From contig NC_134539.1 of NCBI RefSeq assembly GCF_050624435.1, positions 46,036,001 to 46,100,000 on the forward strand: a stretch of 64,000 nt of DNA, in the 5' to 3' direction. The stretch's first letter is position 1. Every line of letters begins with the position of its first letter. Both the position numbers and the translations under genes were made by a program. The notes under the pieces are model-generated. The model did no database searches. It saw nothing but the letters and a program-made list of their open reading frames with translations, and was not told the origin of the DNA. Shown here one piece after another: positions 1 to 64,000 of the stretch. The DNA is from Tenrec ecaudatus. Taxonomy: Eukaryota; Chordata; Mammalia; Afrosoricida; Tenrecidae.

Positions 1-2440
1 AGACCTTGGGAAACATCTACTTTGCAGCTAGAGAAACATCACACTCTACTTCATACTGTTCACGCAGACAGACATGATCTTCGGTATTCTGTATGGCGGT
101 GAGGCGTGGCCTCCTGGACTGTCCACCCCAGGCACTAGGAGCACTAAGGTTTTCAGGAGAGGAACAAAACCAACATGTACCTGTTTGGAGCAGCATTCAC
201 CTAAATTGTTGCTGAGCTAGCCACATGCTTGAGCCGCTCTGTAAAAGATATGAACAGACACCACCCAAGGGCCACAGAACAGCTAGTTGACTGCCGCCTG
301 CTAGGTTCAGTTATGGACTTATCAAAAATCTTCCCGATTTGTTCCCAAAGAAGTTTGTCTATGTGTTTCCTAGTAAAGTGGCATAACTTAAATATAATGG
401 AACCTGGTGGAATGTGAGTGCAACAAGAGATGCTTCCATGAAAAATAACATGTATCCTTTAAAAAGACTCAATAGCAATGAGTCACTAAGTATATGCTTT
501 GGAAATATGTGTGGGTGCCGTGTCTATAAACAATGGGGTGGGGGATGGGAATCCAAGGCTGGGAAGCTTTTATGCCCAAGTTGCTTCATAAATGTTTGCA
601 CATTCTTATTCTATGTTAAAGAAAGCAGACGTAGAAAGAGCAGACTACACCATGGCTGTGGTTTATGAAGGAAGAATGATTGCGGTCAGTGGCTAACATC
701 CAAAGAAAAGCTTTGGCCCAACATCAAAAGATTGCCAAGGGTACATACATGCATGAACTATACACTCAGATAAAATGTTCATGGCTTGTATGTATCTTTC
801 CTCTGCCATACACGTCAACATTTTTTTAACCAAAAACACCAACCAACTCCTGCTCTCAACAACATCTGATTGAAAGAATTCTACTGTACTAAAAAAAAAT
901 CAGCATTATTTTGTAATTTTTCAGATTATGTAAAGATAATAAAATATCTGTTGAGCATAGTCAGCCCCATGCTCAGAAATTAGCTACATTTAGTCTTCAA
1001 TTTACCATACTCTACTATAGGATAGATAATAAATTCTGGTCTCACTTTCTCAGCCCTCACCCTAAAAGACTGGAAAAGACCCCCTACCCAGACTGACTGC
1101 AGGGAGCTTCTCTCTGCCCAACAAGCTCCAAAGCTCCTTGATCTATTCAACCCTGTGTCTGTCATGCCGTTTTATCTAATTTGGAATGTGTATTTTATAT
1201 ACTTAAGACTCTCATTTCTAAGCATTGCTGTTTGCATATACTCTTGATCAAATGATTGAATTGCTATCAGTTGATTTCTAAAGAGGTAGTAGCATTTCTC
1301 TCCACTTGCAATTAAAACATGTTGACAGCATCTTTCATTCCAAAGTGGCCTCGAATGAGCAATGAACCATTTCGACTTGGTCAATATTTAGCTATTCCAT
1401 AGATTTTCATCTCCACATATAACTAAAAACCATTCATTGGTACAGGAATAATAAAATATTACTACATTAGGTGTTGTCTTAGGTTAGTTTCTATAGAAAA
1501 GTAAACCCAATGAAACCAAAATATGCATATTTACAGAGAAAAAACAATTTTTCAAGAAACTGACTCGCACCGTTACAAAGGTGAGCAAACTCCAAGTCCC
1601 TGGGTTAGAAGCCAGGTCAGAGGCTTCTCCAGCATCACACGGCTCCAGGGAGACAAGTCTGAGACCAGCAGGTCCGATGGCAGGCTGCTTCCGACTCCCA
1701 AGATCGCCAGACAATACTGCCAGCGGTGAGCTCAAGTGAGCCAGGTGCAGGATCCACATTTAACAAAAAGTAAAAACGCTTTGCCGGAACATCCACATAA
1801 ACTGGAAACAGGACAGGATTTTAACCCCTTTGGGCTCATATAGTGACTTCTTGCTCAGATTCTGGATGGAAAGGGATCTCTACTTACTGTTCCATGGTCT
1901 TTTCTGGGTAATACCATGAATCATCTCCCCAACAGCCAAGATACCTAATCACACTCTGCTCAATACTGCATAGATTCACCAACAATGTGTGTGGTATACA
2001 CACACATTGCCCACAAATCATAATAATACCCTGCAAAGTATATGAATTCAAACTGGAATTAAATTTGATATTTTGCTGGTGGAGATGGATGTTTTATTTA
2101 GGGAACCTACACAGTCTCCGTTGCTTCATGCTCTTGGCCCTTTGGGCCACGGTCCATCTCCACTCACCACCAAATTGGATCATTTCATCATCCTGCTATA
2201 AATAAAAATTAGAAAGCTCAGAGAGATACATAACCCAACTTATTAAGCTTAGGTGTCTATCTACTGCAAACAGATTAAGAGAGAACCTTTTCGGTCTGGT
2301 ATTTATTCTATCCATGGTGGAAATGCTTTATTTTCTTCCCAGTTCCTTTGGCAGTATCTTTTATCTTAATAAAGTTTAACTGCTCCTAGAGCTGAATTTT
2401 AAAATAGTTGTTCTTTTTTTTTTTTTTTTTGAAAACCCTC
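1..2440. other. Unassigned non-coding stretch
   Basis: No gene, exon or repeat family was recognised. Open frames are short and scattered over both strands. A perfect 11-bp inverted repeat (caatgtgtgtg, gtata, cacacacattg) lies at 1983-2009. A T-run at about 2413-2431 may mark the 3' end of an old antisense retroposon. Confidence 0.5.
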
Positions 2441-2500
2441 TTCTGTGTGTCGGTGTGTCACATCCTACCAAGCCTACAAAAGTACCCCAATAAGAAAAGT

Positions 2501-2886
2501 CCCCCCCCCCAGAAGGGAGACTCCGGATAGGGCAAGATATGACAAAATAATGATGTATAAATTACCAAGGGCACATGAGGGAGGGGGGAAAGTGGAGGGA
2601 GGGGAAAAAAAAGAGGACCTGATGCAAAGGGCTTAAGTGGAGAGCAAATGCCTTGAGAATGATTGGGGCAGGGAATGTATGGATGTGCTTTATACAATTG
2701 ATGTATGTATATGTATGGATTGTGGTAAGAGTTGTATGAGTCCCTAATAAAATGTAAAAAAAGAAAAGAGAAAAAAATGATTAGGGCAAAGACTGTACAG
2801 ATGTGCTTTATACAATTGATGTATGTATATGTATGAACTGTGATAAGAGTTGTATGAGCTCCAATAAATTGTTAAAAAAAAAAAAA
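2501..2886 (+). mobile_element. 5'-truncated L1 3' end with a doubled tail
   Basis: This is the 3' end of the afrotherian-type L1 seen repeatedly in the window. Its signature is a run resembling 'gataagagttgtatgag' followed by AATAAA and poly(A). A first tail ends near 2750 with AATAAAA and A-rich sequence. A second, about 110-bp copy of the same tail follows at about 2777-2886 and ends in a long A-run. The 9-bp motif aagaaaagt occurs at 2492-2500 and again at 2887-2895, so it is probably the target-site duplication. No coding capacity remains. Confidence 0.75.
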
Positions 2887-2895
2887 AAGAAAAGT

Positions 2896-3198
2896 TCCCA
2901 AAGGATCCTCCTGCCAATCCCCAGGCTGTTGTGACTGCTTCCTTCCAATCTGCCCACTTAGCCTTGGCATCAGTTCACTGCATCCCCCTTGCATTAGATA
3001 TGATTCTTGAAGAAAATTAATTGGTCTGATGTTCATCTTTTATTCTCCCATTCTTTTTTATACCTGCCAATATGCTTTGCAAGCAGTGTGTGGTCAGTAA
3101 ATGATTGATGAAATTAATATGTTAATGAGTTGGATGAATGAGTGAATCTGTTACAAGTATAATTGAACGGTCCTCTCCTGTGACTTCATTTCTTACTT
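2896..3198. other. Unassigned stretch between two L1 fragments
   Basis: AT-rich DNA with no recognised exon or repeat. Confidence 0.45.
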
Positions 3199-3345
3199 TT
3201 TTAAAGTTTAATAAATCATTTTATTGGGGGCTCTTATAACAATCTATACATCAATTGTATCGAGCACATGTGTATATATGTTGCCATCATCATTTCTAAA
3301 ACATGTCCTTTCTGGCTTCCTTTCTCATCCTTTATCCAGAGGGAA
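3199..3345 (-). mobile_element. Antisense L1 3'-terminal fragment
   Basis: The sequence begins with a reverse-complement poly(A) signal region (aataaatcattttattgg) and continues with the 'caatctatacatcaattgta' type of motif shared with the larger antisense L1 copies. Only the last 150 bp or so of the element are present. Confidence 0.7.
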
Positions 3346-3359
3346 ACCGGCCTTGCTAA

Positions 3360-3455
3360 GCTAAAGCAAAGCAGACAGCAGAGCCTATAGAAAGCAGATC
3401 CTATAGAAAGCAGAAAGCAGAGCCTATAGAAAGCAAAGCAGACAGCAGAAGTCTC
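3360..3455. repeat. Small imperfect tandem repeat
   Basis: Imperfect repeats of 'gcagagcctatagaaagc' alternate with 'aaagcagacagcag'. The array is purine-rich and about 95 bp long. It directly abuts the L1 fragment on its left. Confidence 0.65.
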
Positions 3456-4597
3456 GCTTGCTTTTCAAGCAGAAAAATCCAGCCTGGTTGCACAGCAGAA
3501 ATGGAGGGCCAAAAAAGTACCAAGGAAATTCCTCCAGCCCACACCCCTACCACTTGCGATTTAAACCAGCCTGGTAATAATTAAGTACAAATTCTTCATC
3601 TGTTTCATTTCAATGCTTAAAAATAAAAAATTAAACAATACTCTCTTGGAAGTCTCTAGCCTTCCCTGTCCACTGGACCTGTGTGAGTGAGTCCTGCATG
3701 GGATGGACCGGAAAGAGCACTGCATTCGAGGGTCAGAGGGTCCCGCCGAGTTCCTGCCTTGCCTCTTGTGTTCTGCTTTATCAAAATGAGGGGAAAGGGA
3801 GTTTATACCCAAAGGGCCTTCCCCCAACAAAGGAGTTTGAAGGAAGACAACTAATCTCTTGCGACTAATTTCTGTATTAACGTGTGTATCTTATGACAGT
3901 GGATACATAAATTTTGAATGTTTTCCCTGCAATTCTCATAGCAGTTTCTTTTTTCTCTCTCCCACCGTTTCAATGGTCAATTTCCATCCCCTGTTCATGT
4001 AACCCTATTTGTTACCTCCTCCTTGGCCAGAATCAAATTTATGCCCACCTGGCCATCTTTGTTACCATGTATTTATCAATCATGCTTAACCCCTTAAGAA
4101 AAAGACCTGCGGCTTCACCAGTGCTGTGAGTGACAGTATAATTCGCATGCCAGACCTCCGAGAGGCAAGGGGTGGGATTATCATGATTATCCTAGGTCCA
4201 TAGCTGTAACCCAGAACGGTGTCACGGAGAAAAGACAACAAGATCCCATTTTGGTGATGTTTTGTCATCTGTAAGGTGAAGGTAATAGCTCACCTCAGAG
4301 GATCTCCATAGAAGAAAGGGGGTCATCAAAGTGAAAATCCCTAGTCCAACGTCTGACACACAAATGATATTTCATAAGCAGCAGCTTCCTTGCCTCCTTG
4401 CTCCTAAAAACCTCCGTCTTGAGATTCATTAGCCTATCCAATTTTCTCCAGAAACCTTTGAAGTGACCAAAGGGGACATGATCACCTCCTCCTTTTTACT
4501 GAGAAACATACTAACATGCGGAAAGACGGACGCGGCTCCGTTCCAGTCGTAGGTCCTTGCGCATGTGGTGGATACAGGATTGAAACCCCGACATGCT
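3456..4597. other. Unassigned non-coding stretch
   Basis: No recognisable exon, RNA or repeat. The open frames at 3561-3830 (minus) and 3914-4129 (plus) have no recognisable domain. Confidence 0.45.
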
Positions 4598-4850
4598 GCT
4601 GTGATCGGGTACTATCGAGTCAATTCCAACTCACAGTGACACTAAGTCCAGGAAAATGAAACGCTCCCTGTTCCTAGGCCATCCTCACAATTGTCCTCAT
4701 GCTCAAACCCATTGCTGTAACCACTGTGTCCGTCCATCTTGTTAAGAGCTTTTTCCATGCCCCTCCACTTTACCAAGCATGGTGCCTTCTCCAGAGACTC
4801 TCATGAGACATCTCTCCTGATAACCTCATGTCCAAGACATAATCATCTCC
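4598..4850 (-). mobile_element. Antisense RTE-clade LINE 3' end
   Basis: Reading left to right, the reverse complement of the RTE 3' end appears: 'ctatcgagtcaattccaact', 'ccatcctcacaattgtcctc', 'tttaccaagcatggtgcc', then 'ctcctgataac'. These correspond to the C-terminal coding end and short 3' UTR of the RTE (BovB-like) element seen in several other copies here. Strongly 5'-truncated. Confidence 0.75.
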
Positions 4851-4884
4851 AAATTGAACTTTCTTCCTAATGTAGTACCTCCAA

Positions 4885-5065
4885 GCCAGACCGACTGCCA
4901 AAAAGCCAATTCTGACTTCTAGCAACCCTACCAAAGGATTCTAAGACTATCTTTATGGGAGCAGACAGCCTCATCTTTCTCCTGTGGAGAAGCTGGTGGG
5001 TTTGAACTGAGTAACTTGCTGTTATCAGTCCAATGCCTAACCCACAGTCCTACCCAGGTTTTAGG
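4885..5065 (-). mobile_element. AfroSINE, antisense
   Basis: Antisense AfroSINE body: 'tctgacttctagcaaccct', 'gagcagacagcctcatcttt' and 'agctggtgggtttgaac' occur in the order expected for the reverse complement. The right end (cctaacccacagtcctaccc) corresponds to the tRNA-derived 5' head. Considerably diverged. Confidence 0.75.
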
Positions 5066-6574
5066 ATCTTGATTTCCCATTTGATCTTGTGACATGAGGC
5101 TAGCATCATGGGCAGAGAGAAAGCTAAAGAAAGGCAACCAGGAGTCTACCTTCTGCTTAGTCTCAGGAAAGACGGCAGTCCTACCTGGGAAACACCAGCT
5201 ACACTAGCCTCATCCTTTACAAGAGGAGACAAGCTCCTGGCTCTGCCATAATCAGTTTCACGTTCTGTCTCAGAGGTGGATGCATTTCAGCCGAGAGTGG
5301 GAAGAGAGCTGGAATTCACCATAGGGGCCTAGACTGAGTAAGAGCCAAAGATTGATCAGGGAATGGTAATGATCTGGCAGAAGGCAGTCTTCTGGTAGGT
5401 TTCACAAACATGTACAAATATCAGTTATGTGCACACATCCCTGAGCATCCATCCCTAAAGATCAACTTCCCAGGTCTGTGCCCAAATGAGACAAAACAAT
5501 TATCAAATCCAGGCATTCTCCCTTCTGTTCATGCTCCAGCTCCAGAAGAGAAACGATAATTTGTCAAACTCATGCATGATTCTTTTGTCAGATCATTCTT
5601 AGGTGAGCGTGTTGCTCTTGGCTCCCTTATGACGGATGCAAACTTACTCAAGTCCAAGCCAATTTCCCAATGAATTAATTTCTACAGTGAATATGAAAGG
5701 TTTTCAACACCAGTATAATGCACCCCTGCTCTTCTGAATTAAGCCCAACAACATCTATGCTTTCTCCCCTTCTGTCCTCTATCATAAGGAAGAAGAGTGA
5801 AATTGATTCCTTTCCCTCTAGAGACAGCATCACCCTGTGGACCCAATTCATTCTTTCCATCTTCTCTAGGATTGCGACCCATCAACCATCCCTTGTTTTA
5901 TTTCCCTTCAATGACTTCTACTCCAGCTACTTCCTTCATTTTGCAGAAAAGCTCAAGACTCAGCAACCTTTAGAAACTAAAAACTAAACTTCTTTTTCCC
6001 CTTCATTCTCACCTTGCCTCTCAGCCTTTCCCTTCACCCCACATATGTTAGGGTAACACACACCTCTCCCGCTATTATTTTGATGCCCACTTTCCCTCCA
6101 TCCATTACAGCATGGCGACTCCAACAACACTGCACAGCTATTGAAATGTCACTACTAAAGTCACCAATCATTTGGTCATCTGGCCTTTTACAATCTGATT
6201 CAATTCAATACCTTAATAGTTGCTTTGAATAAACAGATACCTAGTTCCCGAGTTCACGTTTTTGCCTTCTCTCCCCAGCTTCAGGGGATGAGGGGTCCAC
6301 AATATTGCCTTCACCTCCCCTCCTCCCGGCAATCAGCCACCACATCCTGTCTGTGCAGAGCCTTCGAGAGAGGATGACGGTCCTAGACCCCAGACCAGCT
6401 CATGCCCTCCACTTGCTTTATGTTTTCAGAACCACTACAGCCATGTCTGTGCCTAAGTCCCACTGCCCTTGTTAATACAATTGAGACAGATTGAGCTTTG
6501 AAGGGTGTTCCTGGTCATATCTCTGGTGATTCCTCATTGTTCCAAAGACTCAACTGGTGGTTGAAGGCAGTGAC

Positions 6575-6576
<2 letters not shown>
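5066..6576. other. Unassigned non-coding stretch
   Basis: Mixed-composition DNA with no recognised repeat or exon. Overlapping open frames on both strands around 5675-5987 argue against coding. Confidence 0.45.

Positions 6577-6664
<88 letters not shown>
6577..6664. repeat. Compound (TA)n(GA)n microsatellite
   Basis: An uninterrupted (TA)24 tract at 6577-6624 passes directly into (GA)20 at 6625-6664. The open frame across it (Tyr-Ile then Arg-Glu repeats) is an artefact of dinucleotide periodicity. Confidence 0.97.
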
Positions 6665-6667
<3 letters not shown>

Positions 6668-6746
6668 TTCAGGAAAACTCCAAGAGCACAGGCTCGGTTT
6701 GCCTTCTACAACTCAAGCACTTTATGCATTGTCCAATAAACAAACT

Positions 6747-6840
6747 GCTGCTGTTATTGTTGTTGTTGTTAGGTGCAATTTAGGCAGTTCAAATCAGCTT
6801 CCACCCCTCAGGGACCCCATGAAGCAAAGTGTGACCTGAT
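6747..6840 (-). mobile_element. Antisense RTE-type 3' tail fragment
   Basis: A (TTG)n run followed by 'ttaggtgcaattt' and 'gggaccccatgaagc' matches the reverse complement of the shared RTE/SINE tail, which in its sense form ends 'ggcacctaacaacaac'. About 90 bp survive. Confidence 0.55.
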
Positions 6841-7984
6841 TGTATATTGCCTTCATGTTCACTTGCAGATCAGAGTTTCCACTGGCTGATTTTGGTAAGT
6901 AAAAGACTGGTCCTTTCTTTCTAGCCCATCTTGTTCTGGAAGTTTTCCAAGAAAGGAGGAATCTATCATTGGATTATGCATACCCTGTACTAGCACAATA
7001 TTTAAAATTTTATCTCCAGAGTAGATATAATAAGAGATCAATCCATGCTTTCACAATGTTTCCTCTGTTCGGCTCAGAGCTGTCATTGAAATGCTTATCA
7101 GTAAAATAGAAACCCCAAGGACAGTCAGACTGAAATGAACCCCAAAAGCACCTACTGTCTGCTCTGCAGAACATAAGCTATCCTCAGCCTCACCTGAGGT
7201 TATAAAGGTACCAAAGTCGGGGCCAGGTGCCTATAGTGTGTCATTAGAGACTTACTTCCTGGTCAAAAGTCAAGCCCTCCCCTTGGATACAATCCACCCA
7301 AGTCACTTGCCTTTCGGGCTCTATTCTAGTATGTCTTGGCCCCAAGGATGATACTCTTTAACAATTTAGTCTCCTATTCCCCAAACATTGTCCACCTTAT
7401 TTCTGCAATTTGCTTTAATCTCCAACACCATAGCTGAATACCTCTATCCTGCTCCCCACAACCCCAGGTCTGGAGATTCCCAACTGGCAACGCAGAGAGC
7501 CTTCCATTTCCTCAAACCCTGTTTTCATTAACAATTCAATTATCATTGAATTACTGAGCTCTTGTTCTGCTATGGACGAGCGAAATGAAAACATTGAGCA
7601 GTTTCCCAAAGAAGAGCCCCACAATTGTGGAGGAAGCGCTATCTGATGACACATCCAGTGATGGAGAAGAAATAAAACTCCAGACAATGCTTTCCGCAGA
7701 GGACCAGAACCAGCTCTAGACAGGGTGGAGCACAGGCTTCTGAGGAGAGATTGTCTACAGGGGGTCTGCAGTTCCATTCCTATCAGCTCATATTCATGGT
7801 CCAGGTGGTGGACTTGGTGGACAGCAAGGGGATGGAGGGAATGAAAACATGGAAAGACCGCCCCTGTAATCCGTACTCCCCTTTCTTCTGGAAAATGAGA
7901 CTTGAATTAGTGTTTGGAATAAAAAAGGGCCAGGGTTTTGGTCTCAAGCCAATATGGCTTTGAATTCTGATAACTTGAGGGATT
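6841..7984. other. Unassigned non-coding stretch
   Basis: Contains a 120-residue minus-strand frame at 7415-7777 with no recognised domain. No repeat was identified. Confidence 0.45.
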
Positions 7985-8110
7985 AATTATAAGGTCAGAG
8001 TCAAGTGCTTTAACCTCTCTGAACCTCAGTTTTTCCCTCTGTAAAATGGAAAGAATATCTTCTTCCGGGATGGCTAACAGGAATAGCATAAACACTTATT
8101 AAAATACCAC
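7985..8110 (+). repeat. MIR SINE fragment
   Basis: The conserved MIR core is visible as 'taacctctctgaacctcagt' followed by 'ccctctgtaaaatgg'. Old and truncated at both ends. Confidence 0.8.
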
Positions 8111-8564
8111 TTGACTCTTCCAATCATTCAATTCTCCAGCCTGCTCCTTGGCGCGCCGTGCATGCTATAAAAATGGTAGCAAGTCTTACTTCAAAGCAGA
8201 AAGGTAAGTGAAGTTGCGTCACTTCATAGAGGTGCGAGAGGAAACAAATCACCTGCCCCTCTGCCTCGCAGCATCTTGATTTTTAAAAAGAGAGAGATGA
8301 CAAGATTCAGCTCCCATGATTCTCTGCATGATCTTCTGCACATAAAATTATTTGATAAGCTATAAAATATACAAGCCCTATAAAATGTTATTTTTAGTGA
8401 CAAAAAGGAACTAAAAGGAGGGAATTCCCAAAGCACAGACCCATGGGTCATTTACTCTTCTAATAAAGTTTTTTTTTGAGACAATCAATTAGATGACATT
8501 TTATATGCAACCGTCATAGATCTGAGTGCTTCCATGATAGTAATCCCTCTGATCTCTTTCATAA
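8111..8564. other. Unassigned stretch between two MIR fragments
   Basis: No exon or repeat recognised. It contains an isolated GGCGCGCC octamer near 8150 but no CpG island. Confidence 0.4.
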
Positions 8565-8700
8565 CAACTCGCCGAGAGTAGGTACGTTTGCAACCCCCAC
8601 TTCAAGAAGAGGACACAAAGGTTTAAAGAAGTTGAGTCACTTACTGTGCAAGGTTGCACCGACAGGAGTTACTCTTAAGCACTGTGCTCTGCCACCCTGT
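8565..8700 (-). repeat. MIR SINE fragment, antisense
   Basis: The order 'agaggacacaaaggtttaaa', 'gttgagtcactta' and 'aagcactgtgctctgcc' matches the reverse complement of MIR. Confidence 0.6.
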
Positions 8701-9251
8701 GAATTGGCTCTAAAATCGAAACAGTGCCTGCAGTGAGGAGTTCAAACTCCGGACACTATACCCATTTGCCTCAAAGGACTATGTGGCCCTGTGCGCTGCC
8801 CAACCAAGATGAAGTAGATACACTGGATGATTCTGCCTCTGGTACAGTTGGGATCTTGACAATCCAACATTTCCATCAGAGCGTCCTTACCTTAGTAAAG
8901 CAGCTTCCTATGCATTTCCCAGTCGTGCCTTTTCATTCTTACAGATGAAGTTGAGAGGTTCTGGGGCTCTCAGCTTTGAATTTCACAAAGCCAGCTGATC
9001 CCCTTGGAACCTACAGTTTTCGTTGGACTTCGGTGTGAAGGCATCCTACGGGGATGAAGACAAGCGCGTTGCTGAGACAGCTTGTCTACAGCCATCTGCC
9101 GACCTAAGGGATATGTTTAAATATGGTTTTCTTTGGAATAAAGTCATGCATCTATAATCTGGAACCCCCTTTACCCTCCTGTTCCACAGCTTCCTTAAAG
9201 CTAGGTATGACTAGTGTTGACCACTGGGATCGAAATAGTGTGGGGCACATC
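8701..9251. other. Unassigned non-coding stretch
   Basis: No exon or repeat recognised. It ends at the precise left target-site duplication of the next L1 insertion. Confidence 0.45.
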
Positions 9252-9265
9252 CAGGACCAGTTTCT

Positions 9266-9772
9266 TTTTTTTTTTTTTAACATTTCATTAGGGGCTCATA
9301 CAAATCTTATCACAATCCATGCATATACATACATCAATTGTATAAAGCACATCTGTAAATTCTTTGCCCTAATCATTTTCTTTTTTTTTCTTTTCTTTTT
9401 TTACATTTTATTAGGGGCTCATACAACTCTTATCACAATCCACACATATACATACATCAATTGTATAAAGCACATCCGTACATTCTTTGCCCCAATCACT
9501 CTCAAAGCATTTGCTCTCCACTTAAGCCCTCTGCATCAGGTCCTCTTTTTTTTTTTCCCCTCCCTCCCTGCTCCCCGCTCCCTCATGAGCCCTTGATAAT
9601 CCACAGATTGTTATTTTGTCATATCTTGCCCTATCCGGAGTCTCCCTTCCCCCCTTTCTCTGACGTCCATCTCCCTGGGAGGAGGTCACATATGGATGGA
9701 TCCTTTTAATCAGTTCCCCCTTTCCAACCCACTCGCCCTCCACTCTCCCAGCCTCGCCCCTCACACCCCTGG
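9266..9772 (-). mobile_element. 5'-truncated L1 insertion with doubled 3' tail, antisense
   Basis: An exact 14-bp target-site duplication, caggaccagtttct, flanks the insertion at 9252-9265 and 9773-9786. The poly(T) side is at the left, so the element is on the minus strand. Two tails are present: a distal one at about 9266-9385 and, after a T-rich spacer, a second copy from about 9398 that runs on into the body of the element. This is the arrangement seen at 2501-2886, but with a different 5' truncation point. Non-coding. Confidence 0.9.
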
Positions 9773-9786
9773 CAGGACCAGTTTCT

Positions 9787-11075
9787 GAAGGAGTAGGGTC
9801 GCTGCTGGCCCTAAAGGATTCTGCTCCTAAATAAACCCATTCTGGGTTTTGTTGTTTTTTTCTGGATTTACCAGTGAGTCACAGTGCAGCCGCTAACATG
9901 TAAGTCTGGACAGACACTCTTCCTCAGAATGATTAGTAGCTTGATGCATTAATCACAAAGCCGGTGCTCTCTGCAAGGCTGTCTTTCTACTTTCATGGCT
10001 TCTGAAATCTCTTTCCCTAACAAATCCTACCCATTAGCCCTGTGCTGACCCCTATTCAAGGGCTGCTGTTCCACTTTCCAACAGAGCTTTGGTGTATGTT
10101 TGTCATTCCACCTAGGTGCCATCTCAGGTCCAAGTCCACCCCCCAGTCTACCCCCCCGCCCACACACCTCTATTTACCCACCTCCATGACAATTTCCATT
10201 TCAAAAAAATCTCACAAATACCAGTTCGCACTTGCATACAATTCTGGGGCTCAAAATGCCACAGTCTTAGATGAGAAGTCATCATGACAGTGAGCCAACC
10301 CCAACCCCAAAGCAAGCTTCCACCGCCACAGGACCCAACTTGATGAGAATTTGGGGTGTTGGCCTGACATACCAGCCCCTGGAACGTGACTTTTTCCTCA
10401 AGCCTAATCACTAACATCACCAAAATCATTTCATTCTGTTTCCAGCTATTTATGGTGAGATGTCAAAATGACAATTCAGAAAATGCCGGTCCCACATCGG
10501 AGTGCTCTACTCCGTTTCAGATGGAAGTGCTATTTGTTTTGAATTTAAGAAGGCATTTTGCAGGCAGGGCATTTCACATACCTGTGAATTCCCCTGTCAT
10601 TTGTGGGTATGCTTTTTCACTTGAATATCATCCATATAAGGTCTCCCTTGCTTCCTAAAAGTCGGAAAACTGTGCCTCATTCACAGGACCTCGGAAGAAC
10701 ATTTCTGACTCAATTACCAGACTCTGTCTGGTATGTATGTGGGCCTTCTGCTGGCCTCCCTCCCACAACTTTCTCCCTGCCACCAGTCCCCTCAGCCCAA
10801 CCCCACACTCCCAGTCCACCAGTGCCCTCACAGAGAGCACAGCTCCTACTCATTAATCCATTCATTAGAATAATCAGATTCTTCCATTTAAAAAAGAATA
10901 TAGAAAACCCCACCTAGATCATAATAAAAAAGCAAAACAATAAACCAAGACATATTTTTAAAGACTATCGAGTAGACAACTGAACTGTGAAATCGATATA
11001 TAAATCTATACCTAGGGAGATGCAGAATTGTTTTAATTACCGTGAAGTCCATTCCAACTCCTCTGAACACAACAT
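9787..11075. other. Unassigned non-coding stretch
   Basis: No exon or repeat family recognised. Overlapping open frames on both strands at 10600-10917 lie in C-rich/G-rich sequence and look incidental. Confidence 0.45.
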
Positions 11076-11232
11076 AAGCACTGTTACCAAGTCAATTGTG
11101 AGTCATAGGGACCCTATAGGACAGGGTAGAACTGTCCCTGTGGACTTCTGAGCATGACACTTGTTACAAGAATAGAAAGCCTCGCCTTGCTGTTAGCAGC
11201 CCGACACATAACCCACTACACCAGCAGGATGG
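11076..11232 (-). mobile_element. AfroSINE, antisense
   Basis: Shows 'aagtcaattgtgagtcatag', 'accctataggacagggtaga', 'actgtccctgtgg' and 'cccactacaccagcaggatg' in the order of a reverse-complement AfroSINE. Confidence 0.85.
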
Positions 11233-12094
11233 AAAATTTCTACAGACAGTAAGTTAGTACATCCATAAAGCTCACCCCGTTGTTTTTCATCTCCTTAGGG
11301 AATCAACGGTTCTATGTTGCCTAATGTCCAATGTCCTGAAGACCGTGTGTCATACCTTATATCTGTGCTGTTGTTGTGGACAGCCGGATATATATAGTCT
11401 CTTTACTCCATTGTGGCTGAAAACATAAGTGCCATGGTCATTTTAAAACTAAATCTCAAAATAATATAAAACAAACCATATATGAGAGATGGAGACAGAT
11501 CACAGAGGAGAGAGAATGGAGTTCTGATGAGTTTAACAAGGTACCGGTAGGGAATATTTTAGTATTCATTTGAGGAGATAATTGGTAGGTCCCTCTTTGC
11601 TTGGCATCAATTTTCTCTCCAAATAGGACCAATCATCCGTGGTTTGGAAGAAAGGAAATCATCCTTATGTGTGTTTTCTTCTCACTTCCGACTTAGACTC
11701 AGCCACCTTTTCCAAAGGAATAAAGTCACGCATCTCCTCAGCAAATCCAAGATAAAATTGTCTGACCTGTTCTTCATCCTTCTCATTCTCAGGGTTGCTT
11801 TGTGTGTTTCCGAATGTTCTGCTTCCTTGGTAATAAAATAACACCCTCTAAGATTGTTGGGAAAGGTAAGTTCTGTGACTTTTGATTTTTGTTTCCGTTT
11901 TGTTTTGCTTTCCTCCTGGGTTTCTTGGGCTTGTTTTGGTTTGGTTTGGTTTCTGTTTGGGGAAAACATTCTTCGTTGCCCTCCTTTTGCTCACGCTCCA
12001 GCTTCTGTGAGCAAGGTGAGATGTTCTTCATCAGAATCTTCTAAAATCGTTCATTTGCACCATGGTGAGGGAATGCCATGTAATCTGGAGATCC
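11233..12094. other. Unassigned non-coding stretch
   Basis: No gene or repeat identified. The frames at 11682-12031 on the minus strand are lysine/glutamine-rich readings of a T-rich plus strand. Confidence 0.45.
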
Positions 12095-12660
12095 GATTTG
12101 AATCATGGTGCTGGCAAAGAATATTGAAAGTACCGTGGACTGCCAGGGGAACAAGCAGACAGATCTGTCTTAGAAGAACGACAACCAGGAAGTTCCTTAG
12201 AATCGAGGATGGCAAGACTCTGTTGCGAATACTTTGGACAGGTTATCAGGAGAGACCAGTTTCTGGAAAAAAAATCACGCTTCGTAAAGTAGCTGGGCAA
12301 TGAGAAAGAAGGGAGTCTTCAATGACACTGGTTCTCCACCTTCCTCATGCCGTGGCCCTTGAATACAGTTCCTCATGTGGTGGTGACCCTCAACCATAAC
12401 ATTATTTTCGTTGCTACTTCATCACTGTCATTTTGCTACTGTCATGAATCAGGCGACCCCTGTGAAAGGGTTGTTCGACCTCCGAGGGGGTTATGACCCA
12501 CAGGTTGAGAACCACTGTCCTATGAGCTGGATTGACGCCACAGTACAGCAATCAGCTCCAACATAACCGGTGCGAGGCTGGAGCAGGGCAGGCAGGGTTT
12601 CCTTCTGCCTTGCCCGGCACTGCTCTGAGTTAGAACCAATTCAACAGCACTTAGCAATGA
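12095..12660 (+). mobile_element. RTE-clade LINE 3' fragment, split by a SPIN element
   Basis: The left part (12095-12325) encodes the C-terminal region of the RTE ORF in the open frame that ends at 12303. It includes the 'WCWQRILKVPWTAR' motif, which resembles the conserved segment downstream of the reverse transcriptase in BovB/RTE proteins. The right part (12518-12660) resumes with 'gagctggattgacgcca' and ends near 'ttcaacagcacttagcaa', the usual 3' terminus. A 192-bp hAT element separates the halves. The frame is not a functional gene; it is 5'-truncated and decayed. Confidence 0.85.
12326..12517. mobile_element. SPIN-type hAT MITE inside an RTE fragment
   Basis: The left terminal inverted repeat reads cactggttctccacc and the right ggttgagaaccactg. 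The family form is cagtggttctcaacc, so the left end carries two substitutions. Internal motifs 'cagttcctcatgtggtggtg' and 'gctacttcatcactgtcatt' fit the SPIN non-autonomous family. Flanking 8-mers ttcaatga (12318-12325) and tcctatga (12518-12525) match at six of eight positions, consistent with an aged 8-bp hAT target duplication. It encodes no transposase. Confidence 0.9.
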
Positions 12661-12699
12661 CACCAATCCCATTGTCTCCACTCTCTTTTTCCCGCCTTT

Positions 12700-12875
12700 T
12701 CCTTCCTTGCCCCGTGCTTTCGAGATGATTCCAACTCATAGTAACTCTATAGGACAGAATCAAACCACTTCTGAGCACTTCCATGCTCGCAATTTTAAGG
12801 AATTTAGAGGTCTCAGCTTTCTCCCACAGACCAGCTGGTGAGTCTGTGGTCAACCTTGCGCTTTATAGCCTGATG
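12700..12875 (-). mobile_element. AfroSINE, antisense
   Basis: Motifs 'gatgattccaactcatagta', 'actctataggacagaatc' and 'cacagaccagctggtgag' follow the reverse-complement AfroSINE order. Diverged; the boundaries are approximate. Confidence 0.8.
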
Positions 12876-13724
12876 TTTACGTCACTGCATCACCCGCTTC
12901 CTGTCCTTTCCTTATGGGATGTCATCTGGTTCGCTCCCCACCGACTGGCTCGCCGCTCCCTCTGGTTGACTTCTGAGTGTCTAGGCTCCTAAGATCCCTC
13001 GGGAATCCAGAGTGGGCAAATGGGCTCAAGCGCTAGCCTTGCCAAGTACAAGAGAAACAGCAGTTAGGGTTAGTCACCGTCTTCACCTGTTGGCCCCCAG
13101 ACAACTCTTCTAATGGCCTCCACTGTCCCCAGTAGGAGGGTTTCAAACTGTTCTCCAGCTTTGACAGGAAGGAGATTTCACAGGGTGCCCAACTGCCCTG
13201 GTTAATCCAGAACTGAGGGAGTTTCCAGGACATAGGATTCTCTGTCTTAAAACGAGCAGAGCCCCAGGGCAATGTGGACAAGATGATCGCCCTAACATTT
13301 CCTGGTCAAATGCCACATCACATCTAGTTCAGCCTAGCAATTATCTCCAGCAACAACAACCAAAAAAAGGATGGTCAAGGAAAAATTCATTGTAACCACA
13401 GTCAAAAACAGATATTCTCAAGCACTACTTTCTCTAATTATTGATCATTTGAATGGACAATAGAGAAATGTAGCAAACCATTTAGTTGTCTTTAAACACT
13501 TTTATATATAACTCAGCATATTTCCCATTTTTAAATGTTCCTATTTTATTCATTTCTAATCCATTTCCAAGAACTGTTCGTTTTTTTACCATGATTCTAA
13601 GAGGGAAACTTTGGAACTGCATCAATGACCATGGTCACCGATCACTTAAGGAAACAATAGTGAGTTACAAGCATTTTGCTTTCTACTGAAATGGCATGTG
13701 TCCATTTTGGTTAGATGTCCATAA
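12876..13724. other. Unassigned non-coding stretch
   Basis: No gene or repeat recognised. A short 'cagcaacaacaacc' run near 13350 resembles the tail of an RTE or SINE but has no recognisable body. Confidence 0.4.
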
Positions 13725-14712
13725 ATGCCTGATCCTGTCATTCTCACAACCGTGGTTGTGTTTGAGCCCATTGTTACCGCTCCCGCGTCCAACTATCTCC
13801 TTGGGTATCTTCCTCTTTTTCATTGACCCTCCGCCTTATCAAGCATGATGGCTCCTGCTTGGTAGCAGGGACTGCTCTCTCCTGAGAACTGTAAGGGGAA
13901 GTCTCACCGTCCCCACTTCTAAGGAGCATTCGGCTATACTTCTCCCACGGCATATTTGTTTGTTCTTCTGGCAGCCCATAGTAATATCAATATTCTTCAC
14001 CAACCTCCTAATTCTAGTGCTTCAATTCTTTTTCTGTCCTTCTAATTCCTTGCTCAACTCTTACAGACTTCTGAGATGCCTGAAGACACCATGGCTTGGG
14101 TGTGGCACCTTGTAGAGCTCAAAGTAGCATCCTTGCTCTTCAACACATTAGTGGACCCTGTACAGCAGCTTTGCCCAGTGCAACACAGTCTCTGATTTCT
14201 CGACTGCTGCTTCCATCAGCATCTAGTTGATCTACGCAAATGGAAATCTCTGACAACTTCAATCTTTTCTCCATTCATCATGATATTATTTATTAATCCA
14301 ATTGTTTTCTTTCATTAAGGTGTAATTCATACTGAAGGCTGCCGTCTATGATTTTCATCAGCAAATGCTTCAAGTCCTTCTTGGTTTCAGCAAGCAAGGC
14401 TGTGTCATCTACATATCACAGTTTATTAATCAGCTTTCCTCCAATCCTCATGCTAGATCCTTCTTCCTAGAGTCTAGTTTGGGGAAGTATTTGCGAAGCA
14501 TACAGATAAAGTAAGTATGGCAAGAGGATAAAACTCAGATGTACACTTTCCTGATTTGAAACTCAGATGTACACTTTCCTGATTTGCATTCCCTCATTCT
14601 GTTCTAAGGATTTTCTCTTGGTCCATGTGCAAGTCTGGCATGAACTCAATTAAGTGTTCTGGGATTCTTATATGATGATTTCCAACTATCCAAGTTATGA
14701 ATCTAGTTACAT
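13725..14712 (-). mobile_element. RTE-clade (BovB-like) LINE, 3' kilobase, antisense
   Basis: From left to right the reverse complement of an RTE 3' region is readable: the 3' UTR and C-terminal coding end (13725-14000), the linker ('caccatggcttgggtgtggc' near 14089), and the reverse transcriptase core. The catalytic Y-x-D-D codons (Tyr-Val-Asp-Asp) lie at 14404-14415 on the minus strand and are immediately preceded by an in-frame stop (14416-14418). Frameshifts and stops make it dead. It contains an exact 28-bp tandem duplication at 14531-14586. The upstream endonuclease region is missing. Confidence 0.85.
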
Positions 14713-15589
14713 ATATATTACATATGTATTTGTTTTTAAAAGCACTAATATAAATAAAATTCATTTATAGATGCATAAATTATGTTATCGACAGTCAAAA
14801 ACAAGCAGGATATAAACCAAATGTTAGCAATATTTATGTGAGTGGATACTCCTTTGAATTTGCTCAAAAATTTATCTTAACAATACAAAAAGGAAGGTCT
14901 GCAATTTCCATGGTTTAGAAATTCTTTTCTTAAAATTTCTGTCCTTCTTGTGTAAAAGATAAAGGATAATTCATTTATTTCGATTAATCTCATGTTTCTG
15001 TCATGTTCTTTCAACTAGTTCTCAATTTTAAGTTATTTCACTTTTCCAATGAATAGCCTATTGTCAGAAATGTGTGATTTCCGTTTGTTAAAACAGGGAA
15101 ACAATGGTCATTTCACATGCCAACGTGTAGAGATCAAGCATGCCTTCTGGATTTGTTGACTGGTAACAGAGCCATCTCAAAAACCCAGGTTCCTGCCATC
15201 TACCCACAGCTTCCTGAGTGTGCCAGGTCTGCGCTCAGGCCGCACCTTTGCATGGAAAGGTGGTTGCCTAGAAGCACCCAGAGAAACAAGCTGCTCTGTT
15301 GGCGCCCAACTAGAGAAAAAAAGAGAGTTGGTCTCCCAATCAGGGACTGTAAAATTTCCAGTCTGTCTGGGTTGACCAATTTAGGATACACACACTGTCC
15401 AGAACCATAAAATGTCCTGTGTTGATCAGCCAATACTCAGAATAATTTTCAACGCCATCCCCAAGCTTCAGACACAAGGAAGCAGACAATGAATCACAAT
15501 AGGATTCTCTAAGGAAAGGGATGAGAGAAAGCATGCTGGGTGCAGGGGGTGGGGGAAGGAGGTCGAGGTCCCTCTACCAAAGGATAGAC
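14713..15589. other. Unassigned AT-rich stretch
   Basis: AT-rich, no repeat family identified. Opposing open frames at 15117-15534 overlap each other and show no domain. Confidence 0.4.
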
Positions 15590-15997
15590 ACACTCAGAAC
15601 TATTAAATATGGCCACAGTTGGGAGAGAGGTCTTTACCAATGTAATTCAGAGTCTCGAAATGAGATTATTCAGGATTTAGAGTGGGCTATAAATCCAACG
15701 GTAGATGTTCTTACTGGTAGAGAAAGACAGGGGGAGATTGAAGGCAGAAATAGAAGAAAACCACCTGGAGGCAAAGATTGAAGTTATGCATTACAAAGCC
15801 AAGAAACACCAAGGACTGCCAGCAGCCAGCAGAAGCCACAAGCGAGGCAAGGAACGGATTCTCTGGTAGGGCCTCCAGAAGCAATCAGCGCCGCCAACAG
15901 CCTGATTTCAGATTGCTGGCTTCCAGAACTGAGAGAGAATAGATCTCTGCTACTCTCAGCCATCAAGTTAGTGGTACTTCATTACAAAAGACTAAGG
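15590..15997 (+). mobile_element. Solo LTR of MLT1 (ERVL-MaLR) type
   Basis: The right end, 'gcttccagaactgagagaga' followed by 'atctctgctactctcagccatcaag' in outline, and 'gtggtacttcattac' correspond to the conserved 3' end of MLT1-like LTRs. Upstream, 'gtagatgttcttactggtag' and 'agaagccacaagcgaggcaag' fit the middle of the same LTR class. No internal retroviral sequence adjoins it. The left boundary is uncertain. Confidence 0.65.
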
Positions 15998-16124
15998 GTA
16001 CCAACACCCTGAGTTAGAAATCAATGGAGTCTGATAGACACATGCATGTTCTGTCTTCTGAAAATAATCCTTTTAGTCCAGGTGGATTAAATTCCCTATC
16101 TGATCCACCTCGCCTGGTCCTACT

Positions 16125-16320
16125 GATGGGCTGCAGTGTGGTGGTGAAGTGCTCTGGGATTCAGGGGCTACTTCCTTGTTTGGGGCACATTGGAATATTC
16201 GCTAACCTCTGTGTTCCCAAGAGATCCCGATGGGAGTTCTGCCCTGCGACAGACAGGTGGCCAAGAGTCAGAATCAAGTCTATGGCAATGGGTTCAGTTC
16301 GGGGTCTTTTGGTGCTTGCC
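16125..16320 (+). mobile_element. AfroSINE
   Basis: A tRNA-like head ('ggctgcagtgtggtggtgaa') is followed by a diverged body. The typical 3' part reads 'gagttctgccctgcgacaga' and 'gagtcagaatcaagtctatg'. Sense orientation. Confidence 0.75.
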
Positions 16321-16797
16321 TCCACAGCTTTATCATGAGACCATCATGATACCTACCCCACGGAACTCTTCCTCAGGTTCCGTGCCAGGACCTGACATAA
16401 TTATGTCTTCATAAATATGAAATTCCCCTTTCCTTTTTAGGGAACTGGATGAAAAGTGATAACTTATCTTTGCAGCTTCACCCAATAGTCGCCTGCTACA
16501 TTAGCTCTCGAAGTGTAGTCGTCGAAATAGATTATCAAACACAGAATGGAGAATGACATAGCCTAGGCGGTGTCAGGAAGGATGAAATGTTGGAGCATGA
16601 AGGTGTCGCTGAGCTGATTTCGTCTCACAGGAATCAGCTTTCGGCTGATCCTCGTCAGTGTCCACCTGAATTTAGGCAAGTTCTGCTGGAGCTACCACAG
16701 CGGTTCTCAAAGGACCACGTGGGCACAGTGCCAGTAGGCAGGAGATTCCCAGTCCCTTCCTTACCCATTAAAAGCCAAGCCCTGCACAGGTGAGTAG
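16321..16797. other. Unassigned non-coding stretch
   Basis: The motif cagcggttctcaa at about 16698 resembles a hAT end but has no partner and no SPIN interior. Nothing else recognised. Confidence 0.4.
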
Positions 16798-16990
16798 ATG
16801 CTAACTCACACTGTGACCCTGGACAACAGAGTAGAATTACCCCATGGAGTTTCCAAAGCTATGCACTTTACAGAAGCCGACACCCCATCTTTCTTCTCTG
16901 GAGCAGTGGGTGGGGAGGGGTTCAAACCCTCAACCTCTTGGTCAGCAGCTGAGTGTTGAAGCACTGCATCCCCAGGATGCCTTTTCCACC
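16798..16990 (-). mobile_element. AfroSINE, antisense
   Basis: 'acaacagagtagaattaccc', 'catggagtttccaaagctat', 'ttctctggagcagtgggtgg' and 'ttggtcagcagctgagtg' occur in reverse-complement AfroSINE order. Confidence 0.85.
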
Positions 16991-17339
16991 CTGTTAGCAA
17001 GCCGGAAACCACCCAGTCAGTTAGTCACTAGTATTGGTAAAGCTCTCCAAGACCTTCCCCCGTGGTCTTGGTAATTTATTTGTTGATAACCTGAGAACTC
17101 CAAAAGTTCCCCCAAATCTGAACTAAACCCCATTGCTGATGATGATCTTGGAGATAGAGAATGATTTGTCCAGCTCTACACCCCTTATGGATGTAAAGTA
17201 AGTCGTGAAAGTCATTTCTCAGCTTTCTCTCCTTCGAGATGAGGGACTTCAACTCCCACCTACACTGGGGGAGACTTTTCTCAGAAGCGTCTCCAGTTGT
17301 TTCGCATTATTTATAAAATGAGGACCTTCAAACTGGGAG
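16991..17339. other. Unassigned non-coding stretch
   Basis: No exon or repeat recognised between an AfroSINE and a MIR. Confidence 0.4.
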
Positions 17340-17510
17340 CAGCGGTAAAAACTGATGGCCTGGGGTCAAGTCCTCAGCCACTGAGGAGCCGTGTGATTTG
17401 GACAAGGTGTTAAACCTTTTAGATTCTCTCTTTCACCTTTAAAATGGGGCGTCCTTTCCCCCCGGATTTTGGTGACAATTTCATGGAAAACATATAAATG
17501 GCATATACGG
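17340..17510 (+). repeat. MIR SINE fragment
   Basis: 'ggggtcaagtcctcagccac', 'gtgtgatttggacaaggtgt' and 'tttcacctttaaaatggggc' follow the MIR sense order. Confidence 0.75.
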
Positions 17511-17598
17511 ATATGGCATATGAAGTGCTTTCAAGTCTAAGTAAAAATTTAAGAGGGTTTTTCCCTGTTCTTTTTTTTCCTCTTCCACTTTTTTTTAA

Positions 17599-17761
17599 AC
17601 GGGAGAGGGTGAATGCAGTCCTCCACTACCACAAATTATGCAGCCGAGTGTCCCACATTTGGGGAAGTCGCAGGGGTCAGCGCATCCGCAGTGCAATGGA
17701 TGAGCCTCGCCCTGGGAAAACCACCTTCCAGAACATGGCATCTCCCCTGCCAGGTAAGTAC
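17599..17761 (-). pseudogene. RNU1: U1 snRNA retropseudogene
   Basis: Read on the minus strand, this is an almost complete U1 snRNA of about 163 bp (U1 is normally 164 nt). The 5' end ACTTACCTG that pairs with 5' splice sites is intact (17751-17759 on the plus strand reads caggtaagt). The Sm-binding sequence AATTTGTGG is also intact (17629-17637). Substitutions are spread through the stem-loops. Downstream of its 3' end, on the minus strand, comes A-rich sequence. The 11-mers ccctgttcttt (17563-17573) and ccctgctcttt (17765-17775) flank the whole unit with one mismatch, as expected for an L1-mediated retrocopy. No snRNA proximal sequence element is visible in the 5' flank, so expression is unlikely. 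Confidence 0.92.
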
Positions 17762-17775
17762 ATCCCCTGCTCTTT

Positions 17776-18354
17776 AAATGGGCGCTGGTTGGAGAAATCA
17801 TGACACTGCTAATCGTCGAAACAATCGGCATAGCGGTGGGGCGATCTGACGTCCTTGGGCTTCCCTACTGCCGTGAAGCAAGCGTCAGACAGGCCTCCAT
17901 GCTCCACCCTCCGTTACCTCTTCTGCCACCAGCCCTTCCTCCCACTGCTCTGCATCTGCACTGTGGTCACATGGAACTCACGGACAACACTCCCAGGAAG
18001 AGGGTCTGTTGGGGAAGTCAATGGGTTACCAAAGTTAGGAGCAGCCAGGACACAGCAATAAGAACACAGTCTTAGGTCTCCGCAGCCAGAAGCCAAGTCT
18101 TTTCTCTTTTTCTCAGCCTCTCAGCCAGGTGGTAGCTAAGTCTCCCTCCAGCCCTCAGTCTCTCAACCACCTAGTCCCTTGACCTTTGCCTCTGTGGGTT
18201 GGGAAGCCACACTTTCCGTCGCTCTGTCCTACATTGCTCAGAAGAGCACTTTCACGATCGGTCTGAAGTGGAGGTGGCCAGCGAGACCAGATGCACAGAG
18301 ACTCGGAGGAGCAGGGCTGGGCCAAAGGGCCCCTTCTCCTCATCTGGCTGCGAC
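17776..18354. other. Unassigned, relatively GC-rich stretch upstream of a possible exon
   Basis: No repeat recognised. It is somewhat richer in CpG than its surroundings (for example around 17815-17850 and 18215-18300), but not convincingly a CpG island. Confidence 0.35.
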
Positions 18355-18470
18355 AATGGCTGGTCGTCTAAAGCCCTCCAGCAATGTCATGAAGGAACGT
18401 CCCAACATCAATCTGCCTCCAACAGTAAGACAGCCAAGACAGCCTATGGAACAATTCTCTTCTGACACAG
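18355..18470 (+). CDS. Possible first coding exon (weak)
   Basis: An ATG in good Kozak context (A at -3, G at +4; 'gcgacaatggctgg') opens a frame of about 38 codons. The frame reaches a plausible splice donor, acag/gtaggg, at about 18470. The predicted peptide starts MAGRLKPSSN and is proline-rich; I do not recognise it. It is not part of a repeat I could identify. Without a matching downstream exon, transcript or conservation evidence this could easily be chance: short frames with a nearby GT are common. Confidence 0.15.
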
Positions 18471-18544
18471 GTAGGGCTGTCAGGACGCAGCGCTGATTTG
18501 ATAACATTGGTTTTTCTATAAGTGTTTTATATATATTTCGTGTT

Positions 18545-18690
18545 TTTTTAAGTCCTCGCCATGACTCTGAAAGGTAGATGGGGCTCCCTTTTTATATTTG
18601 TGGGAAACGGCTTCAAGAAGCTAAGGAACACGTCCAAAGTGATTCAACTTGTAAGGAGCAGAGCCAGGATCAGTACTGTGGCCCTCAACC
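18545..18690 (-). repeat. MIR SINE fragment, antisense
   Basis: 'ggcttcaagaagctaaggaa', 'cacgtccaaagtgattcaac' and 'ggagcagagccaggatcagt' match the reverse-complement MIR order (settled gap near its left end). Confidence 0.65.
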
Positions 18691-20455
18691 TAGCACCTGG
18701 AACTGATCATCGTAGCTACAAGTTGGGGGGCCTTTCACTGATCATTTCGGTGGGCATACAAGAATGAGTGAGATGGGGACCAACAAGCAACTGGCCTGCT
18801 GGATGTTGGAGAAGACCAGGGTCAGGTCTGGTATAAAAGCATCCTCAACTCCTCAGGCTGCTGGAGAGCAATGATCCAAATGGACCGAACTCTCTTCCCC
18901 CAGATGGCTTGGTGCACCCCTATGTCCTCGAACGGGCTAGACAAATGAACAAATGAAGTTCAGGAAAGACATTGCATGAGAGACCATTGCAACATAGCAG
19001 AGACGTACAAAGACCAAAGATCACTGTTAATTCCCAGTGTACTGCCCTGAGGACTATAAATTGCATTATAAACCGTAATGCGCACTGGATTTGTGGGAAG
19101 AACTGGGCGTCCCTAATGTGCAAGCAAAGAAAAAGTAGCCAAGTGAAGTGACTTGTCCAAAAGCAGTATAATGAGTTAAACAGTAAGGATGGTCTGGGCT
19201 TGGACTAGCTTTGTTGTGTCCTCTGTCTCGTTCCCAGAGGATTCGAGGTAGCTTTGAAAGACACAGGCAGTTACACAATGTAGAGTGTCCACAAAAACAA
19301 AACAAGCCAGTTGCTCAGGAGAAGCTGACTGTCCCTGGTACATGGTCTAAAGGAAATGACTCCCTTGGGTCCTCACAAAGGGTAGCAAACCACATCCTCA
19401 AGTGCATCTTCCAGGACATGCATCAGTGGGGCTCAGAGGGTTGCTTGCTAGCATTCCTTAATGTGGGCTGATGGCATGAGGCCAAAGCTCAGATCCAGGG
19501 AGCAATTCTCCAAGGGGCCAAATCAAGACAGGCCAGGTGCGCCGTTCTCTGATGGTGTATCTTTATCCAAAAAGAACATCTGGAGAGTCTGGAAGACTCG
19601 CTTAACAGTGCACTCTTCATTCTGGGCTCCGTGAATTTTACTTCTCACACCAAAACTTCGAATAAATGCTAATTCATAGTGAATTGAAAGTGACAAGCAT
19701 CCAGGACACAGTCAATATTTTGGAACTATAAAGTACTCCATATGATTTATCAGTCAGATAACCAGTAGAAAGGTGTGTGAGCTAGAGTGTACATTAGACT
19801 ATGTAGCCAAGACACTCCAAAACATAGTAACCTTGATGCAACTAAAGTTCATCTCTCTTTCACAGAACCTCCCTGTTGTCACCCAGGACAGATGGACAAC
19901 CTGGCAGTGCCTCTGCTTATCCTCAGCATGCAATGGCATGTGTCTACGGAAGCTGCTCTGGTAGTTGGGTTGCCATTCCAAAGCCACAGAAATGATCAGA
20001 ATGAAATGCCAACTGATTTCTTATAAAAATGTAGTCTAAAAGTTCTATGTGTCAATAGGTTTCTATCCCACAGACTAAAAACTTCAGGACATGGCTGCCC
20101 CTAACCGCAAGGAGGCCTAAGAAATGAGCTCTCAGCCTGAGAAGCCTGATGTCCACCTAAAAACTGGAGGAGGTTTATTACTGCTAGGGCGACTGTACAA
20201 ATGTGCCACCAGGGATTGGCATTAGCTCACAAAAGCCAAGCAGCTTAAAACAGAATTTATCTCTGGATAAAAGACCAGTCCACTACTGGCCACAGAGAAG
20301 GACACTGCTTCTACCTCTGCAGACTTCTCTAGTGGAATTAAGGTTTAGATTCGACATAAGCATTGGCCCCTATGAGCCATGGCTTTTTCTCCCATAAACA
20401 AACCCCGTCTGTGGAGTGAACGCTGAAGAGTCAATCACACCGCTCCACCTCTACT
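18691..20455. other. Largely unassigned stretch
   Basis: A weak antisense MIR-like segment is visible at about 19122-19206 ('gtgaagtgacttgtccaaaa'). Nothing else is recognised; open frames at 19066-19471 and 19773-20026 overlap on both strands. Confidence 0.4.
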
Positions 20456-20612
20456 AGGATGCCCAATAAAGAAGAAAGCCACGCGTATTGGTGAGGATGT
20501 AGAGACATTAGAACATTGCTGGGAGGGATATAGTACAGCCAGTCTGGCAGTTCCCCAAAAGTTAAAATTTAAAACTACTCGATAACCCCGCAATTCCATT
20601 GCTGAAGATATG
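20456..20612 (+). mobile_element. Old L1 (L1M-type) 3' fragment
   Basis: 'gtattggtgaggatgtagag', 'gaacattgctgggagggata', 'ggcagttccccaaaagttaa' and 'ccccgcaattccattgctga' correspond to the well-known L1 segment at the end of ORF2/3' UTR. Sense orientation, diverged. Confidence 0.75.
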
Positions 20613-20802
20613 CCCCTCAATCATGAACAGCGTTGCTTCCACTCCAGCCACTGGGAAGCATGGCTCCCTTGGGGCTCATTGAATTTGCCTAGTCTAGAGA
20701 AGTTGTCGAGCCTTTGACTTTACTTGGGTTCACAACCAAAGCCCGCCTCCCCTCAGAAGCTCGCAAAAGCTCACTGCCATAGAGTCAATGCCGACTCATT
20801 CC

Positions 20803-21340
20803 CCATAGAAGCAGCAGTCGTGAAATCAAATGATGAGACTGCACTGGTCAAATCTGTTGGAAGGAAAAACAACTCTTTAAAGTGGTAAAGACTAAAGATG
20901 TCGCTTTCAGGAATAAGGTTCACCCAACCCAAGCCATGGGATGCTCAATTGCTCCATACGCATGCGAAAACTGAACAATCTCTAGGGAAAATTGAAGATT
21001 GTATGCATTTTATCATGGTGTTGTCGAAGAAGGTTGACCATACCCTGGAGTGCCAGAGGGAGTATCTTAGAAGTACAGCCAGATCGCTCCTGCGAAGTGA
21101 GGATGGGGAGGCTCTGTCTTTGGATTTGTTTCCAGGAGGGACCAGTCCCTGGAGAAGGATACCATGCTTGGTAAAATAAAGGGTCAGCAAAGAAAGAAGA
21201 CTGCCGATGAGAGGAACTGGCCCAGTGATTGCAGCATTGGGCTCAAACGTAGGCGTGCGTGTGAGGATGTTGCAGGTCCAGGTAGTGTGTTGTTCAATAG
21301 TACACAGGGCTGCTATAAGTTGCAATTGGCTCAATGGTAC
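20803..21340 (+). mobile_element. RTE-clade LINE 3' fragment
   Basis: Sense RTE from the region after the reverse transcriptase ('aagatgtcgctttcaggaat', 'aacccaagccatgggatgct') through 'gggaccagtccctggagaag' and 'catgcttggtaaaataaagg' to the 3' end near 21340. It overlaps several short open frames on both strands that are debris of the RTE ORF. Confidence 0.85.
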
Positions 21341-21384
21341 CTGAAAGCAGGATATCTTATATAAAACCAACAAAAGAGAAAACC

Positions 21385-21725
21385 CGCTGTCATTTCATCA
21401 ATTCCAACTCCTTGTCACTCTAGGGCAGAGGTCCTCAAACTTTTTAAACAGGGGGCCAGTTCACTGTCCCTCAGACCCGTTGGAGGGCCGGACTACAGTT
21501 TAAAAAAAAATGATGAACAAATTCCTATGCGTACTGCACATATCTTATTTTGAAGTAAAAAAACAAATGGGGCAAAAACACCCAGTGGGCCAGATAAATG
21601 TCCTCTGTGGGCCACATGTGGCCCGCGGGCCATAGTTTGAGGACGTCTGCTAGGGTTTCTGAGATGGTCAATCTATTGGAGCAGACAGCTCATCTGTCTC
21701 TCACAGATCATTTGATCGGACCAAC
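21385..21725 (-). mobile_element. AfroSINE, antisense, split by an OC1-like element
   Basis: The left part is 'tcatcaattccaactccttg' and 'tcactctaggg'. The right part resumes 'tagggtttctgagatggtca', 'ggagcagacagctcatctgt' and ends near 'cctagtccatgg'. A 224-bp DNA transposon interrupts the equivalent of 'accctatagggtttc'. Confidence 0.85.
21426..21649. mobile_element. OC1-like hAT MITE inside an AfroSINE
   Basis: Terminal inverted repeats cagaggtcctcaaac and gtttgaggacgtctg (14 of 15 positions) bound 224 bp. Internal motifs include 'agggggccagttcactgtcc' at the left and 'gccacatgtggcccgcgggc' at the right. The host reads ctctaggg before the element and ctaggg after it, fitting an 8-bp duplication that later lost a CT. 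I recognise it as the OposCharlie1 (OC1) type, a hAT family found patchily in tetrapods including tenrec. A sibling family cannot be excluded. Non-autonomous. Confidence 0.75.
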
Positions 21726-22890
21726 ACCTAGTCCATGGCACCACCAAGGTGTGTACATGTTCACATATGTACATGAGTAATATGTATAAATATACAATCA
21801 CCAGTCCATTGGTTTTGAAGTGTCTCCTTGTGACTTCGGTTTACATTTCTCAAATGACTTACGATGTGCCACTTTTCAGGTGCTAAGAGATCATGTGTGT
21901 ACCTTCTTTTCAGAAGTCCTATTGCCCATTTTAAATTGAAATGTCCTTGTCTTTCTAAAGCATGCAAATCCCCAAATGCGAGGAATACCAGTTCTCCACC
22001 AACATAAAGCCTTCTTATGCGTTTAAAAGGAGAACATCATTCCTAGCCTCAGCTATCTTGAAATCCCACTCATTCTTCATTAAACTTCCCTTTACGGGTG
22101 CTTCTAATGTACCATATAGAAAAGGTTCATTGTAGCACTAGAGAAGAAATCTATCTTCTTGTCTTCTTTGGTGTTTTACTGCTTCGTTGCTTTATTCCTG
22201 TCAACCGTGAGTTCAATGCTTTCACAAGAATCATCTGGAAATTTGACAAGGCCATTATATGCACAACTTATATAATTGTAAAAAAAGAAGTGTTACATCA
22301 GGACGTCATCTGACCGCCTCCAGCTTCACAAGGGGAAAGAGGAGAATGGCCATCAGCATCTAGTAAGGCCAGTGTCTATGAGGCAGCGCTCAGACCCAGC
22401 CTTCTTACTAATTCTAAAACCAATGGACCCTCCCACCGCACGCTCTGCTTTTCAGCTGAGTCCAATTACTCATTGCAATGACCACACACAGAACTCACAG
22501 ATAAAACTTCACCGTTAGAGGGTTTATTACAGATGTTAACAGGTTACAGAAGCTCAAAATACAAAATTATTTGAACAGAACAGCCCCTTATCAGCTGTAC
22601 CGACATGCTGCATCTCTCTGGTCTTTGGCCTCTTAGTCACATAGCCTATTGGCCTCTGGCCCTGCTCAGCAATGCTGCAAAGCTTTTTGGGGGGGGCAGA
22701 GGGGGGTGCTGCCAATAAATGTCCAAAGGGTGTGCCACTATGCCATAGGCCTCAATCCAAAAGTACTCCGTGAGCTAGCTCCCCCAATTAATTACTTGGA
22801 AGCATCCTCTTCCACATCAAGCTTCCTCCTGAAGGCACTCGGCTGTACTTGCTCTGTGGACTGGCAAGTCCATGGTTGTGTCTCCCGCCC
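21726..22890. other. Unassigned stretch, possible old LTR in the right half
   Basis: Between about 22430 and 22700 the composition and 'gagggtttattacagatgtt' (an antisense polyadenylation-like site) suggest a fragment of an unidentified antisense LTR. This is a guess; no family was recognised. Confidence 0.3.
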
Positions 22891-22891
22891 G

Positions 22892-22940
<49 letters not shown>

Positions 22941-22944
22941 CTCT
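22891..22944. repeat. (GGCTCT)9 microsatellite
   Basis: Nine perfect tandem hexamers. Three overlapping open frames (Leu-Ala, Gly-Ser and Trp-Leu repeats) are consequences of the hexamer being a multiple of three. Confidence 0.97.
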
Positions 22945-23171
22945 TGGTTCTGCTGCTGCTGTTCCTCTTTTTCTCTTCTCGTGTCAGAGCCATCCCCCGG
23001 GTTAAGGAGGCATGCAGGGTCCCAAATCCTGACTCTTCTGCTGCTAGTGAAATTCCCCCGTTCTGTTTCTGGGCTAGCTCATTTTCTAGGTCGCATGATG
23101 GCCATCACCCTGACCCCTGTTAGCAGTCACTCACCACTGAGTCCTCTAATCCTATCAGGAACCTCCTATTC

Positions 23172-23385
23172 CTCAGGAGAGCCCAGACCCTAGAAAAAGG
23201 GCATCCTGCTTGGTAAAGTGGAAGGACAGTGAAAAAGAAGAAGCCCCCCATGACACGGATGGACACTGTGGCTCAGGCGTCGGACCATTGTGAGGGTGAT
23301 GCAGGACCAGGCGGCGTTTTGTTGTGCGTCTTGTCGCCATGGGTCGGAGCTGACTGGATGGCCCCTGGCGATAATCAGTCACCTT
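23172..23385 (+). mobile_element. RTE-clade LINE 3'-terminal fragment
   Basis: 'gggcatcctgcttggtaaag', 'tggacactgtggctcagg', 'tgatgcaggaccaggcggcg' and 'cgccatgggtcggagctgac' are successive landmarks of the RTE 3' end. Confidence 0.85.
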
Positions 23386-24744
23386 TCCCGACTTCTCACC
23401 CAGGCCCATCAAGAAAAATGCCGTGTGGTGGGAGTAACCAAGACAATGGCTAGAAACGCTGCATTGAATCCTTTCTTATCCTGCAATCATGAAAAACAAA
23501 ATTCTCAGTTTTGATGTCCATTTCCAATTTCTGAATAGTAGCTCAGACTTCCTCTGAGAAGATAGTCTAAAATAAAGCCTTACCTAAACTAAACTAGCAC
23601 TTGGAGGTGGGAGAGAAAGGATACTCATAAGATAAGACAAAGAATAGTTCAGATTCAGGAAGGGTTTAAAAAAATTTTTTTCTCCATAAATATGTATAGA
23701 CTGTATTAGAGAAAATGACAAGTACCCAAATGATCTCAAAAAATATAACCATGAATGAATAAACATATAAAGTAAATGCTATTTATTCTGAGTCAGAAGA
23801 AAAAATGTTGTCATTTCTAGATCTTTCTCCCATTCAATGCACGTAAATAACAGCCAAATTATAATATTTATCCTCTGGGAAATTTTATCTCTTGACAATG
23901 CTTCCTTACTAATCCTCATTAATCCTTACAGTCAATTGAGATAGTTAATAGGCAATTAACATCCCAATTTTAAAAATGACAATATTGGGACATGTATAGG
24001 GAGTAATGCCCTTGAGTGCCTCAGGGTGGGTGACGAGTAAAGAGGTGAGGGTGTATACACGAGACTTGCTGTCACCAACCAAGAACAGAGCTCAACAAAG
24101 AGCTATGACGTCTCAGAGGGGTGGTAGGCGCCTCAAAGACCACCTCCTCCTCCATCCTCTACCCCCAGCCTCCGCCAAAGCTACCTCCCACTAGCACCTT
24201 CCTCTCCATTGACAATACCTCCCGCAGCAGCAAGCTCACCACCTCCTGAGTTGGACCTTCTTATTTGTGAACAGCTGTGATTATTTAAAAGGTCGTCCTT
24301 GTGGGAAACTGAGTTATATCTCTGGCGATCTTCTATTCGCCCTTCTTAGGCTGAACCAGTCAAGTCTCTCGGACCTGACCTACCTTCAAATATTAAAGCA
24401 GTAAGCAACTCCCAGTTGACTGACTCATTTATTTCAATATTTCCTCATGTGGTGTCGTCTCCAGTCCTCTCCCCACCCTACTTGTAAAAGTCTGCCTTGT
24501 AAAAGTTTGTCCATACAGGTGGGAAGCTTTTGTAAGGAAAGGCATATCTTCTTAAAGTGAGACTTCACTAAGTCCTTTAAACTCCCTTCGTCTACTTATT
24601 TGCCCGACAAGGGAGACACCACATGGTGTCGGGGAAGTCCTGCACTGGGTCTTCCCGGACCTGCTAACTTCCAAGTCACTTTCAAACCCCCAAAGGCAGC
24701 TTAGGCTGCTCCGCTGCTTTAGAAAACCCCCCTTCAAAGAGACC
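23386..24744. other. Mostly unassigned stretch with a weak antisense MIR
   Basis: About 23910-24060 ('aatcccttacag'-like order: 'cattaatccttacagtcaat', 'aaatgacaatattgggacat') is compatible with antisense MIR. The rest shows no recognisable exon or repeat. Confidence 0.35.
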
Positions 24745-24870
24745 ACGATTGGCTCAGGGATAACAACACTGCGAGCTGACACAGGACCAGGCAGGGCTTT
24801 GCTCTGGTGGGCACAGGGTCACGCTCCGTCAGACCCACACTGATGGCACCCGAAAACAACCACTGCCGAG
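24745..24870 (+). mobile_element. RTE 3' tail fragment
   Basis: 'acactgcgagctgacacagg', 'accaggcagggctttgctct' and 'ctgatggcacccgaaaacaa' fit the last 120 bp of the RTE element. Confidence 0.6.
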
Positions 24871-24954
24871 CGTACAATATTAGGATGTGGCTCTTCACTT
24901 ACGAAGACTTAAAGAGCAGTTCACGGTCACCGCCTTACTGAAGAGAAGACACCC

Positions 24955-25262
24955 TTCTTTAAAAGCAAAAATATTTGCGGGACTATTTATTGCATCGTGA
25001 AGTTCCAGAAGAACGAAAAATCTGTATTGGCAAAAGTATGGCTGGGGTGTTCCTCAGAAGCATCCTTGCGATGCTATCGAGGAGCAGCTTCCCAGAGAAG
25101 AGCAACGTGCTTGGTAAAGTAGAGGGTCCGCAAAATAAGAAGACCCGCACTGAGACGGGTTGGCGCAGTGGCTCCAACACTGCGATGTTGGGGAGGGGGC
25201 CCCAGAGCTGACGACTCTTCCTTCTGTGGTGTGGAGGAGTGAGATGGCACCTAACAACGACA
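24955..25262 (+). mobile_element. RTE-clade LINE 3' fragment
   Basis: Continuous RTE 3' sequence: 'ctcagaagcatccttgcgat', then 'gcttggtaaagtagagggtc', 'gacgggttggcgcagtggct' and the terminal 'tggcacctaacaacgacaag'. The element lacks a few dozen bases at the 'rank' of the ctcctgata segment compared with other copies. Confidence 0.85.
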
Positions 25263-25389
25263 AGGCTATTCCTGGAAATTAAAGTGCAAAGAAGCTATGC
25301 TGAATGGTACTCCGCACCATTCTGTCCTGTGTGCTCCTTCTCCCTCACTCCTTGCCCACATGGAAAGGCGTGATTTTGAATTTAGCATT

Positions 25390-25700
25390 TTAAAGCTGAC
25401 ATTGCACTATGCTTTTTGCCTTTCCCGTTCAATAATCTTTACTGACTGCCATTCTGATCATGGCTGTACAGTGCTCCACAGAATAGACAATAATGTACTG
25501 AACTCATTCTCTGGGGCAAGGCTTTTAAGTGATTTCCAAAATGTTCTTCAGAGTGTTGCATATGTCTTAATGCTTACAGTTTTCCTTGTTCTGTGGGAAT
25601 ATTTCCCTGAGATAAGGTTCCAAGGGCTCAATGATGAGATAAGAAGGATAAACATTTTTATGATTCAAAGATAGTCTAACACTGAACATTTTTAATACAG
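25390..25700 (+). mobile_element. Possible old L1M fragment
   Basis: 'ggctgtacagtgctccacag', 'aagtgatttccaaaatgttc' and 'gggaatatttccctgagata' resemble the ancient mammalian L1 segment that also reads 'tgctgggtcaaaggg'. Heavily decayed, so the assignment is tentative. Confidence 0.4.
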
Positions 25701-26238
25701 TGATTTGCCTTCTGAGGAGAGAATTCATTCCCAGTAAACTGTATGATGTGCATAAATGTTTCGTTATGAGCAACTTTCATGGAAATGAAGACATTTCTGC
25801 ATTTAGTTCTGCAGTAACATTTCATTCTTTTGACTTTGCTTCTGTTACATAGTAGGACAATGGAAGCTGATGCTTCTGAGATTTTCTGTATGTCAATAAA
25901 ATATAGTAAAATAATTTAATTTGGGAAACATATTACATAGTCCACTTTTCAAAAAGAATAACATTGTCCCTCTCTCCTGATTATTACTATATTTAGGAAT
26001 TATTGAAAGAATAAATAATGTTACCATTACCAATTACATCAAATATTAGCCTTGGTCTACTTTTTTTAATTCTTTGCTTTGGTATTTATGTGTCCACATT
26101 AACATTTGACCCTTTGGACTGGGAAGGTTTGGTGGTATCATTAGCATATGTTAAGCAAAGTGTGGAAATGTTTACTTTTTAACTTTACATTCTTTTGTGA
26201 GTAATGATAGATTTCTAAGGGGGAAAAAGATACTTAAT
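25701..26238. other. Unassigned AT-rich stretch
   Basis: No exon or repeat recognised; adjoins the 3' end of a long antisense L1. Confidence 0.45.
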
Positions 26239-28130
26239 TTTTTAAATCATTTTATTGTGGCGCATACAACTCTTATCACAATCCACACATACATCAATTG
26301 TGTAAAGTACACTTATGCATTCGTTGTCCTCATCATTCTTAAAACTCTCACTTTCCTCTTGGGCTCCTCATTTTTCTTTTATTTCCCACCCCCTCCCTCA
26401 CCACTCCACCCTCCCTCATGAACCCTTGATAATTTATAAATTATTATTATGTCATGTCTTACCCTGTCCGATGTCTCCCTCCCTTCACCCACTTTTCTGT
26501 TACCCATCCCCCAGGGAGAAGGTTATATGTAGATCCTTGTAATTGGTTCCCCCTTTCTACTCCTCCTTCCCTCTTTCCTCCTGGTATCGCCACTCTCACC
26601 ACTGGTCCTGAGGGGTTCATCTGTCCTGGATTCCGTGTTTCCAGTTCCCATCTGCACCGTTGTGCATCCTCTGGTCTTACCAGGTTTGCAAGGTAGAATT
26701 GGGATCATGATAGTGGGGGGAAGGAAGCATTTAAGAACTAAAGGAAGTTTGTGAGTTTCGTCAATGCTACCCTGCACCCTGAGTGACTCATCTCCTCCCC
26801 ACTACCCATCTGCAAGGGATGTCCAGGTGTCTACAGATGAGCATTGGGTTCCATCACACGCTCCCCTCATTCATGATTATATGGTTTTTCCCCCTTTGGT
26901 GCTTGATACCTGGTCCCCTCAATGCTTCATTATCATACATGCTGGTGTGCTTCTACAATGTGGGCTTTGTTGCTTCTGGCATACATGGCCGCTTGTTTAC
27001 CTTCAATTTTTTAAGACCCCAGACGCTATATCTCTCGATAGCTGGGCACCATCAGCCTTCTTCACCACACTTACTTATGCACACATTCATCTTCAGCGTT
27101 TATATGGGCAAGGTGAGCACACAATGATGGTTTTTGTTCTTTGTTGTCTGCTACCTGATCCCTTCAACACCTTGTGATCACACAGGCTTGTGTGCTTCTT
27201 CCCTGTGCACTTTGTTGCTTCCGATCTAGATGGCCTCTTGTTTACCTTCAAGAGTTTAAGACCCCAGATGCTATATCTTTTGATAGCTGGGCACCATCAG
27301 CTTTCTTCACCATGTTTGCTTATGCACACGTTTGTCCTCAGTGATCGTGTCAGGAAGCTGGGTATCATGGAATGACATTTAGCTGAGCAAAAGTGCTCTT
27401 GTATTAAGGGAATGCATGTGAGGAGGCCCAATGTCCACCTGCTACTCTACTATTAAACCTATAAATATATGCACATAGGTCTATTTCCCCCATAATCATA
27501 AATATATTTACATATGTACATGTCTGTATTTGGGCCTGTATGTATGCCCTTTGCCTCCTACTCCTTTCCTCTATTTCCTTATGCTTTCCTCCTGTCTCAC
27601 TACCATGTTCAGCCTTCATTCTGGTTTCAGTAATTCCTCTCTGTTACCTTGCCTTTGGTCACTCCCTACCAGTCCTCCCATCCCCTCCCTCCACTGGCTT
27701 TGAACCACTCCTTGTTCCCTTGTCCCTGGGTTGACCAACACCTCCCTTCCCCCACCTTCCACTCTCCCATGTCCCCCAGGGCCGTTGGTCCCATTGTTTT
27801 CTTCTCCACATTGTTTATCCAGCCTATCTTATCTGCAGAGATAAGATAGACCTGCAGAGATACTAATATGTACATAAAATTGTGGATGACCTCAATAGCA
27901 CCAAACAAAGTTGCACACAGGAACATGGCCATGACGGCTGCAACACCGACAAACCAACAAAAAGCCACTGACATACAAAATCTAAAAGAAGAGAGAAAAA
28001 AATTTTTTAAGAAAAGCCTGTTAATAGTTCAAGGTCTGTTTGTTGACCTTTAGGAGTGTTTGCCGGTCGAGTCTGATGGGGTGCCATGCCCTGACCCCAA
28101 AGTCCTTAATGTTAATATAAAGTTATTATT
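26239..28130 (-). mobile_element. Long L1 3' UTR, antisense, about 1.9 kb
   Basis: The left end is the reverse-complement 3' terminus ('aaatcattttattgtggcgc', 'tcaattgtgtaaagtacac'). The body then runs about 1.9 kb through landmarks found in the sense copies at 51365-52532 and 53719-54542: 'gatgctatatcttttgatag' and 'catgtgggctttgttgcttc'-type motifs. The block beginning near 27120 ('tgtctgctacctgatccctt' through 'gatagctgggcaccatcagc') repeats one at 26870-27060. No ORF2 is visible at the right end, so this copy is truncated within a very long non-coding 3' region. Open frames inside are incidental. Confidence 0.8.
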
Positions 28131-28359
28131 TCTTTATATACGCTTTCATAATGTCATTAATCTCCTCTTTCACACTTCTGGTCTTTTGAGAGCAGGGATT
28201 CATTGAAATATATACTCATTTAAAATTGTTTTGTTGTTTATTTGTTTTTAAGAAATTACTTCTTGTCAGGTAATTTTTTTTTTTAAGAATGTCCTTTACT
28301 TAAGGACTACAAGGTGTCGACTCTGCTCTGAGGGCTCCAAGAATAGACTTTATTTTAAT

Positions 28360-28530
28360 CCCCGGTGGAACCTAAGAAGAAGACATTGTTTGACATAGAT
28401 GAGGAAACAGAGGTTTATAGGTTGACAGAAATCATGTGATTTATCTACAGTCATTTAGCTAGAAACACAGAGAAGGCAGTGTCATCCCTTTTGCAGACTC
28501 CACATAGAACCCACGCTCTTAATCCCTGCT
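28360..28530 (-). repeat. MIR SINE fragment, antisense
   Basis: 'gatgaggaaacagaggttta', 'agtcatttagctagaaacac' and 'cccacgctcttaatccctgc' match the reverse-complement MIR order. Confidence 0.75.
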
Positions 28531-29354
28531 CCTGACTCTCTCCATGCGTGAGCCGCAACTCACCAGACATTACAGGAACCACCATCAGTCCAGCACATTC
28601 GAGAGGAAAAAGCAGGACAAGTGTCCAGTACACGACAGGGTTCCGCATACGGTGAAACTGCGAATAATTTTGGACTCGGGTTCTTCACCATCTGAACAGT
28701 CTCTAGGTCTTGCTACTTGCCCTTTGGTCTGCCATGTAGTAGTATTGTCTTTCTGATAATTCTACAGGTAGCGGCACGGTCTAGATCTGGTGTTTTGTAA
28801 CCAGGATACGCAGGAGTGACTGGAGACAGACTGGCAGAAGCAGACATCCCTATCCTAAGCTCACTGGGCCTGCTTTCCTTTCTTTCCCATAGTCCCCTGT
28901 CAGAAGCAGAGGCAGGTCAGACACAGAAGCCAGGGGCAACAGAGCGCAGAGTGGGGTGATAGACACAAAGGGGAACAAAGTGAGCGATGCATCTGCCCCT
29001 ACATTTGCTTAAATTGGGAGTAAACAACCAGGCACGCAATCCCTTTGCATAACCTGTTGCTAATAAACACATGAGCAACCTGATTGCAACCGAAATTTGC
29101 AAAATACAATAGAGACAGTCCCTGCCCTCAAGGGAGTCCTGGTCTGAATTCCAGACAAACAATGCAAAAGTGGGCTGAGCAGGCAAGCCTGGCCAAGTAG
29201 GCAGGATGATGTGTCTATGAGCAGAAGAGAAGCAGAAACTCAGGGACTGCTTGGGAGGTGAGAGAACCCTCGACGTCCAAGAACCCTCCAATTTAATCTG
29301 GGCCCCTGAGCCCTGACTCTCCTCTGTGAAGGAGGATTCATGACATCCACTACA
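28531..29354. other. Unassigned non-coding stretch
   Basis: No repeat family recognised. The 124-residue minus-strand frame at 28917-29291 has no identifiable domain. Confidence 0.4.
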
Positions 29355-29515
29355 TAGAATTGACGTGTTGGGCTGCTAACTGCAGGGTCAGTGGTTCAAA
29401 CCCACTGGTTGTTCCTCAGAAGAGAGATGAGGCTATTTGCTCCTGAGACTTACAGCCTGGAAAACCCTGGGAAGACATTCTGCTGTGTCACCATGACTCG
29501 ATGGCAGAGGGACTC
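29355..29515 (+). mobile_element. AfroSINE
   Basis: 'ttgggctgctaactgcaggg', 'tcagtggttcaaacccactg' (B-box region) and 'accatgactcgatggcagag' occur in sense order. The first bases of the head are lost. Confidence 0.85.
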
Positions 29516-29999
29516 TTAACACAGAATTGTGAGGTGTGAGAATTAAATAAAATGAACCACGGAGAAAGACGAGTGCACTCTGGGAAGGAACATGCAAGTG
29601 GCGATTAAAATCAGGCTTGAGCCTTCGAAGCAGAATTCCCGAAAAAATGGCCTGTTCAATCTATGAATTGATAATCCACTCACCTTCCTTCCTCTCCAGT
29701 GTTAATTCCACACCACCACTGACTACCAGGCGTGTGCACCTCACTCCTCCTCAGACTCTGCCTGTCAGCACCCTCAGTCCCATGTCAAAGGTAAAAGAGG
29801 ATGGCTCTGGTAAAAAGGACAGTGGAGTGAGAATTTGTTTTGCTCCTATATTCATCTTTTCATGAATCTCTTCCAAGTGGTTTTTTCCCCCATCTATTTC
29901 TAGCAGAATATTGAGCTTGGGCAACAAGATCACAGTTTCATTCATTCATTTGTTTTATTAGTTCATTCAACCAATAATTTTGAGTCCCTACTAGGTGCC
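29516..29999. other. Unassigned non-coding stretch
   Basis: Contains short repeats of 'cattcatt' near 29940. No gene or interspersed repeat recognised. Confidence 0.4.
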
Positions 30000-30070
30000 A
30001 AGGAGTCTCTGGGTAGCATTTGACTACTTACTGAAAGGTTGGTGGTTCCAAGCCACCAGGAGGTGTTTCT
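30000..30070 (+). mobile_element. AfroSINE tRNA-derived head only
   Basis: 'ccaaggagtctctgggtagc' and 'gaaaggttggtggttccaag' represent the tRNA-like head with its B box. The body is absent; an antisense copy begins immediately downstream. Confidence 0.65.
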
Positions 30071-30074
30071 CACT

Positions 30075-30228
30075 TCCTTCAAGTCAATGCTGACCCATAG
30101 CGCCCACTGTGGGTTTCTGTCACTGTTTCCAGGAGTTGAATACCAAGTTTTTCTCCCTCGGAGCAGCTGGTGGTTTTGAACTGCCCACTATGCAGATCCC
30201 AGACCAATGTTTAACCACTACACCACGA
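30075..30228 (-). mobile_element. AfroSINE, antisense
   Basis: 'caagtcaatgctgacccata', 'ctcggagcagctggtggttt', 'tgaactgcccactatgcag' and 'taaccactacaccacgagat' follow the reverse-complement order. With the preceding head, the head sequences sit at the two outer ends. Confidence 0.85.
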
Positions 30229-30404
30229 GATCTATCGAGGCAATGACACATATAAATCTTCCTGGTAGGTTCCCTACCGAAAGCCCAGCATAGCATGAGT
30301 GCCTTCAGCAGGTATGATTCATTACCTCAACTTCCTCTTTTAAAGAAAGCACTCCGTAAACAACTCTGCTGGACAGTTTACTGCCTTGGGTGGAGAAGTA
30401 AAGT

Positions 30405-30565
30405 AGCAAAAGAATAGCGTTTGGAGTTGAGGTCTCTGTCAAGTTCTAGGTGAATCACCCTCTCAAAGCTACTTATCCTTTGAGACGGTTTCCTCGTCTG
30501 TAAAATGGAGATAATCACACCCATCAAGCAGCATTTTTGTGTGGATTAAATCAAGTAATGGGCAT
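30405..30565 (+). repeat. MIR SINE fragment
   Basis: 'ttcctcgtctgtaaaatgga' and 'gtgtggattaaatcaagtaa' are the conserved MIR 3' core. Confidence 0.85.
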
Positions 30566-30894
30566 TCCCACACATCACCAGGGCCAAACCCCACCCACCT
30601 GGCTATGTGATTACTGCGGCAACCCTGCTGGAACCAGGAGAGGACACATGTCCATCTGAGAGCCTCCGGGACTGTCTTTTTTTGTTTGTTTTTTTCCATC
30701 CAGAGAAAAGTGGGTCATTTTGGCCTTCTTAGACTAAAAGACTCGCAGAAAGGGCAGCATGTCGTCTGAACGAACATCACTCCGGGCATCTGCACACCAC
30801 GTGCGGGGCTGCGAGAGCCTTCCTCAGCACTGAGAAAATAGTACATTCACCTTGTCATTCATCCAGCCATGTGCATCGCCATTCAAACCTGAGC
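30566..30894. other. Unassigned stretch
   Basis: Nothing recognised apart from a T-rich run near 30677-30697. Confidence 0.4.
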
Positions 30895-31015
30895 CCGCGC
30901 TGCTAGTCAATTCCAACTCACAGCGACCGTGTCTAGGGTTTCCCAAGAAGTAATTCCTCTCTGAAGCAGGGAGCTCTGTCTGTCTCTCGTGTCATGGCTG
31001 ATGAGTTGGAACTGC
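30895..31015 (-). mobile_element. AfroSINE fragment, antisense
   Basis: 'gctagtcaattccaactcac', 'agcgaccgtgtctagggttt' and 'tgatgagttggaactgc' are the 3' half of a reverse-complement AfroSINE. Confidence 0.7.
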
Positions 31016-31744
31016 TCCCCTTACCCCCGTGTGCCCTGAAGGCTCCTTCCTTCCTCCATTGTCCACCCATGATTGACTATCCATCAATCCATCGAGAATG
31101 TCTGTTATGAGACCAGAACGGTGCCGAACTGCTCGAGGGCTGGATTCACGTCCCAGAGAGAAGGTAGACAGCCAGTGCGTAAGTGTGGTGGCCTGTGAGG
31201 AGGGCAATAACAATAACAACCACGTAGCAAGCATCACAAAAGTTAGCTCTACTGGTCAAGTTCCTGGTTAGAAGCAATGGATACGAACTTGGCCAATCAG
31301 AGTCAAAATCTGAGTTTATTGAGGGAGGGCGCAGATGGGGTGAGGAGGGGCGTGTGCCGCACTGGTGAGGCTTCTGGGGGCGCAGATGCATAAAAGGGAA
31401 AGCAACTAAGGAAGGCCACACAGTCAAAACCCCGCCACAGGGAAGAGCTGAGGAGGACACCGAAGCCAGCCCTGTCAGTCTGGATGCCATGTCAGGTCTT
31501 GCGTCTCCATCTGCTCTAGAAGACAGGCTGTGCTTACAGCTGCCCAGTGCAACCAAAGGAGCTCTCGGCAGTAAAGGGAGAGAAGATGCCTCTCAGGCAG
31601 GGGCATCTGAGGAGCCAGGGCCAAGGGCCTGGGGAAACCCGCATCTGGCCTCTCCAGCTCTGATGGTGGGAGGCTGGTGTGGCTTCCTTCGCAGATTCAT
31701 CCTGAAGGAATCCAAATAGAAGGACAGGCTTCAGGCGCAGGGCA
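31016..31744. other. Unassigned non-coding stretch
   Basis: The 136-residue minus-strand frame at 31146-31556 has no recognisable domain and overlaps frames on the other strand. Confidence 0.4.
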
Positions 31745-31930
31745 GCCAAATGTTTACAGACTGCTTCCCACGTGCCAAACACCACACTCCGCAATTTACA
31801 AGCAATCCATCATTTGAACCTCACAGTCGAGCCCTCTGTCAGGTCCACGACTGAGTCACTGAGATTTGACAAGGGGGAGTTACTTGCACAACCCCCTGAT
31901 CTCAACTCGAATGTTCAACTACTGCATTAC
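31745..31930 (-). repeat. Probable MIR fragment, antisense
   Basis: 'cttcccacgtgccaaacacc', 'atttgaacctcacagtcgag' and 'gggagttacttgcacaaccc' are compatible with the reverse complement of MIR; diverged. Confidence 0.55.
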
Positions 31931-32022
31931 AAAGACAGAAACACGAAGGCTCAAGACACCATGAATAAATCCAGGAGGGCATGCCAGAGGAGGAGATTGA
32001 AAAGATGAGAGACCTGGTTCCC

Positions 32023-32190
32023 ATTAATGGTATCAAGTCCATTCCTATAAGACTGGATCCAACTGCCCTTGGGTGTTTCCCAGACAGTGACGCTTTATGA
32101 AATTAGTCCTGGAAGCGGCTGGTGGTTTCAAACTGCTAACCTTGCCGTTCGTAACCCAGTGTGTAACCCACCACACCACCAGGGCTCCAA
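32023..32190 (-). mobile_element. AfroSINE, antisense
   Basis: 'ggtatcaagtccattcctat', 'gaagcggctggtggtttcaa' and a well-preserved head end, 'acccaccacaccaccagggc', give a near-complete reverse-complement copy. Confidence 0.88.
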
Positions 32191-32209
32191 AGTTTGGTTA
32201 GAGGCAGAC

Positions 32210-32372
32210 AAAGAGATGGAAGCTAGAGTAGAAGCAATGGGATTAAGAAACGCCCAAGAAAGGGCTCAAGTCTTGGAAGAATGGTGAAGAACCAGGCAGC
32301 GTTTCATTCTGTGGTTCTGAGGGTCAGTGTGGGTCAGCACTGACACCAGGTCACCAAACGAACAGCAGCAAA
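32210..32372 (+). mobile_element. RTE 3' tail fragment
   Basis: 'aatggtgaagaaccaggcag', 'cgtttcattctgtggttctg' and 'ggtcagcactgacaccaggt' are diverged versions of the RTE 3' end, followed by an aacagcagc-type tail. Confidence 0.6.
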
Positions 32373-33136
32373 GATAGCCCTGGGGAGGCGAAAGGGGTTT
32401 GAAACGTATTCAGATGTCTTGGTACCAAAGACCTTTCATTTGGGTAAAGTAGGTGCAGAAAAGGGTACCCAAAAAGCACAAAAGGAGGAATGCCATCTAG
32501 TGCCCCCAAGCCTTGGGTGCCTGGGGTACCTACAATGGGATCCCAAAAGAGATTCCAGGTTCTGGAAAATTATAAAGATTCCCATACCTGATATCGGGCA
32601 GTAGAGAGTGACACTGAAAGTTTCCATTCCTTTGTCCTCCCTGAAAACACAGAGGGAACTCAATGAGCAGAGCACCCTGACTGTTCAGCACCATGTTCTT
32701 GAGCTATTCCTACCATCCTAAGACCAAAAATCCACACGCATCCTGAATCAGATTTCTCTTTAGGTCTTAAAGAAACGAATTGCTCTGCTCATATTGCAGA
32801 GTGGATGTGACAGTTCACTCTCTGCCACAAGGGCATATTCCCAAGGGCAGCTACATGCTGCCTACTGCTGGCCAGCTTTGTAAGTAAAAACTCTTCGAGC
32901 TCACGGAAGATATTGTGTTGGATATAAGGCCCGGGGCCAACTTCCAATCAAAATCCAACAGTCTTTTACTGCTGAAATACTAGTCTAACTGAACTCCATC
33001 TTACATTGCTGAAGCGTGAGGCAACGGGAATTCACAAGGAAGCAAAACCCCAACTACTAACCACAGCACCTCCTCATATACATAGCAGCACCCTTTCAAC
33101 TTGCCATTATCATCTTTTTTCCTAGCTTTTTAAGAT
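32373..33136. other. Unassigned non-coding stretch
   Basis: No exon or repeat recognised. Confidence 0.4.

Positions 33137-33178
<42 letters not shown>
33137..33178. repeat. (TAGA)n microsatellite
   Basis: An uninterrupted tetranucleotide tract of 42 bp. Confidence 0.97.
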
Positions 33179-33927
33179 CCTAAATACCCATTTGCTTGAA
33201 GGTCAAGCCATAGAGTTTTATTAATCCGGAGGACAGCTCTCAGGCTGACAGTAAAAGAAGTTAGTTCCAGGCATGTGTCCAAGGCCACCTGGTGGGTCAA
33301 TGGACAGGTCGTGGTCCTGCAATTCTCTGTCCAGAGTGCTCAGTCTGCCAGGTGCGGCCACCGTACCAGCTGACAAGTCATCTGTCATGTTTCTCCTGGG
33401 CTCATTCTTTTTCAAGGGCCAAAACCATGACAGCGTTCATGTCAAGACTTCACTCACTGTGAAAAGCAGCCTACGAGACCTTCCATGCAAAGGGGGAGAA
33501 ATGTCCATTCCTATGAGGAGAGAATCTATTGCACAAAGCCCAGCCACGGCCAGGACCATGCATGTCTGGAGGTCAGAGGCCAGAGGCTGTGAGGGAAGGC
33601 GTGTGTCTGTGTAGAATGTCTCGACTGGCCAGATCATGGTGATGTTGGATTTCTCCCAGAGAGCTTTGCCCCAACTCTTGATAACTGTCAGCAAGTCTCA
33701 CAAACACAGGAACTGCCGAGTTGGAGATGCCAAGCAGCCGGGAACCATTAAGAATAAAATCTGAGCTGTGGAAGGAAACTAGGCATTGGGTGATCTGTCT
33801 TCTCTGTTGCTACAACCTGTGCGTTTTAAGAACAATGTCCTCCTTATTGTCTGGCTCTGGGCCTAACTCTTGGCATATTTTATTTCACTGAGACCAAGAG
33901 TATAGTTTGTGCCAACATTCTCAACCA
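33179..33927. other. Unassigned non-coding stretch
   Basis: Opposing open frames at 33273-33694 overlap; no repeat family or domain recognised. Confidence 0.4.
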
Positions 33928-34078
33928 CAGCACTATTGACCGTTTGCGTGAGATCATTCATCTCTGTGTCCTGTACGCTGTCGGATATTTAGTCATAGCC
34001 CTGGTCTTGACTGGTAGATGCCAGTTACGACAATTGAAAGATGTCCGGTGACACTGTCAGGTGTCCCTGGGGGAGCGG
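33928..34078 (-). mobile_element. MER20 hAT-Charlie element, antisense
   Basis: 'attctcaaccacagcactat', 'cctgtacgctgtcggatatt', 'tggtagatgccagttacgac' and 'gatgtccggtgacactgtca' match the reverse complement of MER20, an old eutherian hAT family. Confidence 0.8.
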
Positions 34079-34105
34079 CGGGAACAGAATTGCCCACAAC
34101 AGAGC

Positions 34106-34318
34106 AGCATTTGGAATGATTAAGAGCTCAGGCTCTGGAATCCAACTGCCAGGGTTCAAATCCTGACGCCTCACTTATTAGGGAACCTTAGAAAATGCCT
34201 GAACTTCTCCCTTCCTTCGTGTGCTTAGCTATCAAATAGAGCTACCCACTCACAGGGTAGTTATGCGGTTTAAATAAGATACCACATGAGAAGCACTCAG
34301 AGACGGGGCTAGCACGTA
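34106..34318 (+). repeat. MIR SINE, nearly full length
   Basis: 'gattaagagctcaggctctg', 'ccagggttcaaatcctgacg' (B box) and 'acagggtagttatgcggttt' run in sense order over more than 200 bp. Confidence 0.9.
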
Positions 34319-37021
34319 CAGAGCCAGCCCTCCGGTACCTATGAATATGTACCATTTTCTGGATAAGAAACATGAGGCTCGGGGAAATAAAGGGAGAGAC
34401 CCTATAACTAGCCAGCAGACCAGGGGGGATCTTGATATAAGGTTGTATAGTTCCTCTTGTGGTCAGTAGTCTTTCAGGGAGCTCCTACCCCGTGCAGGCT
34501 CGGTTCTGGGCTCGGTGGCCAATAAGGGAATAGCCAGGATGACTGTACTCGAAGAACTCCAACTCCAGCAATGGAGACAGGCACATGGTCTGATGGGCTC
34601 AAGAGCGCCCCTGCAGGCTCTGCTGGGAAGAAGCCCTTTGCATGGGACCCTCCCAGTGCCAGGGGAGATGCCATCTAAACAGGGTCCTAAAAGACCCCCA
34701 GGCTCTTTGTACATTACAACACTGCATATTTAGTCAAATCAACAACCGACAGCAACAGACTGTGACTTTGTAAATGTGCCTCCGTTGCCTAAGGTCTGCA
34801 GTAAATCTAGGCTCTGACACCAGCCTCCCAGTTTTTGTGGAAAGGGAAGAAACCACAGTGCCTCACTGCGACTGAGTCAGACTGAGTTCATTGAGAAACT
34901 CAAGGATGGCTGGTGACCACAGGCCCTGCCTGGAGTCAGGGTGCTCTTAGGCAGTTTGGCGGGAGAAGTTAGCACACTGGCTCACCAGCACTGGGCTCTT
35001 TGCTTAACTTGAATGACAATTGGGACTGACTCAGCATGAATAGGCAGTCAGGATGAATAAGTAAAAACCCAAATTGCCACTGGGAGCAGGTCCTTTGCCT
35101 TGAAGAAACTAATTGCATAAGAAGGGGCAATGATCACACAAGAGACAAAGGAGTTTCACAAGCAGAGATATTTTAACAGCCCCATATTTCACTTAATGAG
35201 CTGACTGCTGAAGGCACATATTCATATTTCTACCGGTTGGGTTAAACACCTGTCTCACAGCTGTGTCATCGTGCACCTGTACAGACACCAGTATCATGGA
35301 CCTGTTCTGCGGGACCACTGTAGGTCACTCTATGAAGAGGGAGGGGGCCCACATCTTATGGTTGTCCTTTGAGAACATCATCCAACACTACCTGGAGTCG
35401 CATCCATCTCTGGCAGTCAGGGAGACTCTGTAGGCCAGAATTGCTTAGCAACAATCTCACCAGAATGCCTGAAAGAAGTGTAAATTAATAGGTCCCATCT
35501 CAGACCAACAGAATTAGAGTCTTCAGGGGGGGCAATCTAAGTTACATCAAATACTCCACTTGCCTAATAATTGGCAGCTTAAAACAACACATAATTGCTA
35601 TTTCCATACTTTCTTTGAGATTTCTGTGAGAAATCTTAGTTCTTCAGATATAGTTTCACCTTACTGAATGCACATTATTGAAAATTTTTGTCTTCTCCAA
35701 CCTTTATGATTTTCCTTAGCAATGTTTAGTTACTTAAGATTTTATCTGTGCAAGTCAATGTTCTACATATTTTATTCTAAAAAGCTTTCATATATGTGTG
35801 TGTGTGTATATATTTCCTTTTCTCAGTAGTTTTAATTCTATACCATTGTCTAGATTAATGATATTTTATTATTAGAATTGCCAAATGTCCCATGGAGTTT
35901 ACTTATAGTATTTCTTGACAAACTGATCATACTGCCTCTAGAGTAGACCAGAACAATATATGAACCTTAAATATAAGAATGGATTTTGAGTTTGTGCTTA
36001 ATTTTAAGCCCTACTCTAAGAAAAACTTGCCCTTATGATGTGGTCTTGCTCAATGCTTTCATGAAGTGATCACTGAAGCTATATGGGGTGCTATACCAAA
36101 GCACAGCAAACAAGTCACATCATACCTGGCTATCAGAAAGAATAACTGAGGTTTTAAAGGTTTGTCTTAAAAAACAAGCAGCGACCTATGTGAGGTATCA
36201 GCTAAATCCATATTGAAGGAGCACACCAGCCTGTGTGATCCAATAATTGTTCATAATAAAATCCATGATCAGAGGAGGGAAATATAATAGGACTTAAATT
36301 CTGAGCACCCAATTTACAGAAGACTGTGGATGACAATGAAAGCCCAAAATCTATTTGCAGACTTCCCACATGGATGATGTTTCTGTTGAATCCCTCTGAC
36401 TATGGACCGGAGATGTGAATCATCTCACTCGCAGGCAGAGTGCGTTGTAAAGTGGATTACCTAACCAGCCCAAGGAGCAGCAATCATCCTTAGGGGATTA
36501 TCTGGGTATGCCCTTGATGGAGACCACTATATCGGGATCGCATAGTCACAAAACCATGCCCTGACTGGGTTGGACCAATATTTTAAGCTCCTCTGTTTAA
36601 CATAATGTACATGTCCCAAAAATGGCCCGAGTCCCACTTTAGGAATCCCATTGATAACTATGATGTATTCATCTATCTTCAATCATGTTTTTTTATGAAA
36701 TTTGACCTCCCATCTCCTTTTTAAAACTGTGCACCTCTGAAATCCCTTAGGCTCCATTATGACCTCAGGCTAATGGTCTCCCTCTTTTGTATGATATTAT
36801 CACTATAGTGATCTTGTCCTTGTCTCGTTTAATACTTAATAAATGTTATTTTTTGAAAAGCGCTTCACATAATTCTTAGGTATGTTACAGTTTAAAAGCC
36901 ACGACCTACCACAGAGCGTCTTCCCTCCCTTTCATTAATTCATTCAAAAACATCTGAGTACTTATTGTTAATAAGGATATTTGGTTTCAGCTGTAAATGT
37001 CCCAAAAACTCAGTAACCAAA
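34319..37021. other. Largest unassigned stretch
   Basis: About 2.7 kb without a recognised gene or repeat, apart from a possible antisense MIR trace near 34350-34400 ('aagaaacatgaggctcgggg'). Sequence from about 35540 to 36900 is markedly AT-rich and contains a short (TG)n at about 35796-35808. Open frames are absent from 34734 to 37070. Confidence 0.45.
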
Positions 37022-37220
37022 CTTAGTGCCATTGAGTCAAATCTGACTCAAAGCAACCCTATAGGAAACACTAGAACGGCCCTTGTGAAGTTGAAAGACT
37101 AGCCATCTTTATGGGACGAGAAAACCTCAGCGTTCTCCTGCAGAACAGCTGGTCATTTTGAACTCCTGACTTTTGTGGTTTGCAGACCAATGCATAACCT
37201 CCCTGCCACCAGGGCCCCCT
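37022..37220 (-). mobile_element. AfroSINE, antisense
   Basis: 'tagtgccattgagtcaaatc', 'ggacgagaaaacctcagcgt', 'cagaacagctggtcattttg' and 'ccctgccaccagggccccct' give a nearly full-length reverse-complement copy. Confidence 0.88.
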
Positions 37221-37649
37221 AGTGGGCAGAGAGTAGTGACTACAGTGGACATGATTGCTTGCTCGGGTAAAAGGCAAATCCATTCTCTGGACAGCAGTGG
37301 GAACTGGTTGTCGCTTTTGATGAGAACCCATGAGAAAATTAGAAACATACTCTTGACCCTGCTGAACACACGCATGGAGCCAAACTACCACATAAGCATG
37401 AGCAGAATAAACTAAGGTCAGTATTGAGGAAGTATTGTGTCCTACTGACTGAACAAATGAAAGAGTAAATTAAGAAATAATGGAATTAATGAGAGGCAAC
37501 TTAAGTAAAAGCTATCCCGCTCTGCATTTGCTTCCGGACATTTTATCATGCAGGGACGACTACAAGAAGACTCTCCAAAAGTTGATGGGAAATGGACTTA
37601 AAAGATACTAGAATTTTTCCATAAACTTTTTTGAAGCCCTCATAGTAAC
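37221..37649. other. Unassigned stretch
   Basis: No exon or repeat recognised. Confidence 0.4.
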
Positions 37650-37730
37650 CCCCATTTTACAGATGAGGAAACTAAGAGCAAGAGCCAGGGAATACCTGAA
37701 ACAAGATTCAAATCTAGAAGTGTGGTTCCA
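37650..37730 (-). repeat. MIR SINE fragment, antisense
   Basis: 'cccattttacagatgaggaa' followed by 'acaagattcaaatctagaag' is the classic antisense MIR signature. Confidence 0.8.
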
Positions 37731-37892
37731 CAGGAGGAAGAAGAGGGGAACGAGAAGGGAATGGTGGGGGGAGAGGAAGAAAAGGGAGAAGGAAAATGAA
37801 GAATATTTTTATCACAATGATTTCATCTCCCCTCATGATGATCCCAAGGGACTTGGTCCCAAGAATCCTGTTAATATAGAAGGCATTTCAAA

Positions 37893-37948
37893 GGATGGAT
37901 GGATGGATGGGTGGGTGGGTGGATGGGTGGGTGGGTGGATGGATGGAT
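37893..37948. repeat. (GGAT/GGGT)n tetranucleotide array
   Basis: Fourteen tetramers alternate in blocks of GGAT and GGGT. The Met-Asp-Gly-Trp-like frames across it are artefacts. Confidence 0.95.
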
Positions 37949-38887
37949 ACTAACAGGGAGAGACGGATTGGAGCGGGTCTAATGCCTCACAGTCACTGTG
38001 ACCACCTTTACTCTGAAAATTACCCAACTCACCCTCACTATCTGGCACCCCCAGCTTTGTCTGGCTTCCTTTCTACGGTCTCTAGCGAAACACTATGCAA
38101 CAAAACGTATTCTTCACAAACCCTGGACTGTGGAAGTCAGAGGGTAAGAACACAGCGCCTACCAAAAGGATTTTACCCTGCCCTCCAGAACCAGAGTTGA
38201 GTATGATTCCCCTTAAAGTATGGAACTTGGAGAAAATTAAACGATTCTTGGTGTTTTTCAAATTTCCCCCAACAGATAGTGGCTACTTGTTGGCCCTGCA
38301 CCAGGGCCTATACCCAGCCTGCCAGAAGAATAAAGAGAATGGTGGGCTCTCCGATGGCTCAGACGGCAGCCTTCGTGGTCGGAACTGATGCAGGAAGCCC
38401 CATGTACATGGTTAGAGAAATGCCCACAAGAGCACACAGCAGGGAAACCAGCCATGATGTCCGGAGCAGAGGATGAGGGTGGTGGCTGAAGAAGGCTTCT
38501 CATGGTGCCATGTGAACTGGATGAGCTAGAGTCTCTGGGTAGGAAGTAGACGTAGTAGCAGGCAGTCCAAGCAGGGGAAACCACATGAGCATAGGTCTTG
38601 AGGTACAAAAGGGCCAGGAACCTTCCAGAAAGTTTTAAGATTTTAGAGCAACAGAATTACTCAGGTAAGAATTGTCAGAAATGACACCGATGGGAAACCC
38701 TGAAGTCAGGGATTCGTTGAGAATTTGGCCACGCGCTGAACCCACTCCCCAGAAAAATCAGGAACACATATATACAAAATTTTACATTTGCTGTCAGGGT
38801 GTTCTCAGATCTTGGTTAGCAGGGAGCGATCGTTTGTTTTCAGCCAAAGAATGGCATGAGTTGATGATATATTAAGAGATAGAAAGA
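37949..38887. other. Unassigned stretch, possible ancient repeat in the middle
   Basis: About 38540-38620 ('aggcagtccaagcaggggaa', 'gcataggtcttgaggtacaa') resembles sequence common in old mammalian L2/MER repeats, but no family could be fixed. No exon recognised. Confidence 0.35.
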
Positions 38888-39240
38888 GAGCAAAGTGGGG
38901 TACTGGTGAAGGATATCGAACGTCTCATGCCTGACAAAAGGACAAGCAAGTGTGTCGTGGAAGAATGGCCAGAGTGCTCCTTAGAAGCAAAGATGGCAAG
39001 ACTTTGTCTTAGATACTTGGGACCTTGTGTCAGGAGAGGCGAAGGACATCCTGCTTGATAGAAGGAAGGGGCCGTGGAAAAGAGGAAGGCCCTCAACAAG
39101 ATGGATTGTCCCTCAAGCAGCAGAACCACTGTGAGAAAGGCACAGGACCAGGCGGTGTTTTTGTCGGTTGTGCATTGGGGTCACTATGAGTCCGAAACAA
39201 CTTGATGGCATTTAATAACAGCAGCAGCAGCAGCAGAACA
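38888..39240 (+). mobile_element. RTE-clade LINE 3' fragment with (CAG)n-like tail
   Basis: 'gtgctccttagaagcaaaga', 'ggccctcaacaagatggatt', 'gcacaggaccaggcggtgtt' and 'cttgatggcatttaataaca' give a long, continuous RTE 3' end. It finishes in a short tandem tail (39219-39236) whose (CAG) units differ from the usual (AAC). Confidence 0.88.
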
Positions 39241-39309
39241 GTCTCTAAAAGTACCACACAGAGTCACATTTGTAACTGAGACCATGCTCGGCCCCTTACG
39301 AGTTGTATT

Positions 39310-39445
39310 GGCAAGATGGTTAACAATTCAGCAACTCAATAATCTTATCTGAAAAATTAGCATAGTAAGTCCTACCTCATAAGGTTGTCGTGAAGATGAC
39401 ATGAGATAAAGCTGTTACAGTGCTTAGCATCGAACCTAGCAGCAT
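39310..39445 (+). repeat. MIR SINE fragment
   Basis: 'tcctacctcataaggttgtc' and 'acagtgcttagcatcgaacc' are the MIR 3' core. Confidence 0.85.
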
Positions 39446-40199
39446 TTTAAAGGATGAGCACGTCCTGGTGGGCACAATGAAGACAGAAGGCCCTCAAGAT
39501 GACTGGGCAGGAGGCTGGGGGTGACTGGCACACATACCACCTGAAAGGGTACCAGGCCCAGTCCTCACCCCATGGAAACCTGGCTCTGTAAAGGCATTTA
39601 GAATGAAGCACGTTCTGAACAAACAAAACAGGTCCTTGGGAGGTGTGTGCTACTGCTTCTTTTACAAACAATTGGTACCGGGGCCTCCTGGAGCCAGAAA
39701 CATGGGATTGGAGGAGGACTGAGCAAAGCAACTCAGTCACGGTGTTTCCAAACAGATTTCCCAACCAGATTGTGCCTCAGATTTAAAGTTGGCAACCCCA
39801 AGTCTATTCTTCAGATTGTGAAACCAATGTTCAAATGGCTGATAAAGCATATCCCCAATTGAATGACACAAGGTTCCATTGAAATCTACAGATGATATGC
39901 AAGGGATACCCATCAAGCTTCATCCAGCAGGGAGGGCATGGACCATTTAAGAGAGCTTTGCTCTTAGAGCACCAATCCCAAGTGGCTGGCACAGCCTAGG
40001 CCCTTGAGTCAAAACTTGGGAAACGAATGAATGCAAAGAAAACTGCCTGTGAACTTTACAAAGTGGAAGAGAAAGTATAAGAAGACATAGCTTGGGGTTT
40101 ATCCTGCTCGTCTAGTTCTTCCATATTCCCCAGATGTGGAAAGGGATGCTCAGAGAGAGAATGCAATAGTCCCAAGACTTGACATTCTTTCTGCCCGCA
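39446..40199. other. Unassigned non-coding stretch
   Basis: No repeat or exon recognised; frames at 39447-39862 are open on both strands. Confidence 0.4.
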
Positions 40200-40530
40200 C
40201 ACCCAGTGTTGTAGATTCTGCAGTTAGCTCTGACCCTTGGGGATCCCAGGGAAAATGGTAAGAAACACTGACTGGCTCTGTGCATCCCCATAATTGATTG
40301 ATTGGAGATCAAGCTATTGTAGTCATAGAGTTTTCATGGGCTGATTTTCAGAAATGGACCGCCAGGCCTTTCTTCCTATAGTCTAAGACTGGGAGGCTCT
40401 ATTGAAACCCGCATCGGTGACATGCAAGCCCTCATGGACAGGGGGCTGCACTTGAGGTGCTTGGGCTGGAGATCAGACTCTGATCTCCTGCAAAGAAGGC
40501 AGAATTCTACCACTGAAACACCGCTGTCCC
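40200..40530 (-). mobile_element. tRNA-Gly-headed SINE, antisense
   Basis: The right end (about 40460-40530) is a reverse-complement tRNA-Gly-like head: 'agaattctaccactgaaaca' is the A-box end and 'gagatcagactctgatctcc' covers the anticodon/B-box side. The body has 'catgggctgattttcagaaa', 'accgccaggcctttcttcct' and 'tctaagactgggaggctcta'. The left tail 'ttagctctgacccttgggga' is the RTE-like tail shared with RTE LINEs here. Same family as 54979-55305. Confidence 0.82.
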
Positions 40531-40577
40531 TGCACACCAAGAGCTTGAACAAAATGGGAGGCAATCCCAGCCAACTG

Positions 40578-40800
40578 TTTATTTTTATTAGTTGGGATTT
40601 AATACATATATGATATCGCCCCATATTTCAATCATGTCAAGTAGAATGTGCAGTTGCTACCAGAATCCATTTTCAAACATTCTTTCTCTACACAGACTCC
40701 TTGGCATCAACTCCCTTTTATCCCCACCACCACCACCGATGTACCCACTCCCCCCAAACCCTTTATTCTCGCCAACATTTAATGGTAAACTTCACATCTG
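40578..40800 (-). mobile_element. Older L1 3' UTR, antisense
   Basis: 'ttttattagttgggatttaa', 'atcatgtcaagtagaatgtg', 'cagttgctaccagaatccat' and 'ccttggcatcaactcccttt' are the left-to-right reverse complement of an older L1 3' UTR subfamily, distinct from the long-3'-UTR L1. Confidence 0.65.
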
Positions 40801-40909
40801 GCGTCTTTAGAGATGAGCAGATGATCGGGTCAAATGAAGCCTGTCTGTAGCTCTTCCGTTGGTGAGCGCACCGCTGGGTTGTGGAAACAGATACTAACTA
40901 CATCACACC

Positions 40910-41138
40910 AAGCCCGTCGCTTGTGGAATCAATGGTGACATCCAGAAAGCCTGAAGGTCAGAGTAGAACTACCTCATGAGGTTTTCAAGGCTTTTCCACA
41001 GAGCAGATCTACAGGATAAGGCAGGTCTTCCCATAAGGCTTCCAACAGTGTTGCAAGTTTGGGGATGCAAACTGGGTCTTTCTTACAACTTTTTGGTTAG
41101 CAGTCAAGTGCTTTAACCACTGGGGCACCGGAGTTCCT
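40910..41138 (-). mobile_element. AfroSINE, antisense
   Basis: 'gtcgcttgtggaatcaatgg', 'aactacctcatgaggttttc' and 'gtgctttaaccactggggca' are in reverse-complement order. The copy is somewhat expanded in the middle. Confidence 0.8.
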
Positions 41139-41550
41139 TTAGATAACACAAAATCAACAACACCTTCTGTATTGATCCCCAAAACGCCTCTCTGTTCTCC
41201 CTGAGTGCCACCAGAAAGAGCTTTCACCCCCCTGCTGCTGGCCTCCCTTCCGGCCTCGCACTGCCTCTTTTCCTGATTACACCTCAGTTGCTTCAACGTT
41301 GACAACTCTGCACATACTGTATGCTCCTCTGACACTCCTGTCAAGGCTAAGAGCATGTCGAGGTCACTTCTTGAGACTTTTGTGTTGGAAGGCATCTCAC
41401 TTCAAAGGCTTTCCTCTCTTTAGAGACCCAGACATGATTCCCTCAGAAATGTGCCTCTGCCTCCCAAGATACCACTGGTCTTTGACAGTAAGATGTGAAA
41501 GCGATGTGGCGTGAGAAATAGGAGCAGTTGGGGAGAAAAGGGCAAAGGAG
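41139..41550. other. Unassigned stretch
   Basis: No gene or repeat recognised. Confidence 0.4.
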
Positions 41551-41554
41551 GTGT

Positions 41555-41610
<56 letters not shown>

Positions 41611-41614
41611 GTGT
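41551..41614. repeat. (TG)n microsatellite
   Basis: 64 bp of GT dinucleotides with two single-base interruptions. Confidence 0.97.
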
Positions 41615-42537
41615 TAGAAATACAGGTAAGGGATTTTTTTTTTTTTAATGAGAGTAGGTTGGCAATTAATCCATTGTCACTTCCTTCACGCTGGCGGTGC
41701 CCGGGGACTATGCGGGCATGTCACGGTCATTTTCCAAGAGGTTTGCACAAAGCGGGTTTACTAGGAGGCTCAATTCTCTCGTGACAATATTTGCTGCGTG
41801 TAGTAAAAGGACGCTAGGTGTTCGGAAGCCCAAGGGACCACTTCCCTTTGCTAAGTAAGACTGTCCAGGGTGAGGGAGAGAATCCCAGCACTTGTACTTC
41901 TGATGGGCTTCTCTCAGGCTTTTAACTTCACATTTTAAGCACATACAAAATGAATCCATCATATCATTTCTAGGCAAATGCACACATCTTAGAGATACCT
42001 GCTCGAAGCATTTTTACTGAGAGTCTCACCTCACCCAAAGGGTTCCAAGAAGGCCACTCTGGGTGACAGTCCCTTTGCCCACAGTTGGCAAAGTCAGGTG
42101 AGACCGCAAATGGTCATCCCAAGGCATAAGCACCACTATAAAATAGGAGCTGTGCCCAGGAACTAATGATTATTGGTGAATACGTGAGAAACGGGCACCG
42201 CTTACGTGGCCGTGTGAGGGATAATGAGTCTCGAATGAGGGAAGGGACGGTCTCATTCTTCCTTACTTGTTCAGACCACACCTGGAGGACTTCATTCCTT
42301 TCTGGAAGTTGTCATCTAAGAGGTGCCCCCCTAACCTGGAATCATTTTAGAAGGCAATGACAACAGATGCCAAGGGGACTTGAAGCCGTATCGCCAGAGG
42401 AATGAGTGGTGGAGCCGGGGGTGCTCAACCTGGCCAGTGGTAGGGGTCCGTGAGATCTGGCTTCATTTGCAAGTGCCTTGGAAAGTGAAAACAAACATAC
42501 TCTGTGACCCAAAGGAACTCCGGTAACTTCACAGATT
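41615..42537. other. Unassigned non-coding stretch
   Basis: No gene or repeat recognised; a T-run at about 41633-41647 is present. Confidence 0.4.
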
Positions 42538-42708
42538 AGATGTTGCACGGCCAACCTCAAGGTCAGAAATTCAAGCCCACCAGCCATTTTTCAGGAGAAG
42601 ATGAGGTTGCCTGCCCTGGTAAAGCCTTGAGTCTCAGAAACCCAAGGGGCAGTTCTAGCATGCAACAGGGTCACTAGAAGTTGAACTTGACTCAATGGCA
42701 GTGCATGG
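42538..42708 (+). mobile_element. AfroSINE
   Basis: 'caacctcaaggtcagaaatt', 'caagcccaccagccattttt', 'cagaaacccaaggggcagtt' and 'acttgactcaatggcagtgc' in sense order. The head is truncated. Confidence 0.87.
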
Positions 42709-43791
42709 GTGAAGTGACCCAAGAGGTAGGCGCAATGAGTGAAACGGCAGGTAAGAAATCTGAGCACAGCAATAAACAGAATAACTTTGTGCTAGAGCTG
42801 ACTCAAGAGGGGAGATGAGTTTCCTGTGACTGAAGGTGAGCAAACAGATGCAGGCTGACTACCTGTCCAAGATGTTTCCGAGCCGACTCAGCTTGCAGAT
42901 GAGTGGTTGATCTGGGACCGTTTCCAGCAACATTGCTGCATGGACAACTGGTGGGGCATCAGACCACCTTAGATGACACGTGAAAGAATGCTTTTGATTG
43001 TATTATGAGTGATGCGTGTAACCTTGATTCAGAGGAGGATAAATTTATTTCTAAGTCAAAGGATATCAAGAAACTCATCAACAAAAGATCCTAAGAATAG
43101 AGCATGGGCATGGCAAGACTCGTGAATGTCTCAAGACAGGAAAGAACAGAATTAGAAGCACCAAAAAACGCCTTGCTGCTCCAAGATTTCAAAATTCTCT
43201 GATCTTCAGTTCTCACCTGCAACCTGAGATCATTTTTGAATTCTGTCTTTCTTTCTCCAGCAAGTACAAGACCCAAACCCATATATCTCAGAATCCCCCG
43301 TGCCACTCAGTTTCCCAGGTAAGAGCCACGCTTGGCATCTTGTCCTCTGTCCTCTTCAGCCTGATGCATTCATCAGGGACCCTTAATAATCTATTTGAAC
43401 ACGGGCTGAAAACCCTCATTTACACCTGGATGACCCTCACCACCTACTTTACAAGTAATGCATGTTTACTTAAGCAATAGTCTTCTGTCCAATATAGTTT
43501 AAACCCAGGAATGAACATCAAGGTCAAGGAAGTTAGGCATTAAGGCAGGATTTTTTTTAAGGAAATATTGTTTGAATCCGGAATGATCTGAACTAGAAAA
43601 AAAAAACACAAATACACAGACTCATTGTCATCAAGTTGATTTTGACCAAAATGATAGAAAGATAATATACTATGTATTGCAACATGCAGCCTATAACATA
43701 CTACATCATTAATCACAATCATATTAGAATCTTGTCTTCAGCTCTTCACAATTTACAAACATGTCCCATGTCCATCTCTATTTTCTGATTC
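42709..43791. other. Unassigned non-coding stretch
   Basis: No exon or repeat recognised. Confidence 0.4.
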
Positions 43792-44420
43792 CTTTTTTTA
43801 ACGGTTTAATTGGCACATCATCCACACATCATACAATTCAATAGTACATTCATATCAGGAAGAGTTGTACAATCTTACCACAGTCCATTTTAGAACATTT
43901 TCCTCTTCCTTGTACTCACTGCTATTTGTATAATTATTTTTTTAATCATGGCAAAAATGTACACATGCAATTCAACAAACTTCACATGTAAAATTCTGTG
44001 TCCTTGATTATAATTCTTCTACCACTATTAAGGGAAACTCAATGTCCCTCAGGCAAACACTCTTCCTCCTTTACCCATGGTAACTAATGGTCAAATTTGG
44101 TGGTTTTTTAGATTTCTTGTTATAATAGTCATGTATCATACACTTTCATAGTTAAATCACATTTTAAGCGTTGTATATACATCATCACAATTAGTTCTAG
44201 CGTTCCCTCCCCTCTCCCAGATTCACTGTTTGCTCCCCAATTCCCTTCACCCTCCCCCATCCCTGACAAACCATTGCCTCAGTTATTTTCTGTATACATT
44301 CATTCTTCCTGTGCTTCATAAACTGGAAAACCTAACAGAAACAGCGAAAAACTAAAGGAAACAAAGAAACGAATAATATAAAGATAACAAATGGTAAGAA
44401 AGACAAGAACACCAACGGTG
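43792..44420 (-). mobile_element. Older L1 3' UTR, antisense
   Basis: 'acggtttaattggcacatca', 'acaattcaatagtacattca', 'gagttgtacaatcttaccac' and 'ttagaacattttcctcttcc' are the reverse complement of an L1 3' UTR of older type. The A-rich right end (44325-44420) may be the upstream part of the same copy. Confidence 0.7.
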
Positions 44421-44562
44421 TTTGAAAGGCCAGAGAAGACATTTGTCACGGAGCAAGCTCGGCTCACAAGGAGCACAGCGGTTGGTGTTGGGGGAAAGCT
44501 TCCTGTGCCATTTCTCACAAGAGCCCGTGCCCATTTCTTATCTGATCCCCACTACAGCCTGT

Positions 44563-44715
44563 GAGATGAGTATTACAATGTTCATTCCCATTTATGGGCA
44601 AGAAATTAAGATTCAGAGATGTTGATTAACTTGTTCAAAACCACACAGCTTCCAAGACCACACCCAAATCCCTTTCCAGCAAATGGACTCTCAATCCTCT
44701 GTACCACACTGCCCC
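44563..44715 (-). repeat. MIR SINE fragment, antisense
   Basis: 'tgggcaagaaattaagattc', 'agagatgttgattaacttgt' and 'caaatggactctcaatcctc' follow the antisense MIR order. Confidence 0.78.
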
Positions 44716-46514
44716 CCAGTGTCCCAAGGGAGGCACTCAGCCCAGCTCCAAAAGCCGCTGGAGCAGTGGCCATCCCTCATGCTCCACAAGCCAGGATTTG
44801 ACTCTAGGATGGGTGGGTCGTGTCAGAATTATGATTGCTTGCTTCCGCTCCTCAAGGGGTCAAGAAGTTTCCTTGGCTACTTAATGCATCTCCTAGCACG
44901 GCTCAAAACGGAATCACATACACAACAGAGCGGAGCACATAGTCGGTGCTCAGGAGTTGCCAAATGGGTCTGTTGACACGCCTAAGTTTTCTGAGATCCT
45001 AATTAGTGAAGGATGTGAGAAACCACTAACCGAATGTGCCTACGAAATTGGAACTGAAACCCCGGGTTCCTAGAGCATGAGTTTCTATGTGTTACCTAGG
45101 TGCATGCCTTGTCTTGTTTGGCCTGCAGGAATTTTGTAAAATGAATCATTTCAGCAAAATGGATCTTCATATGAGGGAAACCAGAAACCCAGGAATTTGT
45201 AGGGAAAGTGAATAAAATGAATCCTATTACATTCCACCGACTTTTAGGGCAGACGGCGTCTCAGGCACGTTTCAGCCATGTGTCCCAGTTTTTCCAAGGT
45301 GGTCCTCGTTTCAGAAGCGCTGCGCCTCACTCAAACCACGTGGTGGACACGATGCCAGGCCCCATGGCCGGTGTTCATGTGTGCCTGACCCGGCTTGGAA
45401 AAACGGGAGCGAAGGAAGCAGGGCTCCTCGCTGGAGGGGCTTGCAGTCTAGAAAAGAGGACCACGGACCAGGAGGAAGCGTGTGGGAAGCCCCCTGGTCA
45501 ATGGTGGCCATGCAGAGGACATCGGCAACAGTAGAGAAGGTTTCACAAGGAAGCGACACGCAAGCTGGATCTGGAACGGTGACTAAGACTTTGCCCGTGG
45601 AAAAGATCTAAAACTCCCTCTGTGTTCCGAGTCTGCCCGCGGTCCCTCGCCCACCTGCCTCGTCCTTCCTCTTCTTATCTGGATCGGTGGTTCACCTTTC
45701 CCACCCATCCCCATAGGATGGCCCAACCTCCCTGCCTTCCCCTCTGATCTGCATCCAACCCAGCCCTTCTCCCTCCTCCACATCTTCCTTTCCCCATGAA
45801 TCATGAGGCCCACTCAGAACTTCCTTCGCTCTGAAAGCCTCAAAATGGTTTATTTATCTAAGACGCTCCCTCCACCTCCATCCTCACAGCAGAGGAAAGC
45901 GCCAGGCCCAGCAGAGGGCAGAGAGCATGGAGGTGCTGCTGGCTCCTGCCTCATGATGCAACAGAGATGAGTGAGAGGCTGTGGTGGGTGTGGGAGCAGC
46001 AAAGACACAAAGAGCAGTCGAAGGAGTCATTGAACCAAGCCAAGTTCAACCTGAAAGATCCCGGTTTGGTTTGTTCCCGAAATAGGGTTGAGCTGACGGC
46101 CAGTTCTTACTTGTTAGCGACCACTTCACCCATCCCTTCTCTTAAGTCCTTGTTCATTAATCTTCTCAAAGAAAGCAACTTGACTCGGTCATGTCTTCTG
46201 GCTGTGTCCAAAACCTGTTCTTCCACTAGAAGATGTCAGTGGTGACGCACTTCATATATAGAAATCTGCACAAAGTGCTCCCATATAGAATCAGGAAACC
46301 ACGGTCCCTTGGTGTGGTAAGCGACCATACACTCAAATAGCAAGCAGCTACATTTATCAATTCACTTACTCATTCGTTTATCTGAAAATATGTATTGACC
46401 GTGACCCAGACTTGAGCTAGCTATTGTGACTCCTGGAATAGTCGCTTCTTCAACACATTGTGGTAGGTGGTAAAACAGAGCGCCCAGGAGCACTGGTTGT
46501 GGGAGAAAAATGAG
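44716..46514. other. Unassigned non-coding stretch
   Basis: About 1.8 kb with no recognised gene. The segment near 45430-45460 ('ggaggggcttgcagtctaga') resembles a common ancient repeat phrase, but no family was assigned. Overlapping frames at 45208-45813 lie on both strands. Confidence 0.4.
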
Positions 46515-46620
46515 GCTTTCGCCACCTGTAAAGAGCTAGTCTCAGAAACCCACAGGGGTAGGTCTACCCTGGCCACAGGGCTGCTGTGATTGGGAATCAA
46601 TTCAACGAGTTTGAGGTTTG
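46515..46620 (+). mobile_element. AfroSINE 3' half
   Basis: 'ctcagaaacccacaggggta', 'ggtctaccctggccacaggg' and 'gggaatcaattcaacgagtt' are the 3' half of a sense copy. Confidence 0.78.
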
Positions 46621-47245
46621 GAGGAACGTGTTTTAGGAATGACAAAAGGGATCCGAGATGTTTCCATAAAGTGACTCTTTCCATTCTCATTGATAGTCAT
46701 CACTGTGCCCCCTGTATGACACAGCCATTTTTGTCATGGGAGGAGCCAGGATGAGAAGCGATCAAGATCCCAGAAGAGAAAGTGGAACCATAAAAGCTCC
46801 AGAGCGTGGGGCTGTGGAGGAAGGAGTCGCAGTTCAGAATGGATGCCGCTTTGGACGCATCTGAAGATGACATTGGAAACCGTAATTAGGTTCAAACTGG
46901 GAAAATCCCAGTATTTTGTGCTAACCAGTTGGAACTGTAACCTAAGAATAAAGAGGAGATTTGTCAGTAAGGGTTTCCCACGGGAAGGTCTGTATAGACT
47001 GTCTAAATTGAAATATTGTCTCTTCTCTTAGACCTCAAAAAGTCACAGAGTCACTGTCGTTGTTTTTAACAGTCAATGTTCATCTTGATAGCATGTGGCC
47101 TCTACCAGGAGTGAAATGTAGGCGGTCCACTGAAGTTCGGCCAAGTGTTTGTAGAGAGATCTGATCCCTCCAATTCATGGCCTCCTTCGCACTGAAAGCC
47201 AAAGTCCTCCTTTATATCCTTCAAGTGAATTAGAAATGCGCTGCT
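46621..47245. other. Unassigned stretch upstream of a 5S pseudogene
   Basis: No gene or repeat recognised. Confidence 0.4.
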
Positions 47246-47348
47246 GTCGACGGCCATACCACCCTGAATGCGCCCGATCCTTCTGATCCCAGAAACCAAG
47301 CAGGATCAGGCCTGGTTAGTACTTAGATGGAAGAAATACTGCTGCTGA
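47246..47348 (+). pseudogene. RN5S: 5S rRNA pseudogene
   Basis: Starts gtcgacggccataccaccct, one base away from the conserved mammalian 5S rRNA 5' end. It continues 'gaatgcgcccgatcc' and 'aggcctggttagtacttaga'. The internal control region is recognisable, with box A-like 'accaagcagga' and box C around 'cctggttagtactt'. After 'gatgg' the match breaks down, with a deletion of about 15-20 bases before the terminal stem. Substitutions plus the lost 3' stem make it a pseudogene rather than a functional gene of 121 nt. Confidence 0.92.
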
Positions 47349-47815
47349 TGACCAGCTCCCAGCAATTTCAGGTGGACACCACCATGTCCACAGCACACAT
47401 CTGCAAATGACAGAAATGCACCTGCGTAGCTGTCACAGGGGCTATAAGAGGAGGAGGTCCCCAAAGCCTCTGCTCTAGGGCCTGGTGCTTACCAGGCACA
47501 CTGCATACCTCACTGCTCCTTCAAGCGTCTTACATGTCCTGGGAGAAAATCGTGTCCTTCTTGATTTGCAGTACTCAGTTTCCCTTTCTTGTAACCTTGC
47601 AGAGCATTTCAAAGGAAATCTCCTCTGTTTTGCTATTTGCTTTACCAGATAGTGGTGGGTCATTTCATAATAACTAGAGAAAAAAATACATAATCAAGTC
47701 TCTACTCCTTAACTTGGAACTCAGGGTCCCCATACTGTCCTTCTCCCTTTTCTGCCATCAAATGCCCCATACAACCTCACACCTGGGACTGTCAGGTTTT
47801 GTATGTCTCCATGCC
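47349..47815. other. Unassigned stretch
   Basis: No exon or repeat recognised. Confidence 0.4.
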
Positions 47816-48130
47816 TGTGTGTAGTCTGGGCTGACTAGAGAAACCAATTTGTAAATGCATATAAGTATTGGAAAGAGCTTTGTATACAACAGCACGTAAA
47901 TATTGAGGAAAACATCCCAGCCCAGTTCAGATCAAGTCCATAAGTCCGATATTGGCCCATATGTCTGATACCAATCTATAAACTCACAAACCATATGCAA
48001 TGATGCCAAATACAGAATGACCACAGGCTAGTGGGTTGGAAGTCTTCTGGCTCCAGTGGCATTGTAAACATCTCAGCACTGGCAGGGTCTCTTGTGGCTT
48101 CTCCAGCTCCAGAGGTCTGGTTACATCAGG
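47816..48130 (+). repeat. Unclassified interspersed repeat, left arm of an inverted pair
   Basis: The first 190 bp or so match, in reverse complement, the block at 48345-48534. Shared words include 'gactagagaaac' / 'gaccagagaaac', 'agagctttgtata' / 'agagctttctatc', 'cccagcccagt' and 'ccataagtc'. Both copies start at their outer end with tgtgt. This could be an LTR family, but I cannot name it. The interior half (48010-48130) has no counterpart in the right arm. Confidence 0.7.
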
Positions 48131-48337
48131 GTCTTGGGTCCCCAATCTACACTCCCCATCAGTCACAATGATTTGAGTTTTTGTTCTTTGATGCCTGATA
48201 CCTGATCCCTTTGATACCTTGTGATCACACGGGCTGGTGTGCTTCTTCCATGTGGGCTTTGTTGCTTCTGAGCTAGATGGCCGCTTGTTTATCTTTAAGC
48301 CTTTAAGACCCCAGATGCTATATCTTTTGATAGCCAG
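48131..48337 (-). mobile_element. Antisense L1 3' UTR fragment
   Basis: 'agtcacaatgatttgagttt' and 'gatgctatatcttttgatag' match, in reverse complement, landmarks of the L1 at 53719-54542. It is a roughly 200-bp internal piece of the long 3' UTR lying between the arms of the inverted repeat. Confidence 0.78.
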
Positions 48338-48344
48338 GACCTTC

Positions 48345-48534
48345 CCACATTCTGCAATGCTGCATATGGCTGCGGGAGTCTGCAGAAGGACTTATGGACC
48401 AGTATCAGACTTATGGACTGGGCTGGATGTTTTCTGGATATAGAATTACTTCTTGATAGAAAGCTCTTGCTTACACATATATGAGTGTCACTGGATTTGT
48501 TTGTTTCTCTGGTCAACCCGGTCTAACACAGAGA
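48345..48534 (-). repeat. Unclassified interspersed repeat, right arm of the inverted pair
   Basis: Reverse-complement partner of 47816-48010. It ends on the right with 'ctggtcaacccggtctaaca', the mirror of the left arm's 'gtagtctgggctgactag'. Confidence 0.7.
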
Positions 48535-48776
48535 AATCAGGATAAAAGGGGCATTCAGCAGAGAGCTGCGATCAAAAGCATAAAAACATCATAAAGGACC
48601 TTATTAAAGAAACCACTGTTTCCAACGATGGTCCCTCCTCCAGTAAAACCTACTTCCTGGTATCCATGCCCTCTGGAGTCCGGGCCAGTGTTGGGAGAGC
48701 GGAATGCAGCGGCAGTGCCCCGGCAGAACTGGCGAGGTCAGGCATAAGCCGCTTGGCAAGATCCACTGGCATCAGG

Positions 48777-48962
48777 GTGGTGGTTCTCAGCGTGGAGCAA
48801 TGTTGCTTCTCAGACAACGTAACTGGTAAAGATGTGATAGTAACAGTTATCAACTAGAGGTTGGTGATGCTGCTCAATATCCCACAATGCACAGGATTGT
48901 CAGACATGCCAAAGAATAAACTGAGCCCAAAGGTCAAAAATTCTAAGGTTAAAAAGCCCTGC
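48777..48962 (+). mobile_element. MER20 hAT-Charlie element
   Basis: Starts 'ggtggttctcagcgtggagc'. The diagnostic 'gatgctgctcaatatcccac' and 'aatgcacaggattgtcagac' follow, ending near 'ggttaaaaagccctgc'. Opposite orientation to the copy at 33928-34078. Confidence 0.85.
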
Positions 48963-49039
48963 TCAAGGGGAAGTCAGATATCATGTAAGAACTTCGCAGT
49001 ATGTTCATAGAAGCAACCAGAAGGAAGTCCAAGCTTGTT

Positions 49040-51241
49040 GCTGTTAAATGCCATCGAGTTTGGCGAGACTCATAGCAATAAATGGACAACAGAGGACAAC
49101 ACTCGATGCTTGAGCCCAACGTAGCTGCCCCGGGGTCTTCCTCTCTTCTGTTAACTCTTCACTTATCCAGCATGCTGTCTGTCTCCTGGGATTGGCCCAT
49201 CCTTCTAGCACATCCTTCTAGTAGGAGAGACAGAGTGTTACCACCTCCCTGGCTTCCTAGGAGCAATTTGGCTGTCTTCTTCCAAAACAAATGAGTTTCA
49301 TTTTCTTGTAACTCATGATTTATTCAATCTTCTTCTCCAACACCATTTTCAGAAATATCATTTCTTCTCCGGTCTTCCTCATTTATTTTCCATCGTTGGC
49401 ATGCATATGAAATGGCATGGTGCTTGAGAATACCATGGTTTGAGTCAGGCCCACCTTAGTCCTCCAGGTGACATCATTGCCCTTTCACACTATTTAAAGA
49501 GCTCTTTAGCAGCAGATTGGCCCAGTGCAACACATCATTTGACTTCTTGCTACATTGCTGCCCTGCCACTTTATTTTCTTTTTAAAACAAGTTAGCTAGC
49601 ATATAATTCATGCACCTTGCAGTTCAATTGCTTGAGTATATTAGAAAGCATCATGCCCCCACAGGCACAATTGTCAAAGTATTTTCTTCGTTCCTGTATC
49701 CATTATGATTGACTCCCTATGACCTCCCAACCTTCTGTGCCATAACCCTAAGGAATAATTAATCTAGCTGCTGTCTCTATGGGTTACTGATCCTAGATTT
49801 CACATCAAGAAAATCATGCCCAAAACACCAGCGATGACAACAAAATTAAACACAAGAACTTCAATCCAAGAGAAAACAGAAGATAATAGAAATTAGAACA
49901 AATTAAAAACGGGTGACCGCTGCTTTCTTGAGCATTTATTGTGGATCCAAATAAAATGACATCTTTGAAAACTTCAATCTTTTCTCTATCGTGATGTTAT
50001 TTATTGGTCTAGCTGAGGGAACTTTTGTTTTCTTTACACTGAGTTGTAATCCACAGTAAAGGTTGTCATTTTCACCTTCATCCATAAGAGCTTCATGTCT
50101 GTGTCACTTTCAGCAATAAAAGTTGTGTCATCAGCATATCACAGGTTGCTAATGAGTCTCCCTCCAATCCCGTGGGACAGTTTTCTTCATATCATCCAGC
50201 TTCTCGGATTATTTGCTCAGCATGCAATTTAAATAATAATGTGGAAAGGATACAATTCTTGTGCACCTCTTTCCTGATTTCAAACAACTCAGCATCCCCT
50301 TGTTCTACTTAAATGACTCCCTGTTGGTGTATATACAATTACCCTGTGAGCATAATGAAGTATTCTAGAATTACCATTTGGAACAATGTTATTCATAGGT
50401 TGCTAGGATCGAAACAATCAAGAATATTTTTATAGACAATAAAGCACAAGTAAAAGTACACATCTTTCTGGTATTCTCTGTTTTCAGCCAAGATTCATCT
50501 CACATATTCTTCTGAATCCAGATCCCTGTCAATGAACTACTTCAACCTTTGTTGAATTGTCTTCAGGAAAATTGCATATGATATTAATGGAATTTGAAAT
50601 TTCGCATATTTGTTAGATCACATTTATTGGGGATGAATATAAATTTGAATCTCTTCCAGTCAGTTGTCTAGATAGTTGTCTGCCAAATCTTAAATAGATG
50701 AGTGAGTGCTTCCAGGGGGTATGCTAGTTTGCTGAAATAGCTACAAATTGGTATTACATCAATTCCTGAAGCCCTGTTCTTTGCTAATGACCCCAGTGGA
50801 GTTTGGATTTCTTCCTGAAGTACCGTCAGTTCTTGATCAAGTGCTACTTCTTTAAATGCTTTCATGATAAGCAATTATTTGGGGGTACATTGGCTTTGTG
50901 TATTCCTCCCATTTTCTTTTGGTGCTTCCTGAATCATTCCATATTTTACCCATGGAATCCTTCAGTGCTTCAGCTCAAAGCTTTAATGTTTCTTCAGTTT
51001 TTCAGCTTGAGAAATTCTGAGCATGTTTCCTTTTATTTTCTCAAGCTGAATTTTCTCTTTTTGAATTTTTGCATTTTCTATTCAGTTCTTTTATTTCATA
51101 TTTCCTTCCTGTCAATTTAATTTCTCTACATTCAAGAGCAAGTTTCAGAATCTCTTTTGACTACTATTTTGATCTTTTCTTTCCTGTCTTTTTCTTAATG
51201 TCATCCCAAAACTCCTCTCTTCTTCAGTCATTAATGTCCAA
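49040..51241 (-). mobile_element. Long RTE-clade (BovB-like) LINE, antisense, host of nested insertions
   Basis: The most complete RTE in the window, readable on the minus strand from about 52700 down to 49040. The 3' end lies at 49040-49400. The reverse transcriptase YADD codons are at 50127-50138, preceded by an in-frame stop (50139-50141). An upstream RT block around 50668-50874 encodes the 'ASGIDVIP' motif, resembling the conserved 'KASGIDGIP' of RTE reverse transcriptases. The linker between endonuclease and RT lies at 50880-51241. An old L1M fragment interrupts it at 49568-49917, and an AfroSINE interrupts it at 51242. The remaining 5' part resumes at 52627. Multiple stops and frameshifts make it inactive. 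Confidence 0.87.
49568..49917 (-). mobile_element. L1M-type 3' UTR fragment inserted in the RTE
   Basis: 'acaagttagctagcatataa', 'ttcatgcaccttgcagttca', 'ctgctgtctctatgggttac' and 'tgatcctagatttcacatca' are antisense L1 3' UTR landmarks. The RTE target around 'actgctgcttcc' appears on both sides (attgctgccctgcc left, accgctgctttctt right), consistent with a decayed target duplication. Confidence 0.72.
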
Positions 51242-51810
51242 GGCACACTGGTGATGCCATGGGTTATGTTTGGGGCTGGTAGCTGCAAGGTCAGCAGCTC
51301 AAAAGCACCAGCTGCTCTATGGGAGACGCAGGAGGCTTTCCTCTCCCATCAAGAGTTACCACATGAACATCGCGTTTCCACTCAAGTACTCTCTCAACGT
51401 TTGTTCTACTAACACGGCATTCTGTGATGCTCACCTTCCCTGACAGGATCACTGAAGACAAAATGGGTACATAGGCAAATGTGGTGAAGAAAGCTGATGG
51501 TGCCCGGCTATCAAAAGTTATAGCCTCTAGGGTCTTCAAGGCTTGAAGATTAACAAGCGTCCATCTAGCTGAGAAGCACCAAAGCCCACATGGAAGAAAC
51601 ACACCAGCCTGTGTGATCATGGGTGTCAATGGAATCAGGTATCAGGCATCAAAGACACAAAACAAAAACACGAACAAAGGGGAGGGCAGAGTGGAGATCC
51701 AAAGCCCATCAGTGGTCAATTGGACACCCCCTGTCAGAAGAGATACAAGGAGGAGACGAGCTAGTCAGAGTGCATATAGCACTGATGAAACACACAACCT
51801 TCCTCTAGTT

Positions 51811-52005
51811 CAGTGGTTCTCAACCTCCCTAATGCCACGACCCTTTAATACAGTTCCTCAAGTTGTGGTGACCCCCAAAAACCATAAAATTATTTTAATT
51901 GCTACTTCATAACTGTAAGTTTGCTACTGTTATGAATCAGGTGATCCCTGTGAAAAGGTCGTTCAACCCCCAACGGGATCGTGACTCACAGGTTGGGAAC
52001 TGCTG
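51811..52005. mobile_element. SPIN-type hAT MITE with perfect 8-bp target duplication
   Basis: Terminal inverted repeats cagtggttctcaacc and ggttgggaactgctg frame 195 bp. Internal landmarks are 'cagttcctcaagttgtggtg' and 'gctacttcataactgtaagt', with 'gtgaaaaggtcgttcaaccc' to the right. The target duplication ctctagtt is perfect at 51803-51810 and 52006-52013. Removing the element restores continuous L1 sequence ('cttcctctagttc'), as in the uninterrupted L1 at 54023-54033. Non-autonomous; it must have been mobilised by a transposase encoded elsewhere. Confidence 0.95.
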
Positions 52006-52289
52006 CTCTAGTTCTTTAATGCTTCTTCCCTACCCCCTCCCAATATCATGACCCCCAATTCTAACTGGCTAGACCAGAACATGTATACTGGTACAGATAA
52101 GAGCTCGCGACACAAGGAATCCAGGACAGACGGACCCCTCAGGACCAATAAGGGGAGTAGTGATACTAGGAGGGTAAAAGGTGGGGGGTGGAACAAAGGG
52201 GAACTGATCACAATAATTAATGTATGGCCCCCCATCCAGTGGGATGGACAAAAGAAATATGGGTGAAGGGAGACAGCAGTCAGTGTAAG

Positions 52290-52312
52290 ACACACACACA
52301 CACACACACACA
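52290..52312. repeat. (CA)n microsatellite within the L1
   Basis: About 23 bp of CA dinucleotides, absent from the equivalent position of the L1 at 53719-54542. Confidence 0.9.
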
Positions 52313-52626
52313 AATGAATAATTTCTAAATTATCAAGGGTTCATGGGAGAGGGAGGGTGGGAAGGGAAGGGGTAAAAGAGAAGCTGATACCAAGGGCTCA
52401 AGTAGAAAGAAAATGTCTTGAAAAAGGTGATGGCAACATATGTACAGATGTGTTTGACATACCAGATATATGTATGGATTGTGATAAGAGCTTGTAAGAG
52501 ACCCCAAAATGATAAAAATTTAAAATAAACAAAAGAGTTACCACATAGAAACCCACAGAGCAGTTCTACTCTGTCTTGTAGGGTTTCTTTGGGGCATCAT
52601 CAACTTGATGGCAATGGTGGAAATCA

Positions 52627-52740
52627 AAGCTATGCTTGAGATGTCTCTCAATTGAGGTGGGATATGCTGAAGGCCATATTTGGGCACTTTGGTAATTTGC
52701 CTCTTGCTATAATGCTAGAAGCTAAGCCAACAATATTTCT
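52627..52740 (-). mobile_element. RTE continuation beyond the AfroSINE
   Basis: 'gagatgtctctcaattgagg' and 'tgggatatgctgaaggccat' continue the antisense RTE (the segment upstream of the RT linker) from 51241. The clear match fades near 52700. Confidence 0.7.
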
Positions 52741-52780
52741 CAAATCATCATGGTCAGCCATGGTGACCAGGTTTCCACAG

Positions 52781-52824
52781 AGCGACCCCCAAGGGGGCCA
52801 CGACCCACAGGTTGAGAACCTCTG
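52781..52824. mobile_element. SPIN remnant, one end only
   Basis: The last 44 bp of a SPIN element are recognisable: 'agcgacccccaagggggcca', 'cgacccacaggttgagaacc', tctg. The other terminal repeat is missing. It is attached to an antisense AfroSINE, at the position equivalent to 'gaccctatagggtttc'. Confidence 0.8.
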
Positions 52825-52975
52825 CTGTACAGGGTTTCAAAGCTGTAAATTTTTACCAGAGCAGAGAGCCTCGGGTTTCTCCATTGAAGGAAAGGTACAT
52901 TTGAATCACCAACCTTGCTGCCAGCAGGTCAGTGCTGACCCAAAAGCACCTCAGAGTGCCTATACGTGAAGGTAA
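52825..52975 (-). mobile_element. AfroSINE, antisense
   Basis: 'tacagggtttcaaagctgta', 'accagagcagagagcctcgg' and 'aatcaccaaccttgctgcca' are the reverse-complement body. The 3' part to its left was replaced by the SPIN remnant. Confidence 0.82.
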
Positions 52976-53334
52976 ATCATTCAAAGCATAATATCACCAT
53001 CAACACCAAGGTGTGACGGTCGGGATGACAAATGATGTATACATTTTCAGATTTTGATGGCATTTTAGGCTGATTTTTTTCCCTAAAGTTCTTATTGTGA
53101 AGTGGGTGAAATTTGTAGAACAGACTCATTTTCTACTCAGTCATTCGAACACATGTGGTTGTCCCTCATTCATCCCCTCAGTGTCCCATCACGAAGGCCA
53201 TTTCCTCTCTGTGTGTCCCGCGCTCCTCCTTCTTTCCTACCTGTTCTGAACTTTGCCCTTGGGCAAATGATTCCTTACGGATCTCAAATAGCTGATTATT
53301 CTAAGGTGTGCACACCTCGCTAATGGTATTGTTC
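52976..53334. other. Unassigned stretch
   Basis: No gene or repeat recognised. Confidence 0.4.
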
Positions 53335-53702
53335 CCCTTATGGATCTGTGTGTTATGGGGCTGAACACTGAAGCAGGAGGGGGGGGGTGAGATCATTTCC
53401 AGTCTCAAAGAGTAACTAAGGGTCTTGGTCTCAGAGGTTCCATCAGTCTCTATCTAGCCAGTAAGCCTGCCCTTTTTTATAATTTTGAGTTCTGGTCCAC
53501 ATTTTTACCACCCTTTCCATGATTTCCTAATGTGGTCTCTTTCCGGGTGGTTGGTAGTGAAACCTGGGCACTTTCTAGTTCTTCTGGTTTCAGGGTCATG
53601 GAGACTAATGGTCTTCATACACCTCCAATGTTCATCGATCTTCTTTCCTCTGGACAAGAAGAGACCAACAGTTGTACTTTAGATGGCCGTTCATGAGCTT
53701 TT
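53335..53702 (-). mobile_element. Older L1-related repeat, antisense, left part
   Basis: 'gtgaaacctgggcactttct', 'agttcttctggtttcagggt' and 'agatggccgttcatgagctt' represent an antisense afrotherian L1-type 3' region. The match resumes at 54559 after a younger L1 insertion. Confidence 0.6.
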
Positions 53703-53718
53703 AAGATCCCAGTCACTA

Positions 53719-54542
53719 GCCCGACTACCAAAAGAGATAGCGTCTGGGGTCTTAAAGGCTTGAAGATAAACAAGCGGCCATCTAGCTCAGAAGCAACAAA
53801 GCCCACATGGAAGAAGCACACCAGCCCGTGTGATCACAAGGTGTCAAAGGGATCCGGTATCAGGCACCAAAGAACAAAAACTCAAATCATTGTGACTGAG
53901 AGGGAATACACATTGGGGACCAAAGAACCATCTGTAGGCAACTGGAATCCCCTTACAGAAGGGTCTTGGGGAGGAGACGAGCCAACCAGGGTGCAGTGTA
54001 GCAATAATGAAACATACAATTTTCCTCTAGTTCCTAAATGCTTCCTCTGCCCTCCCACCACCCACCACCACTATCATGATCCCAATTCTACCTTACAAAT
54101 CTGGCTAGACCAGAGGATATATACTGGTACAGATAGAAACTGGAAACACAGGGAATCCTGGACAAATGATCCCTTCAGGACCAGTGCTGAGAGTGGTGAT
54201 ACCTGGAGGGGGGACTGGAAAACGAGAACCAATTACAAGTATCTGCATATAACCTCCTCCCTGGGGGATGGACAACAGAAAAGTGGGTGAGGGGAAACTT
54301 TGGACAGTGTAAGAGATGACCAAATAATAATAATTTATAAATTATGAAGTGTTCATAAGGGAAGGGGGAGCAGGGAAGGAGAGGAAAAAATGAGGAGCTG
54401 ATATCAAGGGCTCAAGTAGAAAGCAAATGTTTTGAGAATGATGGTGGCAACAAATGTACAAATGTGCTTGACACAATGGATGGATGTATGGATTGTAATA
54501 AGAGTTGTAAGAACCCCAAATATAATGATTAAATTTTTTTAA
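53719..54542 (+). mobile_element. 5'-truncated L1 (long 3' UTR type) with 16-bp target duplication
   Basis: The target duplication aagatcccagtcacta is exact at 53703-53718 and 54543-54558. The element reads in sense from 'ctaccaaaagagatagcgtc' to 'ggattgtaataagagttgta', ending with an AT-rich terminus. The 176-residue frame at 53760-54290 lies wholly inside this non-coding 3' UTR and is fortuitous. This copy is the uninterrupted reference for the SPIN-bearing L1 at 51365-52532. Confidence 0.95.
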
Positions 54543-54558
54543 AAGATCCCAGTCACTA

Positions 54559-54625
54559 TCCACTAAAGTAGGATATAGAACATGGTCTTATGAATTCTTA
54601 AGACTACACCCTTCAAACTCCCTGA
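54559..54625 (-). mobile_element. Older L1-related repeat, antisense, right part
   Basis: 'ccactaaagtaggatataga' and 'acatggtcttatgaattctt' continue the repeat interrupted at 53702. Confidence 0.6.
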
Positions 54626-54978
54626 GATACGGGCACTACTTTGCTAGGTGCAGTGGCTCCATGGCATAGGAGTGGGGGTGGGTGGGAAGAGGAGGAAGGC
54701 GGGATACGTATATAAGCACTGACCTAGAATATATGTTGCATTTGAGGGAAAGGGAAAAAATAGATGCTTGTAACGACTCAAGATAAACAGCAGATAATAT
54801 TCTGAATTCCTTGGCAGGTAAGGCAGAAAAGAAAACACAGGAGCAGCATTTTTGTTGTTTGCTTGTTTGTTTATCAACAGAAAGCAAACATATCCATGAA
54901 CAGAGACCAGTATTGTTCTGAGAATTCACTGCAGAAATCACAAGGTCGTATTCACTACCATTTAGGAACAAATGTATT

Positions 54979-55305
54979 TTGGTGGCTCCGTGGTCGAGTT
55001 CTAGCCCTTACGTGCCAGAGGCTCAGGTTCCATTCCTGGTCAATGAACTTCAAGCACGGCCACCACTTGTCTGTGCCTGGAGGCATGCACATTACTATGC
55101 ATATTGGGTCTCAGCAGAGTTTGCAGACTAAAATAAACCAGGAAGAAAGGTCTGGTGACCTATTTATGAAAATCAGCCGATGGAAACCAAATGGATCACA
55201 ACAAACCAGTGATGGTGATGGTGCCTACTGCACAATGCTTCAGACCATTTTGTCTGGAGTCATCATAAGTCTGGGGCTAAGTCAAGAGCAGCTAACAACG
55301 ACGAC
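54979..55305 (+). mobile_element. tRNA-Gly-headed SINE with RTE-like tail, near full length
   Basis: The head (54979-55045) is tRNA-Gly-like: 'tggtggctccgtggtcgagt' contains the A-box region, and ggttccattcc (55026-55036) is a B box with one mismatch to GGTTCGANTCC. The body holds 'agcacggccaccacttgtct', 'ggtctggtgacctatttatg' and 'aatcagccgatggaaacc'. The tail is 'gagcagctaacaacgacgac', shared with RTE elements, so RTE probably supplied the enzymes. An incidental 154-residue frame spans it. Confidence 0.88.
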
Positions 55306-55449
55306 ATTCTTGCATCAACCACTATAGACTGAAGAATTACATCCCACCTGGGTCAGCAAAAATCAGTTGCTTTTTGCAGCACAAATAATCCAGGAGTAAG
55401 ATTGGAGGAATTTTGAAGAACTGTTAGAATTAGATCTTTTTTTATTTGG

Positions 55450-55625
55450 TGCTAGGTATTGTTCTAAGTTATCCCCATATAATAGTTAATTCAATCCCCA
55501 GAACTACTCGATGTGGTAGATAATTTTATACCTGTTTTACCAGTATAGGAACCGAGATACAGGGGCATGAACCTGTCCCAAGTCAAACAGGAAAGGTGAA
55601 GACAGAATTTTCATCCTAAGCCCCA
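55450..55625 (-). repeat. MIR SINE, antisense
   Basis: 'gtattgttctaagttatccc', 'tttaccagtataggaaccga' and 'agtcaaacaggaaaggtgaa' fit the antisense MIR order. Confidence 0.75.
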
Positions 55626-56344
55626 GGCACTTGTGTTTCAATGTGATAAAAAGAGGCCCATGGAGCATATTAAATGTGCTCTGGGCAGGGGGCGGCAAGT
55701 CATTCAGCTTCTTCTTAAATCACCAGAGTTGGTTTGGGGTTGGTAAGCTCTGCTACGCTCAATGAGCATCCCTACATTCGCCCGGGGAGGTCCTACATGC
55801 TCCGAGGGCTTTCCTGGACCAGAGTCTGTGCCTGCCCACATCCGAGGAAGCCCACGTCAGGCCTGGCCAGAGGAGCACCTGGGGGCCAGTGTGATTGTGT
55901 GCTGGAAGATTTGCATTTTCTCCAACTCACATCCCAGTGATTGATGGAGACCCCAAAGCTCCACACATTACATTAAGTAGCAGTGATGACTTCAGCATGG
56001 AAACATTTTCGGGGATGTAATACCAGCTGCCCGCCCTTTCCGTGACAGAACTCAGCAAGGGAAACTGAATATGGCCTGAGGAGTGCTTCTGGCATTAAAA
56101 GGAAGGGGGAAACATATTTCTTTAACATTTTAATTGGCGTGTTTGGAAAAGGCTAACTTCAGACATGGGTCAGTATGCCAGGCTGTTGTATCCAGGGCCC
56201 CTCAGAACCAGCTTGCCATCACCCAACAACCACGAATCCATTTCTTTTAATGTCTCTTGTAAGTGTCAAATCGGTGCTACAGAACAACCAAACGGGCACC
56301 GCTGCCAATATCCCCACCCTGAAAATGTTCAGGAAGTCTACTCG
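55626..56344. other. Unassigned stretch
   Basis: No exon or repeat recognised. Two overlapping same-strand frames at 55734-55944 contain no domain. Confidence 0.4.
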
Positions 56345-56438
56345 AGTGTGAGTGTGTGAATGTGACTGTGTGTGTGTGTGAGTGTGAGTGTGAGTGTGTG
56401 TGCGTGTGAGTGTGTGTGTGTGCGCGCGTGCGTGTGTG
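56345..56438. repeat. Imperfect (TG)n tract
   Basis: GT-rich tract interspersed with GAGTG variants over about 94 bp. Confidence 0.93.
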
Positions 56439-57345
56439 CCAGGGGTGTTGGATCTCCCCCCTCTAAAGCTGGTGGCTAGCCCATGGGTTCAACAAACGGA
56501 ATGTGCTATGGCGGCCATTAGCCTGGAGGCGCAGCTTTTAGCAGAGAGGCTGGCAGCCATCAGCAATGCCACTTTAGGCCAGAAGATGTTCCCTAGAGCC
56601 CACTGGGATGAGTACTCGATGCAGAAACCATAAACCTGACCTGGGCTTACAAGCCCAGGGGCCACAGGCTTGGCCCCTCAAGGAAAAGTGCAAACCAGAG
56701 CAAGGGCTAGACCTCGGGGAGTGTAGGGAGTCTGACAAGCAGGAGGCCCATGCCTTGCAGTCCCACCGTGTCTCTCTCCATGAGCAACAGGCAGACAGAA
56801 CACAACATGGGTTAAGGCAGAGCTGAGCCAGGAACCACCCGTTGGTAGCTTTGGAGGCTGAGTTCCACTTCAGCTGGGGACTGAGGGCAGGGCACTGAAC
56901 ACCGGTGAACGAAGCTCGGTTTCCTTATTGCCAAGGGCAGAGAAAGAAGCATCTCTGCCTCCAAGGGGACATGTAGAGAATTCAATAGTGACCGTGACGT
57001 TCTCCCTTCCCTCTCCATTGGGAGCTGCTGAGAAAGGTTTCTTCTCCACCACTGGCCTTGGCATCAGGTCTGGACAGAGTACTGAACGGTGGGGGGGTGA
57101 GCTCTTGAGTGAAATGCATGGTATCGTGGGCCAAGCATGGCTCAACGTGCTCTACCCCGTCTCATGGAGAAAGGAAAGGACCCTAAATGCAGTGCTGCTG
57201 GTCACAGACCCAAGTCCTCCTAAACCCCTTGCTTATTCCTAATCTCCTCACATCGGGAGCCTTTACAATAGAGGGTGAGGATTACGCAGAGATTGGGTGG
57301 GTGGCAGATAATGGTTTTTTTTCCATTAGCTTTACCCAAGAGTCA

Positions 57346-57348
<3 letters not shown>
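56439..57348. other. Unassigned stretch
   Basis: A weak MIR-like trace is possible near 56850-56960. Nothing else recognised; opposing frames at 56812-57242 overlap. Confidence 0.35.
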
Positions 57349-57416
<68 letters not shown>

Positions 57417-57432
57417 CCTCCCTCCCTCTCTC
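57349..57432. repeat. (TC)n with a (CCCT)n end
   Basis: A pure (TC)n run from 57349 to about 57411 followed by CCCT tetramers. Confidence 0.97.
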
Positions 57433-57842
57433 ATTGTACCCATTCAGTGGCTAGCATGGTTCATCACAATTGGTTTATTCACCTTGAGTTTTTAGAGCCT
57501 GTCCAGGCTCCATGCTAGGCTCGAGGGACAAAGAGTCCATCCACTCAGCCCTGCCCTGGAGGGGAGCCCCTTGTAGGGGCTGTATTTCCAGGGCTCTAGA
57601 CAAGAACATTGCCGCTTGGCCATGCCTCCAAATTACAGCCGTGTTCTGAGGAGCAGCTGGGGTTTTATTTTTCATTTCCTCAGCACACCCGTCTCTCTAC
57701 ATTTAGTTGATATGCTCTAAAGAACAGGCCCTGACACCTGGGGGTATGCTTTTGAAAAATGTGTGGACCATATGCATCCCTGACAGGCAGCAGGGCCGTG
57801 GAGAAATTGGTAGTGTGGCTGCGCACCAGCCTGGTTGGGCTC

Positions 57843-57844
<2 letters not shown>
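57433..57844. other. Unassigned stretch between microsatellites
   Basis: No exon or repeat recognised. Confidence 0.4.

Positions 57845-57886
<42 letters not shown>
57845..57886. repeat. (GT)n microsatellite
   Basis: An uninterrupted 42-bp GT tract. Confidence 0.97.
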
Positions 57887-57888
<2 letters not shown>

Positions 57889-58337
57889 ATTTTCCAACAT
57901 CTTGCCTACAAATTGCATCCTAGAGCACTTCAGAGAGTTAAATGGCCCCAAATGTCTATAGCTTATTTCATTATGCTTTACTTGGGGCTTTAAAGGAGAG
58001 GGTACCAGCAATGTCAGGAACAGTTTAGCAGCATCGGGGTCTAGTAGGTTGAAGAGCATTCAAAGAAATTCATTTCGGTAATCCTTTTGTTACGAGCATC
58101 ATATGGTCCTCTGAAAGCAATCTCATGATTGCCGCACAAGTGTGCTTCCTCAACTCTTGTGAGCCCGTCAGCCATGGCTTGACTTTTATTTTAATATTTT
58201 TCTTTCCTAAAGAAAGAAGGGAGGAGACAGAGCTAGAGATCTGTCCTGCGGCAGCTGAGGGTGGACCAGGCCCTGCTCTGGAAAGGGGGGTGGGGCTGAG
58301 GGGGAGATCTCAATTCCAGGCCCTCCGATTGTTTCTA
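57887..58337. other. Unassigned stretch
   Basis: No exon or repeat recognised. Confidence 0.4.
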
Positions 58338-58735
58338 AGGAGCCTGGGTTGTGTAGTGGTTGAGTGGACTTCTTGCTGAAAAGTCAGAAGTTCAAAAGCA
58401 GCAGGCACTCTACAGGAGAAAGACAAGGCTTTCTACCCCATAAAGAATTACAGACTCAGAAATTCACAGGCCAGTTCTCCCATCTTCTAGAGCAGTGGTT
58501 CTAAACCTTCCTGGTGCCGTGACCCTTTCATACCGTTCCTCATGTTGTGGTGACTCCAACCACAATTGCTACTTCATCACTGTCATTTTGCTACTGTTAT
58601 GAATCGGGTGACCCCTGTGAAAGGGTCCTTCGACTCCCAAAGGGGTCACGACCCGCAGGTTGAGAACCACTGTTCTATAGGGCCGCTATGAGTCGGCATC
58701 AAGTCAATGACAATGAGTTTGGTTTTAGAGCTTAT
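58338..58735 (+). mobile_element. AfroSINE split by a SPIN element
   Basis: The head 'aggagcctgggttgtgtagt', B-box area 'aagtcagaagttcaaaagca' and body 'cagaaattcacaggccagtt' lie left of the SPIN. 'gggccgctatgagtcggcat', 'caagtcaatgacaatgagtt' lie right of it. Together they form a nearly complete AfroSINE of about 215 bp. Confidence 0.93.
58493..58672. mobile_element. SPIN-type hAT MITE inside an AfroSINE
   Basis: Ends cagtggttctaaacc and ggttgagaaccactg; 180 bp. Flanking 8-mers ttctagag (58485-58492) and ttctatag (58673-58680) match at seven of eight positions. Interior 'gctacttcatcactgtcatt' and 'gtgaaagggtccttcgactc'. Shorter than the other two copies because part of the left-centre is deleted. 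Confidence 0.95.
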
Positions 58736-58831
58736 TGTTTCTAAGCATTTTGACATTGCACCACATCATTACCTTCTCGGGATTTCAGTTGCCTCCTTTG
58801 TTTAAACGCAGCAGAAGTGATGATTTATGTC

Positions 58832-59016
58832 TTCATGGGCTGCTAACCACATGGTCAGCAGTTTGAGCCTACCAGCCACCCCACAAGAGAAAGATGAGGC
58901 TGTCTACTCCCGTAAAGATTTGCAGCCTTGGAAACCCACAGGGGCAGTTCTACCTTGTTCTGTCAGACAGTTGGAATTGACTCAATGATAGTGAGTTTGC
59001 TTTTTTGGTTTTGGTC
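58832..59016 (+). mobile_element. AfroSINE, left member of an inverted pair
   Basis: 'gggctgctaaccacatggtc', 'gccttggaaacccacagggg' and 'gttggaattgactcaatgat' in sense order. The first bases of the tRNA head are lost. The tail ends in TTTTGGTTTTGG. Confidence 0.92.
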
Positions 59017-59026
59017 AAACACAAAA

Positions 59027-59198
59027 CCAAACCTGTGGCTGAGGAGTTGATTCTGGCTCATAGTGACCCTGTTGGACAGAATTTCCCTATAGGAAGTTCA
59101 TATTGCCGTATAGATCTCTCCAAGAGAAGCTATTGGGTTCGAACCACCAACTTTTCAGTTGGCCACTGATGGCTTAACCGCTGAGCAACCAGGGTTCC
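59027..59198 (-). mobile_element. AfroSINE, right member of an inverted pair
   Basis: 'gagttgattctggctcatag', 'tgggttcgaaccaccaactt' (intact B-box reverse complement GGTTCGAACC) and 'ccgctgagcaaccagggttc' form a full reverse-complement copy, tail-to-tail with the preceding one and about 10 bp away. Confidence 0.92.
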
Positions 59199-59629
59199 TG
59201 AGAACCCGACCACAACTACTGTTTCACGGCAATCAAGCTGGGTCTGCTGTGAGCACCTCCAAACTTCTATTTCCTTGGGGATTGGAACGGGAGTGAGGGC
59301 AGCCTGGAGGGAGACAAGGGCCTCAAATTCCTTTTTAAAACCTGGTATGAGTCTTCAAGCCCAGATCTCACTGCTTTATCTTCACCAGCATTTCCCCAGA
59401 TGCCCTAAGCAAACATTCGTTAATAACAGCACATGGGAGGCATAAATTCAGTTTCCAGATAAATCTCTTCACATCGCCTCCAGCCAAATTAGTCTCCGCA
59501 GTCTCTCCAATAAAACTGTCAGCACTTTGGACCATGCAAACATTGACATTTTCACTGCCATGCACTCTGTGTGAGGACCCAGTTACTCGGAATGCCTGTG
59601 TGTCATCTTTCGATATTAACCATAGCCAT
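59199..59629. other. Unassigned stretch between AfroSINEs
   Basis: No exon or repeat recognised. Confidence 0.4.
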
Positions 59630-59810
59630 TGGTACAGTCATTTCTAACTCAGAGAGGCCCTAGAGGGCAGAGTGGACCCGATCCCAAGGATTTCCGAGAT
59701 GATAAATCTTTACAGGAACAGACAGTCTCATCCTTCTCTATCAGAGTGTCCGGTGGGTTCGAACTGCTCAGTCAGCAGCACAGTGCAGACCACACTGTAC
59801 CACAGGGCTC
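59630..59810 (-). mobile_element. AfroSINE, antisense
   Basis: 'cagtcatttctaactcagag', 'tccggtgggttcgaactgct' and 'ccacactgtaccacagggct' in reverse-complement order; near full length. Confidence 0.9.
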
Positions 59811-59886
59811 CTTAATGATAACCAGGGGAAGGGAGGGATAGCATTATGCTAACTACCTAACATCTCCAGACACAAACAAACCAGCC

Positions 59887-60065
59887 CATTGTCATGGGGT
59901 CAATTCCACCACTTGGAGACCCTGTTGAACAAAGCAGAACCTCTCCCTTCACAAGTCAATCATCTTTCCTGGAGCACATCTTGCTCCTGAAAAGCAACTG
60001 GTGGATTCAAACAATTGACCTGGCAGTTAGCAACTCAGTGCATGACCCACGAAATCACCAGAGCT
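59887..60065 (-). mobile_element. AfroSINE, antisense
   Basis: 'cattgtcatggggtcaattc', 'gaaaagcaactggtggattc' and 'tgacccacgaaatcaccaga' in reverse-complement order. Confidence 0.88.
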
Positions 60066-60110
60066 CTTAACAGCTGCACAAACTTAACCTTTCCTTGTAC
60101 ATGCATTAAA

Positions 60111-60140
60111 GAGCCGTGGTGGAACTGTGGTTAAACACAA
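60111..60140 (+). mobile_element. AfroSINE head remnant
   Basis: 'gagccgtggtggaactgtgg' followed by 'ttaaacac' is the first 30 bp of an AfroSINE tRNA head; nothing more follows. Confidence 0.6.
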
Positions 60141-60164
60141 GGTGACAAACACCAGCACCATCCC

Positions 60165-60310
60165 ACCACCATTTGTGATATCATTTGAGCCTCTTAGCAG
60201 CCCAGTGACATGATTTATTTTTGTCGCTCCCATTTTACAGACAATGAGACTGGAGATCAGAGAGGTGAAGTGACCCACCCCAAGTCACAAGGCTTGACAA
60301 GAAGTAAAGG
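60165..60310 (-). repeat. MIR SINE fragment, antisense
   Basis: 'cgctcccattttacagacaa', 'gagactggagatcagagagg' and 'aagtgacccaccccaagtca' are a clear antisense MIR. Confidence 0.85.
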
Positions 60311-60916
60311 ATTACAGGTGGGAGCATAGGCTTTTAGATTCCAGAGCTGCCATTTCCCTACTGTGCCTCTGGTATACTCCAGAGGGTCAGAGTGTAAAGA
60401 CATCTGCCCTCGTTGTGCTTCCGGTGTCATCCTTTTTTGAGGTCAGGGATCCCGCACAAGCTCACACTTTGTCCCCTTGCCTGGAAAAGTAAGAAACAGA
60501 ACGAACTGGCACGGCTCCAGCCCAAAGGTTTCTGTGTGTTCCTCCCCTTCCATCTTTCCCTCCTGGCATCACTGAAAAGAGCTTCCCCACCTGCGATCCC
60601 AGGAGGGCCGGAACAGACATATGAAAGCTTTTTGGCTTCCCACTTGGTTTTTTTTGAGTAGTGTGCTTCTCCTGACACTGTAAATGGGCCCAGAGCCATT
60701 TACACTTACTGTCAGATAGAGGATCATCCACACCTCTCACTTGCCAAAACTCAGTAGCCCCGGCATAAAAGCCATGTGCATTTTTAAATCCTCATGATCA
60801 GGAACCAAAATTGCTGTGCGTGATATGCTGTATACCAGGAACGAAAGGGGGATAGCCCATCCCTTATGAAGGATCAATGGTCTTCAAAGCATAAAGAACA
60901 TGATCCCGTTTTACTC
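60311..60916. other. Unassigned stretch
   Basis: No exon or repeat recognised; overlapping frames occur on both strands at 60413-60740. Confidence 0.4.
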
Positions 60917-60962
60917 GCTGCCCTCCAGTCAATTCTGACTCAGAGAGACCCTGATGCATATG
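60917..60962 (-). mobile_element. AfroSINE 3' tail remnant, antisense
   Basis: 'cgctgccctccagtcaattc', 'tgactcagagagaccctgat' represent only the terminal part. Confidence 0.6.
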
Positions 60963-61075
60963 ATGAAACCCAGGCTCAAAAAAGTGAAGGGACTTGTCCG
61001 GGGTCACGAACTTAGAAAGTGAATCAAAGAATTGGAAACCAGATCTGTTTGAGTGGAAAACCTAAGCTTTCCGTT
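60963..61075 (-). repeat. MIR SINE fragment, antisense
   Basis: 'gaaacccaggctcaaaaaag', 'tgaagggacttgtccggggt' and 'aattggaaaccagatctg' fit antisense MIR. Confidence 0.7.
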
Positions 61076-61639
61076 GCAATGTGGGTATGCCCACTAGTTA
61101 CACACCCAGAGAGGTGCATGCTTCCCCCCAAGGGCATCCTAACTTTTAGCCGCAAAGGCCATTGTGCCCTGGCAGCGGTGGTCTTGATGCATAGGGAGAG
61201 TGGAGATTTAATGAAGAAAACAACAAAGCTCTCACTAGACTCATTAATGCCACTAGAAGCTGAAATAGAAGCTAAACCAGGTGAGAAAGGGACGGAGGTG
61301 AAGGTCCCAGAGATAGCACCGCCCACCCAGTCCCCACCCCAGCTCATGGTGGTTTCCAAACAGAGGGAGCAAACAGTGGGAGGCCAGCAGGTCCTACCCC
61401 TCTCGCCTTCGCAAGACCCCGCTCGCCCGCCCCAGCCTGAGCACAGATCCGATATCGAAGCCCACTGCCTCCCTGCTCAGTCTTCCTGTGGGCATGTGTC
61501 AGGAGTGGATGTTAGCTTAGTTGGTTTTCCGTAATATGCTCTTCCAGAGAGATCTCTCTGGAAAGCATCCTGTGCGAGCTATCTACCCTGCCCTTCCGAT
61601 GATCAGTTCATGGAAAGTCACATCTCATGAGAATATTCA
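61076..61639. other. Unassigned stretch with an unrecognised long open frame
   Basis: A 171-residue plus-strand frame (61019-61534) covers most of this. It begins inside MIR sequence, has no recognised domain, and a 111-residue frame is open on the other strand (61024-61359). I do not treat it as a gene. The proline/glutamine-rich 3' half could hide an exon, but nothing in the sequence demonstrates it. Confidence 0.35.
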
Positions 61640-61833
61640 CAGTTGTCAAGTCGATTGTGATTCACGGTGACCCTCTAGGACAGAGTAGAACTGCCCCTGT
61701 GGGTTTTCAATACCATAACTCTTTATAGGAGTAGAGAGCCTCGTCTGTCTCCCATGGAGTGGCTTGTGGTTTCAAACCGCTGACCTTGCAATTAGCAGCC
61801 TAACTCGTAACCAGTACACCACCACGGTTCCTC
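61640..61833 (-). mobile_element. AfroSINE, antisense
   Basis: 'gttgtcaagtcgattgtgat', 'ctaggacagagtagaactgc' and 'cagtacaccaccacggttcc' give one of the best-preserved reverse-complement copies. Confidence 0.92.
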
Positions 61834-61979
61834 TCATAGGCATGCACCCTTTTAAATCATAAAAGGATCGTTGTTTTACTATGCTTCACATAAAAAACAA
61901 TATAGTGCTTTAATACCTACTCTGTTTCAGGAATTATGCTTAATGTATAATTTTATTCTGACTCATATCTTGCACGTGT

Positions 61980-62200
61980 TATCTAGCGGACCAGTCCCTG
62001 GAGAAGGACATCATGCTTGGTAGAGTGGAGAGTCAACAAGAAAGAAGAAAACCCTCCACAAAATGGATTCACACAGTGGCCGCAGGCAAGCACTTCAACA
62101 GAGAAATGATTGTGAGAATGGGGCCAGATTGGAAAACGTCTCGTTCTTTTGTGCACGGACTCATTATGAAGGACCAACAACACCGATGCCGCATATGAAC
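61980..62200 (+). mobile_element. RTE-clade LINE 3' fragment
   Basis: 'ggaccagtccctggagaagg', 'acatcatgcttggtagagtg' and 'acaaaatggattcacacagt' are well preserved. The 3'-most landmarks after 62130 are diverged. Confidence 0.85.
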
Positions 62201-62530
62201 CTCAGAGAGATTAGCTGACTTGCCTACAGGAGGCCATCCAGGTTAGCCAGGTAATATACTGCAAGCCATCCAAGTAAGACATTCTTGTTCTTCCCTGGTC
62301 TCCCACCCGGGTCATCCCTGCAGTCATCTGAGAGGAAGGATGCTTATTCATATCCATAGCAGTAAATAATGTTACACACTTGTACATGAGAATTCATGAG
62401 TATGTTACTCTGGTCATCTGAAAACAAGATCTCAAGAGAGGATTAAATGAACAATAAACATATCAGGGAAACAGCTGGGATTTAAGAATAGAAAGGGAGT
62501 CAGTGGTCTGATCTTGAGGCGAGAGGGAAA
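62201..62530. other. Unassigned stretch, weak antisense MIR at the left
   Basis: 'gaacctcagagagattagct' followed by 'gacttgcctacaggaggcca' is compatible with antisense MIR. Nothing else recognised. Confidence 0.35.
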
Positions 62531-63466
62531 CAGTGGTGGGACTCAGCCCGTTCATGGGGATTCAGCTAAATCAATACCAAATTTTTTGTTGAGTTCAGCG
62601 AGCCCATTGTTAAAATGGACCTTATAACCAGGGTTCTCTCTAAAATGGGCAGCTATGCAGCCACCAAATGTGAAAACCACAAATTTATAATCCTTATTCT
62701 TCTTGAACATTCATCTACCCAACAGTGTAGTGTGAACACTCAGACTAATGTTCATTCCATTCATAGGCATAAAAAGGTATCAACGGAATTATGCTTGTGA
62801 TATTTATTTATTTCTTAAACCTTGTTATACTTCTGATGAAATGATATTCCCTTGCATTCATGACTTCAGTAAACAAACATATCACATAAAGAGAAAAAGT
62901 TCCTAACAACAAGGGGGCGGCCCGCTGTCATGTGTTTCAGCTTTGTGTTACACCCCAAATTCCCATGAGATATTATGAGTGAATTATGTAATTCCTGAAA
63001 GTGTTCAAAGAGTTAAAATATTGTCAAAACAATTCCCGTACATCCAGCAGAAGCAGAAAGGGGTTTTTCAAAGAAGAACATTCGGGAAAGAGAATTCACC
63101 AGTTGCTAATATGTCGCACACAGTGACTATTGTCCTATTGGTCTACCTCTAAAAGCATGGGATCCTACTCCTGCCGTGAAAAGATGGTTAAGGATGAATC
63201 AGACAGTTGATGACCCTCAGATGAAAGTGAATCAAGAAGCAATATGGAATTTTCTTAAATAAGTTTTATTGTTTTTGTCAAGTATTATTTGTTTTACTAT
63301 TTTAAAATGTTTCCTTATAATATAGTCTAGTAGTCTATATCTCTTTTATTGTTCTTCAGTGTTACCTTATGAAATGAGAAATTACCTTCCCATATATCAT
63401 TTTTTATATATAAAGCAGTCATTAGGGTAGCGAGCCAGTTGTTAAATTATTTGAATCCCACCACTG
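62531..63466. mobile_element. Candidate hAT-type DNA transposon, about 0.94 kb
   Basis: The left end reads cagtggtgggactcag and the right end, in reverse complement, cagtggtgggattcaa. Their first 14 bases differ at one position, giving terminal inverted repeats of hAT style (CAGTGGT...). Subterminal 'cagcgagcccattgttaaaa' at the left mirrors 'gcgagccagttgttaaatta' at the right. The flanking 8-mers (gagggaaa, ggaggatg) match only weakly, so an 8-bp duplication is not established. The interior is AT-rich and encodes no recognisable transposase. I cannot name the family. Confidence 0.55.
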
Positions 63467-63689
63467 GGAGGATGTATTCTAGATGAGAGAAGAAACCCTA
63501 AATTCATATATAACTTATGGAGACAAGTTTGTTAAGTCTCAAACAGGACAATAACACAGCATCCACATAAGAGAGACCATCAGCACAGGGTCATAACAGT
63601 GTCTGAAGATTCACAGAAACTTGGCCACTTAAATAAGTTACTGAGCGCAGAGAAAACTGTCACGAATTCAGTCAGTCACAGATCAATAC

Positions 63690-64000
63690 ACCACAGTTGT
63701 AGGTGGGATTACAGAAGCAGGGAAGGGACCATGATTCAGATACATACATTATTACAGATATAAAAGCAGGGCCCTTAGTGGATTATGGTCAAATATGATA
63801 ATGGGACAGGGAGAAAGTAAAAGAAAATAGAGGAAAGAACTAGGAGGCAAAAGACAATTACAGAAGTATAAATACAGGCATGTACACATGTAAATATATT
63901 AATATATAACCATAGGGATATAGGTCTATGTACATATATTTAAATGTTATGTATTAAGGTAGTAGAAAGACATTGGACCTCTACTCAAGTCCTCCTTCAA
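63690..64000 (+). mobile_element. L1 3' UTR (long type), sense, truncated by the window edge
   Basis: 'tggtcaaatatgataatggg', 'agaaaatagaggaaagaact' and 'catgtacacatgtaaatata' are the reverse complement of 27400-27620 of the antisense L1. The copy continues beyond the end of the window. Its left boundary is uncertain. Confidence 0.72.

What the first reader, a model, noticed from the sequence alone, without database searches (positions are those of the whole stretch)
49040..52740. Four-level nest of transposons giving a local chronology
An antisense RTE LINE (49040-51241, resuming at 52627) is interrupted by an AfroSINE (51242-52620). That SINE is interrupted by an L1 (51365-52532) with an exact 14-bp duplication, and the L1 is interrupted by a SPIN (51811-52005) with a perfect 8-bp duplication. 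The RTE also holds a separate L1M fragment. Order of events: RTE, AfroSINE, L1, SPIN. It dates the SPIN invasion after activity of this L1 lineage without any substitution-rate model.
Basis: partly seen in the sequence, partly recalled or inferred. Interest (0 to 1): 0.75.

Follow-up and report, generated by a model that had tools for sequence, protein, structure and literature searches.

The report
Transposon nest with SPIN insertion hotspot
Four mobile elements really do sit inside one another here in the order described, but other nests in the same genome show that this L1 family went on jumping after the SPIN invasion, so this nest does not mark the end of L1 activity.

Summary
The nest is real. 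The L1 (51365-52532) has a perfect 14-bp target duplication, the SPIN (51811-52005) a perfect 8-bp one, and removing each guest restores its host. The copies' own divergences (leave-one-out, CpG skipped) rise outward in the same order: SPIN 5.7%, L1 11-13%, AfroSINE 17.5%, RTE about 21.5%. The AfroSINE level has no recognisable duplication; it rests on RTE continuity, with one uninterrupted relative.

The wider inference fails as worded. The L1 site CTCTAGTT is a SPIN hotspot: 40 of 40 scored junction hits carry SPIN there in the window's orientation and 40 of 40 in the opposite one, so insertions are largely independent. All 17 SPIN-bearing L1s read on both flanks lie in the old part of the L1 tree. 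Of 164 exact SPIN/L1 right junctions genome-wide, one has the younger subfamily's flank. Conversely, two SPIN copies (L099, L100) contain later L1s of this lineage, one with a perfect 15-bp duplication.

SPIN thus falls inside the L1 succession, not after it. Nest-based dating is established (PMC3014933). The elements are of known kinds; the hotspot and two-sided bracket are the useful result.

The parts
49038..52760 (-). RTE LINE copy, interrupted (pieces about 49038-49559, 49917-51241, 52621-52760)
   Evidence: 21.4-21.6% from its family outside CpG; strand from a YADD-like stretch seen by eye, not confirmed by Pfam or PDB
49560..49916 (-). old fragment inside the RTE, related to an L1 3' end (strand inferred); degraded duplication of about 10 bp; boundaries approximate
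   Evidence: RTE copy at 13787-14667 is continuous at this point
51242..52620 (+). AfroSINE, interrupted (51242-51364 and 52547-52620), tRNA-like head with A and B box matches
   Evidence: 17.5% from its family outside CpG; no recognisable duplication
51351..51364 (+). left copy of the 14-bp L1 target duplication
51365..52532 (+). 5'-truncated L1 3' region of the old subfamily, with short A-rich end, interrupted by SPIN
   Evidence: 11-13% from its family outside CpG
51803..51810 (+). left copy of the 8-bp SPIN target duplication CTCTAGTT
51811..52005 (+). SPIN, full-length non-autonomous hAT element
   Evidence: 5.7% from its family outside CpG
52006..52013 (+). right copy of the 8-bp SPIN target duplication
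52533..52546 (+). right copy of the 14-bp L1 target duplication

Best explanation
An RTE copy received an AfroSINE. A 5'-truncated L1 of an old subfamily then inserted into the AfroSINE's TAAAGAGTTAC stretch, leaving a 14-bp duplication. Later a SPIN DNA transposon inserted into the L1's CTCTAGTT, which fits SPIN's target preference, leaving an 8-bp duplication. Shown: the order, the duplications, the hotspot and its use in both orientations. Inferred from the known behaviour of these element types: target-primed reverse transcription for L1, cut-and-paste for SPIN. Also inferred: the SPIN wave fell after this L1 subfamily had spread and before younger members of the same L1 lineage, which in turn inserted into SPIN copies.
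For: Exact duplications; continuity after excision; monotonic divergence; SPIN target preference CTCTAGAN in 22 of 26 full-length copies with at least 6 of 8 duplication bases alike; 40 of 40 scored junction hits in each orientation; SPIN less diverged than its host L1 in 15 of 16 copies; 17 of 17 SPIN-bearing L1s with both flanks in the old grade against 2 old and 6 young among SPIN-free intact sites; 164 exact right junctions of which 1 has the younger flank; two L1-in-SPIN nests.
Against: The AfroSINE step lacks a duplication and RTE continuity there rests on one diverged relative. By plain divergence the young L1 groups and SPIN overlap, and some young L1 copies with intact sites look at least as old as SPIN, so the bracket rests on nests, not on a clock. 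SPIN-free sites were counted in a small sample (20 pieces of 10 kb from three contigs, plus the window). Only two reverse nests were read, and the subfamily of one L1 in L099 rests on few sites. Some SPIN-bearing junctions have intermediate flanks (18 CCTGAATG, 6 CCTTAATG), and C_L050 is transitional, so the boundary is not sharp. A 14-bp duplication that stays perfect beside an L1 diverged by 11-13% is somewhat lucky.
Confidence: 0.8

Rival explanations
1. Co-mobilisation: SPIN landed once in an active L1 source and L1 copies then carried it along, so in this nest SPIN would be older than the L1 insertion.
For: 40 of 40 scored hits have SPIN at the same L1 base in the same orientation, and the hosts belong to one L1 subfamily.
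Against: The opposite orientation is as common in the capped list: 40 of 40 hits, 726 against 864 first-look candidates. SPIN is less diverged than its L1 in 15 of 16 copies (Wilcoxon p=1.5e-4), and in the left L1 part alone p=7e-4. L1 and SPIN distances do not rise together (Mantel r -0.42). SPIN-bearing copies are scattered in the SPIN tree.
Confidence: 0.05
2. Target bias instead of timing: SPIN hit old-subfamily L1s because their flank CTTTAATG suits it better than the younger CCTAAATG, so the subfamily bias says nothing about dates.
For: Both subfamilies keep CTCTAGTT but differ just after it.
Against: The visible preference lies in the 8-bp target (flanks beyond it were not tested), and both orientations show the same bias. 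The L1-in-SPIN nests place young L1s after SPIN independently of this.
Confidence: 0.15
3. Misjoined or chance repeats: the nest is a reading of unrelated repeat pieces or an assembly error.
For: The region is repeat-rich, and short two-copy repeats are often chance.
Against: The duplications sit exactly at element ends known from other copies, hosts are continuous after excision, and the same L1/SPIN junction recurs elsewhere.
Confidence: 0.02

Closest known systems
Transposition-in-transposition (TinT) chronology (PMC3014933, passages read)
   Same: Uses nested insertions as a relative, rate-independent order of element activity.
   Different: It uses a genome-wide matrix of retroposons (Alu example); here the guest is a DNA transposon hitting one L1 base repeatedly, and reverse nests close the bracket.
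SPIN and OC1 horizontally transferred hAT transposons (PMC3621081 and PMC11614815, passages read; the primary SPIN papers are recalled, one, PMC3350315, is not held)
   Same: Short non-autonomous element with 8-bp duplications and near-identical ends; several per cent divergence, near the 8.1% average given for the related OC1 in tenrec.
   Different: The passages read give average divergence, not nests; I saw no L1 hotspot mentioned in them.
Afrotherian L1 (AfroLINE) succession (PMC1764860, passages and one section) and RTE-driven AfroSINEs (PMC5322556, passages)
   Same: Lineage-specific L1 groups with continued activity; AfroSINEs linked to RTE activity.
   Different: In the parts read, neither orders these elements against SPIN.

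Membership tests
SPIN (hAT DNA transposon) | 8-bp target duplication | tested here: met
   8 of 8 here; 22 of 26 full-length copies have at least 6 of 8 alike, 4 do not
SPIN (hAT DNA transposon) | short terminal inverted repeats | tested here: met
   CAGTGGTTCTCAACC and CAGCAGTTCCCAACC
SPIN (hAT DNA transposon) | sequence identity to published SPIN consensus | not testable with these tools
L1 LINE | A-rich 3' end, 5' truncation, target duplication | tested here: met
   14-bp duplication and A-rich end; truncation points vary among copies
L1 LINE | joined to an L1 ORF2 | tested here: inconclusive
   upstream flanks of six copies, up to 3 kb, showed no recognisable coding frame by eye; no profile search was run on them
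AfroSINE | tRNA-like head with pol III A and B boxes | tested here: met
   A box at 15 and B box at 60 of the family consensus
AfroSINE | match to the published AfroSINE consensus | not testable with these tools
RTE LINE | RTE-type reverse transcriptase | tested here: inconclusive
   YADD-like motif on the minus strand by eye; Pfam 0 families for 2 frames, PDB 0 matches for 1 frame

The most novel reading that the evidence does not exclude
One base position of an L1 3' region was struck by SPIN at least 80 times (40 hits in each orientation, both lists capped) and probably hundreds of times, largely independently. The subfamily of each struck L1, together with younger L1s inserted inside SPIN, makes the SPIN invasion a rate-free time horizon within the L1 succession: a bracketed relative date for a horizontal transfer read from a single genome. 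A minority of struck L1s may also have carried SPIN along when they jumped; this was not excluded.
Probability: 0.7. Interest if true: 0.5.

Novelty: new member of a known kind. Interest (0 to 1): 0.4.

Why it matters
SPIN is known for spreading between species, and its arrival is usually dated from divergence. A target hotspot inside an abundant L1 family, plus reverse nests, gives an independent two-sided relative date within one genome and a simple test for related species. It also shows why a single nest must not be read as the end of a lineage.

Tried and rejected
Co-mobilisation of a SPIN-bearing L1 was the main threat to the order; one search raised it and argue against it as the general case. 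L040 (SPIN 33 bp from a young L1) is adjacency, not a nest. L050 resembles the window nest (L1+SPIN in the same AfroSINE site, similar 5' truncation) but has its own imperfect duplication and 3' end and is not the window copy's sister in the L1 tree, so I treat it as independent. Looking for L1 coding sequence upstream failed. Pfam and PDB searches of decayed RTE frames failed. A nest matrix from the sample was too small to use, and its rows with SPIN as host between 52005 and 52783 are a false chain. I first thought the 18 CCTGAATG junctions shared one SPIN-end variant; on recount 17 of 18 do, against 8 of the 10 matches printed, so this is not evidence of a clonal group. Paper searches listed 0, 6, 5 and 15 (of 112) papers; no listed title concerned SPIN nests in tenrec.

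Full report
CHECKING THE NEST. The window lies in an unnamed 3.92-Gb genome. The two inner duplications are exact: 14 bp around the L1 and 8 bp around SPIN. Consensuses built from copies in the window and fetched loci (L1 from 58 hits, AfroSINE from 74, SPIN from 10 and later 30) align through each site once the guest and one duplication copy are removed in the script. The RTE pieces on either side of the AfroSINE are consecutive, but past the junction that consensus rests on the window copy, so the independent evidence is one diverged RTE relative, L013, that runs through the point. No duplication is recognisable at the AfroSINE ends. The extra old fragment in the RTE is also an insertion, since the RTE copy at 13787-14667 is continuous there.

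DIVERGENCE AS A SECOND WITNESS. With this nest masked from the reference set and CpG sites skipped, the copy's divergence is SPIN 5.7 +-1.7% (176 sites, 49 hits), L1 12.9 +-1.1% against all 71 hits or 11.0 +-1.0% against SPIN-bearing copies, AfroSINE 17.5 +-2.8%, RTE 21.4-21.6%. This is the order of the nest. Most SPIN reference copies were picked for likeness to this SPIN, which may lower its figure.

THE SITE IS A HOTSPOT. SPIN duplications follow CTCTAGAN, and the L1 3' region contains CTCTAGTT. Of 385 TCTAG/CTAGA sites in the 264 kb of sample plus window, about 10 are this L1 position (the window's own L1 is counted on both sides of SPIN). Of 39 other SPIN copies fetched for likeness alone (L002-L008, L029-L048, L057-L068), one (L044) sits at the same L1 base in the opposite orientation and one (L058) elsewhere in an L1. 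A junction query returned 40 of 40 scored hits across the junction in the window's orientation, the window included (864 candidates), and 40 of 40 in the other (726 candidates). I fetched 18 of the 39 others of the first list. All 18 have SPIN at that base; 15 have L1 recovered on both sides, and 3 (L070, L076, L078) do not and were left out of the paired counts. I fetched 20 of the opposite-orientation list. A lenient script rule called 13 old type, 1 young type and 6 unresolved; the 'young' one (L085) has an ambiguous flank.

INDEPENDENT INSERTIONS OR A SPIN-CARRYING L1? A SPIN carried inside an active L1 would reverse the order in this nest. Against it: both orientations are common; SPIN is less diverged than its L1 in 15 of 16 copies (p=1.5e-4; pooled slow sites 5.0% for SPIN, 7.7% left and 11.6% right for L1); L1 and SPIN distances do not rise together (Mantel r -0.42); SPIN-bearing copies are scattered in the SPIN tree. 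G-rich L1 stretches could inflate the L1 figure, but the cleaner left part alone still differs (p=7e-4). A SPIN that was young when captured would also give a scattered SPIN tree, so that point is weak alone. A small co-mobilised share is not excluded.

WHERE SPIN FALLS IN THE L1 SUCCESSION. The L1 tree is a ladder, drawn without support values. All 17 SPIN-bearing copies with both flanks (window, L044 and 15 others) fall in its old part, C_L050 nearest the transition. By flank, the script called 16 of the 17 old and left one (a one-base gap) undecided, which I counted as old. Among SPIN-free copies with an intact site, 2 are old and 6 young (Fisher p=1.6e-4). Genome-wide, 164 exact right junctions match flanks C[CT]T[AGT]AATG, with none for the reversed control. 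In the complete list (27 matches), CCTAAATG accounts for 1, CCTTAATG 6, CCTGAATG 18, CTTAAATG 1 and one other variant for 1; that leaves 138 of the 164, by subtraction, for CTTTAATG or CTTGAATG. Free sites in the sample were 4 CCTAAATG, 1 CTTTAATG and 1 CCTCAATG. A Fisher test of 138:1 against 1:4 gives p=1.4e-6, though the two counts differ in scope. The 24 intermediate flanks show the boundary is not sharp.

THE REVERSE NEST. A query joining the L1 3' end to the A-rich middle of SPIN gave two clearly spanning hits among 41 listed; a third, weaker hit (C22:91069651) was not read. Both clear hits were fetched. L100 is SPIN 1-88, L1 719-938, SPIN 71-193, with AAAATTATTTTTGTT on both sides; its L1 is of the youngest type (24 of 27 diagnostic sites against the old type; 5.4% from the young consensus). 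L099 has two L1 pieces in one SPIN: one leans young against old (16 to 6), the other is intermediate, closer to the middle type than the old by only 3 sites. So this L1 lineage kept inserting after SPIN. Only one orientation of this query was answered.

CONCLUSION. The inference must be changed: SPIN came after this L1 subfamily but within, not after, the activity of the lineage. By plain divergence the young L1 groups and SPIN overlap, so the bracket rests on nests, not on a clock. Nested-insertion dating is an established method (PMC3014933, passages). Of PMC3621081, PMC11614815, PMC5322556 and PMC1764860 I read passages, and of the last one section.

Noticed in passing
window 58337-58715: A second SPIN (58493-58672) sits inside another AfroSINE with a 7 of 8 duplication: a further nest in the same order.
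   Followed up: partly
window 51351-51364; L050; L023:8387-9169: All 3 L1-in-AfroSINE nests seen use the same AfroSINE position (TAAAGAGTTAC), suggesting an L1 insertion hotspot in AfroSINE.
   Followed up: partly
L058:173-512: SPIN in the same L1 family at a different position (consensus about 880) with a perfect ATCCATTG duplication; its L1 subfamily was not typed.
   Followed up: no
window 52783-52824: A SPIN end fragment (consensus 152-193) just outside the nest, next to an antisense AfroSINE; no full element or duplication was established.
   Followed up: no
window 12096-12517: A SPIN (12326-12517) directly abuts an RTE piece ending at 12325; the other RTE half was not found.
   Followed up: no
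genome-wide, one search list: 18 SPIN/L1 right junctions have the flank CCTGAATG, an L1 type not seen among the sampled SPIN-free intact sites; their place in the L1 succession is unknown.
   Followed up: no
L013:5681-6399, L020:2836-4026, L027:3828-5062, window 26234-27434: Some L1 copies repeat about 250-300 bp of the 3' region, in direct or inverted arrangement.
   Followed up: no
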